Assembly (NCBI GenBank): GCA_009772895.1
Contig: WOUP01000009.1
Location: 1 to 64,000 of the forward strand
Length of the DNA stretch: 64,000 nucleotides
Source of the DNA: Puniceicoccaceae bacterium 5H
GTDB lineage: Bacteria > Verrucomicrobiota > Verrucomicrobiia > Opitutales > Oceanipulchritudinaceae
Reading direction: 5' to 3'
The notes beneath the pieces were generated by a model that worked only from the letters and a program-made list of their open reading frames with translations, had not been told where the DNA came from and made no database searches. Both the position numbers and the translations under genes were made by a program. Shown here piece by piece: positions 1-64,000 of this stretch (the stretch's first letter is position 1; each line of letters starts with the position of its first letter).

Positions 1-2
1 TG

Positions 3-86
3 CGCCATGAGCACCACTTCAATATCTACCATGCGTTCTTCATGATCGCCTGCGTTATGCTAACGATGCGCAGGATGAAGTTTTGA
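3..86 (+). CDS. Possible 3' end of an unidentified gene, cut by the window edge
   Basis: An open frame runs in from the left edge and stops with TGA at 84-86, nine bases before the stop of the convergent receptor gene. The 27 visible codons end in a hydrophobic stretch followed by basic residues (FFMIACVMLTMRRMKF), which would fit the end of a membrane protein. Too little is visible to name a family, and a chance open frame of this length is quite possible. Confidence 0.2.
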   Translation, partial: RHEHHFNIYHAFFMIACVMLTMRRMKF

Positions 87-94
87 AACGGCCT

Positions 95-2053
95 CTAGTA
101 GACCGGCAAAGAATCTGTGCCAGGCAATTGAACATTCACGGAGATCGGCTGGACATTCATGTCCACCGGGTTGTCGGCGGACTGGCCTAGATAAACGACC
201 GTCTGGATACCGCGAGGCGCGTTGTTGGCAATCGTATAAGGAGCCCCGTTGGAATGGTCCATGGCCTGCGGATTTTCGTAAATCCATTCCGGCCCGGCTA
301 CCAACGCGCGACCGCCGCGGGTGACGGTGTAGGCGCTCGAGTTGTTATAGCTGGCGGTGACGGTGTGGGTGCCCAGAAGGCGTTGCAGCCAATCCGGCCC
401 CACCTTGGTCTCTAGCGTATAAAAGCCCGTCAGCCGCGAATTTTCACGCGTGTTCTCGGTTTCGGTGCTCCAGCTGTCGCTGGCGATCACCGGGCGCCCG
501 AAGTTCGGATTGGGGCTGCCATCGAGCAGGACAACGTTCGGGTCGATGGAGATGCCGTAGGTCGCCCAGTTGAACGGGTTGTTGAAGCTGGTGCGCAGAT
601 ACTGGTTGTTATAGGCAAACTCGATCCCGCCCTGTCGATTGGGCAGCAGTTGCTCCACCGTGATCGTGCTGATGTGCCACTTGGCGCCCTCGGTCTTGTT
701 CGAGCCGTCGAGCATGTGGTTATAGAAGTCGAAGATGTCCGGATCGCTGATCTGACGCTCATTGTAGGCGCTGCCGCCAACCAGTCCGTTGTGCTGGACC
801 TGCTGATATTGGCGCGACAATACCATGCCGACCATCGACCCGCCCCAGTAACCGGGTGCGCGATTGGTCAACGCATAGACCCCGTCGAGGCCATACATGT
901 TCGTGCCCACGGCGTCGGGGTGATCGAAGACGATGGTGGGATTGTCGCTCCCCCAGCCCCCTCCCATGTTACCGGTGAGGATCGGCAGCGGCTCCGCGCC
1001 ACTGGCCGTCCAGCTGCCGCGATAGGTGCCGTCTTCATTCACGGCAGAGACGCGTGCCGTTGGGGTGCCCAGGAGCGTCACCTCGTTGGTGAGCGGGTTG
1101 ACCGCCGGCATGCCCACCTCGAACCAGGACATGATGCCATTGTCGAAGGGGGGCCGCCACTCGGGTTTGACCGAGTTCTGTCGACCGATCTCGAAGTTGG
1201 CCCGGACCGTCGTCAGCTCGAATGGCCGGTAGATGCCGGCCATAAAGGCCCGCTTGTCCCGCACATACGCTTCTTCCTGCTGGAAGCGGTCGTCGCTGTA
1301 TTTGACCGCGGTCCGGACCGCCAGCTTGTCGTCTATCAGCACGGTGTTGTTATCTAGCTGGGCACGCGTGGAGCCGAAATTGCTCACTTCCATCAACACC
1401 TCGGTCGTATTGCTTCCCAGATGGGCCTTGGAGGTTGTCTGATTGATGATCCCCGCCGGGCTGCCCGTGCCAAAGAGCATGGCATTGGGGCCGCGATTAA
1501 TTTCGACCCGCTCGGTGTTGAAGCCATCCCAAGGCACATCGGTCAGAAAGAAATCGCGAGTATTGTCCGCATTGGCGAGCCCGCGCACCCGAGAGCCGGG
1601 TAGAAAACTGCGGTTGACACTATCGTGTTGCAGCGAACCGGGAGCGGTCGATACGCCCGAAAAGTTGCCGGAGGAGCCAGACACCTCGGTACTGACCGTG
1701 TAGTTGAGCAGCTCACCCGAGTTTTGCACGCCCAGGTCGCGCATCATGTCTTTCGTCACTACCGAGATGGAGGCAGGGATTTCGTCGAGGTGCGTATTGA
1801 CGCGCGTTCCGGCCATGGAACTCGTCGCCACATAGCCTTCCGTATCGCCGGAAATGACGAACGGCGACAACTCGATGACTTCATCCGGATTCTCCGGATC
1901 GTCGGAAGGCGTCGTTTGCCCGAAAAGAAAGTTTCCAGTCAGCGCCAAAGTGAGCAGCGTCGCCAATAAAGGTCGGCTGCGTCTCGTCGGAACAATATTT
2001 CTGCAGTTGGTGTTTTTGGGGTACATGTTTGAGGGGGGATTAGGGGTCAGCAT
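95..2053 (-). pseudogene. TonB-dependent receptor, truncated in the barrel
   Basis: Outer-membrane receptor that would import a substrate using TonB energy. The 652 residues hold a signal-like hydrophobic stretch (about 27-45), an ELSPFVIS motif, a plug domain (about 55-205, with EIPASISVVT and a VEINRGPNAMLFG segment) and the first part of a beta barrel. Receptors of this type usually have about 900-1150 residues and end in an aromatic-rich final strand. Here the frame ends at a TAG (95-97) in mid-barrel after DSLPVY, and the next 22 codons of the frame reach another stop. It lies 30 bp downstream of the DUF4832 gene, so both are probably co-transcribed. An ATG at 2024-2026 is an alternative start. 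I read it as a broken gene, but a shortened functional protein or a sequencing error cannot be excluded. Confidence 0.75.
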
Positions 2054-2083
2054 CTGATTGCCATTGGCGTTTCTACCCGCTCC

Positions 2084-3637
2084 TCAACGCTTGGGATCAT
2101 AACCAAGCGTCGGGTCGAGGACGGGATCGTCGAAAGTGGTTTCACTGGGTAAGGGCCCTCCCGTTTTGCCGCCAAACCCCACCATGCCGATGGGATGCCG
2201 GCCGCCCTTCCAGTACTGGGCCGTCGCAAAGTGGACTGCCGGGCGCATTCCCGCCGGGTCCAGGAGCGCGAGCGCGAGCACATACTGCCCCGTCGGCACC
2301 TCGGGGTGAAAAACGCCCTCCACGCGGTGAGGGGCGGGTGGCTGGCACCAGTCCTCGATCACGTGATCTGGCCAGAAGGCACGCGGCATGTTGTCGTCGT
2401 CGGCTTGAACCCAATGCGGGTCGATTGTGCTTTCGCCGGGGAGCCATGCCCGCGGATCGGCGTCGTTGAAAATCCCGCGCCAGACGACCCGCCGATCATG
2501 CGGATCGAGCAAAGAGACCTCGAACGGCCAAGGGTAGTAAAAGGGTGCCGAGCCGGTGTTGGTTATGTCCACAACCACGTGCAGGCGAGCGTCTTCACCA
2601 ACCATTGCGGTGTAGGTGACGCTATCGAGTTCAAAGCGATAGCCCAGTGCCCGCTGCAACTGTGCGGCCCCCGCTACGGCCTTCGGATCATCACGATCGT
2701 AATCACCAATCCAGCGGAGCTGAGTGCACTGCAGCCAGTGCACGGTATTGAGCACATAACTGAGGTGATTGGGGTCTGCCAAGCTCAGGGTCGGGGTCTC
2801 GCCAGGTTGAATCTTCCAGTTGCCCCAGTCATAGGCGACTTCGCCCCCCACATAATGGTGTTGATAAAAACCGGTCTCCTGCTGGTAATCGGCAATCTTG
2901 CGGCCATTCGTCGCCATCTCATCCCAGTGGGCAAACGAGTCCCAATACTCACCGAAGTCGTAACCGTCGAACGTCTCCCAGACACGCCGCACCGAAACCT
3001 GCTTGTGAGGAAAGGCCTGCTGAAAAGCCTCCCCGGCCACGCGCTCCATTTCTTCGGTGGGCGCCGGCGAATGGTGCTCGCCCCACTTGCCGAACAAGCC
3101 CATCTCGACATAGGCCACGCGCGGATCCTCGTCCCACGCTTCACCCAGCTTGGCGACGAACAGGCGTAGGCGGCGCTGAAACTCGGCGCTCGTATAATCA
3201 CCGGCTTCCAATCCTTCCGGCCAGGCATCGGCCAGACCCGGGTATTGGAGATAGACGCGCGGGATCACCTTGATGTTCTTTTCGGGAAAACCGCTCCAGG
3301 CTTCGTCACACAAGGCACGGATCTTTTCGACTCCGTCGCTTTCCTTCGCTTCAAGCTCGTTCCATCCAAGGTAGTGATGCGTGAGCGTTCCCCATTCGTG
3401 AACGGCCAGTTCGCGTGCTGTGATCCCCATCAAGGGATTGCGGAGCGCACCGTCGAAGGGAACCGGCACGACTTTGACTGCCTTGTTGGCTGGAAGTGCG
3501 TCTTGGGAAGCTGCACTTAGTTGAACGCCGCCAACGGCCAGGAGGCTGAGGCCGCCGACGAGGATTGCGCCTCTGAGCGCATGGCAGATGCGGGAAACGG
3601 CATCGGGATCAGGGGTATGGAGGAAGTTGCAGGGCAT
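2084..3637 (-). CDS. Secreted DUF4832-family protein (glycosidase-like)
   Basis: A 517-residue exported protein if it starts at the ATG at 3635-3637. A TTG at 3722-3724 would add 29 residues and is less likely. After a long signal segment (AILVGGLSLLAVGG) comes a conserved NPLMGI motif, then a region rich in aromatic and acidic residues (VYLQYPG, YVEMGLFGKWGEHH), which resembles TIM-barrel glycoside-hydrolase-like proteins. The C-terminal half looks like the DUF4832 beta-sandwich (FYQHHYVGG followed by a VVDITNTGSAPFYYPW strand region). The biochemical role is unknown; carbohydrate processing is inferred from fold similarity and from the TonB receptor gene just downstream. The family call rests on recalled motifs. 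Confidence 0.6.
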   Translation of the reverse strand: MPCNFLHTPDPDAVSRICHALRGAILVGGLSLLAVGGVQLSAASQDALPANKAVKVVPVPFDGALRNPLMGITARELAVHEWGTLTHHYLGWNELEAKESDGVEKIRALCDEAWSGFPEKNIKVIPRVYLQYPGLADAWPEGLEAGDYTSAEFQRRLRLFVAKLGEAWDEDPRVAYVEMGLFGKWGEHHSPAPTEEMERVAGEAFQQAFPHKQVSVRRVWETFDGYDFGEYWDSFAHWDEMATNGRKIADYQQETGFYQHHYVGGEVAYDWGNWKIQPGETPTLSLADPNHLSYVLNTVHWLQCTQLRWIGDYDRDDPKAVAGAAQLQRALGYRFELDSVTYTAMVGEDARLHVVVDITNTGSAPFYYPWPFEVSLLDPHDRRVVWRGIFNDADPRAWLPGESTIDPHWVQADDDNMPRAFWPDHVIEDWCQPPAPHRVEGVFHPEVPTGQYVLALALLDPAGMRPAVHFATAQYWKGGRHPIGMVGFGGKTGGPLPSETTFDDPVLDPTLGYDPKR

Positions 3638-3995
3638 AAGAGGTAAAAGGAGACGGGTAAATCGACGGGCTTGTTTTTCGGATAATTTGGGCACAGGGGA
3701 ATAGGTCCTTTGTATGACATCCAATGTGCAAATTGTGACATAGAGGGGTTTTTACCCCTTCCCATAAAGAGACGGACGTCCTCCCTCGGCAACGCTGTCG
3801 ATAAGCTGGTTCAACGGCCGGACTGGATCGCCGTTACAACGGCCTTGGCCAGGGGGACGCCTCGGGCATCGCGCTCAAGCCCGGTTCTCAGGGTCGAGCG
3901 GAAACAATGACCCATCCTCGGGATCGACGCCCCGAAGAAGACCGAACGCACCAGCCTCGGCAAACGCCGCGGCGTCCCGCAGGAACCACTCGGCG
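3638..3995. other. Intergenic region between AraC gene and DUF4832 gene
   Basis: About 360 bases with no convincing gene. It holds the leader of the DUF4832 gene and the 3' flank of the AraC gene. A small palindrome (GAGGGGTTTTTACCCCTT, about 3744-3761) lies about 110 bp upstream of the DUF4832 ATG and could be an operator or weak hairpin. A short minus-strand open frame (3875-4063) overlaps the AraC 3' end and is not supported. Confidence 0.4.
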
Positions 3996-4823
3996 CTAAA
4001 GAGGTCGACGGTTTTCCTTGCGCAGGTGGATGCGTTCCCGGAAGACGCCAGGACTGACCCCATAGCACTGCTTGAACCGCCGGATAAAACTGTTGGCCGC
4101 GCAGAAACCGCTCGCCACGGCGATATCCTCCACCGGCATGATCGTCGTCTTCAGCAGAGACTCCGCATGCCGCAGACGCAGCTGCTTCAGAAATTGTCCA
4201 GGGCTGTGCTTGTAGCGACGCTTGAATTCGCGCGCAAAATACTCGCGCGACACTCCACAGGCCGCCGCGATGCCCTTGAGGTTGGAGGGATAGCGGAACC
4301 GATTGAGGATGTAGTGATAACCGAATTCAATCGGATCACGCCCGCGCGTACGCTCGATCTGTTCGCGATAGATCGAGATCAGCAGCCGATAGAGCAGCTC
4401 GGATTCGTGGTACCGATCTTCGAAAGCGCCCGTGCGGAAGCGTTCCATGATTTCATTGAAGATGCCCCGCGAGAGCGAATTCTCGGGGATACTTACAATC
4501 GCACCGAACCGTTGCATGATCTCGGCAAATACCGTGCGCAGCGCCTGACAATCGGAGAACTCGATATACTGGTGACGATACGGCTCGGTCCCCCCCGGCG
4601 GATAACCATACACGCTGGGTTCTTCATGAGAAAAGAGCATGGCGGAATCACGCGGAACAAGACCTTCTCCCGAAGCGTCGCGAAAGAACGCCGCGCCACC
4701 GATGGTGAGCTGCACTACCAGGCCGCTGCCATCGGGCCGGTTCAGGTTGTCAAAAGTATAAGAGGGATCGGTGCGCACTTCTTCGGCCGCGATCTGCACT
4801 ATACCAAACGTGTATCCAGTCAT
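3996..4823 (-). CDS. AraC-family transcriptional regulator
   Basis: A 275-residue DNA-binding regulator. Residues 1-160 or so form a sensing domain of the cupin type expected in sugar-responsive AraC proteins. About 165-265 are the double helix-turn-helix: LKGIAAACGVSREYFAREFK is the first, and VEDIAVASGFCAANSFIRRF is the second, followed by the typical YGVSPGVFRER end. The ATG at 4821-4823 is well placed. Its orientation, upstream of the DUF4832 and TonB-receptor genes on the same strand, suggests that it controls them, perhaps in response to a carbohydrate. That link is inference. Confidence 0.9.
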   Translation of the reverse strand: MTGYTFGIVQIAAEEVRTDPSYTFDNLNRPDGSGLVVQLTIGGAAFFRDASGEGLVPRDSAMLFSHEEPSVYGYPPGGTEPYRHQYIEFSDCQALRTVFAEIMQRFGAIVSIPENSLSRGIFNEIMERFRTGAFEDRYHESELLYRLLISIYREQIERTRGRDPIEFGYHYILNRFRYPSNLKGIAAACGVSREYFAREFKRRYKHSPGQFLKQLRLRHAESLLKTTIMPVEDIAVASGFCAANSFIRRFKQCYGVSPGVFRERIHLRKENRRPL

Positions 4824-5155
4824 GAATTTTCCCAGGGTTGGTGAACTTTCCTGTGGATATTCCAGTCAGACCACGGCCATTTCGGGAGGTTCGCCTAGCC
4901 GTTCAAGGCCGCGACGCGGACAGGCAAAGAGCTCTTGAACGCCCTGCTCGAATGGGGTATGCGAGGCGCTGTGGTCAGCTCACGGCCGAGGGAAACAAAG
5001 GAGTAGAATATCAGATGAGGAGAGATAGCGGAATCGCAGCCCATTACCAGCTGAAAGATATAAACCGGTATGACTACACACCCTACGCCTCCTCAAGACT
5101 CCGCCAACTGAAGCCCGTTTCCCAGCCTCCATACTTAGGCTTGATTCGCTGGAGT
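4824..5155. other. Intergenic region upstream of the AraC gene
   Basis: About 330 bases between the stop of the coiled-coil gene and the start of the AraC gene, both on the minus strand. It should carry the AraC promoter. I see no convincing gene, RNA or strong hairpin. A plus-strand open frame that begins here continues through the antisense of the coiled-coil gene and is a shadow. Confidence 0.4.
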
Positions 5156-6004
5156 CTAAAGCTGCTCGCTGATCGCGTCGGCCTGCTTCCAGACGTAGTT
5201 TTTCAGCTCCTGATGGTAAAAGTGATGAGCCTGTTTCAGGCACTCGAGCGTCTCCGGCAGGGTATGGGAGATCCAGTTGTCGCAGTCGGCAAAAATCCGC
5301 TTCAACGTCACCGCATAGGAATCCAGGGGCTGCTGCCGCAACACCTTCAAGGTTTGCGCGTAGCCGCGCAGGTCGAGCGTGGGAAAGAGGATGTAGCGCA
5401 GGCGGTGGCTTTGCGGCAGCTCGTCGTGGTAAAGGTTCACGATCTGGCGGTAGCGAATGATGGATTGGTCGATCTCCGCTGCCCCCGTTCGTGCCAGCTC
5501 CATACTCTCACGCAGGGTTCTGTCTGCAGTCAAAGCGCCTTTGGGAGCCTCCCTCAGACTTGCCCTTACCCGCTCCAGCGCCGCCCGAAATTCCGTCGCG
5601 CGATCCATGATTTCCGCCAGGCGGTTCTGGCCATCGTCGAATCGCTTTCCCAGATCGATCATGGAATGGTATTCCGTGTGGTCGGGATGTTGCATCAACA
5701 AGCCGCTCAGGCCGAAGTAAACATGCCCGCGTAGATCGCGCAGCCGCTTCTCCACCGTAGCCAGTTCGGCTTGCAGCTGCCGCACGACCTCCTGTTGCTC
5801 CTCGTACCGGCGTTTTTCCTGTCGCTGCTGGGCGGTCAGGTTCAACCAACTGGGCTTTGAGCGCAACTGACTTTCAACCTCTTCAAGCTGACTTTGGAGG
5901 AGATGAGATTGAGAAACCAACGATCGATAAGTCCGCAAATCGTTCTTGAGAGGTGCGGATATCGAATAGGATGAGCGAAAGGACGAACGTGGATATGAGT
6001 CCAT
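5156..6004 (-). CDS. Coiled-coil protein of unknown function
   Basis: A 282-residue, highly charged, mostly helical protein. Residues 20-85 have strong heptad character (long runs of Q, E, L and R) and predict a coiled coil. The remainder is also helical, with conserved-looking aromatic segments (HVYFGLSGLLMQHPDHTEYH, LRYILFPTLDLRGY). There is no signal peptide or membrane segment, so it is probably cytoplasmic. I do not recognise a family. It stands alone, with 162 bp to the upstream dehydrogenase and 332 bp to the downstream AraC gene, so nothing in the context indicates a role. Confidence 0.65.
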   Translation of the reverse strand: MDSYPRSSFRSSYSISAPLKNDLRTYRSLVSQSHLLQSQLEEVESQLRSKPSWLNLTAQQRQEKRRYEEQQEVVRQLQAELATVEKRLRDLRGHVYFGLSGLLMQHPDHTEYHSMIDLGKRFDDGQNRLAEIMDRATEFRAALERVRASLREAPKGALTADRTLRESMELARTGAAEIDQSIIRYRQIVNLYHDELPQSHRLRYILFPTLDLRGYAQTLKVLRQQPLDSYAVTLKRIFADCDNWISHTLPETLECLKQAHHFYHQELKNYVWKQADAISEQL

Positions 6005-6166
6005 TCAGGTGGAGCGAGAAGTACAGGAAATCTATCTACGCGAATACGCGTTAGCGAGACAGACTCACAGTCGCTCACAATTTCATATAGTCAACTGAAA
6101 TCACCTATATTAGGTGGGGCAAACTCCTGAATTAGAAGCCCCTACGATACATGCAGGCCATTACAC

Positions 6167-7273
6167 CTAGTCCCAGAACGGCTCGACCTCATCCCGGTAG
6201 CTTTCAGGCTCCAGATCCGTCGCATAATCGTCTGGCGAACGCACGTCACCGTTGGCTTTCCAGGAGTCGTAGACCGCTTCGGTAAAACGCATGTACTCGA
6301 GCCCGTCTTCAAAGCCCGTCAACTCGACTTCGTCGCCGTAAAGGATGCTGTTGACGAAGTCCTGTTCGACGCGCCAGCCCCGACGGTCTGCGTCCGGGAC
6401 CTCGATTTCGCGCTCCTCACCGGCACCGGTCTCGGCCCACCAAAGTTTGCCCGCAGCCACATCCACGCGCAGGGTCGCCAGCGAACCGTTGAGGATGATC
6501 TCGTTGCGCCCACGGCCCGATTCCACGCCGCTGAAGTGGTAGCGCAGCTGCGTGCCCGACTCGAGCATGCCGTTGACGGTCAAGCTGTCCGGCAGCTTCA
6601 CATCTTCCTCTTCCTCGGTCTCAGGATTGTAGCGGCGCGGCGTAAAGATGGCTCCATGAGCGTAGACCTGATCCACCAGATCGTCCGGGAACCAGCGCAG
6701 GACCACCTCATGGTAAATGCCGAGCGTCAGCATATTGACGCCGCTATAAGTCATGTTCTGGCGCCAGGACAGCGGCGCCTGGCTGTCCGCATACCCCCCA
6801 TGCGTATGCGTCACGCGAACTTCGCGGATGTCGCCCAGGCGGCCTTCTTCGATCAGGCGAACCACAGTCGCGTCATAATCGAGCGTGAAGGGTGACGGCA
6901 CGATCTGCGCCACCAGCTCCGGCTGGGCGTTGGCGGCCGAGACCATGCGCTCCGCCTCCAGGGTGTCCGCCGCCATACGGGCCTCCGTCAGCACGTGCTT
7001 GCCGGCTTGCAGGGCCGCGATGGAGGCCTCGGCGTGCAGGTAGGGCCAGGTACCGATACAGACGGCGTCCACTTCCGGGTCGTTGATCACGCCCCGCCAG
7101 TCGGGAGCCACCCGCGGAATGCCGTATTGGTTGGCCACCGCCCGGGCCGAGTCGACGGTGCGATTGGCCACGGTGACGATTTCAACGCCATCGATGGCCT
7201 GGAAGCCGGGGATATGTCGGGCCTTGGTGTTGCCACCCGCGCCAATGAGACCGATGCGAAGCGTCTGAGCCAT
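6167..7273 (-). CDS. Gfo/Idh/MocA-family NAD(P)-dependent oxidoreductase
   Basis: A 368-residue dehydrogenase, probably acting on a sugar, inositol or similar polyol. The N-terminus is a Rossmann fold with the nucleotide-binding loop GLIGAGGNTKARHIPGF. The family features DAVCIGTWPYLHAEASIAAL and GKHVLTEARMA follow; the Ala in EAR replaces the more usual EKP lysine motif. Residues 130-330 form the C-terminal alpha/beta substrate domain. The missing catalytic-type lysine in the EKP position suggests a family member with altered chemistry. The substrate cannot be deduced. The ATG at 7271-7273 is the natural start. Confidence 0.85.
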   Translation of the reverse strand: MAQTLRIGLIGAGGNTKARHIPGFQAIDGVEIVTVANRTVDSARAVANQYGIPRVAPDWRGVINDPEVDAVCIGTWPYLHAEASIAALQAGKHVLTEARMAADTLEAERMVSAANAQPELVAQIVPSPFTLDYDATVVRLIEEGRLGDIREVRVTHTHGGYADSQAPLSWRQNMTYSGVNMLTLGIYHEVVLRWFPDDLVDQVYAHGAIFTPRRYNPETEEEEDVKLPDSLTVNGMLESGTQLRYHFSGVESGRGRNEIILNGSLATLRVDVAAGKLWWAETGAGEEREIEVPDADRRGWRVEQDFVNSILYGDEVELTGFEDGLEYMRFTEAVYDSWKANGDVRSPDDYATDLEPESYRDEVEPFWD

Positions 7274-7360
7274 AGCCTACCCGCATAAGGCAAAGCAGCG
7301 CACAACGCAAATCCTGCGACGAAAAATCGCCCGCTGGTTCGCGCGTTGGGCAGGCTTCCC

Positions 7361-7702
7361 CTACTCCGCTTCGCCGCGATACGTATGCAGCACCCGAAAG
7401 TAAACCGCAACCGTCACCGCCAGCCAGACGACGAAGATCAAAAACGGCACGTTGAGCCATGGCCGCAATGCCTCGATCAGCATGCCGAAAACGAGAATCG
7501 AGCACACGCCGAAGACCGCACTGAAGGCGGCACAGAAACGTAGCGAGCGTTCACAGCCGTCCGCCACGTTGACGACGATCAGCAGCAGCGTCGCCCCGAC
7601 GATCAGGTCAACCACATTGAACCGCCCCTCCGCCGACATGACCGTCACCGCCACGCCAACCAGGCCCAGCGCCGCCACTTTGTTATCCAGATCCGTCTTC
7701 AT
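7361..7702 (-). CDS. Small membrane protein of unknown function
   Basis: A 113-residue protein from the ATG at 7700-7702; a TTG at 7715-7717 would add five residues. There are four probable transmembrane helices (KVAALGLVGVAVTVM, VVDLIVGATLLLIVVNVADG, FCAAFSAVFGVCSILVFG and VPFLIFVVWLAVTVAVYF) linked by short polar turns, ending in a charged tail. It lies 21 bp downstream of the DUF167 gene, and the two are probably co-transcribed. I do not recognise a family. Confidence 0.65.
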   Translation of the reverse strand: MKTDLDNKVAALGLVGVAVTVMSAEGRFNVVDLIVGATLLLIVVNVADGCERSLRFCAAFSAVFGVCSILVFGMLIEALRPWLNVPFLIFVVWLAVTVAVYFRVLHTYRGEAE

Positions 7703-7723
7703 GCTGCGTATGCGCAACTTAGC

Positions 7724-7984
7724 TCAACCCAGGCGTTCTTTCACCTCTTCCAGTGTGATTCCAGTGACTTCGATCGTCTTGGTGCGGCTCTTTTCTCCGA
7801 CCGTGATGGCGAGGTCGCGCTTGCCCACGCCCAAGGCTTTGGCCAACACCGCACAGACCTGCTTGTTAGCCTTGCCGTCTTCCGGCGGCGCCTGGACCTT
7901 GACCTTCAGCGCACCGTCATCCATCCAGCCGACGACTTTGGACCGGCTGGCGTTGGGAACGACGCGGAGGGATAACTGAACCAT
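7724..7984 (-). CDS. DUF167 (YggU-type) family protein
   Basis: A small 86-residue cytoplasmic protein that matches the whole DUF167 domain. The core includes LRVVPNASRSKVVG, the LKVKVQAPPEDGKANK stretch that is the family signature, and a C-terminal GEKSRTKTIEVTG strand. Members are widespread, small and without an established biochemical role. It sits downstream of pheA with a 78 bp gap and directly upstream of the small membrane-protein gene. Confidence 0.9.
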   Translation of the reverse strand: MVQLSLRVVPNASRSKVVGWMDDGALKVKVQAPPEDGKANKQVCAVLAKALGVGKRDLAITVGEKSRTKTIEVTGITLEEVKERLG

Positions 7985-8062
7985 GAAGCATAAGCGTTCA
8001 CAGAAGAACGCGTAAGAATCTCATGCTTGGCGTTCTACTGGAGATCAATTGCTCTTCTCGCT

Positions 8063-9136
8063 TCAACCGGTGGTATCGGGATAGCTGCCGAGCCAGCGCA
8101 TAAAGGGGCAATATTCCTCCAGCTCCTTGAGCGCTTCGCCGAGCTTCTGATCGTCGCGGTGACCGGTGACGTCGACGTAAAAGTAGTAATCCCAGAGTTT
8201 GCGGCGGCTGGGGCGGCTCTCGATCTTGCTGATGTTGATGCCGCGCATGCTCAGCGGGAAGAGCGCCTTGATCAGCGCCCCCGGGCTGTTGTCCGGCAGG
8301 GTGAAGACGATCGTCGTCTTGTCGGCGCAGGACTTCGAAGGCGGACCGCTGTGGGTGCCGATAACGAGGAAGCGCGTGACGTTGTCGAACTTATCGTTGA
8401 TGCCCTCCTCCACGACGGGCACGTCGTAAAGCTCGGCCGCGCCCTTGCTGGCGATAGCGGCGTAGGTCGGGTTCTCCTTGGCGAGTTCCACCGCGTGGGC
8501 CGTACTGTTGCAATCGACGAGGTCGACGCCCGGCAGCTTGCGCGCGAGCCATTCGCGGCACTGGCCCAAGGCGTTGTCCTTGGAGTAGACGGCGGTGATC
8601 TTGTCCAGCGGGCTTTGCGAGATGAGACAGTGGCTGATCTCCATCATGCGCTGGGCGACGATAGTCAGCTCCGTCTCCATCAGCATGTCGAGCGTGGTGA
8701 TGACGGTGCCCTGGGTCGAATTCTCGACCGGCACGACGCCGTAGTCCGCCTCCCCGCGTTTGACCGTCGCGAAGACATGCTGGATCGTGGCCAGCGGCAG
8801 GTATTCCACGCTGCGACCGAAGTGGCGCAACGACGCCATGTGCGTATAGGTCGCTTCCGGCCCGAGGTAGGCGATCTTGAGCGGCTTCTCCAGCGCAATC
8901 GCGGCGGAGATGATCTCGCTGTAGATAGCGCGGATGGCGTCGTCGGTCAGGTGACCGCGATTGTGGCCCGCCACCCGGCGAAACACCTCTTCCTGACGGC
9001 TGGGAACGTAGATGGGCGCACCGGACTGGTTCTTGATGTGCCCAATCTCGCTGGCCAGGCGTACACGCTCGTCCAGCCGTTCAACGATCTCACGATCAAT
9101 GTCGTCGATCTGCCGCCGCAGGTCTTCCAAATCCAT
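8063..9136 (-). CDS. pheA: Chorismate mutase / prephenate dehydratase (P-protein)
   Basis: Bifunctional cytoplasmic enzyme that converts chorismate to prephenate and then phenylpyruvate in phenylalanine synthesis. The 357 residues contain an AroQ-type chorismate mutase (about 1-85, starting DLEDLRRQIDDIDREIVERL), a prephenate dehydratase domain (about 88-265, with AYLGPEATYTHMAS, the ENSTQGTV motif and DKFDNVTRFLVIG) and a C-terminal ACT domain (about 275-345, with GALIKALFPLSMRGINISKIESRP) that in relatives binds phenylalanine for feedback control. I chose the ATG at 9134-9136 because the mutase helix starts there; an upstream alternative would add nine unrelated residues. Confidence 0.95.
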   Translation of the reverse strand: MDLEDLRRQIDDIDREIVERLDERVRLASEIGHIKNQSGAPIYVPSRQEEVFRRVAGHNRGHLTDDAIRAIYSEIISAAIALEKPLKIAYLGPEATYTHMASLRHFGRSVEYLPLATIQHVFATVKRGEADYGVVPVENSTQGTVITTLDMLMETELTIVAQRMMEISHCLISQSPLDKITAVYSKDNALGQCREWLARKLPGVDLVDCNSTAHAVELAKENPTYAAIASKGAAELYDVPVVEEGINDKFDNVTRFLVIGTHSGPPSKSCADKTTIVFTLPDNSPGALIKALFPLSMRGINISKIESRPSRRKLWDYYFYVDVTGHRDDQKLGEALKELEEYCPFMRWLGSYPDTTG

Positions 9137-9247
9137 CCGCCTAGACAAGAAGGTTACCCGCACGATGACAAGGCGGAAGCTTCAGGCACCGTCGGCCGAA
9201 ACGGTCGCCATGGCCCGAAGCTTCCCCTTCGCGGCTACAGGCGAGGC

Positions 9248-12200
9248 TCAACTGCGTTCGCGCACGATCCAGCGCTGCTCGCTAAAGGCGTAGAACTTGC
9301 GCGGCTCACGGGTGCCCTCGAGGTAATACAGCCACTCGCCGCGTTCGCTGACGTAGAGGTAGGGATACGGCTCGGGCATTACCCAGATCCAGCCGAGTTG
9401 GCGATCGAAATGCCACGCACCCGCCGGATCGTTGGCGTTGACGAACCACCAGCCGTGGTTGGGCTGGTAGATCCACGGGTAGGCGGTATCCCAGACCATG
9501 CCGAGCCACGGGATCGACTTTTCACCGCCCGCGCCCGGATACAGCCCGTAGCCGATCCCGCTGGGCGCATCCAGCACCTCTCCCGCGGCCAGAAACAGGT
9601 CGTCATACGCCACGGCGGCCCCCTTTCCATCCGTCGCCTTGCTGGCGATAATCTGAAAAAAGGCCATCGGCGTCTCCCGCGCGATACGGAAGCCGGCGTC
9701 GGTGTAGACCCGCGTGGGTGCGGCAGTGGAGCCACTGGGACGGGCATATACGTCGAACGTCTGCCCGCCGGAAGCCTCGCCGCCATTGCGCACGACCATC
9801 CACACTTCTTGCCACTGACCGGTGCCGTAGGTACCGCCCGCGAGCTGGTAGCTCGTGTCGTCGCGGATTTGCAGGCGATTGGCGCCCAGGTCGTCCGTCC
9901 AACGTCCCATCGCATCAAAGGCCTCGAAGCGCTCGCTCAGAATGTTGGTGGCCGGCACGTTGACGAGCCCCCAAACCTGATTGGTCGCAAAGTCCTCCAC
10001 CCGCATCCGGCTGTAGAAGGTCACGGTTTCGCCGACTTCGATGCGGCGCGGCAACTGGGCCAACGCGTGGGTGTAGACGCCCTCGGCGGGGGTCGCGGCG
10101 ATGCGCAGGGCGTGATTGCCGTTGGTCTCCGTCTGAAGCGTCGCGGTGCTGACCGGAGGCGTCGACGCCGTGGTCGTCATGTCCGTAAACGACCAGATAT
10201 CGAACGCATTGGCCTGCTCGAAGTTGGAGACGAGCGCCCAATGGCCGGCCACCGGCGCACTGATGTTGGCCGCCGCGGGGTCGACATAGACGTCGTCGAG
10301 GTAGACTGTCGCCTCGGCCCCACTGGAGTCGTCGGCACCGAAGACGAGGCTCGTCAGCCCCCCACCCACGCTGCGTGCCGGGTTCAGGCCCGAGCGCAGC
10401 AGCGTCGGCGCGGTCCAGTTATCTCCTCTCACGTAGAGGCTGAATCGGCCGCCGTCGTTCGGAAAGACGAGCCAGGCTTCGTACCAGACTCCCGGACGCA
10501 AGTTGCGCGTCGCCGTCTGCATTGTGCCGCTGTCGTTGACCGCCAAGGTGCCGCCACCCTGGATCTGGCCGATGATGGAGGCCTGCGAAATCAACGGCTG
10601 GGTGCCGGCCGAAAAAATACCCTCCGCCGTCGTATCGGACAACGCGAAGCGGAAATAAATCGAGCCCTTGTCCGTCGTGGGGGTGGTTGTGATCGGCAGA
10701 CTCGCGAGGGAACTCCGCCCGGTCACCGCCAACACGGCATTGTCGCCCTCGCCGAAGGGATCGCTGACCGTCTCAACCGACCCGCCGGTGCCGACATAGT
10801 CCACGGAATAGACGGGCGCCGCCTCCGAAAGGTCCATGGCGCGCTGCCAGCGTTCGGGATCGTTGTCGAACGCCCCTTCGGTGGAAGTCGCACCGACGAT
10901 CTTGCGGATCTTGCCGTCAGTCTTGGTCATGATGTAGACGTCGCCGGCACCGTCCATGCCCCAGCGCAAATCCGCACGATTGTTGCCGACGAAGGACGTC
11001 AGCGAGCCTTCCACGCCATTGAGGCGCAGACGCGCCTCGCGAATGGTGGCCTGGGCCCCGAACGTGAGCGTCGACTCATCGAGGTAAAACACGCGGCCTT
11101 CCACGATGTCCCCAAAGAAGAGCGTGCCGTCGAGGGTCGGCGCGGTATCGCCCCGATAGACGGGCCCCAAAGCGATCGAGCGGCCTTCGTCGTGGTCGTA
11201 TTGCGCCACGGGGTAGGTGTAACCGTAGGTCGCATCGTCCGCCGGCAGCGGATAGACGTAGGTGTTCTCGTCCGGCTGAGTCGGATCGAGCACGAAGGTG
11301 CCCTCGCGCTGTGGGAAGCCGTAGTTCCGCCCCGGCTCGAGCAAGTCGACTTCTTCGATCTGGCGCTCACCGATGTCGCCGATATAGGCACGGTTCTGGC
11401 CCGAGGTGTCCCACGTGATCCGGTGGGGATTACGGAAGCCGTAGGCGTAAATCTCCTTCAGCACATCCGGGTCGGTCGCGTCGGCCCAAGGGTTGTCGTC
11501 CGGGATGCCATACTGGCCGTTGGCCGAGTCGTTGCCCGTGGGATCGATGCGCAGAACGGTGCCCATCGGGCTGTCCAGACGCTGCTCGTTCTGCCAGTAA
11601 CCGTTGAGGTAGCTGCCCCCCTCGCCCGAACAGATATAGAGCATCCCGTAATCCGGGTCGCCCGGATTGGCGTTGGGATTGAAGGCGATTTCCTGCGCGC
11701 AGTGCACGTTGCTGGGGTAGTAGATCCGCAGCAGTTCACGTCGCGTGCCGGTAAAGCTGCCGGCCTGGGGGTTGGACGTGGTCCACTCGCTGATCACGCT
11801 CATTTGTCCGGCGGACGTCACCGGCGCCGTGGGGCCCTTCAGATCGGCCGCGCCGGAGTTCCAGGGCTCCGAATGCACGGTGTAGAGTTTGCCGTTTTCG
11901 AGAAAATCGGGATGAAAGGCGAAGGAGTGCAGGCCCGTGCCCAGCCCTGGCTGATCGATGAACTGAGCCAACTGGCCGCGCACATTCAGATAGAGCGAGG
12001 CTTTGCCCTGCTCGACTTCGTAGATCAGGCCGCGCTGGTCGTTGACGAACAGGCGTCCATCGGTGAGGTGCCGCATCACGCTGAGGCGCGCGGTGCCACC
12101 GCCTCCGCCGCTGCTGCGTGGCAGCGATGCCCAGTCCTGCAATTGCAGGGTCAGGTCGCCATAGCCAATGGCTTCGGGGATGGGGTTGTTGATCTGCGCT

Positions 12201-12259
12201 ACGAGGGGCGCAACAGGTACAAGCGCAAGCAGGAGACGGGGTAAGGAGCGAAACGTCAT
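9248..12259 (-). CDS. Secreted PQQ-type sugar dehydrogenase (GSDH) with C-terminal Trp-rich domain
   Basis: A 1003-residue exported protein. After a signal peptide (SLPRLLLALVPVAPLVAQ), residues 20-470 look like a six-bladed soluble glucose/sorbosone dehydrogenase domain, with GLGTGLHSFAFHPDF, LRIYYPSNVHCAQEIAFNPN, YGFRNPHRITWD and IGDIGERQIEEVDLL. This fold usually binds PQQ and calcium and oxidises aldoses. Two lectin-like beta-sandwich regions (about 480-900) follow. The last 110 residues are rich in Trp and Tyr in repeated units (YPWIYQPNHGWWFV, LGWIWVMPEPYPYLYV), a tail I associate with surface proteins of Opitutae. A TTG at 12269-12271 is an alternative start; I prefer the ATG. cobO lies upstream, with no clear functional link. 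Confidence 0.85.
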   Translation of the reverse strand: MTFRSLPRLLLALVPVAPLVAQINNPIPEAIGYGDLTLQLQDWASLPRSSGGGGGTARLSVMRHLTDGRLFVNDQRGLIYEVEQGKASLYLNVRGQLAQFIDQPGLGTGLHSFAFHPDFLENGKLYTVHSEPWNSGAADLKGPTAPVTSAGQMSVISEWTTSNPQAGSFTGTRRELLRIYYPSNVHCAQEIAFNPNANPGDPDYGMLYICSGEGGSYLNGYWQNEQRLDSPMGTVLRIDPTGNDSANGQYGIPDDNPWADATDPDVLKEIYAYGFRNPHRITWDTSGQNRAYIGDIGERQIEEVDLLEPGRNYGFPQREGTFVLDPTQPDENTYVYPLPADDATYGYTYPVAQYDHDEGRSIALGPVYRGDTAPTLDGTLFFGDIVEGRVFYLDESTLTFGAQATIREARLRLNGVEGSLTSFVGNNRADLRWGMDGAGDVYIMTKTDGKIRKIVGATSTEGAFDNDPERWQRAMDLSEAAPVYSVDYVGTGGSVETVSDPFGEGDNAVLAVTGRSSLASLPITTTPTTDKGSIYFRFALSDTTAEGIFSAGTQPLISQASIIGQIQGGGTLAVNDSGTMQTATRNLRPGVWYEAWLVFPNDGGRFSLYVRGDNWTAPTLLRSGLNPARSVGGGLTSLVFGADDSSGAEATVYLDDVYVDPAAANISAPVAGHWALVSNFEQANAFDIWSFTDMTTTASTPPVSTATLQTETNGNHALRIAATPAEGVYTHALAQLPRRIEVGETVTFYSRMRVEDFATNQVWGLVNVPATNILSERFEAFDAMGRWTDDLGANRLQIRDDTSYQLAGGTYGTGQWQEVWMVVRNGGEASGGQTFDVYARPSGSTAAPTRVYTDAGFRIARETPMAFFQIIASKATDGKGAAVAYDDLFLAAGEVLDAPSGIGYGLYPGAGGEKSIPWLGMVWDTAYPWIYQPNHGWWFVNANDPAGAWHFDRQLGWIWVMPEPYPYLYVSERGEWLYYLEGTREPRKFYAFSEQRWIVRERS

Positions 12260-12381
12260 CTGTAAGAACAAGGGGGAAGGAGTGAGAAATGCGGCGCGTC
12301 AAGACTACACCGCTTATCCATCCTATACCCCCGTCTTATCTACCCGTCCACCCTATTCGGGCGGTTCGGCCGCGGCTGGAG

Positions 12382-12900
12382 CTACATCTCGATCCCGACG
12401 CGCGCCGGCACCTTCTGCGTATAGTAGTGCTTGATCTCGCGCATCTCGGTCACGAGATCGGCGCGCTCGATCACGCGCTCATGGGCGTTGCGGCCACTCA
12501 TCACGAGTTCGGTGCCTTCGGGCTTGAGGTCGATCAGTTCCAATTGCTGCTCGACGGTCAACAGCTCGAACCACACGGCCATGTTGAGTTCGTCCACGAT
12601 CACCAGATCGTAATGGCCACTGGTAAGGGCGGCGCGGGCCTTGGCAAAGCCGGCGGCAGCCTGCTCGCGCTGCTGGTCGGTCTGCTTGCCCTGAAAGACC
12701 CAGCCCGGATCGCCGTATTGCTCGAGCGTCACGTCGGGCAGGAAGCGCACGGAGTTCAGCTCCCCGTAGTCCTGCCCTTTCATGAACTGCCCGATGTAAA
12801 CGCGCATCCCGCGTCCACAAGCTCTCAACGTAAGGCCCAGGCAAGCGGTGGTCTTGCCCTTGCCGTTTCCGGTATACACTTGCACATAGCCGCGTTCCAT
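12382..12900 (-). CDS. cobO: Cob(I)yrinic acid a,c-diamide adenosyltransferase
   Basis: A 172-residue CobO/BtuR-type ATP:corrinoid adenosyltransferase, which adds the upper adenosyl ligand in B12 synthesis or salvage. The P-loop TGNGKGKTT (residues 10-18) binds ATP in the reversed orientation typical of this family. VRFLPDVTLEQYGDPGWVF, the VIVDELNMAV strand-helix and LVMSGRNAHERVIERADLVTEM (with TEM near the end) are all family signatures. The length fits. No other cobalamin gene is visible in the window, and the 68 bp gap upstream is too short for a complete cobalamin riboswitch, so it may serve corrinoid salvage here. Confidence 0.93.
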   Translation of the reverse strand: MERGYVQVYTGNGKGKTTACLGLTLRACGRGMRVYIGQFMKGQDYGELNSVRFLPDVTLEQYGDPGWVFQGKQTDQQREQAAAGFAKARAALTSGHYDLVIVDELNMAVWFELLTVEQQLELIDLKPEGTELVMSGRNAHERVIERADLVTEMREIKHYYTQKVPARVGIEM

Positions 12901-12968
12901 GGCGGCAAGCTATAACAAAGGCTTATTCGATAAAAGAATAATATTAGAAAAGACGCGTAAACGCGCCC

Positions 12969-13898
12969 CTAGTCGAGCGACACGCCGAGCTTGGCCAGCG
13001 CGGTCTGCAGGCCTTCATCCATCGGATGCCCGTTGTAAAGCACCTTCCCTTCCGGGCTGAGCAGGATCATGCGCGGGATCGAATCGATGTAGAGCATTTC
13101 GCGACTCAGCTGCTGGCCTTCCGCTTCGACCAGCCAGGGCATGTCCATTCCCATCTGTTCCTGCACCTGTGCGGCCTTCTGCAGCGGCTGCTCGTCGTCG
13201 GTATTCATGCCGGCCACAAACACGCCCTGCTCCGACAACACCTTCTGGCGCTCCTTCAACTCCGGCATCAAGCGCATGCACGGGCCGCACCAGCTGGCCC
13301 AAAAGTCGAGCAGCACGGCCTTCTTGCCCTCGGCCAGGCTGGCCAGGGTCACGCTTTCGCCATCGAGGTCGCGCACCTCGTAGCTCATGTCGATGGTCGT
13401 ATCCTCCATGGCCGCCTGGTGGATCGCCTCCGTGCGCAGCTGCTGCACGATCTGGTCGAGGCCGAAAGCCTGCACCCACTGCGGCCACAGCCAGAAGGCT
13501 TCCTTGGTGTGCGCCTCCATCCCGGCCATGTCATTGCTCTGGTAAGCCTGGACCGCTTGCAGCGCCTCCACGAGGCCATCGAGTTCGTCGGTCGACGCGA
13601 AGCTACCGCCCATGCCGTAATCCATCTCGTCGCGCACTTCCTGCAGCGGACCGACCATGCTCAGCAGCCCGCGCAAATCGCCCTCCTGCATATAGTAGAT
13701 GATGCGTGAGGCCACCAGATCGCTCCGGGAAACACCCGCTTCCTCCGCCTGATCGTAAAGAGCCTCGAAGTCACCTTCGCCCGAAGCCGCGGCGCGCAAC
13801 TGTTCGACGAGGGCCGAGGGATCGGCAGCGGATTGTGCGTTCGCCGCAAAAGGGGTGAGCCCGCACAGGAAAAACAACGAAAGGGATCGGATAGACAT
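12969..13898 (-). CDS. Exported TlpA-like thioredoxin-family protein
   Basis: A 309-residue periplasmic protein. A cleavable signal peptide (LSLFFLCGLTPFAANAQ) is followed by a helical region of unknown function (about 25-165). A thioredoxin fold occupies about 170-305, with the redox motif WASWCGPC (Cys204 and Cys207) and the cis-proline region DSIPRMILL. Such proteins reduce or isomerise disulfides or serve cytochrome maturation. The helical N-terminal extension resembles that of other Bacteroidetes/Verrucomicrobia TlpA proteins with an alpha-helical spacer. It is 77 bp downstream of prfB on the same strand, probably only by chance. Confidence 0.9.
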   Translation of the reverse strand: MSIRSLSLFFLCGLTPFAANAQSAADPSALVEQLRAAASGEGDFEALYDQAEEAGVSRSDLVASRIIYYMQEGDLRGLLSMVGPLQEVRDEMDYGMGGSFASTDELDGLVEALQAVQAYQSNDMAGMEAHTKEAFWLWPQWVQAFGLDQIVQQLRTEAIHQAAMEDTTIDMSYEVRDLDGESVTLASLAEGKKAVLLDFWASWCGPCMRLMPELKERQKVLSEQGVFVAGMNTDDEQPLQKAAQVQEQMGMDMPWLVEAEGQQLSREMLYIDSIPRMILLSPEGKVLYNGHPMDEGLQTALAKLGVSLD

Positions 13899-13975
13899 AG
13901 ACTAAACGTGGGCAAACCCCGGCGCGAGCGCAACCGTTTATCCTGAAAATCCGCCGTCTCCCAAACGCTGCAAGA

Positions 13976-15115
13976 CTAATCTTCCATCTGGATATCCTTG
14001 TTGCGACGCGCGGGGCAGCCGGCGCGCAACCAGGCGTGGATGAAGCGATTGATATCCCCATCCATCACATCCTGAATGTTGGAGGTGTCGACGCCGGTGC
14101 GCAGGTCCTTGACCATCTGGTAGGGCTGGAAGACGTAGGAACGGATCTGGTTGCCCCAGCCGATCTCGCCCTTCTCGCCATAATAGCGCTCCATTTCGGC
14201 CCGCTTCTCGTCCTGCTGCTTTTCGTAAATACGACTCTTGAGCACCTTCATCGCGGTCGCACGATTCTTGATCTGCGAGCGGTCGTCCTGACACTGCACT
14301 ACGATGCCGGTCGGCAAGTGCGTGATGCGCACCGCGGACTCCGTCCGGTTGACGTGCTGGCCGCCCTTGCCGCTCGCGCGGTAGACGTCGATGCGCAGGT
14401 CTTCTTCCTTGATCGGGATGTCCACGTCGTCCTCGATTTCGGCGATCACATCGACCGCCGTAAAGGAGGTGTGGCGGCGCGCATTGCTGTCAAACGGGCT
14501 GATGCGCACCAGGCGGTGCACGCCGCGCTCGGCCTTGGCGTAGCCGAACGCATTTTCACCCATGATGCGGATCGTCGCGGAGCTGATGCCGGCTTCTTCA
14601 CCGTCCACCATGTCTTCGATCACGACCTCATAGCCATTGCGCTCGGCCCAGCGCGTATACATGCGCAACAGCATGCTGGCCCAGTCGCAGGATTCGGTGC
14701 CGCCCGCGCCCGCGTTGATACTCAGGATCGCATTGTTACGGTCGAACTTGCCGCTGAGGAAGCTCTGGATCTCCAGCTCGTCGAGGCGGCCGCGCAGCTT
14801 GGTCGCGTTGGCCACGACTTCGCCCTCGAGTTCCGGATCCTCGCCCATTTCGTCGAGCAATTCGATGGTGGCCTGGAGGTCGCCCACCTGGTTGCGGAAG
14901 TCGATCAGCGGGTTGATCAGGCCCTTGATGCGCGCGCTTTCCTGCACGACCACCTGGGCTTTTTCCTGCTTGTCCCAAAAATCGGGCGCCGCCATCTGCT
15001 CGTCCAGCTCCACCAGGCGTTTTTGTTTGCCGGGCACGTCGAGGAACTTCCAGAGGTAGCCAGCGCGCTTCGCGATATCTTCGATTTGGGTACGGACTTC
15101 AGATTCCAGGGCCAT
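13976..15115 (-). CDS. prfB: Peptide chain release factor 2
   Basis: Class I release factor that recognises UAA and UGA stop codons. The 379 residues carry the codon-recognition SPF motif (in [16 protein letters not shown]), the catalytic GGQ ([18 protein letters not shown]) and the full helical N-terminus ([19 protein letters not shown]). The reading frame is continuous from ATG at 15113-15115, so it lacks the in-frame UGA and programmed frameshift used for autoregulation in many bacteria. The length is normal without that feature. Confidence 0.96.
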
Positions 15116-15281
15116 GGGAAAACGTTAAACCTCTCAGGAAACGCGTCGCTGGTCAAGGGCGACGAAAGGGCGCTTTCCCGATCCGCCACTCATCGCCCTC
15201 TGACACAGCTCCACCCGAAAAAGCAGCAGTGTGCCCTCCTGCCGTTGCACTGCAGGCAATCCGGCTCTAGCTTTTACAGTT

Positions 15282-15977
15282 ATGTCTTCCGATGCGCCCA
15301 TCGTGCTCGAGACCCGAGACCTCTGTCACCGCTACGAAGACCGGGTGGTGCTGGACCATGTGCGCCTGAGCGTGCCCCAAGGGGAGCGAGTTGCGATCAT
15401 GGGGCCTTCCGGGGCCGGCAAGTCCACCCTGCTCAACTGCCTGGGCGGAATCGAGGAGCCGGACAGCGGCCACGTGCTGGTAGGGGGCCAATCCTTGCGT
15501 GAACTGGACGAGGAGGCCCGGGCCGGGTTGCGGCGGCAGGAGATCGGCAGCATTTTCCAGCTCTTTTTCCTCCTGCCGACCCTGAGCGCGTTCGAAAACG
15601 TCGAGTTGCCGCTGCTGATGTTGCACTTGCCGAAAAAAGAGCGACGTGAACGGGTCCAGGCGCTGCTCGATGAAGTGGGCGTCGCGCACCGGGCGGGCGC
15701 ATTGCCGCGACAGTTGAGCGGCGGCGAAATGCAGCGGGTGGCGATTGCGCGGGCCCTGGCGCCCCACCCCAAAGTGTTGCTGGCGGATGAGCCGACCGGA
15801 AATCTGGACAGCCATTCCGGCGAACGCGTGCTGGACTTGCTGGCGCGGGTATCCGAGACCCACCGCACGGCCATGGTGATGGTAACCCACGCGGCAGAGG
15901 CGACGCGCATCTGCCACCGCACCGTCTGGCTGCGCGACGGTGTGTTGAGCGACCAGCCCCAGCCGGCACATGCGTGA
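15282..15977 (+). CDS. ABC transporter ATP-binding protein (LolD/MacB/AttE-like)
   Basis: A 231-residue ATPase of the LolD/MacB class, expected to drive the FtsX-type permease encoded next. Walker A GPSGAGKST, the signature LSGGEMQRVAIARAL, Walker B VLLADEPTGNLD and the H-loop VMVTHA are all intact. I chose the ATG at 15282 because the ABC domain starts there; a GTG at 15231 would add 17 unrelated residues. Its stop overlaps the permease start by eight bases, which indicates translational coupling. With the permease and the AttH-like gene it forms a three-gene AttEFGH-like operon. Confidence 0.93.
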   Translation: MSSDAPIVLETRDLCHRYEDRVVLDHVRLSVPQGERVAIMGPSGAGKSTLLNCLGGIEEPDSGHVLVGGQSLRELDEEARAGLRRQEIGSIFQLFFLLPTLSAFENVELPLLMLHLPKKERRERVQALLDEVGVAHRAGALPRQLSGGEMQRVAIARALAPHPKVLLADEPTGNLDSHSGERVLDLLARVSETHRTAMVMVTHAAEATRICHRTVWLRDGVLSDQPQPAHA

Positions 15978-18561
15978 GCCCAACTGGCAGACCCTGGGCA
16001 CGATCTGGTGGCAGACGGCGGCCCGGCATTGGCGGCGCGAATGGTGGCAGAGCCTGACGCTGGTCTTCATCCTCGGCCTGGGGGTCGCGGCCTTTCTCTC
16101 CATCCGGCTGGCCAACCGCGCAGCGCTGGCGGGATTTGGCGGCATGCAGCAAGCCGTGAGCGGCCAGAGCGACTGGACCGTCGAAGCCCCGGCGGGAGCC
16201 TTGCCGGAGGCGGTCTTGCCGGACCTGCGGGGAGCGCTGCAGGGCATACCAGCCGAACTGGTGCCCGTGCTCGAAGGCAACGCGATCGAGCCGAAGACCA
16301 ACCGGGAGCTGCGCCTTTTCGGCACCGACCTGATCGCGGTCCAGAACTTGCCGACCGGTGACAGCCAGGCCTCCCTGCTCAGTGACATGCGGGGCGACTG
16401 GTGGGGCCTGCTCCGTCAACCCAACGCCACACTCGTCTCGCCAGGCTTTGCCGAATCCCACGCGCTGGAGGCGGGGGATTCCTTCACCGTGCTGCTGCAG
16501 GGGCGTGAGGTGCCACTGGAGGTCTACGGGGTGCTGCCCCCCAACCGCTTCGGCGTGGAAGTGCCGGACAACCTGCTGCTGTTCGACCTACCGCAATTGC
16601 AGCGCCTGCTCGAGCGCCCCGCGGACCTCTCGCGGGTGGAGGTCGTGGTCTCCAGCACGGAACGGCGAGCGCATTGGCGTGCGTGGGTGCGCGAACAGCT
16701 GACGCAGGGCGACCCGCGTTGGCAGGTGCACCGTCCGGACCGCCAGGAGGTGACGGGAGAGCAAATGACCGCGGCCCTACGCATGAACCTCAACATCCTT
16801 TCGCTGATCTCGCTGCTGGTCGGGCTCTTTCTCATCGCACAGGCTATCGACGCCGCGGTGGTGCGGCGGCGCCGTGAGATCGGCATCCTGAGATCTTTGG
16901 GGCTGACGAATCGTCACATCCGGCGACTCTGGCGGATCGACCTCGCGGTGTTGGGGCTCGCCGGCAGCGCGCTGGGGATCCTGCTCGGCTGGGCGCTGGC
17001 CCAATTGGCCGTGCGGGCCGTCTCCCGCACCGTCAACGCGCTCTACCTGCAAACGACCGCGCACAGTGCGGCACTGACCTGGCCGGACGCGGGGCTGGCT
17101 TTACTCCTGGGGCTGGGCGCGACGTGGCTGGCGGGGCAATTTCCGTTGCGCGATGCGGCCCATACGCCCCCGGCCCAGGTGATGCGCGCCGGGCGCTTCG
17201 GCAACGGCTTTCAGCTTTGGCAACGCCCGATCTGGGGATTCGTACTCGTCGGCGCCGGCATTGTCGCGTCCCTCCTGCCGCCTTACGTGCTGGCCGACCA
17301 GACGCAGCTGCCCGTTGGGGGCTTTGCGGCGGCGTTTTGCTGGCTGATCGGCGGCACGGTGCTGGCGGGTTCGGTCCTGCGCCCCTTGGCGGTAGCGCTG
17401 CTGCGGGTTCCGCTCGACCGTATGCCGTGGAAGGTCGCGCTGGTGCAACTGCGCGAGGCGACCAGTCGCCACCGGCTCGCGCTGGCCGGGTTGTTCGTCG
17501 CGGTCGGTATGGCGGCGTCCATTACGATCCTGGTCGGCAGCTTTTCCAAGACGATGGAGAGCTGGATCCAGGTGCGCTTTCAGGCCGACTTGTATGTGAG
17601 CCTCGCGGGCGAAGGCGGTGTGAACCGCGCGGCGCGCATCCCGGAGTCGATCTGGCGTCCCATCGCGACAGACGACGCCGTGGCGGCGGCCAACGTCTTT
17701 GACCTGCAGCCGGTAGAATACCGCCGTGCTCGCACCTACCTGGGTGGCAGCAGCCTCGAATTGCTGGGCGACTACGAGCGCGTGCTCTGGATCACCGAGC
17801 CCCGGCCTGCCGACATGCAACCGGCCAACGCGGACACCTACGGCTACGTCAACGAGTCCTTTGCCCGCCGCTTCAAACACCAGGTCGGCGACGTGATCAC
17901 GATGCCCACCCCCAGTGGCCCCCGGCGGATCTGGATCCGCGGCATGGTGGCGGAATACGGCAACGACCGGGGCTCGGTCATCGTGCCGTTGCCAACCTTC
18001 CACCGCTGGTTTGGCGAGCCGCGCGCTTTCAACCTCTCGTTGCACCTCAAGGACTCCGCTCAGGCCGCCCAAGTGGCCGAACGCCTGCGGGCCACTTATC
18101 CCGGCCTCGAAGTCCGCAGCAACGCCGCCCTGCGCGCCATCGTGCTGCGCATCTTTCGGCAGACCTTTTCGGCCACGCACGCGCTGCAGGTGCTCGGGGT
18201 CAGCATCGCACTGGTGGGCCTCGCGCTGGGGCTGGTCAGCATCCTGCGCGAAAACCAATCGACCCTGCGGACCCTGCGCGTGATGGGGGCCAGCCGCCGC
18301 GACCTCGCGCTGATCACCGCCCTCGAAGGTGCGGGCATCACCCTCGGCGGCCTCGTCAGCGGGACCGGGCTGAGCCTCGCGCTCGGTTGGCTGCTGATCT
18401 ACGTCATCAACCGGCAGTCGTTTGGTTGGACGCTGCGCTACGCGTTTCCGTGGCTCGACCTGCTCCTGTTTTCACTGGCAGTACTGGCGGCTGGCGGCCT
18501 GATCGGTTACCTGGTGGGCCGTAGCAGTGCCCGCCTCGCCCTGGAGGACGAAATCCGATGA
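15970..18561 (+). CDS. FtsX-type ABC transporter permease (fused AttF-AttG-like)
   Basis: An 863-residue inner-membrane permease with two FtsX/MacB halves. An N-terminal helix (SLTLVFILGLGVAAFLSIRL) precedes a periplasmic domain (about 60-260), then three helices around RRREIGILRSLGLTNRHIRRL. A second set follows, with helix FVAVGMAASITILVGSF, another periplasmic domain (about 535-720) and three C-terminal helices around LRTLRVMGASRRDLALI. This is the arrangement of AttF and AttG joined in one chain. Exporters of this class move lipids, lipoproteins or peptides using mechanotransmission. Its stop overlaps the start of the AttH-like gene (ATGA). Confidence 0.9.
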   Translation: MREPNWQTLGTIWWQTAARHWRREWWQSLTLVFILGLGVAAFLSIRLANRAALAGFGGMQQAVSGQSDWTVEAPAGALPEAVLPDLRGALQGIPAELVPVLEGNAIEPKTNRELRLFGTDLIAVQNLPTGDSQASLLSDMRGDWWGLLRQPNATLVSPGFAESHALEAGDSFTVLLQGREVPLEVYGVLPPNRFGVEVPDNLLLFDLPQLQRLLERPADLSRVEVVVSSTERRAHWRAWVREQLTQGDPRWQVHRPDRQEVTGEQMTAALRMNLNILSLISLLVGLFLIAQAIDAAVVRRRREIGILRSLGLTNRHIRRLWRIDLAVLGLAGSALGILLGWALAQLAVRAVSRTVNALYLQTTAHSAALTWPDAGLALLLGLGATWLAGQFPLRDAAHTPPAQVMRAGRFGNGFQLWQRPIWGFVLVGAGIVASLLPPYVLADQTQLPVGGFAAAFCWLIGGTVLAGSVLRPLAVALLRVPLDRMPWKVALVQLREATSRHRLALAGLFVAVGMAASITILVGSFSKTMESWIQVRFQADLYVSLAGEGGVNRAARIPESIWRPIATDDAVAAANVFDLQPVEYRRARTYLGGSSLELLGDYERVLWITEPRPADMQPANADTYGYVNESFARRFKHQVGDVITMPTPSGPRRIWIRGMVAEYGNDRGSVIVPLPTFHRWFGEPRAFNLSLHLKDSAQAAQVAERLRATYPGLEVRSNAALRAIVLRIFRQTFSATHALQVLGVSIALVGLALGLVSILRENQSTLRTLRVMGASRRDLALITALEGAGITLGGLVSGTGLSLALGWLLIYVINRQSFGWTLRYAFPWLDLLLFSLAVLAAGGLIGYLVGRSSARLALEDEIR

Positions 18562-19679
18562 AATGGCTCCCCCTACTCGCCCTTGGCCTGGGCGCCGCCC
18601 ATCTGGCCGGCCAGGCCGTCCCCGCGACGACCGAAGAAGGCTTCGCGGTCCCCCAGCCGGGGCACTCCTTTGACTTTCCGCGCGATCACGGCAGCCACCC
18701 GGATTTCAAGATCGAGTGGTGGTATCTAACCGGACACCTGCGGGCAGACGACACGTGGCGCTTCGGCTATCAGGCGACCTTTTTCCGCTTCGCCGGCCCG
18801 CGCGAACAGGGCCATACGGGCGATCCGCTCTTCGGTCAGGACCACCTGTTTCTGGCCCACTTCGCGCTCTCGGATCTCGAAACGGAAACCTTCTATCAAG
18901 ACTCGCGCCTCGACCGCGAGGGCTGGAACGCCGGAGCCTCCATCGAGCAACTGGACGTGCGCCAAGGCCCCTGGCGGCTCTGGTGGCCAGCGGACGACGC
19001 GGCGTTCCACCTCCTCACGACGGCGCAGCCGGATGTGCAACTGCAACTCGCGCTCACCCCGCAAAAGCCATTGGTGGTCTTCGGTGAAGACGGCACCTCC
19101 CGCAAGGGCGCAGACCCGACCGCGCGCAGCTACTACCTCACTTTCACCCGCTTGGCGACAGAAGGCACAGTGACGCTCGAGGGCCAGCAGCTCGACGTGA
19201 CCGGTCAGAGCTGGATGGACCACGAGATCGCCAGCCGTCAGTTGGGAGCCGAACTGCAGGGGTGGGACTGGACGGCCATCCAGCTCGACGACGGGCGCGA
19301 GATCAAGGCCTACATCCTGCGGCAGGGCGATGGCCGCAAGAGCCCGTTTTCCGCCCTGATGTGGATCGACCCCAGCGGCGGCGTCACCTACCTCGACGCA
19401 GACGACTTTACCTGGCAGCGCACGCGCTGGTGGCAAAGCGAGCGCACCGGCAACCGCTATCCGGTCGAGGTCGAGATCGGTGCTCCGACGCCAGATGGCA
19501 AGACCACGACCCTGCACCTGCGTCCCGCCATGGATGCCCAGGAGATCGTGGACGAGCGCGGCGACAACGTTTATTGGGAGGGTGCCTGCGAGGTGCTGGA
19601 TGCCCGGGGCGAAACGATCGGCCGCGCCTACCTCGAACTCGTCGGCTACGGCGATTCCACCGCCGAGCGGCTGCAGTAG
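18558..19679 (+). CDS. Exported CrtC/AttH-like lipocalin-like hydrolase
   Basis: A 373-residue protein with a signal peptide (LLALGLGAAHLAGQ). The N-terminal half begins with family features PRDHGSHPDFKIEWWYLTGH and FGYQATFFRF, and the C-terminal half has TGQSWMDHEIASRQLG followed by GWDWTAIQLDDGREIKAYIL. These match the CrtC/AttH two-domain lipocalin-like family (carotenoid 1,2-hydratase relatives). AttH-type members are encoded with an AttE ATPase and AttFG permease, exactly the arrangement here, and the ATGA overlap shows tight coupling. No carotenoid genes are nearby, so an envelope-lipid or export-related role is likelier than carotenoid hydration. Confidence 0.88.
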   Translation: MKWLPLLALGLGAAHLAGQAVPATTEEGFAVPQPGHSFDFPRDHGSHPDFKIEWWYLTGHLRADDTWRFGYQATFFRFAGPREQGHTGDPLFGQDHLFLAHFALSDLETETFYQDSRLDREGWNAGASIEQLDVRQGPWRLWWPADDAAFHLLTTAQPDVQLQLALTPQKPLVVFGEDGTSRKGADPTARSYYLTFTRLATEGTVTLEGQQLDVTGQSWMDHEIASRQLGAELQGWDWTAIQLDDGREIKAYILRQGDGRKSPFSALMWIDPSGGVTYLDADDFTWQRTRWWQSERTGNRYPVEVEIGAPTPDGKTTTLHLRPAMDAQEIVDERGDNVYWEGACEVLDARGETIGRAYLELVGYGDSTAERLQ

Positions 19680-19699
19680 CGGCTTTTGGACAACAAGAA

Positions 19700-19727
19700 G
19701 CCCGGCCAGGTGCGTGACTGGCCGGGC
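19700..19727 (-). terminator. Hairpin between convergent AttH-like and RidA genes
   Basis: A perfect 10 bp stem (GCCCGGCCAG / CTGGCCGGGC) with an 8-base loop. On the minus strand it is followed by a T-rich stretch (TTCTTGTTG), which fits a rho-independent terminator for the RidA operon. The plus side has no T run. Confidence 0.65.
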
Positions 19728-19769
19728 GGATGGTGGCGCGAGTAGATACGATTGATCTAGTCTATGAAA

Positions 19770-21278
19770 TCACTCTTCGGGCACCACGGCCTGCACTTCG
19801 AGCTCGACCTTGTAGCCGCCGGGCAACGCAACGATCGGTAGCGTCGTGACGGCCGGCTTGATGTCGCCGAGGTTCTCCTGGAAGAACTTCTCCCAGGTCT
19901 CGAGGTCTTTCTGCATCTGGATCGCGTTCTGGTTGTAGACCAGATAGGCGCGAACGGCGGTGATGTTTTCGCGACTGCCGCCGGCCAGTTCCAAACGGTG
20001 CTCCACGGCCTCCAGCGCGCTGGGCAACTGGGCTTCGAGCGACTCGTCGGGGCTGATGGAGGCGATCGTGCCGCTGAGCCAGAGCATGCGACCGTCCTTG
20101 CTCACGCGGGTGCCGCGGCTGCCCACGACGCCTTGGGTGCCGAGGCCGCCGGCTTCCCCGATCGGCTCACGGATGTCGCCCTCTTCCTTGGCCTCCGGAT
20201 AAGCCGCGTAAAACTCGATGGAGAGATACTGCTTCTTGCCGGTCAGGCCGGGAGCGGACATGAGGGTGCGCGTCGGGCGGTTCGGATTGTCGTCGTTGTT
20301 GAAGAACTCCCCGTAGGCCTTGTTGAAGCTGCTGAAGCTCTTGCCGATCGACGTGCGCGGGTCCGGATAGACGATGGTGCGGACGAAGAACACGTCTTCG
20401 TAGCTCAGGCCGGCTTCCTTCAGCGTCTGGCTCATCTCCTTGAAGATGGAGGTGGTCTGCTGATCGAGGGAGCCGAACATCTGCAGCGCGGGTGGCGCGT
20501 TGGGCATCAGCGGCGCGGGGCGGACCTGCGCGGAGAAGAACAGGTCGGTGTCCGGCGCCGTCGCCTTGCCCGTGCTCATGACCCAGGAGGGGCGCCCGTA
20601 GGACAGCCAGCGCTCGCTGGTCTCCTCCCGGCTCAGGCGGGCGTGGCGCTCGTCAAACCAGCTGCCGTCCTGGAACGGGCCGCGGTCGTCCGGAAAGGCC
20701 ACCACGAACTCGACTTCCACCCGGTAGTCGGGATTGAAGAGGCGGGTGATGCCCACCGACGTGCGGGCCGGGACGTGCGGATTGTGCCAGGTGCCGAAGA
20801 ACTCGGTGAAAGCCTTGTTCCAGCCGGCGAAGTCGGGATCCTCCCCTTCTTCCCCCACGATATAGGCCCGCACATTGACGACGTCGCGCAGGCTCAGGCC
20901 CACTTCGCTGAGGTCGTTCTGCAGCTGGGAAAGGACCTGGCGCGCCTGCGAATAGGTGTCGCCATAGCGGTTGTCGGTGCCCGTGCGGGCGATTTCGCGG
21001 GCCCGCGGGCTGGCGGTGACGCCCCACGTGAAGAAATAGGGCGAGCCGGGCGCGACCTCCACGAGATCGGCGTAAGGCAGATCCGGATTGGTATGCGCGT
21101 CGATGTTGCCGTTCTGGCCGGCGCTCATCCAGCCGAGGATCAGGCGCAACACCACGGCGGCGAGGAAGATGCCCAGGATGATCTTGACCGAGTGGGCCGG
21201 CAGCAGGCGTTTTTCCTTGGGCGCCGCCGCCTCTTTGTGGGCGGCGGACGAAGCGGTATCGGAAGTGTTTACAGACAT
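19770..21278 (-). CDS. Membrane-anchored protein with three tandem RidA domains
   Basis: RidA (YjgF/UK114) proteins hydrolyse reactive imines and enamines made by amino-acid-handling enzymes. This 502-residue protein has a basic N-terminus, one transmembrane helix (VKIILGIFLAAVVLRLILGW, about 31-50) and three RidA domains at about 65-195, 230-362 and 375-500. The positive residues before the helix place the domains in the periplasm. Each repeat keeps the family architecture (LRDVVNVRAYIV, YEDVFFVRTIVY, RENITAVRAYLV). The catalytic-type arginine is present in domains 1 (R172, PARTSVG) and 2 (R337, PTRTLMS) but replaced in domain 3 (V477, PAVTTLP). Usual RidA proteins have one domain of about 130 residues and are cytoplasmic. 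It is last in an operon with amt, cytochrome c and amine oxidase. Confidence 0.85.
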   Translation of the reverse strand: MSVNTSDTASSAAHKEAAAPKEKRLLPAHSVKIILGIFLAAVVLRLILGWMSAGQNGNIDAHTNPDLPYADLVEVAPGSPYFFTWGVTASPRAREIARTGTDNRYGDTYSQARQVLSQLQNDLSEVGLSLRDVVNVRAYIVGEEGEDPDFAGWNKAFTEFFGTWHNPHVPARTSVGITRLFNPDYRVEVEFVVAFPDDRGPFQDGSWFDERHARLSREETSERWLSYGRPSWVMSTGKATAPDTDLFFSAQVRPAPLMPNAPPALQMFGSLDQQTTSIFKEMSQTLKEAGLSYEDVFFVRTIVYPDPRTSIGKSFSSFNKAYGEFFNNDDNPNRPTRTLMSAPGLTGKKQYLSIEFYAAYPEAKEEGDIREPIGEAGGLGTQGVVGSRGTRVSKDGRMLWLSGTIASISPDESLEAQLPSALEAVEHRLELAGGSRENITAVRAYLVYNQNAIQMQKDLETWEKFFQENLGDIKPAVTTLPIVALPGGYKVELEVQAVVPEE

Positions 21279-21284
21279 GGTTCC

Positions 21285-22637
21285 TTATCCTTCCATTGTG
21301 TAGGCTTCCTGGCCGTGTTCGCTCAGGTCGAGGCCCTGCTCCTCTTCTTCCGGCGAGACGCGCACGCCCCAGGTAATGCGGATGAGGAAGAACACGATAA
21401 AGGCGAAGGCGAACGCGAAGATCGCGTAGCTCATGACGCCCACGATCTGGACCAGCAGGTTGGACTTGCCGAAGATACCGACGGCGATCGTGCCCCAGGT
21501 GCCGCAGACACCGTGCACCGAGACGGCACCGACCGGATCGTCCACCTTGAAACGATCGAAGAGCACCACAGCCACGACGACGAGCACGCCACCGATGGCA
21601 CCGACCGCCATGGCACCGTAGGGCATCATGGAGTCCGCCCCGGCGGTCACACTCACCAGACCGGCGAGGATGCCGTTGAGGATCATGGACAGGTCAGGCT
21701 TCTTGACGATCACCTGCGTGGCGATCATGCAGGCCAGGCCGCCCATGGCGCCCGCGAGCGTCGTGTTGACCAGCACCAGGCTGATCATCTCGGGATCGGC
21801 GCTCTTGATAGAGCCGCCGTTAAACCCGAACCAGCCAAACCAGAGCAGAAAGGCCCCGAGGGTCGCCATCGGCATACTGTGGCCGACGATGGGCTTGATG
21901 CCACCGTCCTTGGTGTATTTGCCGAGGCGCGGCCCGAGTTGCAGCACACAGGCGAGCGCGGCGAAGCCACCGAAGGCGTGCACCACGCTGGAGCCCGCGA
22001 AATCGTGAAACTCCTGTCGGGCGAGCCAGCCGCCGGTTTCCCAAGTCCACGAGCCGGCAATGGGATACGCGAGGCCGACCATGAAGACGGTCAGGATCAT
22101 GAACGCACCCAGCTTGATCCGTTCGGCTACTGCCCCCGAAATAATCGTGGCGGCAGTCGCGGCAAACATGGCCTGGAAGAGGAAATCGGTCCAGTAGGTG
22201 TACTCCGAATAGAGCGGCGTCATCAGGTCGTAATAGTCCTTGGAGTGGATCCCGATACCGAAGCCCAACCGCATGAAGCCGTTGAAATCCGTCCCGGGAT
22301 ACATCGTCCTGAACCCGACGAGGGCGTAGAGGACCAGACCGACCGTGATCACGAACACGTTCTTGTAGAGAATGTTGATCGTGTTCTTTTTGCGCGTGAG
22401 ACCTGCCTCGAGCGAAGCAAAGCCCAGGTGCATGATAAAGATCAGCGCGGTGCAGATCAGCACCCACACATTACTGATCGTGAAGAACGAATCGTTGTGC
22501 AGGATGACCTCACGAAAGTCGTCGTAAGTATGCTGATCTATGTAGCGCGTCGCAAAGAGTGAGGAGGAGCTGAGCAGCATGCACAGCCCCACCCCCACCC
22601 GCGTCGCGCGGGTAGAGAAGAATGAAGAGAGGGACAT
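21285..22637 (-). CDS. amt: Ammonium transporter (Amt family)
   Basis: A 450-residue inner-membrane ammonium channel. After a signal-like first helix (VGVGLCMLLSSSSLFA) there are about eleven transmembrane segments. Family motifs include LGFASLEAGLTRKKNTINIL, the DFAGSSVVHAFGG segment with the conserved histidine, LGAFLLWFGWFGFNGGS and VHGVCGTWGTIAVGIF, with the twin-histidine pore positions in VVHAFGG and VHGVCG. The C-terminal tail ends in GLDLSEHGQEAY, typical of Amt regulation by PII. No glnK gene is adjacent, which is unusual. It is separated by 27 bp from the cytochrome c gene and 6 bp from the RidA gene, so the operon is tight. The ATG at 22635-22637 lies in an AAGATGTCC context. Confidence 0.95.
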   Translation of the reverse strand: MSLSSFFSTRATRVGVGLCMLLSSSSLFATRYIDQHTYDDFREVILHNDSFFTISNVWVLICTALIFIMHLGFASLEAGLTRKKNTINILYKNVFVITVGLVLYALVGFRTMYPGTDFNGFMRLGFGIGIHSKDYYDLMTPLYSEYTYWTDFLFQAMFAATAATIISGAVAERIKLGAFMILTVFMVGLAYPIAGSWTWETGGWLARQEFHDFAGSSVVHAFGGFAALACVLQLGPRLGKYTKDGGIKPIVGHSMPMATLGAFLLWFGWFGFNGGSIKSADPEMISLVLVNTTLAGAMGGLACMIATQVIVKKPDLSMILNGILAGLVSVTAGADSMMPYGAMAVGAIGGVLVVVAVVLFDRFKVDDPVGAVSVHGVCGTWGTIAVGIFGKSNLLVQIVGVMSYAIFAFAFAFIVFFLIRITWGVRVSPEEEEQGLDLSEHGQEAYTMEG

Positions 22638-22664
22638 CTTGTGGTTACAGGTTGAGCCGTTACA

Positions 22665-23234
22665 TCAGGACTCGGGCTTCTCCTGAAAGCTGAAGAGGTA
22701 GGCGACAATCGAGTCGATCACCTCGGGTTCGAGCATGGCTTCCCAGGCCGGCATGCCGCCGTCGGGATAGCCCTTGCGAATGATATGGGCCACGCCGCTC
22801 GGGCCTTCGCCATAATGCCAGACCGGGTCGAAAAGGTTGCTCGGGGCATCGCCCTCGGTGCTCGGGCCCCCGTGGCAGGAAAGGCAATACATGTTGTACT
22901 GGCCCTCCCCGTTTTCGACGACCTCGGGCATACCCGCCAGCTTGTAATAGTAGCCGTCGGAGCCGGTCTCCGTTTGCGCGCCACCACCCTCTTGCTTGTC
23001 GTCGGAGCTGGCGGCGAGGGCCTTGAGGTCCATCTGGCCCCCGGCATGGCCTTGTCGGGCCCAAGTCAGGTATTTGCCGGTATTGGGATCGGACTGCCCC
23101 AAAGGAGAAACCTGCGGGGGAGCCGCGATCGAGAGCATGACCTGGGTGCATAGCGCGAAGCCCGCGATCGCGAGCCAGACGCGCCAGCTTTGCCAGGGAG
23201 CCTGTTTCAAGTATGCGTGATGATGGTGGGACAT
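22665..23234 (-). CDS. Membrane-anchored monohaem cytochrome c
   Basis: A 189-residue c-type cytochrome with a single haem motif CLSCH (in MYCLSCHGGPSTEG) and an N-terminal transmembrane anchor (WRVWLAIAGFALCTQVML). GGMPAWEAML could supply the axial methionine. A His-rich N-terminus (MSHHHH) is notable. I chose the ATG at 23232-23234 over a TTG at 23250-23252 because it starts the hydrophilic tail directly before the anchor and lies in an AAGATGTCC context. It is 19 bp from the amine oxidase and 27 bp from amt. It could accept electrons from the neighbouring flavoenzyme; that is inference. Confidence 0.9.
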   Translation of the reverse strand: MSHHHHAYLKQAPWQSWRVWLAIAGFALCTQVMLSIAAPPQVSPLGQSDPNTGKYLTWARQGHAGGQMDLKALAASSDDKQEGGGAQTETGSDGYYYKLAGMPEVVENGEGQYNMYCLSCHGGPSTEGDAPSNLFDPVWHYGEGPSGVAHIIRKGYPDGGMPAWEAMLEPEVIDSIVAYLFSFQEKPES

Positions 23235-23253
23235 CTTCGGGACGGGATTCAAT

Positions 23254-24822
23254 TTAAGCTGCTTGCACGCGGTCGTAGATCTTCTTGACCGTCAGGCGCG
23301 CGGACTCGAAGGCGCCGGCCTGCCAACCGCCGAGGTGGCTGGCCCAGCTGGCCGCGATGTAGGTTTCCTGCTCCGGCTTGAGCAGCAGCGGGTAAAAGGT
23401 CTTGATCATGGCCGGCGGGAAGTGGGCCAGACAGCCTTCGATGTGTGGCGTCGTGGCCCAGCTGAACGCGATGGCGTTGTCGAATTCCTTGCGGTACTGC
23501 GGGTGGACCTTCTCGCCGTTCTTGAGCGCAAACTCGATCCGGTCTTCCGGCTTGGTACGGCTCAGTTCGTCGGACTTCGGGCCGTAAATGTAGTAGCCGA
23601 CCATCACGCCCTTTTTCCCGAGGAAGCCGGTGCTGGGATAAAAGAGCTCGCCCGTGGGCAGGTTCGTCCAGCTGACCCCGCCGAAGATGCGATCGTCTTC
23701 CTCCCAGAAGCGGCGCTTGAACTGGAGGCCGATCTTCGCGCTGTTCTGGAAGGGCACGATGTTGAGCGTATTCTTCAGCATCGGAGAGAAGTCGTTCGGC
23801 AGCTTGCGCAGGATCGTCGGCGGGATGGTGACGATGCCGTAGTCGCCGGTGAGGGTCTTTTCTTCGCCATCCTGTTCGTAGACGACACGGATCCCCGGGT
23901 TGGCGTGACGAAATTCTTTTACGCGGGCACCCAGGATTAATTTATCACTCACATGTTTAGCCAGCGCCTGTGCAATATTATCCATTCCACCCACCGGTGT
24001 ATACATTTGAGCTTGGTATTCGTACTCATTTGCCCGGTGGAAAAATTTCCAGACTTCCGACTGAAGTAGTTCGTCGAAGCGATAGGTCTCGCCCAGCTCA
24101 CCCTCCTGGGTGCCGCCGCCCGGCCACACCTTGAAGCCCCGGCGCTCGCTGCCCGTATAGCGGTAGCCACGGCTGAGGTCGCCTTCGTAGGTCAGGAAGT
24201 CGAGCAGACGCTCCTTGTCCTCGGCCGTCAGCGGCTCATCCAGCTTGTCCTGGTCGACGACCTTGGCGAGCAATTCGGCCACCTGACCACGCAAGTCGGC
24301 CTTGGCCTCTCGGATACGCATCCGCTTGCCACTCAAGGGCCCAAGACCATCCCCTTCGGTATAGAGGAAGGCGTTTTCGTTGAAGTTGACAAACGGGTGA
24401 ATGTCGACGCCCAGCTCGCGGCAATAGTCGATCGTCACGTGCCACTGCGGGAAGCGCGTCGGGCCCGGATTCAGGAACTGACCTTCATCGAATTGGCAGA
24501 CCTGGCGGAAGCCATTGGTCTCTTCGACTACATCGCCCTTCCGGATCGTCATGCAGCGGCCGCCAGCCTTGGCACGCGGCTCGAGAATCACGCTGTCGAT
24601 TCCGAGCTTCTCAAGCTCATAAGCCGCTGTCATACCGGCAATTCCACCACCGAGGATGATGACCTTCTTGCGCTTGCTGGAGTCGACCGGAGTCAGGCCA
24701 TTGAGCGGGACTCCCTGGCCACTGGCTCGCGACATCAGCCCCAGCGCCGTCAGGCCAGCCAGGGCACCGCCGCCGAGGCGCATTACGAACTCGCGTCGCG
24801 TCAGGGGAGTGGGAACAGACAT
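23254..24822 (-). CDS. Tat-exported flavin amine oxidase family protein
   Basis: A 522-residue flavoenzyme of the monoamine oxidase family, which oxidises amines or amino acids to imines, which hydrolyse to aldehydes or keto acids and ammonia. The N-terminus has a twin-arginine signal (TRREFVMRLGGGALAGLTAL), so the folded FAD protein should be exported. Residues 50-75 hold the Rossmann FAD loop VIILGGGIAGMTAAYELEKLG. EPRAKAGGRCMTIR is the GGR motif, and YIAASWASHLGGWQAGAFESA is the C-terminal FAD motif. The ATG at 24820-24822 begins the Tat peptide; an ATG further upstream is unlikely. It is first in an operon with cytochrome c, amt and the triple-RidA gene. Confidence 0.9.
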   Translation of the reverse strand: MSVPTPLTRREFVMRLGGGALAGLTALGLMSRASGQGVPLNGLTPVDSSKRKKVIILGGGIAGMTAAYELEKLGIDSVILEPRAKAGGRCMTIRKGDVVEETNGFRQVCQFDEGQFLNPGPTRFPQWHVTIDYCRELGVDIHPFVNFNENAFLYTEGDGLGPLSGKRMRIREAKADLRGQVAELLAKVVDQDKLDEPLTAEDKERLLDFLTYEGDLSRGYRYTGSERRGFKVWPGGGTQEGELGETYRFDELLQSEVWKFFHRANEYEYQAQMYTPVGGMDNIAQALAKHVSDKLILGARVKEFRHANPGIRVVYEQDGEEKTLTGDYGIVTIPPTILRKLPNDFSPMLKNTLNIVPFQNSAKIGLQFKRRFWEEDDRIFGGVSWTNLPTGELFYPSTGFLGKKGVMVGYYIYGPKSDELSRTKPEDRIEFALKNGEKVHPQYRKEFDNAIAFSWATTPHIEGCLAHFPPAMIKTFYPLLLKPEQETYIAASWASHLGGWQAGAFESARLTVKKIYDRVQAA

Positions 24823-25022
24823 AAAAATATAGCAGAAGTTGGTTGTAATACAGTTGCGGCCACGCAGCCGCGTTCGGGACAGAAACCCCTGCAGCGGGAA
24901 GGGTGCCAAAAACCGCTCAGGGCGATTTCCTCAACAAATACTCAACATTAGCGACTCAACTGGCACTGCCTCTGCTCAAAGCTTGGACGATCAAATTGAT
25001 CTCTCCAATAACACCAGAAAAG

Positions 25023-26165
25023 ATGTCCACCAATTCTACAAACTTCCGTCTTCCGCAGTGGCTCCGGGTAAGCAGCCTGTTGGCCTCCCTCGCAGTGATG
25101 GCCGCTCCGGCCTTCGCCCAACACGAGATCGACAGCGACGCCGAGCGCAGCCCGATTGTTATTTCCGGCAATGAGAACGCCTTTGGCTACTCTCAGATGG
25201 CCCAGATGGCCATTATGCAGAAGCTGCAGGGCGCCAACCGCTACCCGCGCCAGGAAGCCGTAGACCTCCAGAACGCGATCGCCGCGCGTGAAGACGTGCC
25301 GGCCAACTACGTCCTCCAATCGCCGGGCAGCGGCCCGATTCTCGTCATGACCGCCCTCGCCTTCGCGGAACCGGGCAAGAACGTCGTGACGGTGGAGCCG
25401 GGCTACACCCAGCTGACGAATGCCTTTCAGGAGCACGGCGGCGAAGTCAAGAAGGTGCCGCTCAACGACGACCTTCAGTACGACCTCGACGCGATCAAGG
25501 ATGCGATGGATGAGAACACCGCAGTCGTCTACATCTGTAACCCGAACAATCCGACGGGTACGATTGTGGATCCGGTCAAGCTCACCCAGTTCATCATGAG
25601 CGCGCCGAAGGATGTGTTGATCTTCGTTGACGAAGCCTATCTCGAGCTCGCCCCCGGCGGCCTGGAAAAGAACTCCATGGTCAAGCTGGTCAAGCAGCGC
25701 AAGAACCTGATCATCGCCCGCACCTTCTCCAAGGTCTTCGGCATGGCCGGTCTGCGCATCGGCTACGGTATCTCCCAGCCCGAAACGCTCGAAAAGCTGA
25801 AGGCCTACTACATGGGCGGCCCGTCCATCCTCAGCACCGTGGCGGCCACTGCCGCCCTGCAGGACCAGGACTTCTTCGACTTCAGCGTCGAAAGCTACCA
25901 CAACGTCCGCTCGATGGTGAAGGACCGCCTCGACGAGCTCGGCCTCGAGTATGCTGAGCCCAACGGCAGCTTTATCTTCATCCACACCGGTGTGCCGATC
26001 GACGAGCTGCAGGCCCGCATGGCCGAAGAGCAAATCCAGATCGGTCGTCCGTTCCCGCCCATGCTCGACTGGGCCCGGGTGAGTATCGGCACCGAAGAGG
26101 AAATGCAGGTGTTCCTCGAGACCTTCGAAAAGGTCATGAAGGAATACGGCAAGATAGCGGCGTAA
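25023..26165 (+). CDS. Exported HisC-like PLP aminotransferase, copy 1
   Basis: A class I/II fold PLP enzyme of 380 residues. It has a Sec-type signal peptide (VSSLLASLAVMAAPAFAQ, residues 16-33) with no twin arginine, so it should act in the periplasm, which is unusual for this family. Catalytic features are intact: the PLP lysine K237 in RTFSKVFGMAGLR, aspartate 203 in IFVDEAYL, the CNPNNPTGT loop and the C-terminal carboxylate-binding arginine region DWARVSIGT. It resembles histidinol-phosphate aminotransferase, but the substrate is unknown. It is divergently transcribed from the amine-oxidase operon and is about 75-80% identical to the next gene. The ATG has an AAGATGTCC context. Confidence 0.9.
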   Translation: MSTNSTNFRLPQWLRVSSLLASLAVMAAPAFAQHEIDSDAERSPIVISGNENAFGYSQMAQMAIMQKLQGANRYPRQEAVDLQNAIAAREDVPANYVLQSPGSGPILVMTALAFAEPGKNVVTVEPGYTQLTNAFQEHGGEVKKVPLNDDLQYDLDAIKDAMDENTAVVYICNPNNPTGTIVDPVKLTQFIMSAPKDVLIFVDEAYLELAPGGLEKNSMVKLVKQRKNLIIARTFSKVFGMAGLRIGYGISQPETLEKLKAYYMGGPSILSTVAATAALQDQDFFDFSVESYHNVRSMVKDRLDELGLEYAEPNGSFIFIHTGVPIDELQARMAEEQIQIGRPFPPMLDWARVSIGTEEEMQVFLETFEKVMKEYGKIAA

Positions 26166-26185
26166 TCGCTCTTTCCTTTCATTGC

Positions 26186-26221
26186 CAGGCGCGCGCGGAT
26201 CACCGCTCGCGCCTGTTTTTT
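26186..26221 (+). terminator. Rho-independent terminator after aminotransferase copy 1
   Basis: A 13 bp stem with one mismatch (CAGGCGCGCGCGG / CCGCTCGCGCCTG) and a 4-base loop, followed by six T residues, 20 bases after the stop codon. Confidence 0.85.
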
Positions 26222-26294
26222 AGGGGCAATGTGCGACCGGCCCCGCCGGTTCGATGCGCTTGCTCTGGCTCAACTCAACCAACCACCAAAAAAG

Positions 26295-27437
26295 ATGTCC
26301 CGTCTCTCATCGCATCCTCGTCTCCTCCGTTGGCTCCGTCCCGCGAGCCTTCTCGCCGCTCTTGCTTTGGTGTCCGCTCCTGCCTTCGCGCAGCATGAGA
26401 TCGACAGCGAGGCGGAACGCGGCCCGATCTCGCTCCACATGAACGAGAACGCTTTCGGCTACTCTCAGATGGCCCAGATGGCCATCATGCAGAAGCTGCA
26501 AGGCGGTAACCGCTACGCCCGCCAGGAAGCCGTCGACCTCCAGAATGCGCTCGCCGCGCGCGAAGACGTGCCGGCCAACTACATCATCCAGACCGATGGC
26601 AGTGGCCCGGTGCTGCTCATGACCGCGATGGCCTTTGCGGCGCCCGACAAGAACGTCGTGACCGTCACGCCTGGCTATAAACAGTTGACCGATGCCTTCG
26701 CTCAACAGGGTGGTGAAATCAAAACCGTGCCGCTCAACGACACATACGCCATCGATCTGCCCGCCATGAAGGACGCGATCGACGAAAACACGGCGGTGGT
26801 CTACATCTGCAACCCCAACAATCCCACGGGCACGATGGCCAAGCCGGTGGAGTTGACCCAGTTCATCCTCGGCGCGCCGAAGGATGTATTGATCTTCGTC
26901 GACGAGGCGTATCTCGACCTCGCCCCGGGCGGCGTCGAAAAGAACTCGATGGTCAAGCTCGTCAAGCAACGCAAGAACCTGATCGTCTCCCGCACCTTTT
27001 CCAAGGCCTGGGGACTCGCCGGTCTGCGTGTAGGCTATGGTATCGCCCAGCCCGAAACGCTCGAAAAGCTCAAGCCCTACTACATGGGCGGCCCGTCGAT
27101 CCTCAGCACTGTGGCCGCCACGGCAGCCCTGCAGGACAAGGACTTCTACAACTACAGCATCGAAAGCTACAACCATGTGCGCGAAATGATGAAGCAGCGC
27201 TTTGACGCGATGGGCCTCGAATACGCCGAGCCCAACGGCAGCTTTATCTTCGTCCACACCGGCGTGCCGATCGAAGAGCTCCAGCCGCGCATGGCCGAAG
27301 AGCAGATCCTGATCGGTCGCCCCTTCCCGCCCATGATGGATTGGGCGCGCATCAGCATCAGCACCGAAGAAGACATGGAGGTCTTCTTCGAAGTCTTCGA
27401 ACGCGTGATGAAAGACTACGGCAAGGTTGCCGCCTAG
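26295..27437 (+). CDS. Exported HisC-like PLP aminotransferase, copy 2
   Basis: A 380-residue paralogue of the preceding gene, aligning to it without visible gaps and with most active-site blocks identical. It carries its own Sec signal (PASLLAALALVSAPAFAQ), the PLP lysine K237 in RTFSKAWGLAGLR, CNPNNPTGT, IFVDEAYLDL and DWARISIST. The start region differs between the copies (GNENAFGY in copy 1, MNENAFGY here), so the substrate pocket may have diverged. It has its own leader and terminator, so it may be expressed separately. I chose the ATG at 26295 because the signal peptide starts there; a GTG or TTG upstream would add 22 residues. Activity and substrate are unknown. Confidence 0.9.
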   Translation: MSRLSSHPRLLRWLRPASLLAALALVSAPAFAQHEIDSEAERGPISLHMNENAFGYSQMAQMAIMQKLQGGNRYARQEAVDLQNALAAREDVPANYIIQTDGSGPVLLMTAMAFAAPDKNVVTVTPGYKQLTDAFAQQGGEIKTVPLNDTYAIDLPAMKDAIDENTAVVYICNPNNPTGTMAKPVELTQFILGAPKDVLIFVDEAYLDLAPGGVEKNSMVKLVKQRKNLIVSRTFSKAWGLAGLRVGYGIAQPETLEKLKPYYMGGPSILSTVAATAALQDKDFYNYSIESYNHVREMMKQRFDAMGLEYAEPNGSFIFVHTGVPIEELQPRMAEEQILIGRPFPPMMDWARISISTEEDMEVFFEVFERVMKDYGKVAA

Positions 27438-27494
27438 CTCCACGCGACCGCTTTTCTTGTTCATAGCACTAAGGCAAAAGTGTCAGTTGTCAGG

Positions 27495-27525
27495 AACGGT
27501 CGCCTTTTCCAGGGCGGCCGTTTTT
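27495..27525 (+). terminator. Rho-independent terminator after aminotransferase copy 2
   Basis: A 10 bp stem (AACGGTCGCC / GGCGGCCGTT, with one wobble) and an 8-base loop, followed by a run of T residues ending in ATTT, about 60 bases after the stop codon. Confidence 0.7.
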
Positions 27526-27553
27526 ATTTCTCCCGTATCAATCGCAGCCCATC

Positions 27554-28711
27554 ATGAAGCTTCCCAATATGTCCCGACGCCGCTGGTTGCAGGTCTCCGG
27601 CGGAACCTTGATCGCTGGCGCCCTCGGCAGCCGTCTCTCCGGCCAAGCGGCCACTACAGCTGCCGAACCCGCCGCCGCGCCCGAGCCGAGCCTGATTGCC
27701 CGCTATCCGGACCTGAAATACATCAACCTCGCCGGCAACGAGAATCCGCACGGCCCCTCGACCGCCGTCACCCAGGCCATCTTCCAGGCCGCACCCGACA
27801 GCTGCCGCTACCCGTGGCGCGAAGAGTCGATCCTGCGGGACGACATCGCCGCGATCGAAGGCGTGCAGCGCGAGAACATCGTGCTCGGCAATGGTTGTGA
27901 CGAGATCCTCGGCCTCTCCGGCTTTGCCTACGGCCAGCCGGGAGCCAAACTGGTCGCCACCAAGCCCACCTACCTCTGGCTGATGGAGTGCGCCGAAAAG
28001 CTGGGCGCGCACGTCGAATGGGTGCCCCACCGCGAGAAGGACATGAAGCACGATCTCGACGCCATGGCAGCCCAGGTCGACACCTCTACCAGCCTCGTCT
28101 ACGTCTGCAACCCCGATACCCCGAGCGGCACGCGCCACGAACCGGGCGCAATCGAAACCTTCATCCGACGCATCACGCCGGGCACGACCGTCTTTCTCGA
28201 CGAAGTCTACCTGGATCTGGACGACACCTTTCGCCAGCAGACAATGGTGCCGCTGGTACGTGAAGGGCTGCCCCTGATCATCGGGCGTTCCTTTTCCAAG
28301 ATGCACGGCCTGGCGGGACATCGCCTGGGCTACGCCGTCACTACACCTGAAATCGCCGAGCGCCTGGAACACTTCAAGATGTCGAGCCCTAACTGGATCG
28401 GCGTCGCAGCCGCCCGGGCCAGCTTGCGCGACCGCCGCTTTCATCAACTCTCCCGACGCCTGATCCGCGAAGAGCGGGAACGCTTTACTCAACTGGTGCA
28501 GGAGCTTGGCCTGAAATATACACCCTCTTACGGCAATTTCGTCTTCCACGAAATCAAAATGCCAATCCGCGATTACGAGGCCGCGATGAAGGAAGAAGGT
28601 CTCATCGTGGGTCGCCCCTTCCCTCCCTACGAGGACTGGTGCCGCACCAGCATCGGCAACCGCAAGGAAATGGCAGCCTGCGAACGCGCGATGCGGAAGA
28701 TTTTTGCCTGA
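27554..28711 (+). CDS. Tat-exported HisC-like PLP aminotransferase, copy 3
   Basis: A 385-residue, more distant paralogue. Its N-terminus is a twin-arginine signal (MSRRRWLQVSGGTLIAGALG), unlike the Sec signals of the two upstream copies. Tat would allow export already loaded with PLP. Catalytic residues are present: lysine K249 in GRSFSKMHGLAGHRLGY, aspartate 216 in VFLDEVYLDL, the CNPDTPSGT loop and DWCRTSIGN. The NLAGNENPHGPST segment near the start is HisC-like. An internal ATG at 27569 would start the signal slightly later. It probably closes an aminotransferase cluster of three independently terminated genes. Confidence 0.88.
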   Translation: MKLPNMSRRRWLQVSGGTLIAGALGSRLSGQAATTAAEPAAAPEPSLIARYPDLKYINLAGNENPHGPSTAVTQAIFQAAPDSCRYPWREESILRDDIAAIEGVQRENIVLGNGCDEILGLSGFAYGQPGAKLVATKPTYLWLMECAEKLGAHVEWVPHREKDMKHDLDAMAAQVDTSTSLVYVCNPDTPSGTRHEPGAIETFIRRITPGTTVFLDEVYLDLDDTFRQQTMVPLVREGLPLIIGRSFSKMHGLAGHRLGYAVTTPEIAERLEHFKMSSPNWIGVAAARASLRDRRFHQLSRRLIREERERFTQLVQELGLKYTPSYGNFVFHEIKMPIRDYEAAMKEEGLIVGRPFPPYEDWCRTSIGNRKEMAACERAMRKIFA

Positions 28712-28868
28712 AGCGGACCCGGATTCTGTCGATCTGAATAAAAGTAAACAGTTGAGCCCGCGTTAGGGTTCGATTTCGGTTGATTTTTGACCAGATTGAA
28801 TAAAATCACCTTACGCGCCGCCTCGGATAAGGTTGTTGCAGTTTTTCGGGACATCTTCTGTCGCTTCT

Positions 28869-30059
28869 TTATTCCGAGGTGGGCGTGCTTTTCTGAAACA
28901 CCTCCAGCTGACGGGTGTGGGACAACCACGGCAACGCGCCGAGTGCCACGACCGCCAGCAGCCCCGCCGCGACGGTGACCCCCGCATAGCCTGAGCTTGG
29001 ATAGACCCAGCTTGCGCCCGTCGCGCCCACTGCCCTCCCCAGCTCGGCCATGCCATAGCAGAGGCTGAGACGGATTGCCTGGCGGCCCGGATCACCGTGA
29101 CAAAAGAGACTCTCCTGGATGGCCGGAATCCGACCAGCCCGCGTTACGAGCATCATCAGCAGCCAGAAGCCGGCGGCATACGGGCTCATCTGCCAGAACA
29201 GAGGCCCGGTGAGACAGACGAGGCCGGAGGCAAACATCCAGCCGCCGATACGGCGGACCACGGAACGCTCGACCTGTAATTGCCCGAGCAAAACCAGCAG
29301 CCCCGCCTGAATCGCCCCGCCAAGGGACAGCCAGACGGCCAGGGTGCTGGAGTCGCGAAGTTGCTCTTCCGTCCACCACAGCGGCAAATAGCCAAGCAAG
29401 GCGCCCCCGATCGCGAACGAAGCCGCGTAGAGGCTGACGGTGCCCAAGGTGGAAGGCGTCTGCAGCTCATGCAGGATCTGGCTTCCCAATCGCCGCAAGG
29501 ACGCAGCCTCGCCTTCGCGCCTGCCAGAGGGCAAACCGAGGAAGAGCGTCGAAACCGCCAGCAGCACGCCAAGCGCAGCCAGCACAAAAGTAGCCGAGAC
29601 GGTGCTGCCGATCAACATCGCGAGCGGCAGGCCGGCCGCCTGCCCCGCAATGTAGCCGGCCGTCGAGAGCGCCAACGACTTTTGCGGGCGATCCTCACCG
29701 TTGACGGCAACCATCGGCACCAGTCCGCGGCTGAGCCCCAGGGAGCAGCCGGCGCAGGCTCTCATGGCCGCCCAAAACAACGCCCCCTCCACCGGCAGAG
29801 CGAGCGCGAGTAAAAAAAGAGCCACCAGCCAGGAGGACAGCCGCACGACGCGACCAGCCCCCCAGCGGGCAGCCAGAATACCTGCACCAATCGACCCCAA
29901 GGCTGTGCCGACGGCCTGCGCCGCCAACACCCAACCGGTTTCTCTCAAGTTCCAGCCGGCCTGTGCGCCCCAGAGCGGCACCAGAAGCCACGCAGCCTGA
30001 GCCTGCAGAGAGAGCAGACCTTGCTGCAGCGACAGATGCCAGAGACGCACGCGGGGCAT
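28869..30059 (-). CDS. MFS transporter
   Basis: A 396-residue major facilitator with about 12 transmembrane helices. The characteristic loop between helices 2 and 3 is ILAARWGAGRVVRL. Its ATG (30057-30059) lies eight bases after the stop of the upstream barrel gene; a TTG at 30069-30071 overlapping that stop is an alternative start. The two are very likely translated from one mRNA. Substrate unknown. The neighbouring outer-membrane barrel suggests a matched outer/inner membrane pair. Confidence 0.88.
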   Translation of the reverse strand: MPRVRLWHLSLQQGLLSLQAQAAWLLVPLWGAQAGWNLRETGWVLAAQAVGTALGSIGAGILAARWGAGRVVRLSSWLVALFLLALALPVEGALFWAAMRACAGCSLGLSRGLVPMVAVNGEDRPQKSLALSTAGYIAGQAAGLPLAMLIGSTVSATFVLAALGVLLAVSTLFLGLPSGRREGEAASLRRLGSQILHELQTPSTLGTVSLYAASFAIGGALLGYLPLWWTEEQLRDSSTLAVWLSLGGAIQAGLLVLLGQLQVERSVVRRIGGWMFASGLVCLTGPLFWQMSPYAAGFWLLMMLVTRAGRIPAIQESLFCHGDPGRQAIRLSLCYGMAELGRAVGATGASWVYPSSGYAGVTVAAGLLAVVALGALPWLSHTRQLEVFQKSTPTSE

Positions 30060-30067
30060 GGGCAGGT

Positions 30068-32533
30068 TCAAAAGCTGTATTCAGCACTCACTACGCCATA
30101 CCAGAGGCTATATTGGTTATTCGTCTTGCGGAGCTCGTCGCCCATGTAGCTGCGCTCGGGCGAATCCAGCAAGTTGTAGGCTTGCACGCCGAGGCGCCAA
30201 TGTTCGCCAAACTGGCGACTGACAGAGGCATCGAAGGAGATGACGTTTTCACGATAGGTATCACGTCCCGCTTCTTCGCCCACGTCGTCCAAAGCTTCAC
30301 TCTGATAAGCGTAGCCCAGCGTGATGCGCGTCTGCGGATCCTGAAACGAGATGCTGCCCTGGAAGAGGTGCTCTGACCGACCGGGCACCCAGATTTTCTC
30401 GCTGGGCCGCGTCTCGGTGGAGATTTCGGCCTCGTGATCCGAATACGTGTAGCCGAAAGAATTGACCATCTGCCAGGTTTCGCTCAGCTGGAACTGCTTG
30501 TCCCACTGAACGGTAAAGCCCTGAATGTAGCCTTCGTCGCCGTTTTCGACGCGGCTGACCGAAAACTCCTTGCCATCGAGGTATTCCGTTCCAGCGGCAC
30601 CGTAGAAGAAGTCCTTGATCTTCAGGTAATAAAGCTCAAGGCCGAAGGCGCCCCAGGTCGGGGTCTCATAGGTTGCCCCGATTTGGTATTGCGTGATCCG
30701 CGTGGGTTCCAGGCTGGGATTGCCCTCGCTGATGGTGCGCGTAGGGTAGCTGACCCGGCGGTATTGGACGATGTCATAATATTGCGGGCGCATGAGTACT
30801 TGTGACCACGCCGCGCGGAATGTCCATTGCTCATCCAGCTCGTAATCCACCTGCAGCGAAGGCAGGTAATTCCAGTAATCGTTGTCCGCCGAAAGCTCCT
30901 TTACCACCGTATTCTCGGATGGTTCGTTCGGGTCGACGATGATGCGATCCACCTCGGTTCCCTCTTCCGGATCGTTGAGGGATTCCGGGACGAGCACAAT
31001 TCCGGTACTGTCCGTTTTCGTCCGCTCGGCCCGCAATCCCACGGATACATTCCATTGCTCCCAGGCCGAAGCCAGCAACAGGTAGCCACCGGTGACGGCT
31101 TCCTTGGCCGTATAGCTCTGCTGGTAAGATTCTAGCAGGGAAGAATTTTCCTGATAGTCGAACAAATCGGGATTCGAATAAAAGAAGTTGGCCGCCGAGG
31201 TCGGAGCCAGTCCTTGCGGCTGATCAAAATGATCCCGCACAATCAAACCGGGATCTCCGGTCAGCCCCACGTCGGTCAGCGTAAAGCGACTGCCATCCAC
31301 GTAACTGTAGACGTCGCGCTGTTCGCCATTGTTGCGCTCCTTCTGGCGGTGCAACAACCCCGAGTAGACCCAGATCGGTTGCGCGAAATTGTCCACGCGG
31401 TACTCAACATCCGTTCGTCCGGCAAAATCTTCGTCGCTGGTTTCGGTCGGATGCAGGCGCAGACTGGTAAAGGCAGCGGTGTCTGTGTTATTAAAGTCCT
31501 CGCCACTCAAAACCGTGTAGGTCGGGAACGCGGGATCCGTCGCATCGTATTGAATGTCGATGCCCTCGTCGTTGAAGTTCCAGTCCCACCACATGTCGCT
31601 GAGGTCCCACTTGTGGTAGTAGACCGAGTAGCTGATACTGCCCCAGTCGGCACGGGTCTCGCCGCCCGCCATGAGGCGGTAGCGCTGGCGCTCGGTGATG
31701 GTGTCGCCGAAATAACGCCTCGTCTTGGCGTTCGTCGCGACACCCTCCGTCACCGTATCTCCCTCGTATTCCAGGGCTTCGAAGTCGCCACTGCCGAACT
31801 GAAGTTCCAGGCGGTTGCGATACATACGATCGTAGTAGTCCTGGTAGAAACCGCGCAGGTAGAAGGTCTGGTTGGCGGTCGGCGCCCATTCGAGCTGCGC
31901 GCTGTAACGGTTGTCGCGCGTGTAGATCAAGTCCTGCGAGTAGCGCGGGCGATCCAGGAAATAGCCGGAGCCATCGTCCATATTGGACCAGTAGGCCTGA
32001 TAATGCTCCACGGCGCGGTCGGCCGCGGAGGAATTGACCTGAAAGGCGACACTCGCCTCCCCCGGGACCAGGCTCACCACCCCCTTCAGGCTGCCACCCC
32101 AGGCGCTGGAGCCCGAGAGGTGGTTGTAGTTCCAGTTCATACCGGCGGTGAGGCTGTCTGGACGGCCCACCAACTGACTGCGCGGAAAGAAGGCGCGGTA
32201 GTCCACGCCCTCGCCGTCGCCATCGGCAGCGCTGCCAAGGCCAACTTCGCCAAAGGACTGATACTCGGAAGCAATCGGGTTTCTCTTTTGCAGCACACGC
32301 CCGCGCTCGCGCGGGCTTTCATTGGCGCTACCGCCGGAATTGGGCTCTACTGGCAAATTTTGGACACTCTCGGCATCGTCCGATAGTGTTTCCTCATCCG
32401 GGTCAGAGCGTTCGGCGGAAGCGGTCGCCGCGTTGTCGTCCGTCACCTGAGGCGTCTGGCCGGGCAGCATATGGCACATGAGGCTATAGCCCAACAGACA
32501 GGTGACAGTTCTATAAGAAGGAAGCAGGGACAT
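30068..32533 (-). CDS. TonB-type outer-membrane barrel without a recognisable plug
   Basis: An 821-residue outer-membrane protein with a signal segment (TVTCLLGYSLMCHMLPGQ), an acidic linker (about 35-90) and a beta barrel (about 100-821) ending in aromatic SAEYSF. The barrel carries receptor hallmarks (FRAAWSQVLMRPQYYDIV, EGNPSLEPTRITQYQIG, YLKIKDFFYG). However, I find no plug domain: no IPxSVxVI-type segment, no VEVIRGP-type strand. The region where it should be goes directly into strand-like sequence (GVVSLVPGEASVAFQVNSS). A TTG or an earlier start at 32596 is possible, but the ATG at 32531-32533 lies in an AAGATGTCC context. Followed eight bases later by the MFS gene. Confidence 0.8.
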   Translation of the reverse strand: MSLLPSYRTVTCLLGYSLMCHMLPGQTPQVTDDNAATASAERSDPDEETLSDDAESVQNLPVEPNSGGSANESPRERGRVLQKRNPIASEYQSFGEVGLGSAADGDGEGVDYRAFFPRSQLVGRPDSLTAGMNWNYNHLSGSSAWGGSLKGVVSLVPGEASVAFQVNSSAADRAVEHYQAYWSNMDDGSGYFLDRPRYSQDLIYTRDNRYSAQLEWAPTANQTFYLRGFYQDYYDRMYRNRLELQFGSGDFEALEYEGDTVTEGVATNAKTRRYFGDTITERQRYRLMAGGETRADWGSISYSVYYHKWDLSDMWWDWNFNDEGIDIQYDATDPAFPTYTVLSGEDFNNTDTAAFTSLRLHPTETSDEDFAGRTDVEYRVDNFAQPIWVYSGLLHRQKERNNGEQRDVYSYVDGSRFTLTDVGLTGDPGLIVRDHFDQPQGLAPTSAANFFYSNPDLFDYQENSSLLESYQQSYTAKEAVTGGYLLLASAWEQWNVSVGLRAERTKTDSTGIVLVPESLNDPEEGTEVDRIIVDPNEPSENTVVKELSADNDYWNYLPSLQVDYELDEQWTFRAAWSQVLMRPQYYDIVQYRRVSYPTRTISEGNPSLEPTRITQYQIGATYETPTWGAFGLELYYLKIKDFFYGAAGTEYLDGKEFSVSRVENGDEGYIQGFTVQWDKQFQLSETWQMVNSFGYTYSDHEAEISTETRPSEKIWVPGRSEHLFQGSISFQDPQTRITLGYAYQSEALDDVGEEAGRDTYRENVISFDASVSRQFGEHWRLGVQAYNLLDSPERSYMGDELRKTNNQYSLWYGVVSAEYSF

Positions 32534-32616
32534 CTTGTTCAAATGTTGAGCCGTCGCACACGGACGGCGGTGCGGCTTGAGCAGGGTATATACCATCTGC
32601 CTAAAATCACCCTACT

Positions 32617-32637
32617 GTTTAATAATGGTCATTAAAC
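32617..32637. promoter_or_regulatory. Inverted repeat between divergent receptor genes
   Basis: A perfect 7-base palindrome with arms GTTTAAT and ATTAAAC separated by seven bases. It lies in the 227 bp region between the minus-strand barrel gene and the plus-strand TonB receptor, 124 bases upstream of the latter's ATG. A dimeric repressor or activator could act on both promoters here. The factor is unknown. AT-rich sequence increases the chance of a fortuitous repeat. Confidence 0.4.
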
Positions 32638-32760
32638 GGCATGATACTTCTCTGAGCGGCGAAATGTGAGCAGAGGGAACTCACCTGTAGGGTTTGGCAC
32701 ACCTTCTGCACCTCCCGGGGACAGCTTCGATCTCCGTAGCTAACCAAACACTTAAAAAAG

Positions 32761-35505
32761 ATGTCCCACTTAAATCTGGAAGCCCCGGTCCCGGGGGCTC
32801 ATAGCTCTGCTCATGCCAAATCCCAAGGCGCCCCGCGCCGGATTGGTTCCTGCTCACGTCGTCTCGCCGTCGTCAGCACACTCGGCCTCTTGTTGGGTGC
32901 TGGCCACGTAGCTCAAGCTCAGGAGCTCGAGACTCTAGACACGTTCACCGCCATCGGCCGCGGTGAAACACGTGCCACGAACTCTCTTAACATCGAAGAT
33001 CTGGAAACCTCTCTTCCAGGTCTCTCGTTGGAAAAGTCGATTGATGTTCTCCCTGGCGTGAATGTCGCGACGACCGACCCGTTCGGTTTTTATGAGTTCG
33101 GCACCGACATTCGCCTCCGCTCGTTCCGTATCGACCAGGTCGCCGTGACGGTAGACGGCGTGCCCATGGGGTCCAACGACCCCCGCTATGGCACCCGCGC
33201 CACGCGTGTGATCGATAACGAAAACATCGGCGGAATCGACGTATCTCAAGGCGCCGGCGACTTGACGACCCCAGCGTATGAAGCGCTCGGCGGCTCCATC
33301 AAGTATCGCGTTCGCATGCCGTCGGAAGAACCCGCCGCCAAGATCAAGTACACCCGCGGTGATTTTGATGCCGAGCGCGTCTTCGCCCGTTACGATACCG
33401 GCGAGATCCTGCCCGGCCTGACCGCTTACGTCAGCGGTTCGGACTTCTCCTTCAAGACCAAAGGGGTTCCGAAGAAGTCTCATCGTAAGCACATGGACAT
33501 CGTAACACGTTACGAGTTCGAAAAGGGCTTCCTCAGCCTCCAATACGCTTACAACGACCGGGACGACTATGACACCGCGTCCATCTCGTATGCGGAGTGG
33601 AACGCCCTCGAAAACGGCAGCCCGTCGGACTACGACATGGCCACGGACACCTGGCTCTATGTCTTGGCGACCCACGGCTATCAGGAGTATTCGCCCTTCA
33701 CCAATTACACCGACGAGAGCGGTAATACGCTCTACGTCGATACCCGCATCAATGGTGAGGGGGAGGAAGAAACCTTCACCACGACGACGGACACCGGCAC
33801 GCTCTGGCAGCCTGACCGCTGGGACATGGGCGACTATTCGGATGCGGGCCGCAATTATGGCCCGCCTGCCTACATCGATCCAGATGAAGGCCCGGGCGAC
33901 GGCGTGAATGCCATTTACTTCGACAAGTGGCGCAACGGTCGTATCGACCAGTTTACCCGCCTTGTCGGCGAACTCGACGTTACCGATAACATCAAGCTCT
34001 CCGGCAACACCTACTATCAGGAAAAGAACAACTACGGCCTGTGGGGTGTCGACAAGGATGCCGCTGAGAGCGAAATCCGCCTCGGCTACAGCTACGACCC
34101 CGACCGCACCGACATCTGGCCCAAGCTGCTCTACAACGATCAGGGCGAAGCCATCGATATGGAGGGCAACGTCGTGGAAGAGTATGGCGACGATCATGCC
34201 GTGGTCACGCCTGATTCCACCGCGGAAAACCCGCAACCCGGCATCCCCGGCCGCACCGGCCGTGACGAAGATTTCGGCGGCAGCCGCTACGGCCTCACCC
34301 TCTCGATGGAGTGGGAGATCATCCCGAGCAATACATTGGTTGTCGGTGGCTGGTATGACCATGACCGCCATGGTGCCAATCGCCCGAACTACAATCTGGT
34401 CGGCGGTGGCCTCACCAGCTGGTTCGCCTATGATCAGCCGCTGTTCAACAACTACAACCGGTGGTTCGATAGCGATGTCTACATGGGCTTTATCCAGGAC
34501 TCGCAAAGCTTCCTGAATGATCGTCTGACGGTAACGGGTGGCTTCAAGTACCTGAAGGTCGAACGCTCCCTCGAAGGCATGCTCTCCAACGCCAATTGGC
34601 GGGAGAACACCAGCGAATTCCGGGAGGTGACCTACAAGGATGAGTTCCTGCCGCAACTCGGTGCCACTTTCGAGCTGACCGACACCGTCGAAATCTTCGG
34701 CAACTATTCCGAGAACATGTCCGCGCCGGACCATGGCACCCTGGCCGATGCCACTGGCTTCAACGCGGCCCTCTCGCCGGAATACGCCAAGAACTACGAT
34801 CTCGGTATCCGCTACTCGGGCTCCACGATCCAGACCTCGATGTCGGTCTACTACATCAAGTATGAAGACCGTATTCTGGCGGTGCCCTCGCCCCCTGGCG
34901 ACTCTTCCTTCACCACCGGCCAAACCACTTACCGCAATGTCGGCGGTGTGGACTCCCTCGGGGTGGAATTGGGCTTCGACTGGCGCACGCCGATTGAAAA
35001 CCTGCGCCTGATCGGATCCCTGGCCCTGCAAGAGACCACCTTCTCCGAAGACCTCTACTCGGGCACCACCGACACCGAACAAGACAACGATCTTTGGTAC
35101 ACGCTGCCGAACCCGGACCAAGATCCGTCGGATCCGGACGACGATTACCTGCTCTACGAAAACAGTGAAGACAAGGACCTCGGCAATACGCCGCTCATCG
35201 TCTTCAACCTGGATGCGAGCTACTCGATCGGCGACTTCGATCTGCGCCTCGGCGGTAAGTACTACGACAGCGTCTACATCAATACGCTGAACACTCAAGA
35301 GATTCCGGACTACGTGCTCATTAACACGGGCATTACCTGGAAGGCTCCGATGGAAAGCACCTTTGATGGGCTGAAGCTCTCTCTGAATGTCGACAATGTC
35401 TTCGATGAAGAAGCCTGGTACACGACCTCGTATAACGACACCGATGGCACGGTGATCGCTGACCGTGGACGTAACATCTACTTCGTCGCCGAGATCGACT
35501 TCTAA
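32761..35505 (+). CDS. TonB-dependent receptor
   Basis: A complete 914-residue outer-membrane receptor. It has an N-terminal extension with a signal peptide (AVVSTLGLLLGAGHVAQAQ, about 36-54), a plug (about 60-195, with the plug features LEKSIDVLPGVNVATTDPF and FRIDQVAVTVDGVPM) and a barrel (about 200-914) with FGNYSENMSAPD, YAKNYDLGIRYS and a terminal IYFVAEIDF. Substrate not deducible; the extended plug and FYEFGTDIRLRSFRI features resemble receptors for chelated metals or organic cofactors. It is divergent from the plugless barrel and upstream of the first TonB-energising operon. The ATG has an AAAAAAGATGTCC context. Confidence 0.93.
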   Translation: MSHLNLEAPVPGAHSSAHAKSQGAPRRIGSCSRRLAVVSTLGLLLGAGHVAQAQELETLDTFTAIGRGETRATNSLNIEDLETSLPGLSLEKSIDVLPGVNVATTDPFGFYEFGTDIRLRSFRIDQVAVTVDGVPMGSNDPRYGTRATRVIDNENIGGIDVSQGAGDLTTPAYEALGGSIKYRVRMPSEEPAAKIKYTRGDFDAERVFARYDTGEILPGLTAYVSGSDFSFKTKGVPKKSHRKHMDIVTRYEFEKGFLSLQYAYNDRDDYDTASISYAEWNALENGSPSDYDMATDTWLYVLATHGYQEYSPFTNYTDESGNTLYVDTRINGEGEEETFTTTTDTGTLWQPDRWDMGDYSDAGRNYGPPAYIDPDEGPGDGVNAIYFDKWRNGRIDQFTRLVGELDVTDNIKLSGNTYYQEKNNYGLWGVDKDAAESEIRLGYSYDPDRTDIWPKLLYNDQGEAIDMEGNVVEEYGDDHAVVTPDSTAENPQPGIPGRTGRDEDFGGSRYGLTLSMEWEIIPSNTLVVGGWYDHDRHGANRPNYNLVGGGLTSWFAYDQPLFNNYNRWFDSDVYMGFIQDSQSFLNDRLTVTGGFKYLKVERSLEGMLSNANWRENTSEFREVTYKDEFLPQLGATFELTDTVEIFGNYSENMSAPDHGTLADATGFNAALSPEYAKNYDLGIRYSGSTIQTSMSVYYIKYEDRILAVPSPPGDSSFTTGQTTYRNVGGVDSLGVELGFDWRTPIENLRLIGSLALQETTFSEDLYSGTTDTEQDNDLWYTLPNPDQDPSDPDDDYLLYENSEDKDLGNTPLIVFNLDASYSIGDFDLRLGGKYYDSVYINTLNTQEIPDYVLINTGITWKAPMESTFDGLKLSLNVDNVFDEEAWYTTSYNDTDGTVIADRGRNIYFVAEIDF

Positions 35506-35552
35506 TCTGTCACTTCCGCGCTTTCATCATCGGGAAGCACGCTGCGATCAAC

Positions 35553-35586
35553 GGAGGTGGAGTGGGTTCCAACCCCACTCCCCTCC
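35553..35586 (+). terminator. GC-rich hairpin after TonB receptor
   Basis: Stem GGAGTGGG / CCCACTCC extended by GGAGG / CCTCC, about 45 bases after the stop of the receptor gene. Only a short T run follows, so it is a weak rho-independent terminator at best. Confidence 0.45.
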
Positions 35587-35676
35587 CCTTTAACCAAGAC
35601 GATAGCCAAGGCCGAGCGCCACGAACGTAGCTGACGTTCTCCCTTGTTTATTTCTCTGGAACCGTTCGAAGCAGAT

Positions 35677-36447
35677 ATGGAAAAAGTAACTCACCAATGG
35701 CTGCCATGGCTGGCGGTGGCGGCGATCGCCACACCGCTCCACGCGCAGGAAAACGCAAAAGTAACCCAGGACCTGATCCAGCAATGGGTCTCGACGGAGA
35801 AGCGCATCTCCAGCGAGGTCAACGAGTGGGATCTCGAAAAGGAGATCCTGCAGGACTCGATCAAGGCCCTGAAGGAGGAGAAGGAATCGCTCCAATCCGC
35901 AATCCAGGAGGCGGAGGAATCCGCCGGCGAAGCGGAGAAGCAGCGTGCCGAACTCGTCGAGGAAAAGGAAAAGCTGCAGGAGACCTCAGGCAAGATTGCC
36001 GACAAGGTCGCTGCCTACGAAAAGCAGCTGATCGCCCTCTCCCCGCGCCTGCCCAAGCCCCTGCAGCGGATGATCAAGACGCCGCTCAGCCGCATCCCGC
36101 AGAGTGAGGAAGATGCCGAAGATGTCTCCCTCTCTGTCCGCACCCAGAACGTCGTGGCGATCCTCAACGAGATCGACAAGTTCAACGGCGTCGTAACCAA
36201 GGAGACCGACGTGCAGGAGCTGGATGATGGCTCCACGGCCGAGGTGACCACGCTGTATTTCGGCCTCGGCGGTGCCTTCTTCACCGATCCTGAGGGTGCC
36301 TATGCCGGTGTCGGCAAGCCCGGCCCGGATGGCTGGACCTGGACGGTGAAGCCCGACGCAGCCGAACAAATTACCCGTCTGGTGGCCGTCTACGACCGCT
36401 CGGTCGAAGCCGACTACGTCAGCGTGCCCTACGAAATCATCGACTAA
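35677..36447 (+). CDS. DUF3450 periplasmic coiled-coil protein, first TonB operon
   Basis: A 256-residue exported protein and the first gene of a TonB-energising operon. A signal peptide (PWLAVAAIATPLHAQ) is followed by a coiled coil (about 25-125, dense in E, K, Q and A), then a globular tail with VRTQNVVAILNEIDKFNG and VTTLYFGLGGAFFTDPEG. This arrangement matches DUF3450 proteins, which in Vibrio-type TonB systems are encoded with TtpC, ExbB, ExbD, TonB and TPR partners. I chose the ATG at 35677-35679; a TTG at 35644 would add 11 residues. The probable role is modulation of the ExbB complex in the periplasm. Confidence 0.85.
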   Translation: MEKVTHQWLPWLAVAAIATPLHAQENAKVTQDLIQQWVSTEKRISSEVNEWDLEKEILQDSIKALKEEKESLQSAIQEAEESAGEAEKQRAELVEEKEKLQETSGKIADKVAAYEKQLIALSPRLPKPLQRMIKTPLSRIPQSEEDAEDVSLSVRTQNVVAILNEIDKFNGVVTKETDVQELDDGSTAEVTTLYFGLGGAFFTDPEGAYAGVGKPGPDGWTWTVKPDAAEQITRLVAVYDRSVEADYVSVPYEIID

Positions 36448-36464
36448 CCTCCCTTTTTCCAAAG

Positions 36465-37883
36465 ATGTCCCGAAAAATCATTTCTTCATTGGTCCTTGGT
36501 TTGGTCTGCTTGTCGGGGACTGCCTTCGGGCAGTCCTCCGCCTGGCAGGAAGCCCACCAGAAGGCCGAGACCAAACTTGAAAATGCGCTCTCCGAACTCG
36601 CCGATGTCGAAAGCGAGATCAAGGAGGAGAAGCTGCCTCTCGCCCGCGAGCGCCAAAGCCTCGTCGATGAGCTGAAGACGATTCGCCGTGAGGCGGACCG
36701 CGCCCAGCGCCTGCGCGACAACGGTCGCACCGATGTGGCCACGCTCGAGCAAAACGTGAAGTCCCGCCGCGAGGAGATGGACTACCTGGCCAACCTTACG
36801 TCCGAGTATGCCCGCAGCCTCGAGACCCGGGCGGATGCCGCGGAGATCCCGCTTTACCAGGACCTCTTCGATGAGTCCCTGGCCGCCATGGAGTCCCCCT
36901 CCAACAGCTCGGCCGACAAGATCGGCGCGCAGCTGGAAGTGATCGGCGCCGGCCTCGACCGCGTGGACCGCCTGCTAGGCGGCACGCTGATCCAAGGTCA
37001 GGCGGTGGCCCCCAACGGCACGCTCGTCGACGGCAAGTTCGTGCTCTTCGGGCCGGTAACCTATTTCGCCAGCGACAACGGCGCGATCGCCGGTGGCGCC
37101 CAGCGCGGCCAGTCCGATCAACCCACCGTGGTGTCGATCGAAGACGGCGCGTTTGACGGCCAGATTGCCAGCGTCGCCCAAAGCGGTTCCGGCCTGATGC
37201 CGACCGACTCCACGCTCGGCAATGCCGCCGCCGTGGCCTCCACCAAGGAAACGCTGATCGACCAGGTCGGCAAAGGTGGGGTGTGGGTCTGGCCCATCAT
37301 CGGGTTCGCCGTGCTCTCCATCCTCGTGGCCCTCTTCAAGTGCTTCGAGCTCTTCACCCTGCCCAAGCCCAAGCCCACCCTCACCTACGAGATCCTGGCG
37401 GCGCTGCATGACGGCAAGGTCGAAGAAGCCAACCGCATCGCCAACAGCGTGCAGGGCCCTCCCGGGAAGCTGCTGCAAACCGGCGTGAAGAACTACCACC
37501 GCGATCCGGAGCTGCTCGAAGAAATGCTCTACGAAAACATCGTGGAGACGCAGCCCAAGGTCATGCGCCTGCTGCCCTTCATCTCCGTGACCGCCGCCGT
37601 CTCCCCGCTGCTGGGTCTGCTCGGCACCGTGACGGGCATGATCAATACCTTCAACATGATCAAGATCTTCGGCACGGGCGATGCCAAGACACTCTCCGGC
37701 GGCATCTCGGAAGCGCTCATCACCACCGAATTCGGTCTGATCGTGGCCATCCCGGCCGTGCTCTTCTACGCCTTCCTCTCCCGCTACGCCAAGGGCTACC
37801 TCGGCACGATGGAAGGTATGGCGATCAGCTTCGGCAACGGCGTGAAGGCGCTGCGCACCGACAAGAAGACGACGGTCGCTTAA
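36465..37883 (+). CDS. exbB: Long ExbB/TtpC-like proton-channel protein, first TonB operon
   Basis: A 472-residue inner-membrane protein of the MotA/TolQ/ExbB family. Unlike standard ExbB (about 240 residues), it begins with a signal peptide (LVLGLVCLSGTAFG) and a periplasmic coiled-coil region (about 25-125), then a linker domain (about 130-265). The channel region follows: helix WVWPIIGFAVLSILVALF, the TAAVSPLLGLLGTVTGMI motif and helix FGLIVAIPAVLFYAFLS. This is the TtpC arrangement. It is 17 bp downstream of the DUF3450 gene and 21 bp upstream of the second ExbB. Its ATG lies in an AAAGATGTCC context. Confidence 0.92.
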   Translation: MSRKIISSLVLGLVCLSGTAFGQSSAWQEAHQKAETKLENALSELADVESEIKEEKLPLARERQSLVDELKTIRREADRAQRLRDNGRTDVATLEQNVKSRREEMDYLANLTSEYARSLETRADAAEIPLYQDLFDESLAAMESPSNSSADKIGAQLEVIGAGLDRVDRLLGGTLIQGQAVAPNGTLVDGKFVLFGPVTYFASDNGAIAGGAQRGQSDQPTVVSIEDGAFDGQIASVAQSGSGLMPTDSTLGNAAAVASTKETLIDQVGKGGVWVWPIIGFAVLSILVALFKCFELFTLPKPKPTLTYEILAALHDGKVEEANRIANSVQGPPGKLLQTGVKNYHRDPELLEEMLYENIVETQPKVMRLLPFISVTAAVSPLLGLLGTVTGMINTFNMIKIFGTGDAKTLSGGISEALITTEFGLIVAIPAVLFYAFLSRYAKGYLGTMEGMAISFGNGVKALRTDKKTTVA

Positions 37884-37904
37884 CCCTTCACCTGGCCCGA
37901 CACC

Positions 37905-38537
37905 ATGTCCTTCTCACCACAAGAACTCATCAATCAGGTCATCGAGATCTGGATGGCCGGGGGGCCTTTGATGATCCCCCTGGCGATCCTCGGCCTGATG
38001 ATCTACCTGGTGCTCGGCGAATTGTTTCTTCACCTGCTGGCCAACAGCTACTTCAGAAACGACCCGAACGAATACGGGCACTGGGTCGATCGCCCGGAAG
38101 AAGCCAAAGGCAAGCTAGGCGAGATCATTCGCTACAGCCAGGAGGGGTGCCGCACGACGTCCGACGTCCGCCTGCGCTTCGCGGAAATCCGCGAGGCCAC
38201 CATCCCCCCGGTCCAGCGCCGGATCGTCTTCGCCAACATCCTGCTCGGTGCCGCCCCGCTTACGGGTCTGCTCGGTACCGTGATGGGGATGCTCAAGACC
38301 TTCCTGAGTCTCTCGGTCGCAACCGGCGGCAACACGATCGACTTCGTGGCCGGCGGCATCTCGGAAGCCCTCATCACCACCCAGACCGGCCTCGTGTTCG
38401 CGATCCCCGGCTACGTGGCGGTGACCTTCCTGAAGAAGCAGATGAACGAGATCGATCACTTCTTCACGCAGCTCGAAATCCTTACGGCGATCAAGTTTGA
38501 GCGCCAGAACAAGGAAAAGTCTCAACCCGCAGCATAG
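37905..38537 (+). CDS. exbB: ExbB-like proton-channel protein, first TonB operon
   Basis: A 210-residue ExbB of standard length. The first helix is MIPLAILGLMIYLVLGELFL. The cytoplasmic domain is followed by NILLGAAPLTGLLGTVMGML, the conserved pore helix, and by ALITTQTGLVFAIPGYVAVTF. With ExbD and TonB it forms the energising complex in the inner membrane. ExbD starts six bases downstream, so the genes are co-translated. Two ExbB-type proteins in one operon suggest a mixed or layered channel, as in Vibrio TtpC systems. Confidence 0.93.
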   Translation: MSFSPQELINQVIEIWMAGGPLMIPLAILGLMIYLVLGELFLHLLANSYFRNDPNEYGHWVDRPEEAKGKLGEIIRYSQEGCRTTSDVRLRFAEIREATIPPVQRRIVFANILLGAAPLTGLLGTVMGMLKTFLSLSVATGGNTIDFVAGGISEALITTQTGLVFAIPGYVAVTFLKKQMNEIDHFFTQLEILTAIKFERQNKEKSQPAA

Positions 38538-38543
38538 ATTCCC

Positions 38544-38951
38544 ATGAAAAACCGTCGTTCAGTTATCGAACAAGAGGCGGAGAGTGATGAAATCAACATG
38601 TCACCTCTGATCGACATGGTCTTCATCCTCCTGATCTTTTTCATCGTCACCACCGTGTTCGTCGAGGAGACCGGGGTGGAGGTCGACAAGCCACAGGCAG
38701 CCTCTGCCAGCGATCTGCAGAAAAACAGCATCCTCATTGCCATCACCGAAAAGGGCCAAGTCGTCTACGGCGGCAAAGAAGTCGGCCTCACCGGGGTGCG
38801 CTCCGTCGTCAAACAGCTCCTGGCCAACGAAAAGATGCCCGTCATCATGCAAGTGGACAAGGCGGTCCCGACCGACCTGACCGTGCGCGTGCTGGACGAA
38901 TTGAAGCTGGCCGGCGCCGAAGACATCAGCATCTCAACCGACGAGGTCTAA
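38544..38951 (+). CDS. exbD: ExbD, first TonB operon
   Basis: A 135-residue ExbD. The single transmembrane helix (MSPLIDMVFILLIFFIVTTV, about 19-38) includes the proton-accepting aspartate in LIDMVF. A periplasmic domain with a peptidoglycan-binding-like fold follows (about 50-135, ILIAITEKGQVVYGG and MPVIMQVDKAVPTDLTVRVL). The gene is six bases downstream of exbB and five bases upstream of tonB. Confidence 0.95.
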   Translation: MKNRRSVIEQEAESDEINMSPLIDMVFILLIFFIVTTVFVEETGVEVDKPQAASASDLQKNSILIAITEKGQVVYGGKEVGLTGVRSVVKQLLANEKMPVIMQVDKAVPTDLTVRVLDELKLAGAEDISISTDEV

Positions 38952-38955
38952 GGCC

Positions 38956-39699
38956 ATGAGTACCACCACCGCAACGGCCCCAAAGAAGGCCACTACGCGG
39001 GCCGGCAAAACAGACATGCCTTCACAAAAGTCCTTCACGTGGCGTGGATACCAGGCGCCCAAAATCGGCAAATACGCTCCAGGCGGCTTCGTACTCTCGA
39101 TCCTGGGGGTCGCAGCCATGCTCATCCTGGTGCCCTTCGTTCAGTCGATTACGGGGGGCAAGCAGGATCAGATGACGGTGCGCCAGTTTGACGTATCGCT
39201 GCCGCCGCCGCCCCCTCCCCCACCGGAGCCCCCGCCGCCGCAAAATGAGCAGGTCGAGGAGCCGCCGCCTCAGATGCAGCCGCCGCCCATGAACCTCTCC
39301 CTCAACCAACTGTCCATGGCGATCAATCCTGGCGTTGGTGGAGCCCTGGCCGGGGACTTCGGCCTCGGAGAGGTGAGCCAGGTCAGCAGCGAAGACACGC
39401 TGCAGGACATCCAACTCTTCGACATTGCCGAGCTCGACGAAAAGCCGCGCCGCCTGACGGATGAGCAATTCGATGCGCCGCCGCGCATGCGCCAGAACCG
39501 GACGCCCGGTTCGGCCAAAGTGGTGGTGATCATCAACCCGGACGGCACCGTCCGCGTGGGTGAAGTCATCGAGTCCAACCCGCCGGAACTCGCCCAGGCT
39601 CTCGTCGCCTACCTGGAACGCCAGCGCTACACCAAGCCCATGAAAGGTGGGCAGGCCGTAAGCGCCCGCTACATCCTCCCGTTCGAACTTAAATGGTAA
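38956..39699 (+). CDS. tonB: TonB-like protein, first TonB operon
   Basis: A 247-residue TonB. The N-terminal cytoplasmic tail is long (about 40 residues) before the single helix (GGFVLSILGVAAMLILVPFV). A proline-rich linker (PPPPPPPPEPPPP, about 76-105) spans the periplasm. The C-terminal TonB domain (about 155-247) includes GSAKVVVIINPDGTVRVGEV, YLERQRYTKPMKGG and a final LPFELKW. The overlong N-terminus is unusual for TonB and may interact with the twin ExbB proteins. It follows exbD by five bases. Confidence 0.92.
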   Translation: MSTTTATAPKKATTRAGKTDMPSQKSFTWRGYQAPKIGKYAPGGFVLSILGVAAMLILVPFVQSITGGKQDQMTVRQFDVSLPPPPPPPPEPPPPQNEQVEEPPPQMQPPPMNLSLNQLSMAINPGVGGALAGDFGLGEVSQVSSEDTLQDIQLFDIAELDEKPRRLTDEQFDAPPRMRQNRTPGSAKVVVIINPDGTVRVGEVIESNPPELAQALVAYLERQRYTKPMKGGQAVSARYILPFELKW

Positions 39700-39712
39700 C
39701 TTTTCTAGAATA

Positions 39713-41080
39713 ATGATTCGTCACTTTCGCACGTTTAGCACCCTTGCCCTCGCCACGCTGTCGATCGGCAGCGTGCAGGGGCAACTCTTCCCCCTCTCGG
39801 AGAACAGCTGGGACAACCCGGAATTCCGTGAGCGCTTCATGGGCTCTTATGGGGTCGATACCGAGGTGAGCCCGGAAATCTCTCTGGATGAGAAGCAACT
39901 CTTCGAAGAGATCACGCCGCTGATCCAGTCCCAGGACGTCGATGGCGCCATTGCGGCCCTGAAGCGCGGGATTACGCCGCAGTCCAGCGCGGCCTTCGAC
40001 TTCATCCTCGGGAACCTCTACTACCAGAAGCAGCAGCTCGACCCGGCGATCGACGCCTACGAGACCGCGATCAAGAAGTTCCCGAACTTCTACCGCGCCT
40101 ACGTCAACCTGGGCCGCAGCTACGTCAATCAAGGCAACTGGTCCGAAGGTCTCAAGCACCTGCAGAAGGCGATGGAGATCAAGCCCGGTGACGGCACGCT
40201 CTACGGCCTGATCGGCTACTGCTACATGAACGAGGGCAAGTTTGCCACCGCTCTGGACGCCTACCGCATGGCCATCATGCTCCAGCCCGACAGCAAGGAC
40301 TGGAAGCTGGGCAAGCTGAAGTGCCTGACTGCGCAGCAAGAGCACGAAGAGGCCGTGGCCATGCTCTACGAATTCATCGAGAGCGACCCGGAGAATCCCG
40401 AATGGTGGATGCTCCAGGCCAACGAGTTCCTCTCGATGGAAAAGCCGGAGCTCGCCGCCGCCAACCTCGAGATCGTGCGCCAACTGGGCAAGGCCAAGCC
40501 GCAGTCCATGATGCTGCTCGGCGACATCTACGTAAACGAGGGCCTGCTCTCGCAAGCCGTGGAAGTCTATGGGGATGCGCTCGAGACCGGCGAGGTGAAG
40601 CCCGACCGCGTCTTCCGGGTCGGATACTCCCTCTCCTCCCGCGGTAACTACGAAGAGGCCGACAAGCTGATGGAGGCCTACAGCAACACCGAGGCCGGCC
40701 AGAACCTCAACGAGGATCAGCAGCTCGAGCTGCTCAACCTGCAGGCCAAGATCGCCCTGGGCACCAATCAGGACGAAAAGGCCGCGCAGATGCTCGAGCA
40801 GGTCGTGGATCGCGACCCGATGAACGGACGCGCCCTGATCTCGCTGGTCGACTACTACCAGAAGACCGAGGACCTCACCAAGGCCACCTACTACGCGGAA
40901 CAAGCCGCCAAGCTCGACGAGTTCCGCCACTCGGCCCTGCTCGCGCTCGCCCGCATCAAGGTCGGCCAACGCGAGTTCGCCCAGGCCGCCCGCTATTTGC
41001 GCCAGGCACAGGACATCAAGCCACTGGGTTATGTGGCCGACTACTTGGCTCAAGTGGAGAGGGCGGCAGATAGCCAGTAG
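39713..41080 (+). CDS. TPR-repeat exported protein, first TonB operon
   Basis: A 455-residue protein with a signal peptide (STLALATLSIGSVQG). About ten tetratricopeptide repeats follow (for example FDFILGNLYYQKQQLDPAID and ALLALARIKVGQREFAQAA). Its place as the last gene, 13 bp after tonB, matches the TPR partner of Vibrio-type TonB2 systems, where it supports receptor energising at the outer membrane. A rho-independent terminator follows 50 bp downstream, so the operon is DUF3450-exbB-exbB-exbD-tonB-TPR. Confidence 0.88.
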   Translation: MIRHFRTFSTLALATLSIGSVQGQLFPLSENSWDNPEFRERFMGSYGVDTEVSPEISLDEKQLFEEITPLIQSQDVDGAIAALKRGITPQSSAAFDFILGNLYYQKQQLDPAIDAYETAIKKFPNFYRAYVNLGRSYVNQGNWSEGLKHLQKAMEIKPGDGTLYGLIGYCYMNEGKFATALDAYRMAIMLQPDSKDWKLGKLKCLTAQQEHEEAVAMLYEFIESDPENPEWWMLQANEFLSMEKPELAAANLEIVRQLGKAKPQSMMLLGDIYVNEGLLSQAVEVYGDALETGEVKPDRVFRVGYSLSSRGNYEEADKLMEAYSNTEAGQNLNEDQQLELLNLQAKIALGTNQDEKAAQMLEQVVDRDPMNGRALISLVDYYQKTEDLTKATYYAEQAAKLDEFRHSALLALARIKVGQREFAQAARYLRQAQDIKPLGYVADYLAQVERAADSQ

Positions 41081-41130
41081 TCCTTTCACGGTTCCACCGC
41101 TCTCTCAAAACATTACCTGTGCGTCAAAGG

Positions 41131-41166
41131 GAGGGAGACTGTACCTACAGTCTCCCTCTTTCTCTT
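41131..41166 (+). terminator. Rho-independent terminator of the first TonB operon
   Basis: A 13 bp perfect stem (GAGGGAGACTGTA / TACAGTCTCCCTC) with a 2-base loop, followed by a T-rich tract (TTTCTCTTTT), 50 bases after the TPR gene stop. Confidence 0.9.
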
Positions 41167-41237
41167 TTAAAGCGTCGGAAGTGCGTGCCCCACCCTACGG
41201 CTTGCGATTGGCCCCACGCAGCATAAACTGTGGAGAC

Positions 41238-41663
41238 ATGGAGCGATTGACCATCGGCCAGCTGGCCAGACAGACGGGTGTGACCGTCGAGACGCTGCGC
41301 TTTTACGAGAAAGAGCAGCTGTTGCCCCAGCCGATCCGCCTGAGCAACGGATACCGGGCCTACACCCAACAGGCGACCGACCGCGTGGCCTTCATCCAAC
41401 GTTCCAAGGCGCTCGGCTTTTCACTGAAGGAAATCCGCGAATTGCTGGCCTTGCGGCAAGATGAGAACAGCGACGCGGCCGACTACCACCACGTGGTCGA
41501 AGAAAAGCTCCAGCATATCCAGGAAAAGATCGACGACCTCCAGCGGATGCGCGACGCCCTGCAAGGGCTGCTCGAAGCCTGCCCGGGCGAAGGCACGGCG
41601 GAAACCTGCCCCATTGCGCGCACTTTGGCGGGCGATCCCATCGAACACGCAGCTCAGGCTTGA
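41238..41663 (+). CDS. MerR-family metal-responsive regulator
   Basis: A 141-residue MerR regulator. The N-terminal winged helix (LTIGQLARQTGVTVETLRFYEKEQLL) is typical. The C-terminal part has a long dimerisation helix (DADYHHV to RMRDALQGLLEA) and a cysteine pair spaced C-x8-C (EACPGEGTAETCPI), as expected in a heavy-metal sensor of the ZntR/CadR/PbrR group. The ATG at 41238-41240 follows a purine-rich GGAGAC; the frame extends upstream without homology. The stop TGA overlaps the -35 box of a MerR-type promoter, and the gene immediately downstream encodes a metal permease. Confidence 0.92.
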   Translation: MERLTIGQLARQTGVTVETLRFYEKEQLLPQPIRLSNGYRAYTQQATDRVAFIQRSKALGFSLKEIRELLALRQDENSDAADYHHVVEEKLQHIQEKIDDLQRMRDALQGLLEACPGEGTAETCPIARTLAGDPIEHAAQA

Positions 41664-41691
41664 CCCTGTAGTAAGGTCCAGGGTTTAGAAT
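41660..41691 (+). promoter_or_regulatory. MerR-type promoter/operator for the metal permease
   Basis: A -35 box TTGACC (41660-41665) and a -10 box TAGAAT (41686-41691) are separated by 20 bases, the overlong spacing that MerR regulators correct by DNA distortion. A 22-base dyad (41663-41684) with arms ACCCTG and CAGGGT fills the spacer. The permease ATG (41698) begins six bases after the -10, so its mRNA may be leaderless. Confidence 0.8.
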
Positions 41692-41697
41692 AGCCGC

Positions 41698-43020
41698 ATG
41701 AATTGGGTCAGCACCTTCCTCAGCGGCACCTGGAATCTGGTGGCCGAGATGGCGCCCTACCTGTGGCTGGGCTTTGCCATAGCCGCCCTGTTACACGCCG
41801 TGGTGAAGCAGAGCTGGGTGAAAGAGCACCTGGGCAAACGCGGCCTTTGGCAAACCGTCAAAGCGACCCTCATCGGCGTGCCCCTGCCCCTGTGCTCCTG
41901 CGGTGTCATCCCCGTCGCAGCCGGCATCCGGCGGCAGGGTGGCAGTGCGGGGGCCACGGCGGCCTTCACCTCCTCCACGCCACAAACCGGCGTCGACAGT
42001 ATCCTCGCGACCGCGGGCATGATCAGCTGGCCCTTTGCCGGGGTCCGCGTGCTCGTCGCTTCCGTCAGCGGTCTCGTGACCGGTATGCTGGTCGACACCT
42101 TTGGAGATCCGAAGCCGGTGGAGGAAGCCGACCAGGATGAACCGGAAGGCTGCTGCAGCCATGAAAAGGCCGCAGAAACGCACGCCTGCTGCGGAGGCCA
42201 TGAGGCGAAAGAAGAGGCGCACAGCTGCTGTTGCAGTCATGCAGAGGCGGAGGCGCCCGAGCACGACTGCTGCCACGAGCAGGAGGCGACCCAGGGATGC
42301 GGCTGCAGCGGCGAAGCCGAAGCCAAGGAAGCGCACGCGTGCTGCAGTCACACCGCAGAGGAGCAGCCCCACGGCTGCTGTAGCCACGAAGAACCGGCGG
42401 CAGCTTCGTCCTGCTGCTGCTCGCACGAAGATTCCCACGAAGGCGAAGGGCCGCGTTTCGCCTGGGCGGAGGGCTTCCGCTTCGGGTTTCTGACCCTGCC
42501 GCGCGACCTTTCTACCTCCCTGCTCGTCGGCTTCGTTCTGGCGGGTGTATTGACGGTGCTGCTGCCGAGTGGCGCACTCGAGCAATACATCGGCAGCGGC
42601 TGGATGGAATACGTTGCCGCAACCGTGGTGGGCCTGCCCCTCTACGTCTGCGCAACCGGCTCGATTCCGCTGGCGGTGGCACTGCTGGCGGCGGGCCTCT
42701 CTCCAGGGGCGGTCCTGATCTTCCTCATTGTCGGGCCAGCTACGAATATCGCTACGGTCATTGCCCTGCGCCACCTGATCGGCACGCGCTCGACGGTCCT
42801 CTACATCGGCGCGTTGACGGTCATCGCCTGGATTTCAGCCCTGATCGTCGATATGGGGCACTGGAACGTCATCGGCCACGTGCACGACCTGAACCTGCAG
42901 CCCGCCTGGTGGCAGCACGTCCTCGGCGTCGGCCTGATCGCCCTGCTGGCCTGGCCGCTGGTGCAACGTTTCCGGCCCAGCAAGACCGCGGCCACCGGCG
43001 ACTCTTGCTGCGCACATTAA
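41698..43020 (+). CDS. Metal efflux permease with Cys/His-rich loop (SO_0444-type)
   Basis: A 440-residue inner-membrane permease of the DUF318/SO_0444 Cu/Zn efflux type. The N-terminal half has about four helices with the conserved GVPLPLCSCGVIPVAAGI motif, and the C-terminal half repeats the design with VGLPLYVCATGSIPLAVALLAAG and FLIVGPATNIATVIAL. The central soluble segment (about 150-245) contains 18 cysteines in CC, CCC and CGC clusters with many histidines, plus a CCAH end. This could bind and hand over soft metals such as copper, zinc, cadmium or mercury. Regulation by the upstream MerR gene is strongly indicated. Confidence 0.93.
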   Translation: MNWVSTFLSGTWNLVAEMAPYLWLGFAIAALLHAVVKQSWVKEHLGKRGLWQTVKATLIGVPLPLCSCGVIPVAAGIRRQGGSAGATAAFTSSTPQTGVDSILATAGMISWPFAGVRVLVASVSGLVTGMLVDTFGDPKPVEEADQDEPEGCCSHEKAAETHACCGGHEAKEEAHSCCCSHAEAEAPEHDCCHEQEATQGCGCSGEAEAKEAHACCSHTAEEQPHGCCSHEEPAAASSCCCSHEDSHEGEGPRFAWAEGFRFGFLTLPRDLSTSLLVGFVLAGVLTVLLPSGALEQYIGSGWMEYVAATVVGLPLYVCATGSIPLAVALLAAGLSPGAVLIFLIVGPATNIATVIALRHLIGTRSTVLYIGALTVIAWISALIVDMGHWNVIGHVHDLNLQPAWWQHVLGVGLIALLAWPLVQRFRPSKTAATGDSCCAH

Positions 43021-43046
43021 GGCCTCCACTACTTGCCTAAAATAAA

Positions 43047-43077
43047 GCCGAGACACGATCTGCGTCTCGGCTTTTTC
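43047..43077. terminator. Bidirectional terminator between permease and MalY genes
   Basis: An 8 bp perfect stem (GCCGAGAC / GTCTCGGC) with a 9-base loop. T residues follow on the plus strand (TTTTTC) and, after the complement, on the minus strand (TTTATTTTA), so it can end both converging transcripts. Confidence 0.88.
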
Positions 43078-43099
43078 GTAGGCAAAACTGAGGGTCCCG

Positions 43100-44263
43100 T
43101 CAAGAAACCGGCTGGGCGATGGCGGCGTCGTAGGCCGCCTTGAGGCGCGTCAGCCCCTCTTCCATCATCGCGGGCGGACAACCGAAATTGAAGCGCAGGA
43201 AGCCAGGCGCGCGGAAATCCGCGCCATTGCTGAGACCGATCCCGTATTGCTCGAAGTGCGCCACGGGGTTGTCGAGGCCGAGTGCGCGCACGTCCATCCA
43301 GGCCAGGTAGGTGGCCTCCATCGGGTACATCTTGACCTCGGGCAGCATCTGGCGCACGAAGGAATAGAGGCGGTCGCGGTTGTTGCGCAACACCTGCAGC
43401 AGCTCCTGACGCCAAGGCTCACCGTGGTTATAGGCCGCAGCGCAGCCCGTGTAACCGAAGCTGTTGACCTCCGTTATGTAGCCCCGCGCACACAGCTTGT
43501 AGCGGTTGCGGATCCCGGCGTCCGGCACGACCAGAAAGGCGCAGGCGAGGCCCGGCAGGTTGTAGGTCTTGCTCGGCGCATACATCGCCACCGTGCGCTT
43601 GGCGGTCTCTTCCCCGAGCTTGAGCATCGGCGTGTGCTTGGCTCCCTGTTCGAGGAGGAGGTCGCAATGGATCTCGTCGGACAGCAACACCAGATCGTGG
43701 CGTTCGCAGAACTCGGCCACTTTCTCCAACTCCTCACGCGTGTAGACGCGGCCCACCGGATTGTGGGGATTGCAGAGGATGAAAACGCGCGTGCTCGGCG
43801 TCACGGCCTCTTCCAGTGCCTCCCAATCGAAGGTGTAGCGGCCGCTCTCGATCTTGAGATCGACGGTCTTGAGCACCCGGTCGCGCCAGACCGGGGCGCT
43901 GAGGAACGGCGGATAGACGGGCGTGCAGGTGAGGATCTCTTCCCCCTCCTTGGTATAGGCGGCCGCGCTGACGTTCAGGGCCGGCACGAGACCGGGCATC
44001 CAGACGAGCCATTCCTTCTCGGCCTGGAGGCCGTGAACGCGCTCCAGATAGCTCAAGACGGCCTCGACCGCCTCATCCGTAGCCAGCGTATAGCCGAATA
44101 CCCCGTGGTCCACGCGCTGGTGCAGCGCATCGAGCACCGCAGGCGGCGACTTGAAATCCATATCCGCCACCCAAAACGGCAGGACGTCGCGGTCCCGATA
44201 CTTGTCCCACTTGAGGCTTCCCGTGTTGGTGCGGTCGATTTGCGAATCGAAATCGAAAGTCAT
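43100..44263 (-). CDS. MalY/PatB-type PLP C-S lyase (cystathionine beta-lyase-like)
   Basis: A 387-residue class I/II aminotransferase-fold enzyme. It shares the family opening TGSLKWDKYRDRDVLPFWVADMDF, CNPHNPVGRVYT, LLSDEIHCDLLL and the PLP lysine in YAPSKTYNLPGLACAF. MalY/PatB enzymes split C-S bonds (cystathionine, cysteine conjugates) and some act as regulators. The usual length fits, and there is no signal peptide, so it is cytoplasmic. It is divergent in character from the exported aminotransferases at 25-28.7 kb. GH2 lies 58 bp upstream on the same strand with no clear link. Confidence 0.9.
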   Translation of the reverse strand: MTFDFDSQIDRTNTGSLKWDKYRDRDVLPFWVADMDFKSPPAVLDALHQRVDHGVFGYTLATDEAVEAVLSYLERVHGLQAEKEWLVWMPGLVPALNVSAAAYTKEGEEILTCTPVYPPFLSAPVWRDRVLKTVDLKIESGRYTFDWEALEEAVTPSTRVFILCNPHNPVGRVYTREELEKVAEFCERHDLVLLSDEIHCDLLLEQGAKHTPMLKLGEETAKRTVAMYAPSKTYNLPGLACAFLVVPDAGIRNRYKLCARGYITEVNSFGYTGCAAAYNHGEPWRQELLQVLRNNRDRLYSFVRQMLPEVKMYPMEATYLAWMDVRALGLDNPVAHFEQYGIGLSNGADFRAPGFLRFNFGCPPAMMEEGLTRLKAAYDAAIAQPVS

Positions 44264-44321
44264 GCTAATGCACAGTGAAACGCCTCAGCCAAAAAGACAA
44301 GTTTGGGCCTGAAGTGACGGC

Positions 44322-46154
44322 CTACTCGTCCTCGGTCGCCTTCTGCTCGTAGTAGTCCTGCAGGACGTAAAAGGCCTGCTTGCGCGCGCCATTGTCGCCG
44401 ATCAGGCCCTTGCGGTTCCAGCCGTCCTGGATGCCCGGCAGCGCACGGCGCGGCGAGCGAAAGTCGACGAGGATCCACGGGCTCATGCCGCTGAGGCCGT
44501 CGATGCGCTCCAACATCGGCAGGGTCTGCTCGTAGAGCCACGCCTGGTATTCTTCGGTAAAGCGCGCGTGCTTGTCGCCATGACTGCCCGCCAGCGCTCC
44601 ACCGCCGAACTCGCTGATGAGCACCGGCTTGTTGTAGAGCACCTTCCACTGCACCTCCTCCAGGTCGTCCGGCGTGCGATTGCCATACCAGCCGTTGTAC
44701 TGGTTGAAGCTGACCACATCCACAAACTCGCCGAAGGCGTCGTCGATCACGGCATAGCCGGGGTAGTCCGGATTATTGTGCACTTCCAGCGCCGCCGAGA
44801 CCAGCCGCGTGTCGTCCAGTTCACGGGCATGGTCGACCAGCTTGTGCAGGAACTCCGTGCGCGCTTCGGTCGGGGGCGTTTCGTTGGCCACCGACCAGAT
44901 GATGACGCTCGCACGGTTCTTGTCCCGTTCGATCAACCCGGTCAGCTGGTCCTGCGCGTTGGTGAAGGTATCGGGGTTCTGCCAGTCGATGGTCCAGTAG
45001 ACCGGGATCTCTTCCCACAGCAGGATACCCATCTCGTCGGCCAGACGCGCCATATGCTCACTGTGGGGGTAGTGCGCGAGGCGGGCGTAGTTGCAGCCGA
45101 GCTCCTGCGCCCAGCGCAAGAGCTGATAGGCTTCGTCCTTCGTCACCGCGCGGCCACCGCGATACGGGTCGGTCTCGTGGATCGAGATGCCGCGCAGAAA
45201 AATGGGTTCACCGTTGAGCAGGATCTGGCTGCCGCGCGTCTCGATCGTGCGGAAGCCGACGCGCTCGTGGACCGATTCGGCCCCGGTCGCAACCTCCAGA
45301 TCGTAGAGCTTCGGGTGCTGCGGCGACCAGCGTTCGATGTCGCGGGCGGGAATAGAAACCTGCGCCACGCCGCCTTCGCCGGTGGTCAGGATCTGATCGA
45401 TGCCCAACTCGGGCAGGCGCAAGTGCACCTCGTGGTTGCCGGCCTCGGGACCCTTCAGCTCGACGCGCGCCTCGATGCGGTCGGCCGCCGTGCGCTGCAG
45501 CCGCACCGTATAATCCGCGACGTAGGTCTCCGGCACCTCGATCAGGCGCACGGTGCGGGTGATGCCCCCGTAGTTCCACCAGTCGGTGTTGAGGGTCGGC
45601 ACACCTTCCATCAGGCGCTCGTTGTTTACGCGCACGACGAGGGAATTGTCCTGGGCCTGCAAGCGGTCCGTCACCTCAAACTGGAAAGGCGTGAAGCCTC
45701 CAATGTGCGTGCCCAGTTTGCGGCCGTTGAGGTAGACGTCGGCCCGGTAGTTGGCGCCGCCGAAGTAAAGTATGTAGCGCTTGCCCTCGCGGTCTTGCGG
45801 CGCGTCGAAGTGGCGGCGGTACCACACGCTGCCCTCGTAGTAAAAGAGCTTGTCGTCCTGCGAATTCCAATCCGCCGGCACATCGAGCGTCAGCGCATCG
45901 TCAAAGGCGTATTCGATCAGCTCCGAGGGGTCCTTGGGCTGGCGGTCCAGACCGTAACCCCCCGAGGGCGGGTCCGTGCGATCGAAGGGCTGCGAGCGGT
46001 AGTCGAGGTAACCGTTGTCGTAGGGATCGACGATGTAAGCCCATTTGCCGTCCAGACTTTGGCCAGGACGTTGCAGCGGATTCACGAGGATGGGGGCGGC
46101 CTCGCTGCGCAGGGATAGCAGCGCGACCGCCAGCAGCAGGAGCAAGCGTGTCAT
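44322..46154 (-). CDS. Exported glycoside hydrolase family 2 protein
   Basis: A 610-residue secreted beta-glycosidase of family GH2, similar to beta-glucuronidases and beta-galactosidases. After the signal peptide (RLLLLLAVALLSLRSEA) come the sugar-binding jelly roll (about 30-185, SVWYRRHFDAP), an immunoglobulin-like domain (about 190-300) and the TIM barrel (about 305-605). The acid/base residue is E425 in SVANETPPTE and the nucleophile is E515 in VLISEFGGGA. The NYARLAHYPHSEHM segment is typical. It acts outside the cytoplasm on a polysaccharide or glycoside of unknown type. The ATG at 46152-46154 starts the signal. Confidence 0.93.
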   Translation of the reverse strand: MTRLLLLLAVALLSLRSEAAPILVNPLQRPGQSLDGKWAYIVDPYDNGYLDYRSQPFDRTDPPSGGYGLDRQPKDPSELIEYAFDDALTLDVPADWNSQDDKLFYYEGSVWYRRHFDAPQDREGKRYILYFGGANYRADVYLNGRKLGTHIGGFTPFQFEVTDRLQAQDNSLVVRVNNERLMEGVPTLNTDWWNYGGITRTVRLIEVPETYVADYTVRLQRTAADRIEARVELKGPEAGNHEVHLRLPELGIDQILTTGEGGVAQVSIPARDIERWSPQHPKLYDLEVATGAESVHERVGFRTIETRGSQILLNGEPIFLRGISIHETDPYRGGRAVTKDEAYQLLRWAQELGCNYARLAHYPHSEHMARLADEMGILLWEEIPVYWTIDWQNPDTFTNAQDQLTGLIERDKNRASVIIWSVANETPPTEARTEFLHKLVDHARELDDTRLVSAALEVHNNPDYPGYAVIDDAFGEFVDVVSFNQYNGWYGNRTPDDLEEVQWKVLYNKPVLISEFGGGALAGSHGDKHARFTEEYQAWLYEQTLPMLERIDGLSGMSPWILVDFRSPRRALPGIQDGWNRKGLIGDNGARKQAFYVLQDYYEQKATEDE

Positions 46155-46292
46155 GGGGGTGTATTCCAGGAGTTAAGACAGGAGCGGCATAACCGCTATC
46201 GCTTCAGGTTGCACCCCGGGCGAAAAACTTCAAGACCGGGATGTTCCATCTCCCGCTTTGACGTCGCGAGGATTGGGACTTAATTGAATGAC

Positions 46293-47009
46293 ATGGAACG
46301 TCCTACCCCTCCCCATCGCGCTTTGATCACCGGCAGCAACCGCGGCCTCGGGCTCGCGCTCGTCCATCAGCTCCTGAGCCGTGGCTACGAAGTGCATGCC
46401 ATCAACCGCCGGGTCAGCGAAGACCTGGAAGACCAGCGTCAACAATTCCCCGATCAGCTCTTTCTCTACACGGGCGACGTCCGCGACGAAGATTCGATCA
46501 AGTCCGCCGTGGCCGAAGTGGCCAAAAACGTCGACGGGCTCGAACTGGTGGTCAACAACGCCGCCGTGCACCCCGATCCGGAGCGAGCGCCCCTCGAAAA
46601 GGCCGACTTCAGCGGCTACCTCGAAGCCTTCGACATCAACGCGATCGGGCCGCTGCGCGTGCTGAAGCACGCCTTGCCGCTCGTGCGCAAGGGCCACGAG
46701 CCGCGCATCGTCAACATCAGCTCCGAAGCTGGCTCGTGCGGTGAAAACTGGCGCAGCTCCGAATACGGCTACTGCATGAGCAAGGCCGCGCTGAACCGAG
46801 CCACGACCATCCTGCACGAATACGTGAAGGGAGACGGCATCAAGGTGCTCGCCATGCACCCCGGCTGGTTCAGCAGCGACATGGGCGGCGAAAAGGCACC
46901 GATCACGCCCGAAGACGCCGCCGGCAACATCATCGGCCTGATCACCGGCAAGCTGCCGCACCCCCAGGCGCTCTACGTCAGCCCCGAAGGCCAACCGATG
47001 CAGTTTTAG
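46293..47009 (+). CDS. Short-chain dehydrogenase/reductase
   Basis: A 238-residue NAD(P)-dependent SDR. The nucleotide-binding motif TGSNRGLGLALVHQLLSRG is at the N-terminus, the VNNAAVHPD strand follows, and the catalytic Ser in NISSEAGS and the YCMSK motif are present. The ATG at 46293 starts directly before the Rossmann fold; a TTG at 46284 would add three residues. The C-terminus (MHPGWFSSDMGG) is like carbonyl-reductase-type SDRs. It stands alone, divergent from GH2 and convergent with gatB. Substrate unknown. Confidence 0.9.
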   Translation: MERPTPPHRALITGSNRGLGLALVHQLLSRGYEVHAINRRVSEDLEDQRQQFPDQLFLYTGDVRDEDSIKSAVAEVAKNVDGLELVVNNAAVHPDPERAPLEKADFSGYLEAFDINAIGPLRVLKHALPLVRKGHEPRIVNISSEAGSCGENWRSSEYGYCMSKAALNRATTILHEYVKGDGIKVLAMHPGWFSSDMGGEKAPITPEDAAGNIIGLITGKLPHPQALYVSPEGQPMQF

Positions 47010-47091
47010 CATCGGGAACCCAGTTTGGTCAGACATGAACAAGGCAGATTCGATCGAATCCGCCTTGCGCGTAAAGAGGAGCCGGAGTGGG

Positions 47092-48552
47092 CTATCCGTT
47101 GAGCAGCTTGAGCACGATTTCGCGGACTTGCTGCGGGTTGGCCTTGCCCTTGGTGGCCTTCATGGCCGGGCCGACGAAGGCGTTGATGGCCTTCTCGTTG
47201 CCCGCGCGCACGTCGTCGGCGGCCTTCTGGTTCTTGGCGATGGCCTCCTTCAGGATGCCCTCGAGCTCGTCGGAGTTGTCTTCCTGCTCGAGGCCCTTCT
47301 CCTTCACGATCGCCGCCGGGCGCTTGCCGGTCTGGAACATCTCGGTGAAGACGTCCTTGGCCAGGTGTTTGGTCAGCTTGCCTTCGTCGATGATGCGTAC
47401 CAGTTCGGCGATGTGGCTAGGCGTGATGAGCAGCTGACTCATCGGCAACAAGCCGTCTTCCTCGCCCGCCGCGCGCTCGCGCTGCAGCTCGTTGGCGATG
47501 TAGTTGGCGATCGCCTTCGGGTTTTGGTCGTATTCGGCGTGGGCCAGCTCAAAGAAGCGGCTCAGCTCGAAGTCGTAGCAAATGACGGACGTGAGCGTAT
47601 AGGGGAAGTCATACTGCTCCATGTAGCGCCGCTGCTGGTCGAAGACGCCTTCCGGCAGCTCGGCGCGGAGGGCTTCGACGCGCTCACGCGGCAGGCGCAC
47701 CGGCATGAGGTCGGGATCCGGGAAGTAGCGGTAATCGTGCGCCTCTTCCTTGCTGCGCATGCTGGTGGTAACGCCCGATTCGGCATCCCAGCGACGGGTC
47801 TCCTGGATCACGGTACCGCCTTTTTCGTAGACCTTGGCCTGGCGGCGGATCTCGTAGGCGATGGCGTTGCGCACGCCGGAGATGGAGTTGAGGTTCTTCA
47901 TCTCGCAACGCTTATTGAGGTAGTCCGCGCCCTGGGGCCGCACGCTCACATTGGCGTCGCAGCGCATCTGCCCCTTTTCCATGTCACAATCACTGATGCC
48001 GGCGGCCACGAGGTGCATGCGCAGGCTCTGCAGCAACGCTACGGCTTCCTCCGGCGAACGCAGGTCGGGCTGAGTCACGATTTCAAGCAGAGGCGTGCCG
48101 GCGCGGTTATAGTCGACCAGCGAATCGAAGTCGTAGTGGTTGAGCTTGCCCACGTCTTCCTCGAGGTGCGCGTGATCGAGGCGGATATGCTTGTGCTCAC
48201 CCATCACATTGCGGGATGGCCCGGGCAGCTCGATCTCGACTTCGCCGCCGACCACGATGGGCTCATGCAGCTGCGTGAGCTGGTAGTTCTTGGGCGAGTC
48301 GGGGTAAAAGTAGTTCTTGCGATCCCAGCGGCACACTTCGGGCACTTCGGCGCCGAAGACGAGGCCCATGCGTACGCTCTGCTCGATCGCCGCAAGGTTG
48401 AGCACCGGCAACACCCCGGGCAGCCCCATGATGACCGGGTTGGTCAGCGTGTTCGGCTCGTGCCCGAAGCCCTGCTCCACCCGGGTAAACATTTTCGTGC
48501 GCGTCTTCAGCTGCACGTGCACTTCAAGACCGATGACGGCTTCGTATTCCAT
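47092..48552 (-). CDS. gatB: Aspartyl/glutamyl-tRNA(Asn/Gln) amidotransferase subunit B
   Basis: Binds misacylated Glu-tRNA(Gln) or Asp-tRNA(Asn) and activates the side chain for amidation by GatA. The 486 residues contain the kinase-like cradle domain (EAVIGLEVHVQLKTRTKMF, YFYPDSPKNYQLTQ, NRAGTPLLEIVTQPD), a helical domain, and the C-terminal YqeY-like tail (AINAFVGPAMKATKGKANP). The length is typical. It is last in an operon after gatC, a methyltransferase gene and gatA. A 119 bp gap with an inverted repeat separates it from gatA. Confidence 0.97.
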   Translation of the reverse strand: MEYEAVIGLEVHVQLKTRTKMFTRVEQGFGHEPNTLTNPVIMGLPGVLPVLNLAAIEQSVRMGLVFGAEVPEVCRWDRKNYFYPDSPKNYQLTQLHEPIVVGGEVEIELPGPSRNVMGEHKHIRLDHAHLEEDVGKLNHYDFDSLVDYNRAGTPLLEIVTQPDLRSPEEAVALLQSLRMHLVAAGISDCDMEKGQMRCDANVSVRPQGADYLNKRCEMKNLNSISGVRNAIAYEIRRQAKVYEKGGTVIQETRRWDAESGVTTSMRSKEEAHDYRYFPDPDLMPVRLPRERVEALRAELPEGVFDQQRRYMEQYDFPYTLTSVICYDFELSRFFELAHAEYDQNPKAIANYIANELQRERAAGEEDGLLPMSQLLITPSHIAELVRIIDEGKLTKHLAKDVFTEMFQTGKRPAAIVKEKGLEQEDNSDELEGILKEAIAKNQKAADDVRAGNEKAINAFVGPAMKATKGKANPQQVREIVLKLLNG

Positions 48553-48573
48553 GAAAAGGGGAAATATGAAACA

Positions 48574-48654
48574 GGAGTTAAAAGGAGTTAAAAAGAAGGA
48601 ATATTAACAATAGAGTTTTCTGCTATTACTTTGATCTGAACTCCTTTTGACTCC
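48574..48654. repeat. Inverted repeat between gatA and gatB
   Basis: Arms of about 16-19 bases (GGAGTTAAAAGGAGTT at 48574-48589 and its near-complement at 48639-48654, one mismatch) enclose 49 bases. The left arm contains a tandem AGGAGTTAAAA repeat. It may fold into a long stem in the gat mRNA or be a small repeat element. Function unknown. Confidence 0.5.
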
Positions 48655-48671
48655 TGCTCCTATTAAGGCGT

Positions 48672-50138
48672 TTAAAGGTTCGGGTGGGTGGTTTTCCAGT
48701 CGTGGGCCTGCTCGTAGGCGTGGGCGATCTGGAAGAGTTCGGATTCCTTGAATGGCTGGCCGATGACTTGCAGGCCGATAGGCAGTTTGTCCTGGGTAAA
48801 GCCGCAGGGCATGCTCAGGCCGGGCAGGCCTGCCAGGTTGACCGAAATCGTGTAGATGTCGGCCAGGTACATCGAGAGCGGGTCGTCCTTCTTTTCGCCG
48901 AGCTTGAAAGCCGCCGTGGGCGAAGTCGGCGTCAGGATCGCATCGACCTGCTCAAAGGCCTTGAGGTAGTCGTTGCGAATCAGCGTGCGCACCTTTTGGG
49001 CGCGCAGATAATAGGCGTCGTAGTAGCCGCTGGAGAGCACGTAGGTGCCGAGCAGGATACGGCGCTTCACCTCGGGCCCGAAGCCTTCGCCGCGGGACTT
49101 GAAGTAGAGGTCGATCGCGTCCTTGGCCTCGCTGCTGCGGTGGCCATAGCGCACCCCGTCGTAACGGGCGAGGTTGGACGAGGCCTCCGCCGGGGCCAAC
49201 ACGTAATAGACGGGCACGGACAACTCGTTGTGCGGTAGCGAAATCTCGACGATCTCGCAGCCCTGGGCCTCATACCACTGGATCGCCCGCTGCACGGCCT
49301 CCTTCACCTCGGGGTCGAGGCCTTCGCCGAAGAACTCGGTCGGCACGCCCAGGCGCCACTTCTTCGGAGCCTCCTGCAGCGCCGCCCGATAGTCCGGGAT
49401 GCTGGTGTTGAACGACGTGGAGTCGAGCGGATCGTAACCGGCAATCGTCTGGAGCAGCAAAGCGGCGTCTTCCACCGTGTGCGCCATCGGGCCGATCTGG
49501 TCGAGCGAAGAGGCGAAGGCCGCCAGACCGTAGCGCGAAACGAGGCCGTAGGTCGGCTTCATGCCCACGATGCCGCAGAGGGAAGCCGGTTGGCGAATCG
49601 AGCCCCCGGTGTCCGAACCGAGACTGAGGGGCGTTTCACCCGCCGCGACACAGGCCGCACTGCCGCCGGAAGAGCCGCCGGGGATGCGCTCGGTATCCCA
49701 CGGGTTGAAGGTCGGGCCGAACGCGCTGTTTTCGCACGAACTGCCCATCGCAAATTCGTCCATGTTGAGGCGGCCGAGCAGGACCGCCCCGGCGTTCTTC
49801 AGCTTGAGCGTCGTGGTCGCGTCGTAGGGGCTGACGAAGGGCTCGAGCATCTTGCTGGCGGCCGTCAGCGGCAGATCCTTGATGGAAATAACGTTTTTGA
49901 GACTCACCGGGATGCCGTCGAGCGGACCCCGCACCTGCCCCAACTGGCGGCGTTGGTCGGCTTGATCCGCCTGCTCCAGCGCATAATCCGTGTGGAGGTC
50001 GAGGTAGGCGTGCACACTGGGTTCCACCGCCTGCGCGCGCGCAATAAAGGCCTCCGTAAGGTCGCGGGAGGTCACCTCCCCTTTTTCCAGGAGAGCGGAG
50101 AGCGCGGTGGCGCTTTGCCAAATCAAATCTGTAGCCAT
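48672..50138 (-). CDS. gatA: Aspartyl/glutamyl-tRNA(Asn/Gln) amidotransferase subunit A
   Basis: The glutaminase/amidase subunit that supplies ammonia to GatB. The 488 residues carry the amidase-signature catalytic triad: lysine in GIPVSLKNVI, cis-serine in SDTGGSIRQP and the nucleophilic serine within GGSSGGSAA. I chose the ATG at 50136-50138; the open frame extends 22 codons upstream without homology. The gene starts 22 bp after the methyltransferase stop, so the operon gatC-methyltransferase-gatA-gatB is tight except for the gatA-gatB gap. Confidence 0.96.
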   Translation of the reverse strand: MATDLIWQSATALSALLEKGEVTSRDLTEAFIARAQAVEPSVHAYLDLHTDYALEQADQADQRRQLGQVRGPLDGIPVSLKNVISIKDLPLTAASKMLEPFVSPYDATTTLKLKNAGAVLLGRLNMDEFAMGSSCENSAFGPTFNPWDTERIPGGSSGGSAACVAAGETPLSLGSDTGGSIRQPASLCGIVGMKPTYGLVSRYGLAAFASSLDQIGPMAHTVEDAALLLQTIAGYDPLDSTSFNTSIPDYRAALQEAPKKWRLGVPTEFFGEGLDPEVKEAVQRAIQWYEAQGCEIVEISLPHNELSVPVYYVLAPAEASSNLARYDGVRYGHRSSEAKDAIDLYFKSRGEGFGPEVKRRILLGTYVLSSGYYDAYYLRAQKVRTLIRNDYLKAFEQVDAILTPTSPTAAFKLGEKKDDPLSMYLADIYTISVNLAGLPGLSMPCGFTQDKLPIGLQVIGQPFKESELFQIAHAYEQAHDWKTTHPNL

Positions 50139-50160
50139 TACTGAGGGATGCGAAAAGGGA

Positions 50161-50904
50161 TCAACGGGCGCGGCTGGCGGGGCGAGCTCCCGCGAAGGCC
50201 GCAAAACAGGTATGTTTATGCAGGATGTCGAGCGAGGTAAACCCCTGTTTCTGCATCAGCCCAAGCTGATACAACAGGGGGCGCGGCGAATCTTCTTCGT
50301 CGATATAGGAAAGCACTTTTTCGCGATAGGCGGGGCCGTCCAGACTCTCGAGGTAGGCCCCGTATTGCTGCCACTGCAGAGCGCCGACAAGCGGATCGGT
50401 ATGCTCCACGAGATCGGAGACAAACAACCAGCCACCCGGCTTGAGCCAGCGGAAGAGTTGGGCGTAGGCGGCCTCCCACTGGGCATCCTCGCGCAAGTGG
50501 TGCAGCACGGCAGCCGCGACGATGATGTCGAAGGAGTCCTCCGGCAGGTCGACTTCGCGCAGGTCGGCCTGGTGCAGGTTCACGGTGCCGGAGCTAGCGT
50601 CCTGCAAGCGTTGTTGCGCCCGCTCGAGCATCGGCTGGCTGAGATCCACCAGATCGAAATCCAGCGGACGCATGAACTGCTGCTGCAGCATCAGCGAGTA
50701 ATTGCCGGCGCCACAGCCGAGATCGAGCACGCGCTGGGCGCCAGAGCAGCAAACGCGGGCCGTTTCGGTGATCTGTTCCAGCATGAGGCGCCCGTCCAAG
50801 GCGGCAACCTGCCCGGTTTCGAGTTTGGAAAACCGCTCCACATCCGCATCGAAGCGGGCGCGAATGGTATCGACGGAAGACTTTTCGTGTAAAGGGCGAG
50901 ACAC
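50161..50904 (-). CDS. SAM-dependent class I methyltransferase in the gat operon
   Basis: A 247-residue methyltransferase. The SAM-binding motif VLDLGCGAGNYS is clear, followed by DLSQPMLERA (acidic loop), DSFDIIVAAAVLHHL and LKPGGWLFVSDLV. The start is a GTG at 50902-50904; no ATG fits. It lies 23 bp after gatC and 22 bp before gatA, inside the gatCAB operon. Similar to UbiE/trans-aconitate-type small-molecule methyltransferases; the substrate is not deducible. A link to tRNA or translation factor modification is only suggested by position. Confidence 0.88.
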   Translation of the reverse strand: MSRPLHEKSSVDTIRARFDADVERFSKLETGQVAALDGRLMLEQITETARVCCSGAQRVLDLGCGAGNYSLMLQQQFMRPLDFDLVDLSQPMLERAQQRLQDASSGTVNLHQADLREVDLPEDSFDIIVAAAVLHHLREDAQWEAAYAQLFRWLKPGGWLFVSDLVEHTDPLVGALQWQQYGAYLESLDGPAYREKVLSYIDEEDSPRPLLYQLGLMQKQGFTSLDILHKHTCFAAFAGARPASRAR

Positions 50905-50927
50905 GGGGGGTGCGTTTCGGGCTGGGC

Positions 50928-51227
50928 TCAGGCGTCTTCGACCACCTTGGGCACGACGACCATGTTCTCGCGCTGGGCGGGTGCGTTGCGCATGGCCTCT
51001 TCCGGACGGAAGGAGGGTGCGGGTTCATCCACGCCCCACACGTTTTCGACCGGGAAGGCGTGCGCGGTCGGCTCGATCCCGCTCACGTCCACCGCCTTGA
51101 GTTTTTCGAAATACTCCAGGATCGACGCAAACTGGTCGGCGAATCGCGCCTTTTCCTCAGGCGTCAACTCGATGCGGGCCAAGTTGGCCACGTAATCCAA
51201 ATCCATTGCCGGCGCTTGCTCTGACAT
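50928..51227 (-). CDS. gatC: Aspartyl/glutamyl-tRNA(Asn/Gln) amidotransferase subunit C
   Basis: A 99-residue chaperone-like subunit that wraps around GatA. The family core LDYVANLARIELTPEEKARFADQ, LEYFEKLKAVDVSGIEPTAH and the C-terminal LRPE-like SFRPEEAMRNAPA are present. The ATG at 51225-51227 matches the family length; the longer open frame adds 24 unrelated residues. It is first in the gat operon. Confidence 0.94.
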   Translation of the reverse strand: MSEQAPAMDLDYVANLARIELTPEEKARFADQFASILEYFEKLKAVDVSGIEPTAHAFPVENVWGVDEPAPSFRPEEAMRNAPAQRENMVVVPKVVEDA

Positions 51228-51342
51228 AATCCCAAAGGCGTAGAGGGGCGCCGCCTGAGTGGCAAGTGCGTAAAACACCTTTACGGTTAATCGACTCATG
51301 CTCCTTGCCGAAACAAAGAGGTCGCGCTAATCTACTACTGCC

Positions 51343-52080
51343 ATGAACGTCTCATCGCTCTCCCGTCTCTGCTATGGGCTCGGATGCTCCCTGGCACTCG
51401 CCGCGTCCACCCAAGCTTTTGTCATCACCCAGGAATCCTTCGAGACCATTCCGGGGGCCGCCTACACCCTTTCCAATACCTTCGACGACGGCACCGGAGA
51501 TTTCTTCGATCGCTACGAAGTGCCGGACCTCACCAATCTGTACCGTAGCGACTTCCAAAACGGCTGGGACGGCAACTACGGGATCATGGGACAAGACTTC
51601 AACGGCGAGGGCTACGATGCGACCCAGGTCGTCGCCATTTCCAACATCGACACGTCCCTTTTTCAGGATTTGACGGTCAGCTTTTCCGTCGGGGCCATCA
51701 GCGACAGCGAGTTTCCGACCTATGAGCCGGAAGATGGCGACTCCATCGAACTCTACGCCACGTTCGACAGCGGTCCGCGCTATCTGGTCGCAGCCTTCCG
51801 CACCAATGGCTCCGCCGGTGATCTGTATAACGATACCGACCTCGACGGGGTTGGAGACGGGGCCGGCCTGACCGAGAGCCTCGCTGAATTTATCTTTCCG
51901 CTCAATAACACCGGCAACCTGCTGACGCTCGAATTCGAGATGACGAGCACGGATTCCTTTGAGACGCTGGCGCTTGACGACGTGGTGCTCGAAGGCGTAG
52001 CGGTGCCTGAATCCTCGACGGCTGCCCTGGCCGCTGCGGCCGCCGCCGGGCTCCTGGTCATGAGCCGGCGCAAGCGTTAG
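51343..52080 (+). CDS. PEP-CTERM sorting-domain protein
   Basis: A 245-residue secreted protein. It has a signal peptide (CYGLGCSLALAASTQA), a beta-rich, acidic body and a C-terminal sorting signal: VPESS, a hydrophobic alanine-rich helix and the basic end SRRKR. This is the PEP-CTERM tripartite signal processed by an exosortase. No exosortase gene is in the window. The body (about 30-215) resembles secreted jelly-roll proteins but has no firm family match. Single gene, followed by a bidirectional terminator. Confidence 0.88.
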   Translation: MNVSSLSRLCYGLGCSLALAASTQAFVITQESFETIPGAAYTLSNTFDDGTGDFFDRYEVPDLTNLYRSDFQNGWDGNYGIMGQDFNGEGYDATQVVAISNIDTSLFQDLTVSFSVGAISDSEFPTYEPEDGDSIELYATFDSGPRYLVAAFRTNGSAGDLYNDTDLDGVGDGAGLTESLAEFIFPLNNTGNLLTLEFEMTSTDSFETLALDDVVLEGVAVPESSTAALAAAAAAGLLVMSRRKR

Positions 52081-52112
52081 AATTTTAGACAGACAGTCTC
52101 AATTACAAAAAG

Positions 52113-52144
52113 AAAAGGACTCAGGTCAGGGCCTGAGTCCTTTT
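52113..52144. terminator. Bidirectional terminator between PEP-CTERM gene and pheT
   Basis: A 13 bp stem (AAAAGGACTCAGG / CCTGAGTCCTTTT) with a 6-base loop. The A and T ends make it functional on both strands, ending the two converging genes. Confidence 0.92.
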
Positions 52145-52172
52145 CGCGTACAAATGCGATGCAGCCGGTAAG

Positions 52173-54614
52173 TTAGGCCCGCACTTCGTAGCCCGTGCCC
52201 TTGGTTACCTGATGCTGGATCTGGGTGAAGGCGGCGTTGACTTCCTTTTCGTTCAACGTGCGCTCCGGGCTGCGGAAGGTCAGCGCAAAGGCGAGGCTCT
52301 TCTTGCCCTCCGGTAGACCCTGGCCGAGGTAGACGTCGAACACATCGACCTGCTCCAGCGCGAAGTCCTTGCCGGTCGCCTTGCGGCCCACCGTCTCCAG
52401 CTTGTTCTTGACCTTGCCTGCGGGCTCGGAGGCATCGACCAGCAGCGCGAGGTCGCGGGTGGCGGTCGGGAACTGGCTGAAGGCGCTGTAGCGCGAGCGC
52501 TTGGGCGGACGCTGCAGGAAGTCGGGCGTGAGCACGATCTCGCCGGCCAGCACCCCACCCTCGATCTCGGTATCGTGGGTCAGCTTGATGTTGAGCAGGC
52601 CAAACTGGGCTTCGAATCCCATCTGCAGGCGGCCGAAGCCGGCACTGTGGCCCGCCTGCCAAACTGTTTCGCCTTCCATCGCTGCGAAGCGATTGGAGTC
52701 GACGTTGACGCCAATCGCCTTGAGCAGTTCCTGAACGGTCGCCGAAGCGGTGTAGAAATCGGGCTTTTCGCGCTGGCTCCACTGCGAAGGCTGCTGCTGC
52801 GAAATCACAAACGCGATCGAGAGCAATTCGTGGGTCTTGCTCTGGAACTCGCGGAAGACCCGACCGGTCTCGAACAGGCGCTGGGGCTCGTTGCCGCGAG
52901 CCTGGTTAAGCGCGAGGCATTCGAGCAGCCCCGGCAGCAGCGACGGGCGCAGATGGCTCTGGTCGGACGCCAGCGGATTCTGCAGCGCGAGGTTCACCGG
53001 ATTGGCGGCGGCGGCCCAGGTCTTCAACTCGGCTTCCGGACGCAGCGTATAGTGCATCGCTTCGTTGAAGCCCTTGCCGACCAACACGCGGGAAGCGGCA
53101 CGCGTCACCAGTGCGGAGCGGCTGTCTTCGGCCAGGAGGCTCGGGAAGCGGCTCGTCGTCTCCGGGATCTTCTCGCAGCCGTAAATGCGCAGGACTTCTT
53201 CCACCAGGTCGATCGGCCGGTAGAGGTCGAGGCGGTAGCTCGGGATGCCGACGCGCAACATGCGGTTGCCCTCGCTGTCTTCCCCCCGGCGCACATCCAG
53301 CTCGAGGAAGCTGAGGCAATCGACCACGACTTCCTCGTCGATGATGAAGCCGAGGCGGTCGTAGATAAAGGGCAGCGATACCTCGATCACCTTCTCGACC
53401 ATCGGCGGCTCACCGGCGACGAGCGGCTTGCCCATCAGTTCGCCGCCGGTCACCTGAACGATCAGGTCGATCGCGCGCATGGCGGCAAATTCGGCGCCCT
53501 TGGGATCGATCCCACGCTCGTAGCGGTAAGAGCTGTCCGTCGAAAGGCCGTATTGGCGGGAGGTGCGGCGGATGAACGAGGCGCGGAAGTAGGCGACCTC
53601 GAGGAAAATGTCGGTAGTCGTTTCGTCGACTTCGGCGTCAACGGAGCCCATGACACCCGCGATCACGAGGGGACGTTCGGCGTCGGCAATCACCAGCGTG
53701 TCCGTCGTCAGCTCACGCTCCTTGTGGTCGAGGGTGGTAATCTTTTCGCCTTCGCCCGCGAGACGGACCACGACGGTGCTGCCGTTGATCTTCTTCACAT
53801 CGAAGGCGTGCATCGGGTGCCCCAGCTCGTGCAACACGTAGTTGGTGATGTCGACCACGTTGTTGATCGGGCGCAGGCCGATGGACTGGAGGGCGCGTTT
53901 GAGCCACTTCGGGCTCTCCTGCACCTTCACGTTGCGGATCGAGTAACCGAGGTAGTGCGGGCAGCGGTCATCGGCTTCCACATGCAGCGCACCGACGAGG
54001 GAGCCACCGGGGCCTTTGGTCGTATCCACGGTGATCTCGGGATAGCGCAGCTCGCGACGGAACCAGGCCGCCAGTTCGCGCGCCAAACCGATGTGGCTGA
54101 GTGCGTCCGGACGATTGGGCGTCACCTCGACGTCGAAGATCGAGTCGTTGTCGGAGAACACGTCGTTGATGGGCGTGCCGATCTCCGGACGATCCGTGAG
54201 GATCGCGATGCCGTCGGATGCTTCGGCCAAACCGAGTTCTGACTCGCTGCAGAGCATGCCGTTGCTCTGCACGCCGCGCATCTTGCGGGGCTCGATCTTA
54301 AAGTCGCCCGGCAGCACGGCACCCGGCAGGGCCGCAATCACACGATCGTTCTGCTTGAAGTTCTTGGCGCCGCAGATGATTTGCTGCGGCTCGCCCTGCC
54401 CCACATCCACGCGACAGACGGAGAGCTTGTCGGCGTCGGGGTGCGGTTCGTAGGAAAGGATCTCGCCCACGACCACGTGATCGAATTGCGGCAGACCGGT
54501 CTGCTCGATGCCTTCGACCTCGAAGCCCACCATCGTGAGCCCGTGGGCGATCTCATCGTTGCTCTGGTCGCTGAGTTCGACGTAGTGCTGGAGCCAGTTA
54601 CGGGAAATTTTCAT
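52173..54614 (-). CDS. pheT: Phenylalanyl-tRNA synthetase beta subunit
   Basis: Charges tRNA-Phe together with PheS. The 813 residues include an EMAP-like tRNA-binding domain (about 38-150, LSVCRVDVGQGEPQQIICGA), the B3/B4 editing domain, B5 (DVRRGEDSEGNRML region), the catalytic-like core (LARELAAWFRREL) and the C-terminal FDX-ACB anticodon-binding domain (YSAFSQFPTATRDLALLVD). The ATG at 54612-54614 begins with MKISRNWLQHYVEL, the typical family start. It follows pheS by 39 bp. Confidence 0.97.
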   Translation of the reverse strand: MKISRNWLQHYVELSDQSNDEIAHGLTMVGFEVEGIEQTGLPQFDHVVVGEILSYEPHPDADKLSVCRVDVGQGEPQQIICGAKNFKQNDRVIAALPGAVLPGDFKIEPRKMRGVQSNGMLCSESELGLAEASDGIAILTDRPEIGTPINDVFSDNDSIFDVEVTPNRPDALSHIGLARELAAWFRRELRYPEITVDTTKGPGGSLVGALHVEADDRCPHYLGYSIRNVKVQESPKWLKRALQSIGLRPINNVVDITNYVLHELGHPMHAFDVKKINGSTVVVRLAGEGEKITTLDHKERELTTDTLVIADAERPLVIAGVMGSVDAEVDETTTDIFLEVAYFRASFIRRTSRQYGLSTDSSYRYERGIDPKGAEFAAMRAIDLIVQVTGGELMGKPLVAGEPPMVEKVIEVSLPFIYDRLGFIIDEEVVVDCLSFLELDVRRGEDSEGNRMLRVGIPSYRLDLYRPIDLVEEVLRIYGCEKIPETTSRFPSLLAEDSRSALVTRAASRVLVGKGFNEAMHYTLRPEAELKTWAAAANPVNLALQNPLASDQSHLRPSLLPGLLECLALNQARGNEPQRLFETGRVFREFQSKTHELLSIAFVISQQQPSQWSQREKPDFYTASATVQELLKAIGVNVDSNRFAAMEGETVWQAGHSAGFGRLQMGFEAQFGLLNIKLTHDTEIEGGVLAGEIVLTPDFLQRPPKRSRYSAFSQFPTATRDLALLVDASEPAGKVKNKLETVGRKATGKDFALEQVDVFDVYLGQGLPEGKKSLAFALTFRSPERTLNEKEVNAAFTQIQHQVTKGTGYEVRA

Positions 54615-54653
54615 GTCAGGCTATCCGTAAAGGAATTCTCGGGAGACAGGCGC

Positions 54654-55694
54654 CTAGGCAAACTGGCGCAGCAGGCGGAGGTCGTTCTGGTAGAGGTAGC
54701 GGATATCGTCCACGCCGTAGAGCGTCATCGCGATGCGCTCGATACCGAGGCCGAAGGCGTAGCCGCTCCACTCGTTGGGATCCAGGCCGACTTCTTCGAG
54801 CACGGTCGGGTCGACCATGCCGCAGCCCATGATCTCGATCCAGTCACTGCCGACCTTGCCGAGGTGGCTGGCCTTGAAGTCGACCTCGAAGCTGGGCTCC
54901 GTGTAACCAAAATAGTGCGGGCGGAAGCGAATCTGCGCTTCATTGCCGAGCAGACTCTTGAAGAGATAATCGAGGTCCGCCTTCAGGTCCGTCACCGTCA
55001 CGCCACGGTCGACATACAGGGCCTCGATCTGGTGAAAGTTGGCGCTGTGGGTTGCATCCGCGGTATCGCGGCGGAAGCAGCGGCCCGGGCAGAGGATGCG
55101 CAGCGGCGGCTTTTCGCTCAGCATGGTGCGAATTTGCACGCTGGAGGTGTGGGTGCGCAGCAGGTAACGCTCGGTGCCCTTGCGGGAGACGTTGCCGATC
55201 CTGGCCTCCGGATCCATGTAATAGGTATCCTGGGCGTCCCGCGCGGGGTGATCGGCCGGCGTATTGAGGGCGTCGAAGCAGTAGTATTCGGTCTCGATCT
55301 CCGGGCCGTCAGCGACGGTAAAGCCGATCTTGCGCATCACGCGGCAGATCTCTTCGCGCACCTGGGTGATGAGGTGAGTGCTGCCGGGCTGCGGGTCCGG
55401 GCTGGGCAAGGTCACGTCCACCGCGGGCCCGATCTGCTTTTGCAGCTCCAGCTCTTCCAGCTGGGCAAACTTGGCATCGTAGAGCTCCTGCAGGCGCGTC
55501 TTGTATTGGTTGATCAGCTTGCCGGCGGTAGGGCGCTCGGCGGGCGGTAGCTTGCCGATCGTCTTCGTCACGGCGGTAAAGCTGCCATTCGGCCCGCTGA
55601 TAGTCGCCCGGTATTGCTCGAAAGCCGCCGGGGTCTGAATTTCGGGGAGATCGCGCTCTACTTGCGCGAGGATCGCTTGCAATTCGGCTTCCAT
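54654..55694 (-). CDS. pheS: Phenylalanyl-tRNA synthetase alpha subunit
   Basis: Catalytic subunit, 346 residues. The N-terminal coiled coil is followed by class II motif 1 (GPEIETEYYCFDALNTPADHP), motif 2 (LRILCPGRCFRRDTADATH) and motif 3 (GYAFGLGIERIAMTLYG). I chose the ATG at 55692-55694; the open frame extends seven codons upstream. It is first in the pheST operon, 529 bp downstream of rplT, with two terminator-like hairpins in between. Confidence 0.97.
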   Translation of the reverse strand: MEAELQAILAQVERDLPEIQTPAAFEQYRATISGPNGSFTAVTKTIGKLPPAERPTAGKLINQYKTRLQELYDAKFAQLEELELQKQIGPAVDVTLPSPDPQPGSTHLITQVREEICRVMRKIGFTVADGPEIETEYYCFDALNTPADHPARDAQDTYYMDPEARIGNVSRKGTERYLLRTHTSSVQIRTMLSEKPPLRILCPGRCFRRDTADATHSANFHQIEALYVDRGVTVTDLKADLDYLFKSLLGNEAQIRFRPHYFGYTEPSFEVDFKASHLGKVGSDWIEIMGCGMVDPTVLEEVGLDPNEWSGYAFGLGIERIAMTLYGVDDIRYLYQNDLRLLRQFA

Positions 55695-55944
55695 GAGTAG
55701 GAACGGCCAGCGCACACGATTGCCTCGCCTTTGGCAAGGAGAGAAACACCCTGCATCGGATGAACGTGAGGTAAGAATTATCCTACCTGCTGATTTTGGT
55801 TAATTTTGTTCACTTATAAGAGGTCGCAGCCTCAGACGCGAGACATCCATTTCACGAAATTCTCTGTCCGTAGACCCTGCCCTAACTCCCCTTTCGCGTG
55901 CCTCAATCCCAAGGGTTCATCCATGATGGAACTCGTTACCTCAC

Positions 55945-55974
55945 AAAAAACGACGACCCGCCATGGGTCGCCGT
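55945..55974 (-). terminator. Terminator-like hairpin in the pheS leader
   Basis: On the minus strand, ACGGCGACCC and GGGTCGTCGT pair over 10 bp with one G-U wobble and a 5-base loop, followed by a T6 run. It lies 250 bases upstream of the pheS ATG, in an orientation to terminate a leader transcript. An attenuator of pheST is possible. Confidence 0.7.
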
Positions 55975-56159
55975 CGTATCTCAAGTTCTCGCTTTACTTC
56001 AATTGTTAAAGGCTTCCAGATGCCGGAGTACATCCCTCGGACCCGGAATAAACGATACCTTAGCAGAGCTGCCCGATTCCGAGTGAAGAATAGGACGAAC
56101 GGCGACGGGCCTCCACGAGCGGAACCCACCCTTGTGATATCGAGGCTTCCGACGCGGAT

Positions 56160-56191
56160 AAAAAAAAGCCCGGCAGCGAGCGCTACCGGGC
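56160..56191 (-). terminator. Rho-independent terminator of rpmI-rplT
   Basis: On the minus strand, GCCCGGTAGC and GCTGCCGGGC pair over 10 bp with one wobble and a 4-base loop, followed by eight T residues, 32 bases after the rplT stop. Confidence 0.92.
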
Positions 56192-56222
56192 AAAAGTCTT
56201 AATGGATTCAGGAAAGGATGCC

Positions 56223-56588
56223 TTACGCGGCCGTTTGTACGGCTTCCTTGGCCTTGACGACCAGGGCCTTGAAAGCGGCCTCGTCGTGAATGGCCATCTC
56301 GGACAGAGCCTTGCGGTCCATCTCGATGTTGAGGGCCTTCAGACCGGCCATGAAGCGGGAGTAATTGATCCCCTCTTCGCGGCACGCGGCGTTGATACGC
56401 ACGATCCACAGGCTGCGGAATTCGCGCTTCTTGACGCGGCGGTCCCGGTAGGAGTATTGACCGGCGCGGTCGACCGCCTGCTTCGCGTAGCGATAGAGGC
56501 GGCTGGCATTTCCAAAATAACCCTTGGCCTGCTTCAGCTTTCGCTGGTGGCGCTTACGGGTGGCGGCAACGTTTCTGGCTTTCGGCAT
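56223..56588 (-). CDS. rplT: Ribosomal protein L20
   Basis: A 121-residue large-subunit protein needed for early 50S assembly. It is recognised by VAATRKRHQRKLKQAKGYFG, RVKKREFRSLWIVRINAACR and GINYSRFMAGLKALNIEMDR; the length is normal. It follows rpmI by 91 bases. In many bacteria, L20 represses this operon by binding its leader. Confidence 0.97.
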   Translation of the reverse strand: MPKARNVAATRKRHQRKLKQAKGYFGNASRLYRYAKQAVDRAGQYSYRDRRVKKREFRSLWIVRINAACREEGINYSRFMAGLKALNIEMDRKALSEMAIHDEAAFKALVVKAKEAVQTAA

Positions 56589-56679
56589 GTTGTGTGATGG
56601 GAGGTAATGTGGCTGGAGGGTCGCCGAGCAACGCTCACCCTACCGAGCCGGATTGACATCTCGATACGTTCAGGCTGGC

Positions 56680-56874
56680 TTAGAAGAGGCCGGGGCAGCC
56701 GGTCTTCACGAAGCGGGCCACGCCGTCGCTGCATTGCTGGTCCTGGCGCATACTGCGCTTTTGCTTCACCGTCTTGTTTCGCAGAAAGTGACGGTGGCCA
56801 GCCTTGCGACGCATGACCTTGCCGGAAGCCGTAACCTTGAACTTCTTGGCGATGGATTTGCGGGTTTTGATCAT
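56680..56874 (-). CDS. rpmI: Ribosomal protein L35
   Basis: A 64-residue basic protein starting at the ATG at 56872-56874, with KTRKSIAKKFKVTASGKVMR and RKAGHRHFLRNKTVKQKR, the L35 core. The C-terminal extension (QQCSDGVARFVKTGCPGLF) is longer than minimal L35. The open frame extends upstream without homology. It is followed by rplT. The usual preceding infC gene is absent from this locus. Confidence 0.95.
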   Translation of the reverse strand: MIKTRKSIAKKFKVTASGKVMRRKAGHRHFLRNKTVKQKRSMRQDQQCSDGVARFVKTGCPGLF

Positions 56875-57255
56875 GAGAAAAGGAAGATAGAGCCAAAATC
56901 CGGCCCGCCGGTAAAGAAAAAAATTATTTTCGAGCATTTTCCTCTAATTGGATGTCAATACAGGCATAAGGAGCTATCATGGACTTGACATTCCTGATAC
57001 GCAAAGGTGACAGGTGTGTATCGTCCTAAGTCGGAAATCCGGCGACGGCCCTTTCAGCCCCACTACCCACCCTCATTTGATTGACAACCCCGATAAAGTC
57101 TTAAAGCGTCAGCTGCACTGGCTGCGCGCATCCCTGGTATCTACCGGTGGACGCGAGCATGGCCACTATCACGCTGTCTGCTCTGCTGATCAAGCGGTGC
57201 GGTAGAGGCTCCAACCTCCTTACGAACCAACCCTGATAAAGTTCACCACCCTATT
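56875..57255. other. Divergent intergenic region between rpmI and DUF3450 gene
   Basis: About 380 bases carrying both the rpmI-rplT leader and the promoter of the second TonB operon. A TTGACA hexamer at 56985-56990 has no good -10 partner at the usual spacing. Repeated motifs (GATAAAGT) occur near 57092 and 57233. No gene or RNA recognised. Confidence 0.35.
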
Positions 57256-58035
57256 ATGAAGAAGACGACCCGCTTTGGCCTGTGTGTAGTCGCTCTTGGC
57301 GCGACTACGCTTGCCGCACAAGACACGACGGCGGTAAAAAAGGAAATCGACAGCACCCGCGACTCGATTTCCGCCTACGTACGAGTGCGTCAAGACATTG
57401 CGCGCGACCGCAACGAATGGCAGGCAGAGAAGGAAATTATTCAGCGCCGGATCGAGTTGTTCGAGCAAGAGAAGGCTGACCTGCAGGAGCAGATCAAAGA
57501 GGCCGAAAGCAAGGCGTCTTCCGCTCAGCAAGTTATCGCTCAAAAGCAAGACACGATCAACAAGCTGACTTCCGCGACCGATGTGGTCCAGGAATCCCTG
57601 CCGGAGTATGAGTCCCGCATCGCGGACCTCGTGCAATACCTGCCGGAAGACCTGAAGAAGCAGCTCGAGCCGCTGACTTCCAAGCTCGGCAACAGCTCCA
57701 CCTCCAACCGCATGGCGGTGGTCGTGGGCGTGCTCAACCAGCTCGAGCGCTACAACAACCAATTCAATTTCACTACCGACACGAAGCAGACCGGCGAAGG
57801 CCAGAGCAAGTCCGTCGATGTGATGTATGTGGGCCTGGGCCAAGGCTACTACGTCGACCAGGAAGGCACGATCGCCGGGGTCGGCATCCCGGCCAAGGGA
57901 GGCTGGAAGTGGACCGAGCGCAACGACCTCGCCCCGCAGATCCGCCGCGCCATCGCTTACTACAATGGCGAAATCAAGCCGGCCGAATTCGTCCAGTTGC
58001 CGGTCGACATCAAGGACGCCCAACCCAACCAGTAA
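57256..58035 (+). CDS. DUF3450 periplasmic coiled-coil protein, second TonB operon
   Basis: A 259-residue paralogue of the protein at 35677-36447. The signal peptide (VVALGATTLAAQ) precedes a coiled coil (about 22-105, with EIIQRRIELFEQEKADLQEQ) and a globular tail with MAVVVGVLNQLERYNNQF and DVMYVGLGQGYYVDQEG, equivalent to LYFGLGGAFFTDPEG of the first copy. It begins the second operon of the same gene order. It should act in the periplasm near the ExbB complex. Confidence 0.85.
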   Translation: MKKTTRFGLCVVALGATTLAAQDTTAVKKEIDSTRDSISAYVRVRQDIARDRNEWQAEKEIIQRRIELFEQEKADLQEQIKEAESKASSAQQVIAQKQDTINKLTSATDVVQESLPEYESRIADLVQYLPEDLKKQLEPLTSKLGNSSTSNRMAVVVGVLNQLERYNNQFNFTTDTKQTGEGQSKSVDVMYVGLGQGYYVDQEGTIAGVGIPAKGGWKWTERNDLAPQIRRAIAYYNGEIKPAEFVQLPVDIKDAQPNQ

Positions 58036-58071
58036 GACTTCGGTCGCACCCCGTACGATACAGAGCATATC

Positions 58072-59478
58072 ATGAAAAAGGTACTTTCCCTTCTCTTGCT
58101 CGCTGGCACGACGCTGAGCCTCTGCGGCCAGAATTTCGACCAGGCCCAAGGCCAGATCCAGGATCGGCTTGAGCAAGCAACCCAGGAGTATTCCCAGCTC
58201 CAGCAGGAAATCAACAGTGAGCGCCCCGAGCTCGCCGCACGTCTCGACGTGCTCGAGCAGGAAGTCACCCGCCTGCGCAATGAATACCAGAACGCGCAAC
58301 GCGTGACGCAGGGCCTCGACGTTGAAACGAGCCAGCTCGACCGCCAGATCTCCCAGGCGGACCAAGCGAACCAATACCTGCAAAACACGCTGCTGAACGA
58401 TTTCTTCAATCGCCTGCAGACGTCCCTCAACCCGGCGGAACTGCCCCAATACTTCCAGCCGATCAACAAGGCCATCCAGGCCACCGAGGGTGAAGACACC
58501 CCCGACTCCGAGATTTTCAAGGCCCAACTGAAGGCACTCGACCTCGCGTTCAACCGCGCCGAGAGCCTCATCGGTGGCAAGATCTACTCCGGCCAGGCCC
58601 AAGTCCGCGGCACCGGTGACGTGCTCGACGGTCAATTCGTCCAGGCCGGCCCGGTTTCCTACTTCGCCTCCTCCGACGGCACGACGGTGGGCCTGACCCG
58701 CGCCGAAGTCGACAATCGCGCCGAAATCTTCCCGCTGCCGCAGTTCCAACAACAGATCAGCTCCGTCATCAACAACGGTGAAGGCACCCTGCCGGTCGAC
58801 ACCACCGGTGGTGAAGCCGTGGAAAACGTGGTCCAGAGCCTGAGCCTGATGGAAGAGTTCGAAGCCGGCGGTATGACGATGTTCGCCATTCTCGGCTTCT
58901 TCATCGCCGCCATCATCGTGGCCATCATCAAGCTCATCCAGCTGATGAGCGTGAAGTCCGCCAAGTCTTCCGACCTCGAGACCATTCTCGACAATCTGCG
59001 CAACGGCAACCGCGACGCGGCCCTCTCCCACGCCAAGGGCGTCGGCGGTCCGGTCGGTCGCATGTTGACCGCCGCCGTGGAAAACGCCGACCAGGACAAG
59101 GAAGTGATCGACGAAGTGCTCTACGAGCAAATCATCGCCACCCAGCCGAAACTGGAAAGCTTCCTTTCCTTCATCGCCGTGACGGCCGCGGTGGCCCCGC
59201 TGCTCGGTCTGCTCGGCACGGTTACGGGTATGATCAAGACCTTCAAGCTGATCACGATTGTCGGCACCGGTGACGCCAAGAGCCTCTCTTCCGGTATTTC
59301 CGAAGCGCTGATCACCACGAAGTGGGGTCTGATCGTCGCGATCCCGACGCTCGTGATCCACGCGCTGCTCAGCCGCAAGGCCAAGGGCGTGATCGGTTCC
59401 ATGGAGCAGACCGCCGTCGGCTTCGTGAACGGCATCGTCGAGATGCGCACCGAACACAGCTCCGACCGCACGGCTTAA
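58072..59478 (+). CDS. exbB: Long ExbB/TtpC-like proton-channel protein, second TonB operon
   Basis: A 468-residue paralogue of the protein at 36465-37883, with the same layout: signal peptide (LLLLAGTTLSLCG), long periplasmic coiled-coil region (about 20-110), linker domain (about 115-265) and the ExbB channel part with MTMFAILGFFIAAIIVAIIK, AVAPLLGLLGTVTGMIKTF and WGLIVAIPTLVIHALLS. It follows the DUF3450 gene by 36 bp and precedes a standard-length ExbB by 21 bp. Confidence 0.92.
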   Translation: MKKVLSLLLLAGTTLSLCGQNFDQAQGQIQDRLEQATQEYSQLQQEINSERPELAARLDVLEQEVTRLRNEYQNAQRVTQGLDVETSQLDRQISQADQANQYLQNTLLNDFFNRLQTSLNPAELPQYFQPINKAIQATEGEDTPDSEIFKAQLKALDLAFNRAESLIGGKIYSGQAQVRGTGDVLDGQFVQAGPVSYFASSDGTTVGLTRAEVDNRAEIFPLPQFQQQISSVINNGEGTLPVDTTGGEAVENVVQSLSLMEEFEAGGMTMFAILGFFIAAIIVAIIKLIQLMSVKSAKSSDLETILDNLRNGNRDAALSHAKGVGGPVGRMLTAAVENADQDKEVIDEVLYEQIIATQPKLESFLSFIAVTAAVAPLLGLLGTVTGMIKTFKLITIVGTGDAKSLSSGISEALITTKWGLIVAIPTLVIHALLSRKAKGVIGSMEQTAVGFVNGIVEMRTEHSSDRTA

Positions 59479-59499
59479 CCTCCGCCCCACCCCGATATC

Positions 59500-60210
59500 A
59501 TGCAATTCATGCACCTGCTTGCTCAAGCCGCCGCCACCGGTCAGTCGCTGACGGCGGAGCAGCAGGCTCAAATGGTGGGCGGCCCTGAGAGCCTGTTCTC
59601 CGCGGACGGGGTCGACTTCATTATAGGCATCTGGAAAGAAGGTGGCTGGCTGATGATCCCATTGGCCATCCTCGCCCTTTTCATCTATTTCGAAGCCACC
59701 TCAGTCGTCCTGCGCCTCAAGCGCGCCAAGCTGAAGAAAACGCCCAAGTCCGTCTGGGAAGGTTGGCTCGACCAACCCGATCAGGCGCGCGGCCACGTCG
59801 GCGAAGTCATCCGGTTCGTCCGGGGTGACAGCGCCCACTTCAGCGAGGAAAACCTCATCCGCGTCGAAGCGGTACGAGCTCGCGTCATCCCCGATGTGAA
59901 CGCCCGTATCAGCGTTATCAGCACCCTTGTCACCCTTGCTCCGCTCATGGGCCTGCTCGGCACCGTGATCGGCATGCTCGGCACCTTCCGAGGGCTATCC
60001 AGTGCATCCGGCCAGGCGGCCGAACTGGTGGCCGAAGGTATCCGCGTCGCCCTCATCACCACCCAATCGGGCCTGATGATCGCGATTCCGGGCTACCTTT
60101 TCCTCTCGTGGGTGATTCGTGAGCGTAATCGCTACCTCGCGTTTATCTCGCAGCTCGAGACGGCCGTGGTGCAACGGGTTCACCGCCGGGATAACTCCAA
60201 CGCTGCATAA
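59500..60210 (+). CDS. exbB: ExbB-like proton-channel protein, second TonB operon
   Basis: A 236-residue ExbB of standard length. The first helix is WLMIPLAILALFIYFEATSV. The conserved pore region is TLVTLAPLMGLLGTVIGML, and the third helix is SGLMIAIPGYLFLSWVI. The N-terminus has a short leader-like segment absent from the copy at 37905. Three bases separate it from exbD. Confidence 0.93.
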   Translation: MQFMHLLAQAAATGQSLTAEQQAQMVGGPESLFSADGVDFIIGIWKEGGWLMIPLAILALFIYFEATSVVLRLKRAKLKKTPKSVWEGWLDQPDQARGHVGEVIRFVRGDSAHFSEENLIRVEAVRARVIPDVNARISVISTLVTLAPLMGLLGTVIGMLGTFRGLSSASGQAAELVAEGIRVALITTQSGLMIAIPGYLFLSWVIRERNRYLAFISQLETAVVQRVHRRDNSNAA

Positions 60211-60213
60211 GCC

Positions 60214-60624
60214 ATGGCAAAACGAGGCACACTCAACCAGGAGGCTGAAGTCAGCGATATCAACATCTCCCCGATGATTGATATGGTGTTCATCCTTCTC
60301 ATCTTCTTTATCGTCACGACGGTCTTCACCCAGGAGCCCGGCGTCGAGGTCGTGCGCGAGCCAGCCATCACCGATGCACAGCTGGAACGTAACTCGGTCC
60401 TCATCGCCGTCACGCCTTCGGGCGAAGTGTGGTATGGAGGCCAACCAGTCGGCGTAAGCGGCGTCAAAGCGATCGTCACGCGCAACGTGAAGGAGAATCC
60501 GCGCATGCCGGTGATCATCCAGCCGGACCGTGGAGCGCCTTCCGAGACGGTGATCCGTGTGGTCAACGAGGCCAAATACGCCTCCGCGAACACGCCCGTC
60601 TTCTTCTCGACGATCAACGACTAA
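60214..60624 (+). CDS. exbD: ExbD, second TonB operon
   Basis: A 136-residue ExbD with the membrane helix SPMIDMVFILLIFFIVTTVF carrying the conserved aspartate and a periplasmic domain with VLIAVTPSGEVWYGG and PVIIQPDRGAPSETVIRVV. Clearly paralogous to the protein at 38544-38951. It is preceded by exbB and followed by tonB. Confidence 0.95.
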   Translation: MAKRGTLNQEAEVSDINISPMIDMVFILLIFFIVTTVFTQEPGVEVVREPAITDAQLERNSVLIAVTPSGEVWYGGQPVGVSGVKAIVTRNVKENPRMPVIIQPDRGAPSETVIRVVNEAKYASANTPVFFSTIND

Positions 60625-60645
60625 CATCCACCCCACCCTACTCCC

Positions 60646-61293
60646 ATGAGCAAAAGTCACATCCCGCCAAACCTGAAACCGGAGGTGCCGTTCTCGCTCC
60701 TTACGGGCCTGTTTTTGGCTCTCGTCGTGATGTTGCTGCTGCCGATCAGCCAGTACATCACCAGCATGACGAATGATGACAAGCAGAAGGTGGATCAAGT
60801 CGACTGGACGCCACCGCAGATGGACGATGTCCAACCTCCGCCCCCGGAAGAAGAACCGGAGCCGGAGATCGAAGAAACGGAACAGGAAATGGAACCGCCG
60901 TCCATCGAGCAGCTCGAGCTCTCGATGAACACTGACGTCAGTGGTCTGGCCGGCGGCGACTTTACCATGCCGTCCTTCGATTTGGGGCAGCAAATGTCCG
61001 ACATCATCTACGAACTCAGTGACCTGACCGAGGCTCCGCGCCCGGTGGGCCGCCCGAACATCCAATACCCGCTGGAACTCAAGAGCCAGCGCGTGACGGG
61101 TTCGGTCACCGTGCGCATGGTCGTGCGGGCTGACGGTAGTGTTGGTGAGATCCGCGTCGAGAAATCCGACCACCCTCTCTTTGAAGAAGCCGTCATCCGC
61201 GCCATGCGACGGATGCGTTTTGAGCCCGGTCAGAAAGACGGCAAGGCCGTCAACGTCTGGGTTCGACAGACATTCCCGTTCAAAATCATCTAA
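60646..61293 (+). CDS. tonB: TonB-like protein, second TonB operon
   Basis: A 215-residue TonB. The short cytoplasmic part (SKSHIPPNLKPEVPFS) precedes the helix LLTGLFLALVVMLLLPISQY. A proline- and glutamate-rich linker (about 62-90) is followed by the TonB domain (about 130-215) with RVTGSVTVRMVVRADGSVGE and MRRMRFEPGQKDGKAVNVW. Much shorter cytoplasmic tail than the first TonB. Its N-terminus is nearly the same as that of the TonB at 63071-63718. The TPR gene follows. Confidence 0.93.
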   Translation: MSKSHIPPNLKPEVPFSLLTGLFLALVVMLLLPISQYITSMTNDDKQKVDQVDWTPPQMDDVQPPPPEEEPEPEIEETEQEMEPPSIEQLELSMNTDVSGLAGGDFTMPSFDLGQQMSDIIYELSDLTEAPRPVGRPNIQYPLELKSQRVTGSVTVRMVVRADGSVGEIRVEKSDHPLFEEAVIRAMRRMRFEPGQKDGKAVNVWVRQTFPFKII

Positions 61294-61317
61294 TTTCCTT
61301 CGCTTCATCCCATAGTC

Positions 61318-62826
61318 ATGAAGAAACGTTTTTTCATCCTGGCCCTTTGCGGTACCGTTGCCTCGCTGGTTAGCGCGCAGCAACAATCGCAGGGCGTCCA
61401 GCCCCGTCCGTTGCAGGTAAACCCGATGCAGACCGCCGCCGAGATCTACCAATCTCCGATCTGGCAGCGCGCGGTCGCGGGTTCCCTGGCGCCCAACCTG
61501 GCCGTCGAGCCCGAAATCCCGCGTGAAGACAGCGCGGCGATGGAAGCCCTCGGCGCCATCCGCGACATCCTCGGAGCCGGCAACAACAGCCCGCAGGCCA
61601 GCCAGGCCGCGCTGCAACAGCTCCAGACCTACATCAACGGTGCGCAGAAGCCCTCGCCGCTCGTCCTCCAGATCGCGGGTGCCCTGAGCATGCAGATGGC
61701 GGACCAGAGCGGTAACAAGTCACTCTACAACCAGGCCGAGCAATACTTCGTTCGCGCCGTGGATCAGAACAACGGCTTCCCCGACTTCCTCCGCGCCCAC
61801 AAGAACCTCGCCAACGTCTACTTCAAGACCGATCGTCCGAAGAAGGCTGCCGAAGAGTTCACCAAGGCGCTGAAGCTGGGCGACAACGACCCGATCACCT
61901 ACGGTCTGCTGGGCTCGATCTACTTCGAAAACGGCCAGCTCGTGGCGGCCGAGAACGCGCTGCGCAACGCGATGATGCTCAACCCCGAGATCATCGAGTT
62001 CAAGCAACTGCTCGGCAACGTGCTGCTGCAGCAAGAGCGCTACGCCGAAGCCGCCGCCATGTTTGGCGAGCTGCTGCTCGAGCGCCCCAACCGCGTCGAA
62101 TACTGGAGCGCCCAGGCCAATAGCTACATTGGCATGGACCAGATCGACGACGCGGCCAAGAACCTCGAAATCGTGCGCTTCCTGGGCAAGGCTGAAGCCC
62201 CCACCCTGATGCTGCTCGGCGACATTTACCTGAACAAGGAAATGGTGCGCGACGCCGCTGAAGCCTACATCGAAGCCGTCAACAAGGCCGCTCCCGAGTC
62301 CTCCTTCAGCCAATACTTCCAGGCTGCTCAATACCTCAACCGCTACCAGGCGTATGATGAGAGCACCCAGCTGCTGGACGCGATCGAGAACAACTACAAC
62401 GACCTCGACAAGGATCAGCGCAACAAGATCCTGACCCTGCGTTCGGAAATCAACCTCGCCCAGGGCAACGTCCAGGAAGCGGTCAAGAACCTCCAGGAGA
62501 TCCTCAAGATCGATCCGTTTAATGGCCGCGCGCTCATCGTGCTCGGGCGCCACTACTCGGATGCCGCCGACGAAGCGGACGACAACCTGCGTCAGAAGGA
62601 GCTCGAGCAACAAGCGATCTCCTACTTCGAGCGCGCCATGGAGCTCGAAGACGACAACACCGTGGTCGAAGCCCTGGTGGCCAATGCCCAACTCCGGGTC
62701 AAGCGCAAGGAATACCAGAAGGCAGTCGACCTGCTGAGCCGTGCTCAAAACATCAAGCGTCAAGATTACGTCCAGAGCTATCTGGACCAGATCAACAACG
62801 TCTTGCAAGCACGCCGCGGCCGCTAA
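61318..62826 (+). CDS. TPR-repeat exported protein, second TonB operon
   Basis: A 502-residue exported protein with a signal peptide (FILALCGTVASLVSA) and about a dozen TPR units (for example AHKNLANVYFKTDRPKKAAE and IVLGRHYSDAADEADDNLRQ). It is a paralogue of the protein at 39713-41080 (shared PTLMLLGDIYLN / QSMMLLGDIYVN segments and DPFNGRALI / DPMNGRALI). It ends the operon before a strong terminator. Confidence 0.88.
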   Translation: MKKRFFILALCGTVASLVSAQQQSQGVQPRPLQVNPMQTAAEIYQSPIWQRAVAGSLAPNLAVEPEIPREDSAAMEALGAIRDILGAGNNSPQASQAALQQLQTYINGAQKPSPLVLQIAGALSMQMADQSGNKSLYNQAEQYFVRAVDQNNGFPDFLRAHKNLANVYFKTDRPKKAAEEFTKALKLGDNDPITYGLLGSIYFENGQLVAAENALRNAMMLNPEIIEFKQLLGNVLLQQERYAEAAAMFGELLLERPNRVEYWSAQANSYIGMDQIDDAAKNLEIVRFLGKAEAPTLMLLGDIYLNKEMVRDAAEAYIEAVNKAAPESSFSQYFQAAQYLNRYQAYDESTQLLDAIENNYNDLDKDQRNKILTLRSEINLAQGNVQEAVKNLQEILKIDPFNGRALIVLGRHYSDAADEADDNLRQKELEQQAISYFERAMELEDDNTVVEALVANAQLRVKRKEYQKAVDLLSRAQNIKRQDYVQSYLDQINNVLQARRGR

Positions 62827-62854
62827 GCCGAGATCAAGGCACACGCTTTACACA

Positions 62855-62884
62855 GCGCCGGTCATTGCGACCGGCGCTTTTTTT
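62855..62884 (+). terminator. Rho-independent terminator of the second TonB operon
   Basis: A perfect 9 bp stem (GCGCCGGTC / GACCGGCGC), 5-base loop and a T7 run, 28 bases after the TPR gene stop. Confidence 0.93.
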
Positions 62885-63070
62885 GTGCCCGGCCCTGCGT
62901 GCCCCGAGGCAATGTTAACTTCAAACCGCTTGCGAGTAGACCAATTTCTATACATATAAACGTGACACTCAGGCCGAAGTGCGCTATAAGTAACGACGCC
63001 GGCAGCGGTGCTGCCTCAACCTGCGGTTCAGTCGAAAGACACGCACTCCCACATTCCTACCCCAAACGTA

Positions 63071-63718
63071 ATGAGTCAAAAGCACATCCCCCCGAGTCTG
63101 AAGCAAGAGGTACCCCTTTCCCTGGCCAGCGGCCTGTTTCTCGGCTTTGCCGTCATGCTGCTGTTGCCCATCAGCCAGTACATCACGCAACAGATCACGG
63201 ACGACGGACCGCCGCCTGAAATAACGGTTAATATCGATCCCCCGGTGGCGGATCTCATCCAAAAGCCGGAGCCGCCGGACGTCCAGGAGCCCAAGATCGA
63301 CCAGCCTGAGGAGGACATCACCCCGCCCTCGATCGACCAACTGATTATCGATTACGACACCAGCGTGAATCCCAACAGTTGGACCACTCCCGATTGGGGC
63401 GAGCTCATTCCGTCCGTCGGCGACAGCGACTTTGTGGCACTCGATAATCTGACGGTCGCCCCTCGCCCCCTCAGCCAGCCGCGCATCGTGTACCCGGCCG
63501 AATTGCGCTCGCTCAAGCAAGAGGGCATGGTCGTGGCCATCTACGAAGTCCGCCAGGACGGCAGCGTGGGCGAGATCCAGATTGTCGAATCCACCCACCC
63601 CGCATTCGAGGAAGCCGTGCGTCGCGGCCTGCGCAAAATGCGCTTCAGCCCGGGCGAGAAAGACGGTCGCGTCGTCCGCACCCGCCTGCGGCAAGAGTTC
63701 CCCTTTTCAGTTCGCTAG
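63071..63718 (+). CDS. tonB: Third TonB-like protein, separate transcription unit
   Basis: A 215-residue TonB with the same N-terminus as the TonB at 60646 (SQKHIPPSLKQEVPLS, then the helix ending VMLLLPISQYIT), a proline-acid linker (about 55-100) and a C-terminal TonB domain with KQEGMVVAIYEVRQDGSVGE and GLRKMRFSPGEKDGRVVRT. It lies after the operon terminator and has its own terminator, so it is a separate unit. I chose the ATG at 63071; an upstream frame adds 21 unrelated residues. No ExbB/ExbD of its own is visible, so it probably shares the second system's channel. Confidence 0.9.
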   Translation: MSQKHIPPSLKQEVPLSLASGLFLGFAVMLLLPISQYITQQITDDGPPPEITVNIDPPVADLIQKPEPPDVQEPKIDQPEEDITPPSIDQLIIDYDTSVNPNSWTTPDWGELIPSVGDSDFVALDNLTVAPRPLSQPRIVYPAELRSLKQEGMVVAIYEVRQDGSVGEIQIVESTHPAFEEAVRRGLRKMRFSPGEKDGRVVRTRLRQEFPFSVR

Positions 63719-63751
63719 ACGTCTTTCACCCTCACCCGCTCCTGCTCTCTC

Positions 63752-63781
63752 GCGCCGATCGTTATGATCGGCGCTCTTTTT
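63752..63781 (+). terminator. Rho-independent terminator after third TonB gene
   Basis: A perfect 9 bp stem (GCGCCGATC / GATCGGCGC), 5-base loop and a T-rich tail, about 33 bases after the TonB stop. Confidence 0.92.
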
Positions 63782-63833
63782 TATCCATTGCGAGATTGCA
63801 ACCAGCCGCGATCTCCGGCGTTTTTAGAGAATA

Positions 63834-64000
63834 ATGAAGCTCCATCGACGCTCTTTCCGCCATACCCCACGCGGTGGTTTCACCATCACCGAAATGCTGA
63901 TCGTCTTCGCCCTGATCTCCGTCCTGACGGGACTGGTGGTCGGCGGATTGGGCGGTGCACTCGGCGGGGGCCAGAAAAAAGGCGCCAAGACCTTCGTCAA
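63834..64000 (+). CDS. Pseudopilin / prepilin-type N-methylation protein, 3' end outside window
   Basis: The start of a type IV pilin- or type II secretion pseudopilin-like protein. The basic leader (KLHRRSFRHTPRGG) is followed by the cleavage motif G-FTITEMLIV and a hydrophobic helix (IVFALISVLTGLVVGGLGG), with the conserved glutamate at position +5 of the mature protein. The open frame runs off the window edge. Such proteins are common in Verrucomicrobiota as secreted prepilins; the class (pilin, Gsp or secreted prepilin) cannot be decided here. Confidence 0.85.
   Translation, partial: MKLHRRSFRHTPRGGFTITEMLIVFALISVLTGLVVGGLGGALGGGQKKGAKTFV

Follow-up and report, generated by a model that had tools for sequence, protein, structure and literature searches.

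A MerR-type promoter at leaderless distance ahead of a predicted Cu/Zn exporter gene in a Puniceicoccaceae bacterium and the recurrence of this layout in Opitutia

Introduction

Is the promoter that separates a MerR-family regulator gene from a permease gene in Puniceicoccaceae bacterium 5H a metal switch of the MerR class, would its transcript begin on the permease start codon itself, and is such a layout an oddity of one gene or a habit of the lineage? In the established MerR mechanism, metal binding untwists the promoter spacer and aligns the -35 and -10 elements. The rule described for metal-sensing MerR regulators is a palindrome within a promoter spacer of 19–20 bp (PMC1526738). The locus lies in a stretch of 64,000 nucleotides (positions 1 to 64,000 of contig WOUP01000009.1, assembly GCA_009772895.1), here called the window, and all coordinates below refer to its forward strand.

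Most discussion of leaderless mRNAs has treated them either as a trait of whole genomes or as isolated curiosities. Leaderless genes have been predicted in many bacteria (PMC3160421), and some Verrucomicrobia have been classed as Shine-Dalgarno-scarce (PMC10783764). Leaderless mRNA has been documented in Akkermansia muciniphila, a member of the same phylum, where 10% of the mapped transcription start sites fall at annotated gene starts, compared with 0.4% in E. coli (PMC4782308). Studies of Deinococcus-Thermus have reported a -10 region adjoining the open reading frame as a common expression pattern; the start codon follows the -10 element within a few bp, which gives a leaderless mRNA, as proposed here, but the case is one of a general promoter form and the word MerR is absent from the main text (PMC12340547). 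CvkR, a cyanobacterial MerR-type regulator of CAST systems, likewise combines the MerR family with a leaderless mRNA; unlike the window regulator it is described as a repressor with a 15-nt motif and not as a long-spacer metal activator (PMC9938897). Leaderless mRNAs of Cupriavidus metallidurans include merP, copJ, czcI2, and zniR and make up 4.67% of the primary start sites, and the excerpts of that report do not link them to MerR-type long-spacer promoters as a class (PMC7563307). Among the literature matches listed, none dealt with leaderless MerR-type metal promoters in Verrucomicrobiota.

The promoter, its operator, and the start codon

A -35 element TTGACC (41660-41665) and a -10 element TAGAAT (41686-41691) on the + strand were read directly from the sequence, with a spacer of 20 nt between them (41666-41685). 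The predicted operator, ACCCTGTAGTAAGGTCCAGGGT, has 22 bp (41663-41684); its dyad arms ACCCTG (41663-41668) and CAGGGT (41679-41684) are 100% complementary, and 7 of the 11 pairs of the whole operator are complementary. The earlier note had read these elements as a MerR-type promoter with a 20-bp spacer, and the exact spacing together with the perfect 6-bp arms supports that reading. The promoter 32-mer, with up to three mismatches allowed, occurred once in the window and in none of 100 dinucleotide shuffles, and a degenerate form of the pattern had a single occurrence in the 4.1-Mb own genome. A standard promoter scan with 16–18-nt spacers gave no match between 41000 and 43500, as is expected for a site whose spacer has 20 nt.

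The permease ATG stands at 41698, six bases past the -10 element as the earlier note had counted, and the six-base discriminator AGCCGC between them (41692-41697) contains no Shine-Dalgarno core. About six bases usually intervene between a -10 hexamer and +1, and the candidate transcription start predicted from this distance is the A of the permease ATG (41698, + strand). The two sequence marks of a leaderless mRNA, a -10 element about 6 nt ahead of the start codon and no Shine-Dalgarno sequence, are thus both present. When the first 60 nt of the predicted mRNA were folded, 191 of 200 shuffles folded at least as well (z 1.5), a weak hint that the 5' end is poorly structured.

The regulator-permease pair in the window and in its family

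The regulator gene (41238..41663) and the permease gene (41698..43020) lie on the same strand, 34 nt apart. A hairpin resembling an intrinsic terminator (41128..41161, + strand; -24.7 kcal/mol, z -4.9) lies between an upstream TPR-like gene and merR, and a second terminator-like hairpin follows the 3' end of the permease gene (43044..43074, + strand; fold -18.3 kcal/mol, z -4.6), so that the pair resembles a closed cassette. A promoter-like site of merR (TTGCGA, 16 nt, TAAACT; 41202..41229, + strand), a weak consensus match with no evidence of function, ends 8 nt ahead of the merR ATG, a distance at which the regulator mRNA may be near-leaderless too.

A same-strand pair separated by 34 nt could also be read as a leadered bicistronic merR-permease mRNA that starts upstream of merR, with a minor intergenic promoter and re-initiation 34 nt past the merR stop. 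Shewanella oneidensis MR-1 offers a model for it. There SO_0444 is needed under stress by zinc or copper, its predicted regulator is the neighboring ZntR-like SO_0443, and the two, a MerR-family regulator adjoining the same exporter family as in the window, are described as an operon, which is not the arrangement proposed for the window pair (PMC3219624). A gene of the SO_0444 family also rises with Cd and Cu in Nitratiruptor (PMC10092412), and with these two precedents the pairing of a regulator with an SO_0444 exporter is not new. Within the same family, the three genomes of genus g9 (L008, L010, and L017) have merR directly preceding the permease gene, and their MerR-type promoter, with a 19-bp spacer, is placed before merR and not between the genes, as a bicistronic mRNA would have it. 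The -10 to ATG gap is 6 nt in L010 and L017, while L008 is ambiguous, with a GTG at 6 or an ATG at 18 behind GGAGG. Against a bicistronic mRNA, the window's own genus carries the operator between the two genes, where no other identical stretch of the 88-nt alignment with the congener is as long, and no Shine-Dalgarno core stands ahead of the permease. We regard the bicistronic mRNA as unlikely and prefer an intergenic promoter that drives the permease gene.

Permease matches were found in 12 of the 17 family genomes (own genome included and weak matches counted), with a close copy in one, the congener G016. The -35/operator block, GCTTGACCCTGTAGTAAGGT, is identical in G016, and the 20-nt spacer is kept in both congeners; the -10 element of G016 is TAAGCT, its ATG follows 7 nt later, and the discriminator letters have changed. 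The merR stop codon TGA (41661-41663) falls within the -35 element TTGACC, so that the overlap pointed out in the earlier note is real; it is not conserved, since the congener merR reads past the -35 element and stops inside the spacer, and the overlap was rejected as a conserved device. A search of the genome contigs with the permease sequence alone gave no confirmed match. A regular expression for MerR recognized no same-strand MerR gene within 700 bp upstream among the best 80 of 583 confirmed permease-alignment loci, some of which hold less than 700 bp of upstream DNA, and the pairing is uncommon in this 80-locus sample. Three other family members with a permease and no recognized MerR (L005, L006, and L007) have a TTGACC that begins 34–36 nt before a candidate permease ATG, without a MerR dyad; these may be ordinary leaderless promoters or the site of another regulator.

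The regulator

The regulator is predicted to be a metal-type member of the MerR family with 141 aa (41238..41663, + strand; PF00376, PF13411, PF09278). The longest frame over merR in the list of open reading frames is 41031-41663, and the start at 41238 was picked by codon usage. Both the MerR helix-turn-helix and the DNA-binding domains are present (PF00376 60.8 bits, PF09278 74.6 bits), and the closest structure matches are MerR-family regulators, CueR and CadR among them. Against NCBIfam, the models for MerR, Zn-responsive, CueR, CadR-PbrR, and ZntR regulators rank close together and none reaches its cut-off: the scores are 116.4 vs 167.95 for ZntR (128.1 vs 143 for PRK09514), 118.3 vs 151.45 for CadR-PbrR, 122.1 vs 147.4 for CueR, and 128.1 vs 150.85 for the mercury MerR equivalog TIGR02051. 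The only cysteines are Cys115 and Cys124, and their positions correspond to the C-terminal cysteine pair in the MerR and CueR structures. Ala80 replaces a cysteine found in CadR, presumably Cys77, and in chain 4ua1, which we take to be Bacillus MerR; CueR has Ser at this position. By the description in PMC1526738, metal-sensing members carry two or all three of the metal cysteines, and the regulator has two (Cys115 and Cys124), with Ala80 at the third position.

Comparison of the operator with the consensuses in PMC1526738 gave 15 of 18 positions for the Firmicute MerR 9-4-9 palindrome and 15 of 22 for ZntR. A CueR-type promoter does not fit, as the spacer has 20 bp and not 19 and the match to the ACCTTCC-type operator consensus is 9 of 16. 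The operator letters are nearest to Firmicute MerR 9-4-9, then ZntR, then CueR. The Firmicute operators also share the 20-bp spacer; those systems differ from the window in that the neighboring gene here is an SO_0444 permease and not a mer gene, and in that one metal cysteine is missing. E. coli PzntA shares with the window a 22-bp operator in a 20-bp promoter spacer (PMC1526738). It differs in that the zntA start codon lies 35 nt past the -10 element with a Shine-Dalgarno sequence, and in that the window regulator falls below the ZntR cut-off. The label "ZntR/CadR-like" given in the earlier note is accordingly too specific to stand, in view of the scores below all NCBIfam cut-offs, Ala80, and an operator nearer to Firmicute MerR. 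On its sequence the regulator is best placed in the MerR family, in the metal-sensing branch, without one canonical metal cysteine.

The replaced cysteine and the scores below every equivalog cut-off would also suit a MerR protein that acts at the operator mainly as a repressor or does not respond to metal, so that the promoter would not be a metal switch. Such a reading is quite improbable given that Cys115 and Cys124 are retained at the positions of the C-terminal pair of MerR and CueR, that both congeners keep the 20-nt spacer, and that the neighboring gene encodes a predicted Cu/Zn exporter. A metal-responsive activator remains our preferred reading.

The permease and its start codon

The permease (41698..43020, + strand; 440 aa; NF033936, PF03773) passes the NF033936 cut-off with 337.4 bits vs 300 and is therefore a predicted SO_0444 family Cu/Zn efflux transporter. 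Codon-usage calling, which is blind to the promoter, selects 41698 as its start. The match to the congener protein (70% identity overall) begins at residue 1, and the N-terminus lines up with those of 10 other order members, whose rows were trimmed at a match-extrapolated position where the upstream DNA mostly shows ATG. These alignments support a start at 41698. A true start at the internal GTG (41740) or ATG (41749), both of which are in frame and would give a leader of about 42–51 nt, is scarcely credible, because the N-terminus from codon 1 is common to the congener, relatives align before the internal codons (e.g., at the invariant W12), and no GGAG, GAGG, or AGGA core occurs in the 16 nt ahead of either codon.

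MerR-type promoters across the order and the phylum

The promoter patterns used for genome searches were blind to start codons. A strict pattern found 11 sites in 8 of 387 genomes of the phylum (reversed control, 0), and a looser one found 16 sites in 12 of 372 genomes of the order (Opitutia, Verrucomicrobiota; reversed control, 1). When the earliest ATG (or GTG) at the head of a long frame is counted as the start codon, it lies 6–11 nt past the -10 element in all 16 order sites (11 at 6, 1 at 7, 2 at 9, and 2 at 11), and some of these sites offer alternatives, namely a later GTG at 15 in merT-type sites and a TTG at 0 in L160 and L161. The genes driven by the sites differ and include a permease, merR itself, and a merT-like gene. 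These sites are not independent, since nine of the 16 (10 of the 28 pooled below, with L065) are merT-type sites of family f14 and four of them are identical copies in G225. The four copies (L164, L167, L168, and L169) are divergent merR/merT-like units with an identical promoter, which suggests a recent duplication or a mobile element. At L231 of G012, a permease homolog is followed directly by a merR-type gene that has a gap-6 promoter of its own.

One pattern site at the class level (G203) has a GTG at 6. A second route, which set out from MerR proteins (present in 20 of 387 genomes), gave 19 MerR loci besides the window and its own-genome paralog L002. Further short gaps were found among these loci at L059, L062, and L073 (5 nt) and at L065 of G293 (7 nt). 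In all, four class-level loci show gaps of 5–6 nt. Leadered promoters occur at three MerR-type loci of the phylum: L057 has a gap of 30 nt with GGAGG, and L063 and L066 have gaps of about 27 and 39 nt, judged by eye. L075 is ambiguous, with an ATG at 2 or 41. No MerR-type promoter was recognized at L064, L071, L072, L074, or the own-genome paralog L002. Pooling the 16 order pattern sites, G203, the three g9 loci, L057, L059, L062, L063, L065, L066, L073, and L075 gave 28 sites, of which 23 have a gap of 11 nt or less, three are leadered, and two are ambiguous.

Controls were taken from 11 plasmid MerR loci of other phyla, picked among 40 matches listed of at least 5000 records, and from E. coli zntA. 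The filter found six control sites with annotated starts in five loci, with gaps of 15, 18, 32, 32, 33, and 37 nt. Five further sites missed by the filter had, by eye, gaps of about 18, 20, 23, 30, and 32 nt to the annotated start, and at L245 the site was also missed and no annotated gene lies nearby. A gap of 11 nt or less was seen in none of the 12 control sites (range 15–37). Judged by the start codons assigned here, the MerR-type promoters of Opitutia thus lie nearly all at leaderless distance. The comparison lends good support to the leaderless or near-leaderless permease mRNA proposed in the earlier note, which had treated the layout as special to the permease gene; it recurs across the order and, being repeated in relatives, would be a local habit and not an oddity of one gene.

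The genome-wide signal

A simple gene caller based on codon usage was applied to 644 kb of the own genome and gave 452 starts, and E. coli was treated alike. Shine-Dalgarno cores precede 13% of the own-genome starts vs 10% in a control window, compared with 48% vs 8% in E. coli. The 16S model match in the own genome spans model positions 9-546 only. The motif TANNNT at a gap of 5–8 nt was found at 33 starts vs 11.1 expected (E. coli, 0 vs 4.9), and -35-like boxes at leaderless distance numbered 43 vs 14.5 (E. coli, 1 vs 2.8). Two-box promoter-like matches within 150 nt of 449 own-genome starts had gaps of 5–9 nt in 8 of 29 cases, compared with 0 of 11 in the antisense control. Many promoters of this genome lie at leaderless distance, and the sample shows little Shine-Dalgarno signal.

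Six relatives were sampled at 100 kb each, and their values are noisier than those of the own genome. Shine-Dalgarno cores were found at 9 vs 6% of starts in G016, 20 vs 17% in G005, 9 vs 7% in G225, 9 vs 8% in G036, 11 vs 7% in G047, and 18 vs 9% in G203. TANNNT was in excess in G005 (5 vs 2.0), G225 (2 vs 0.8), G036 (5 vs 2.4), and G203 (12 vs 6.7), and no excess was seen in the 100-kb samples of the other two, G016 (2 vs 2.1) and G047 (5 vs 5.3). An excess of -35-like boxes was seen in G016 (7 vs 1.3), G225 (4 vs 0.8), G036 (6 vs 3.0), and G047 (9 vs 2.8), and was slight in G005 (6 vs 5.0) and G203 (5 vs 3.7).

Proposed mechanism and its implications

The locus is most probably a metal-export cassette in which a MerR-type switch induces a leaderless permease mRNA, in the layout usual for Opitutia. 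The regulator would probably be expressed from the weakly matching promoter of merR, bind the 22-bp operator in the over-long 20-nt spacer, and keep RNA polymerase inactive at the permease promoter. Metal binding would then untwist the spacer and align the -35 and -10 elements, as extrapolated from the established mechanism. Transcription is expected to begin at the permease ATG or within 1–2 nt of it, and the leaderless mRNA would be translated without a Shine-Dalgarno sequence. The switch itself appears to be a known one of normal MerR design, in the leaderless form usual for Opitutia.

A broader reading is possible and is offered tentatively, as it may well prove wrong. Opitutia may keep the MerR metal switch as a compact unit of operator, promoter, and start codon in which +1 is fixed at the start codon, and may as a rule induce resistance genes through leaderless, Shine-Dalgarno-independent translation across unrelated targets (exporter, merT-like gene, and merR). 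If so, the -10-to-ATG distance would itself be under selection, and by untwisting the DNA the regulator would fix the start of translation along with that of transcription. If an inducible promoter class that can be recognized from sequence has its start codon at +1 throughout an order, it would offer a simple model for studying how leaderless translation, induction, and the precision of the start site cooperate where the Shine-Dalgarno signal is low. Gene starts behind such promoters in Opitutia would be predictable from the -10-to-ATG distance. What merits the attention of specialists is how uniform the leaderless habit is within a single inducible promoter class.

A Cys/His-rich loop in the permease

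The permease contains a Cys/His-rich loop (42151..42420, + strand; residues 152-241) with repeated CC-H blocks, in which 18 of the 23 cysteines of the protein are located. A long loop is also seen in the congener (L004). In the alignment the other ten relatives from the order have a shorter loop or none, and a few CC motifs persist in some of them. The loop could buffer metal or hand it over.
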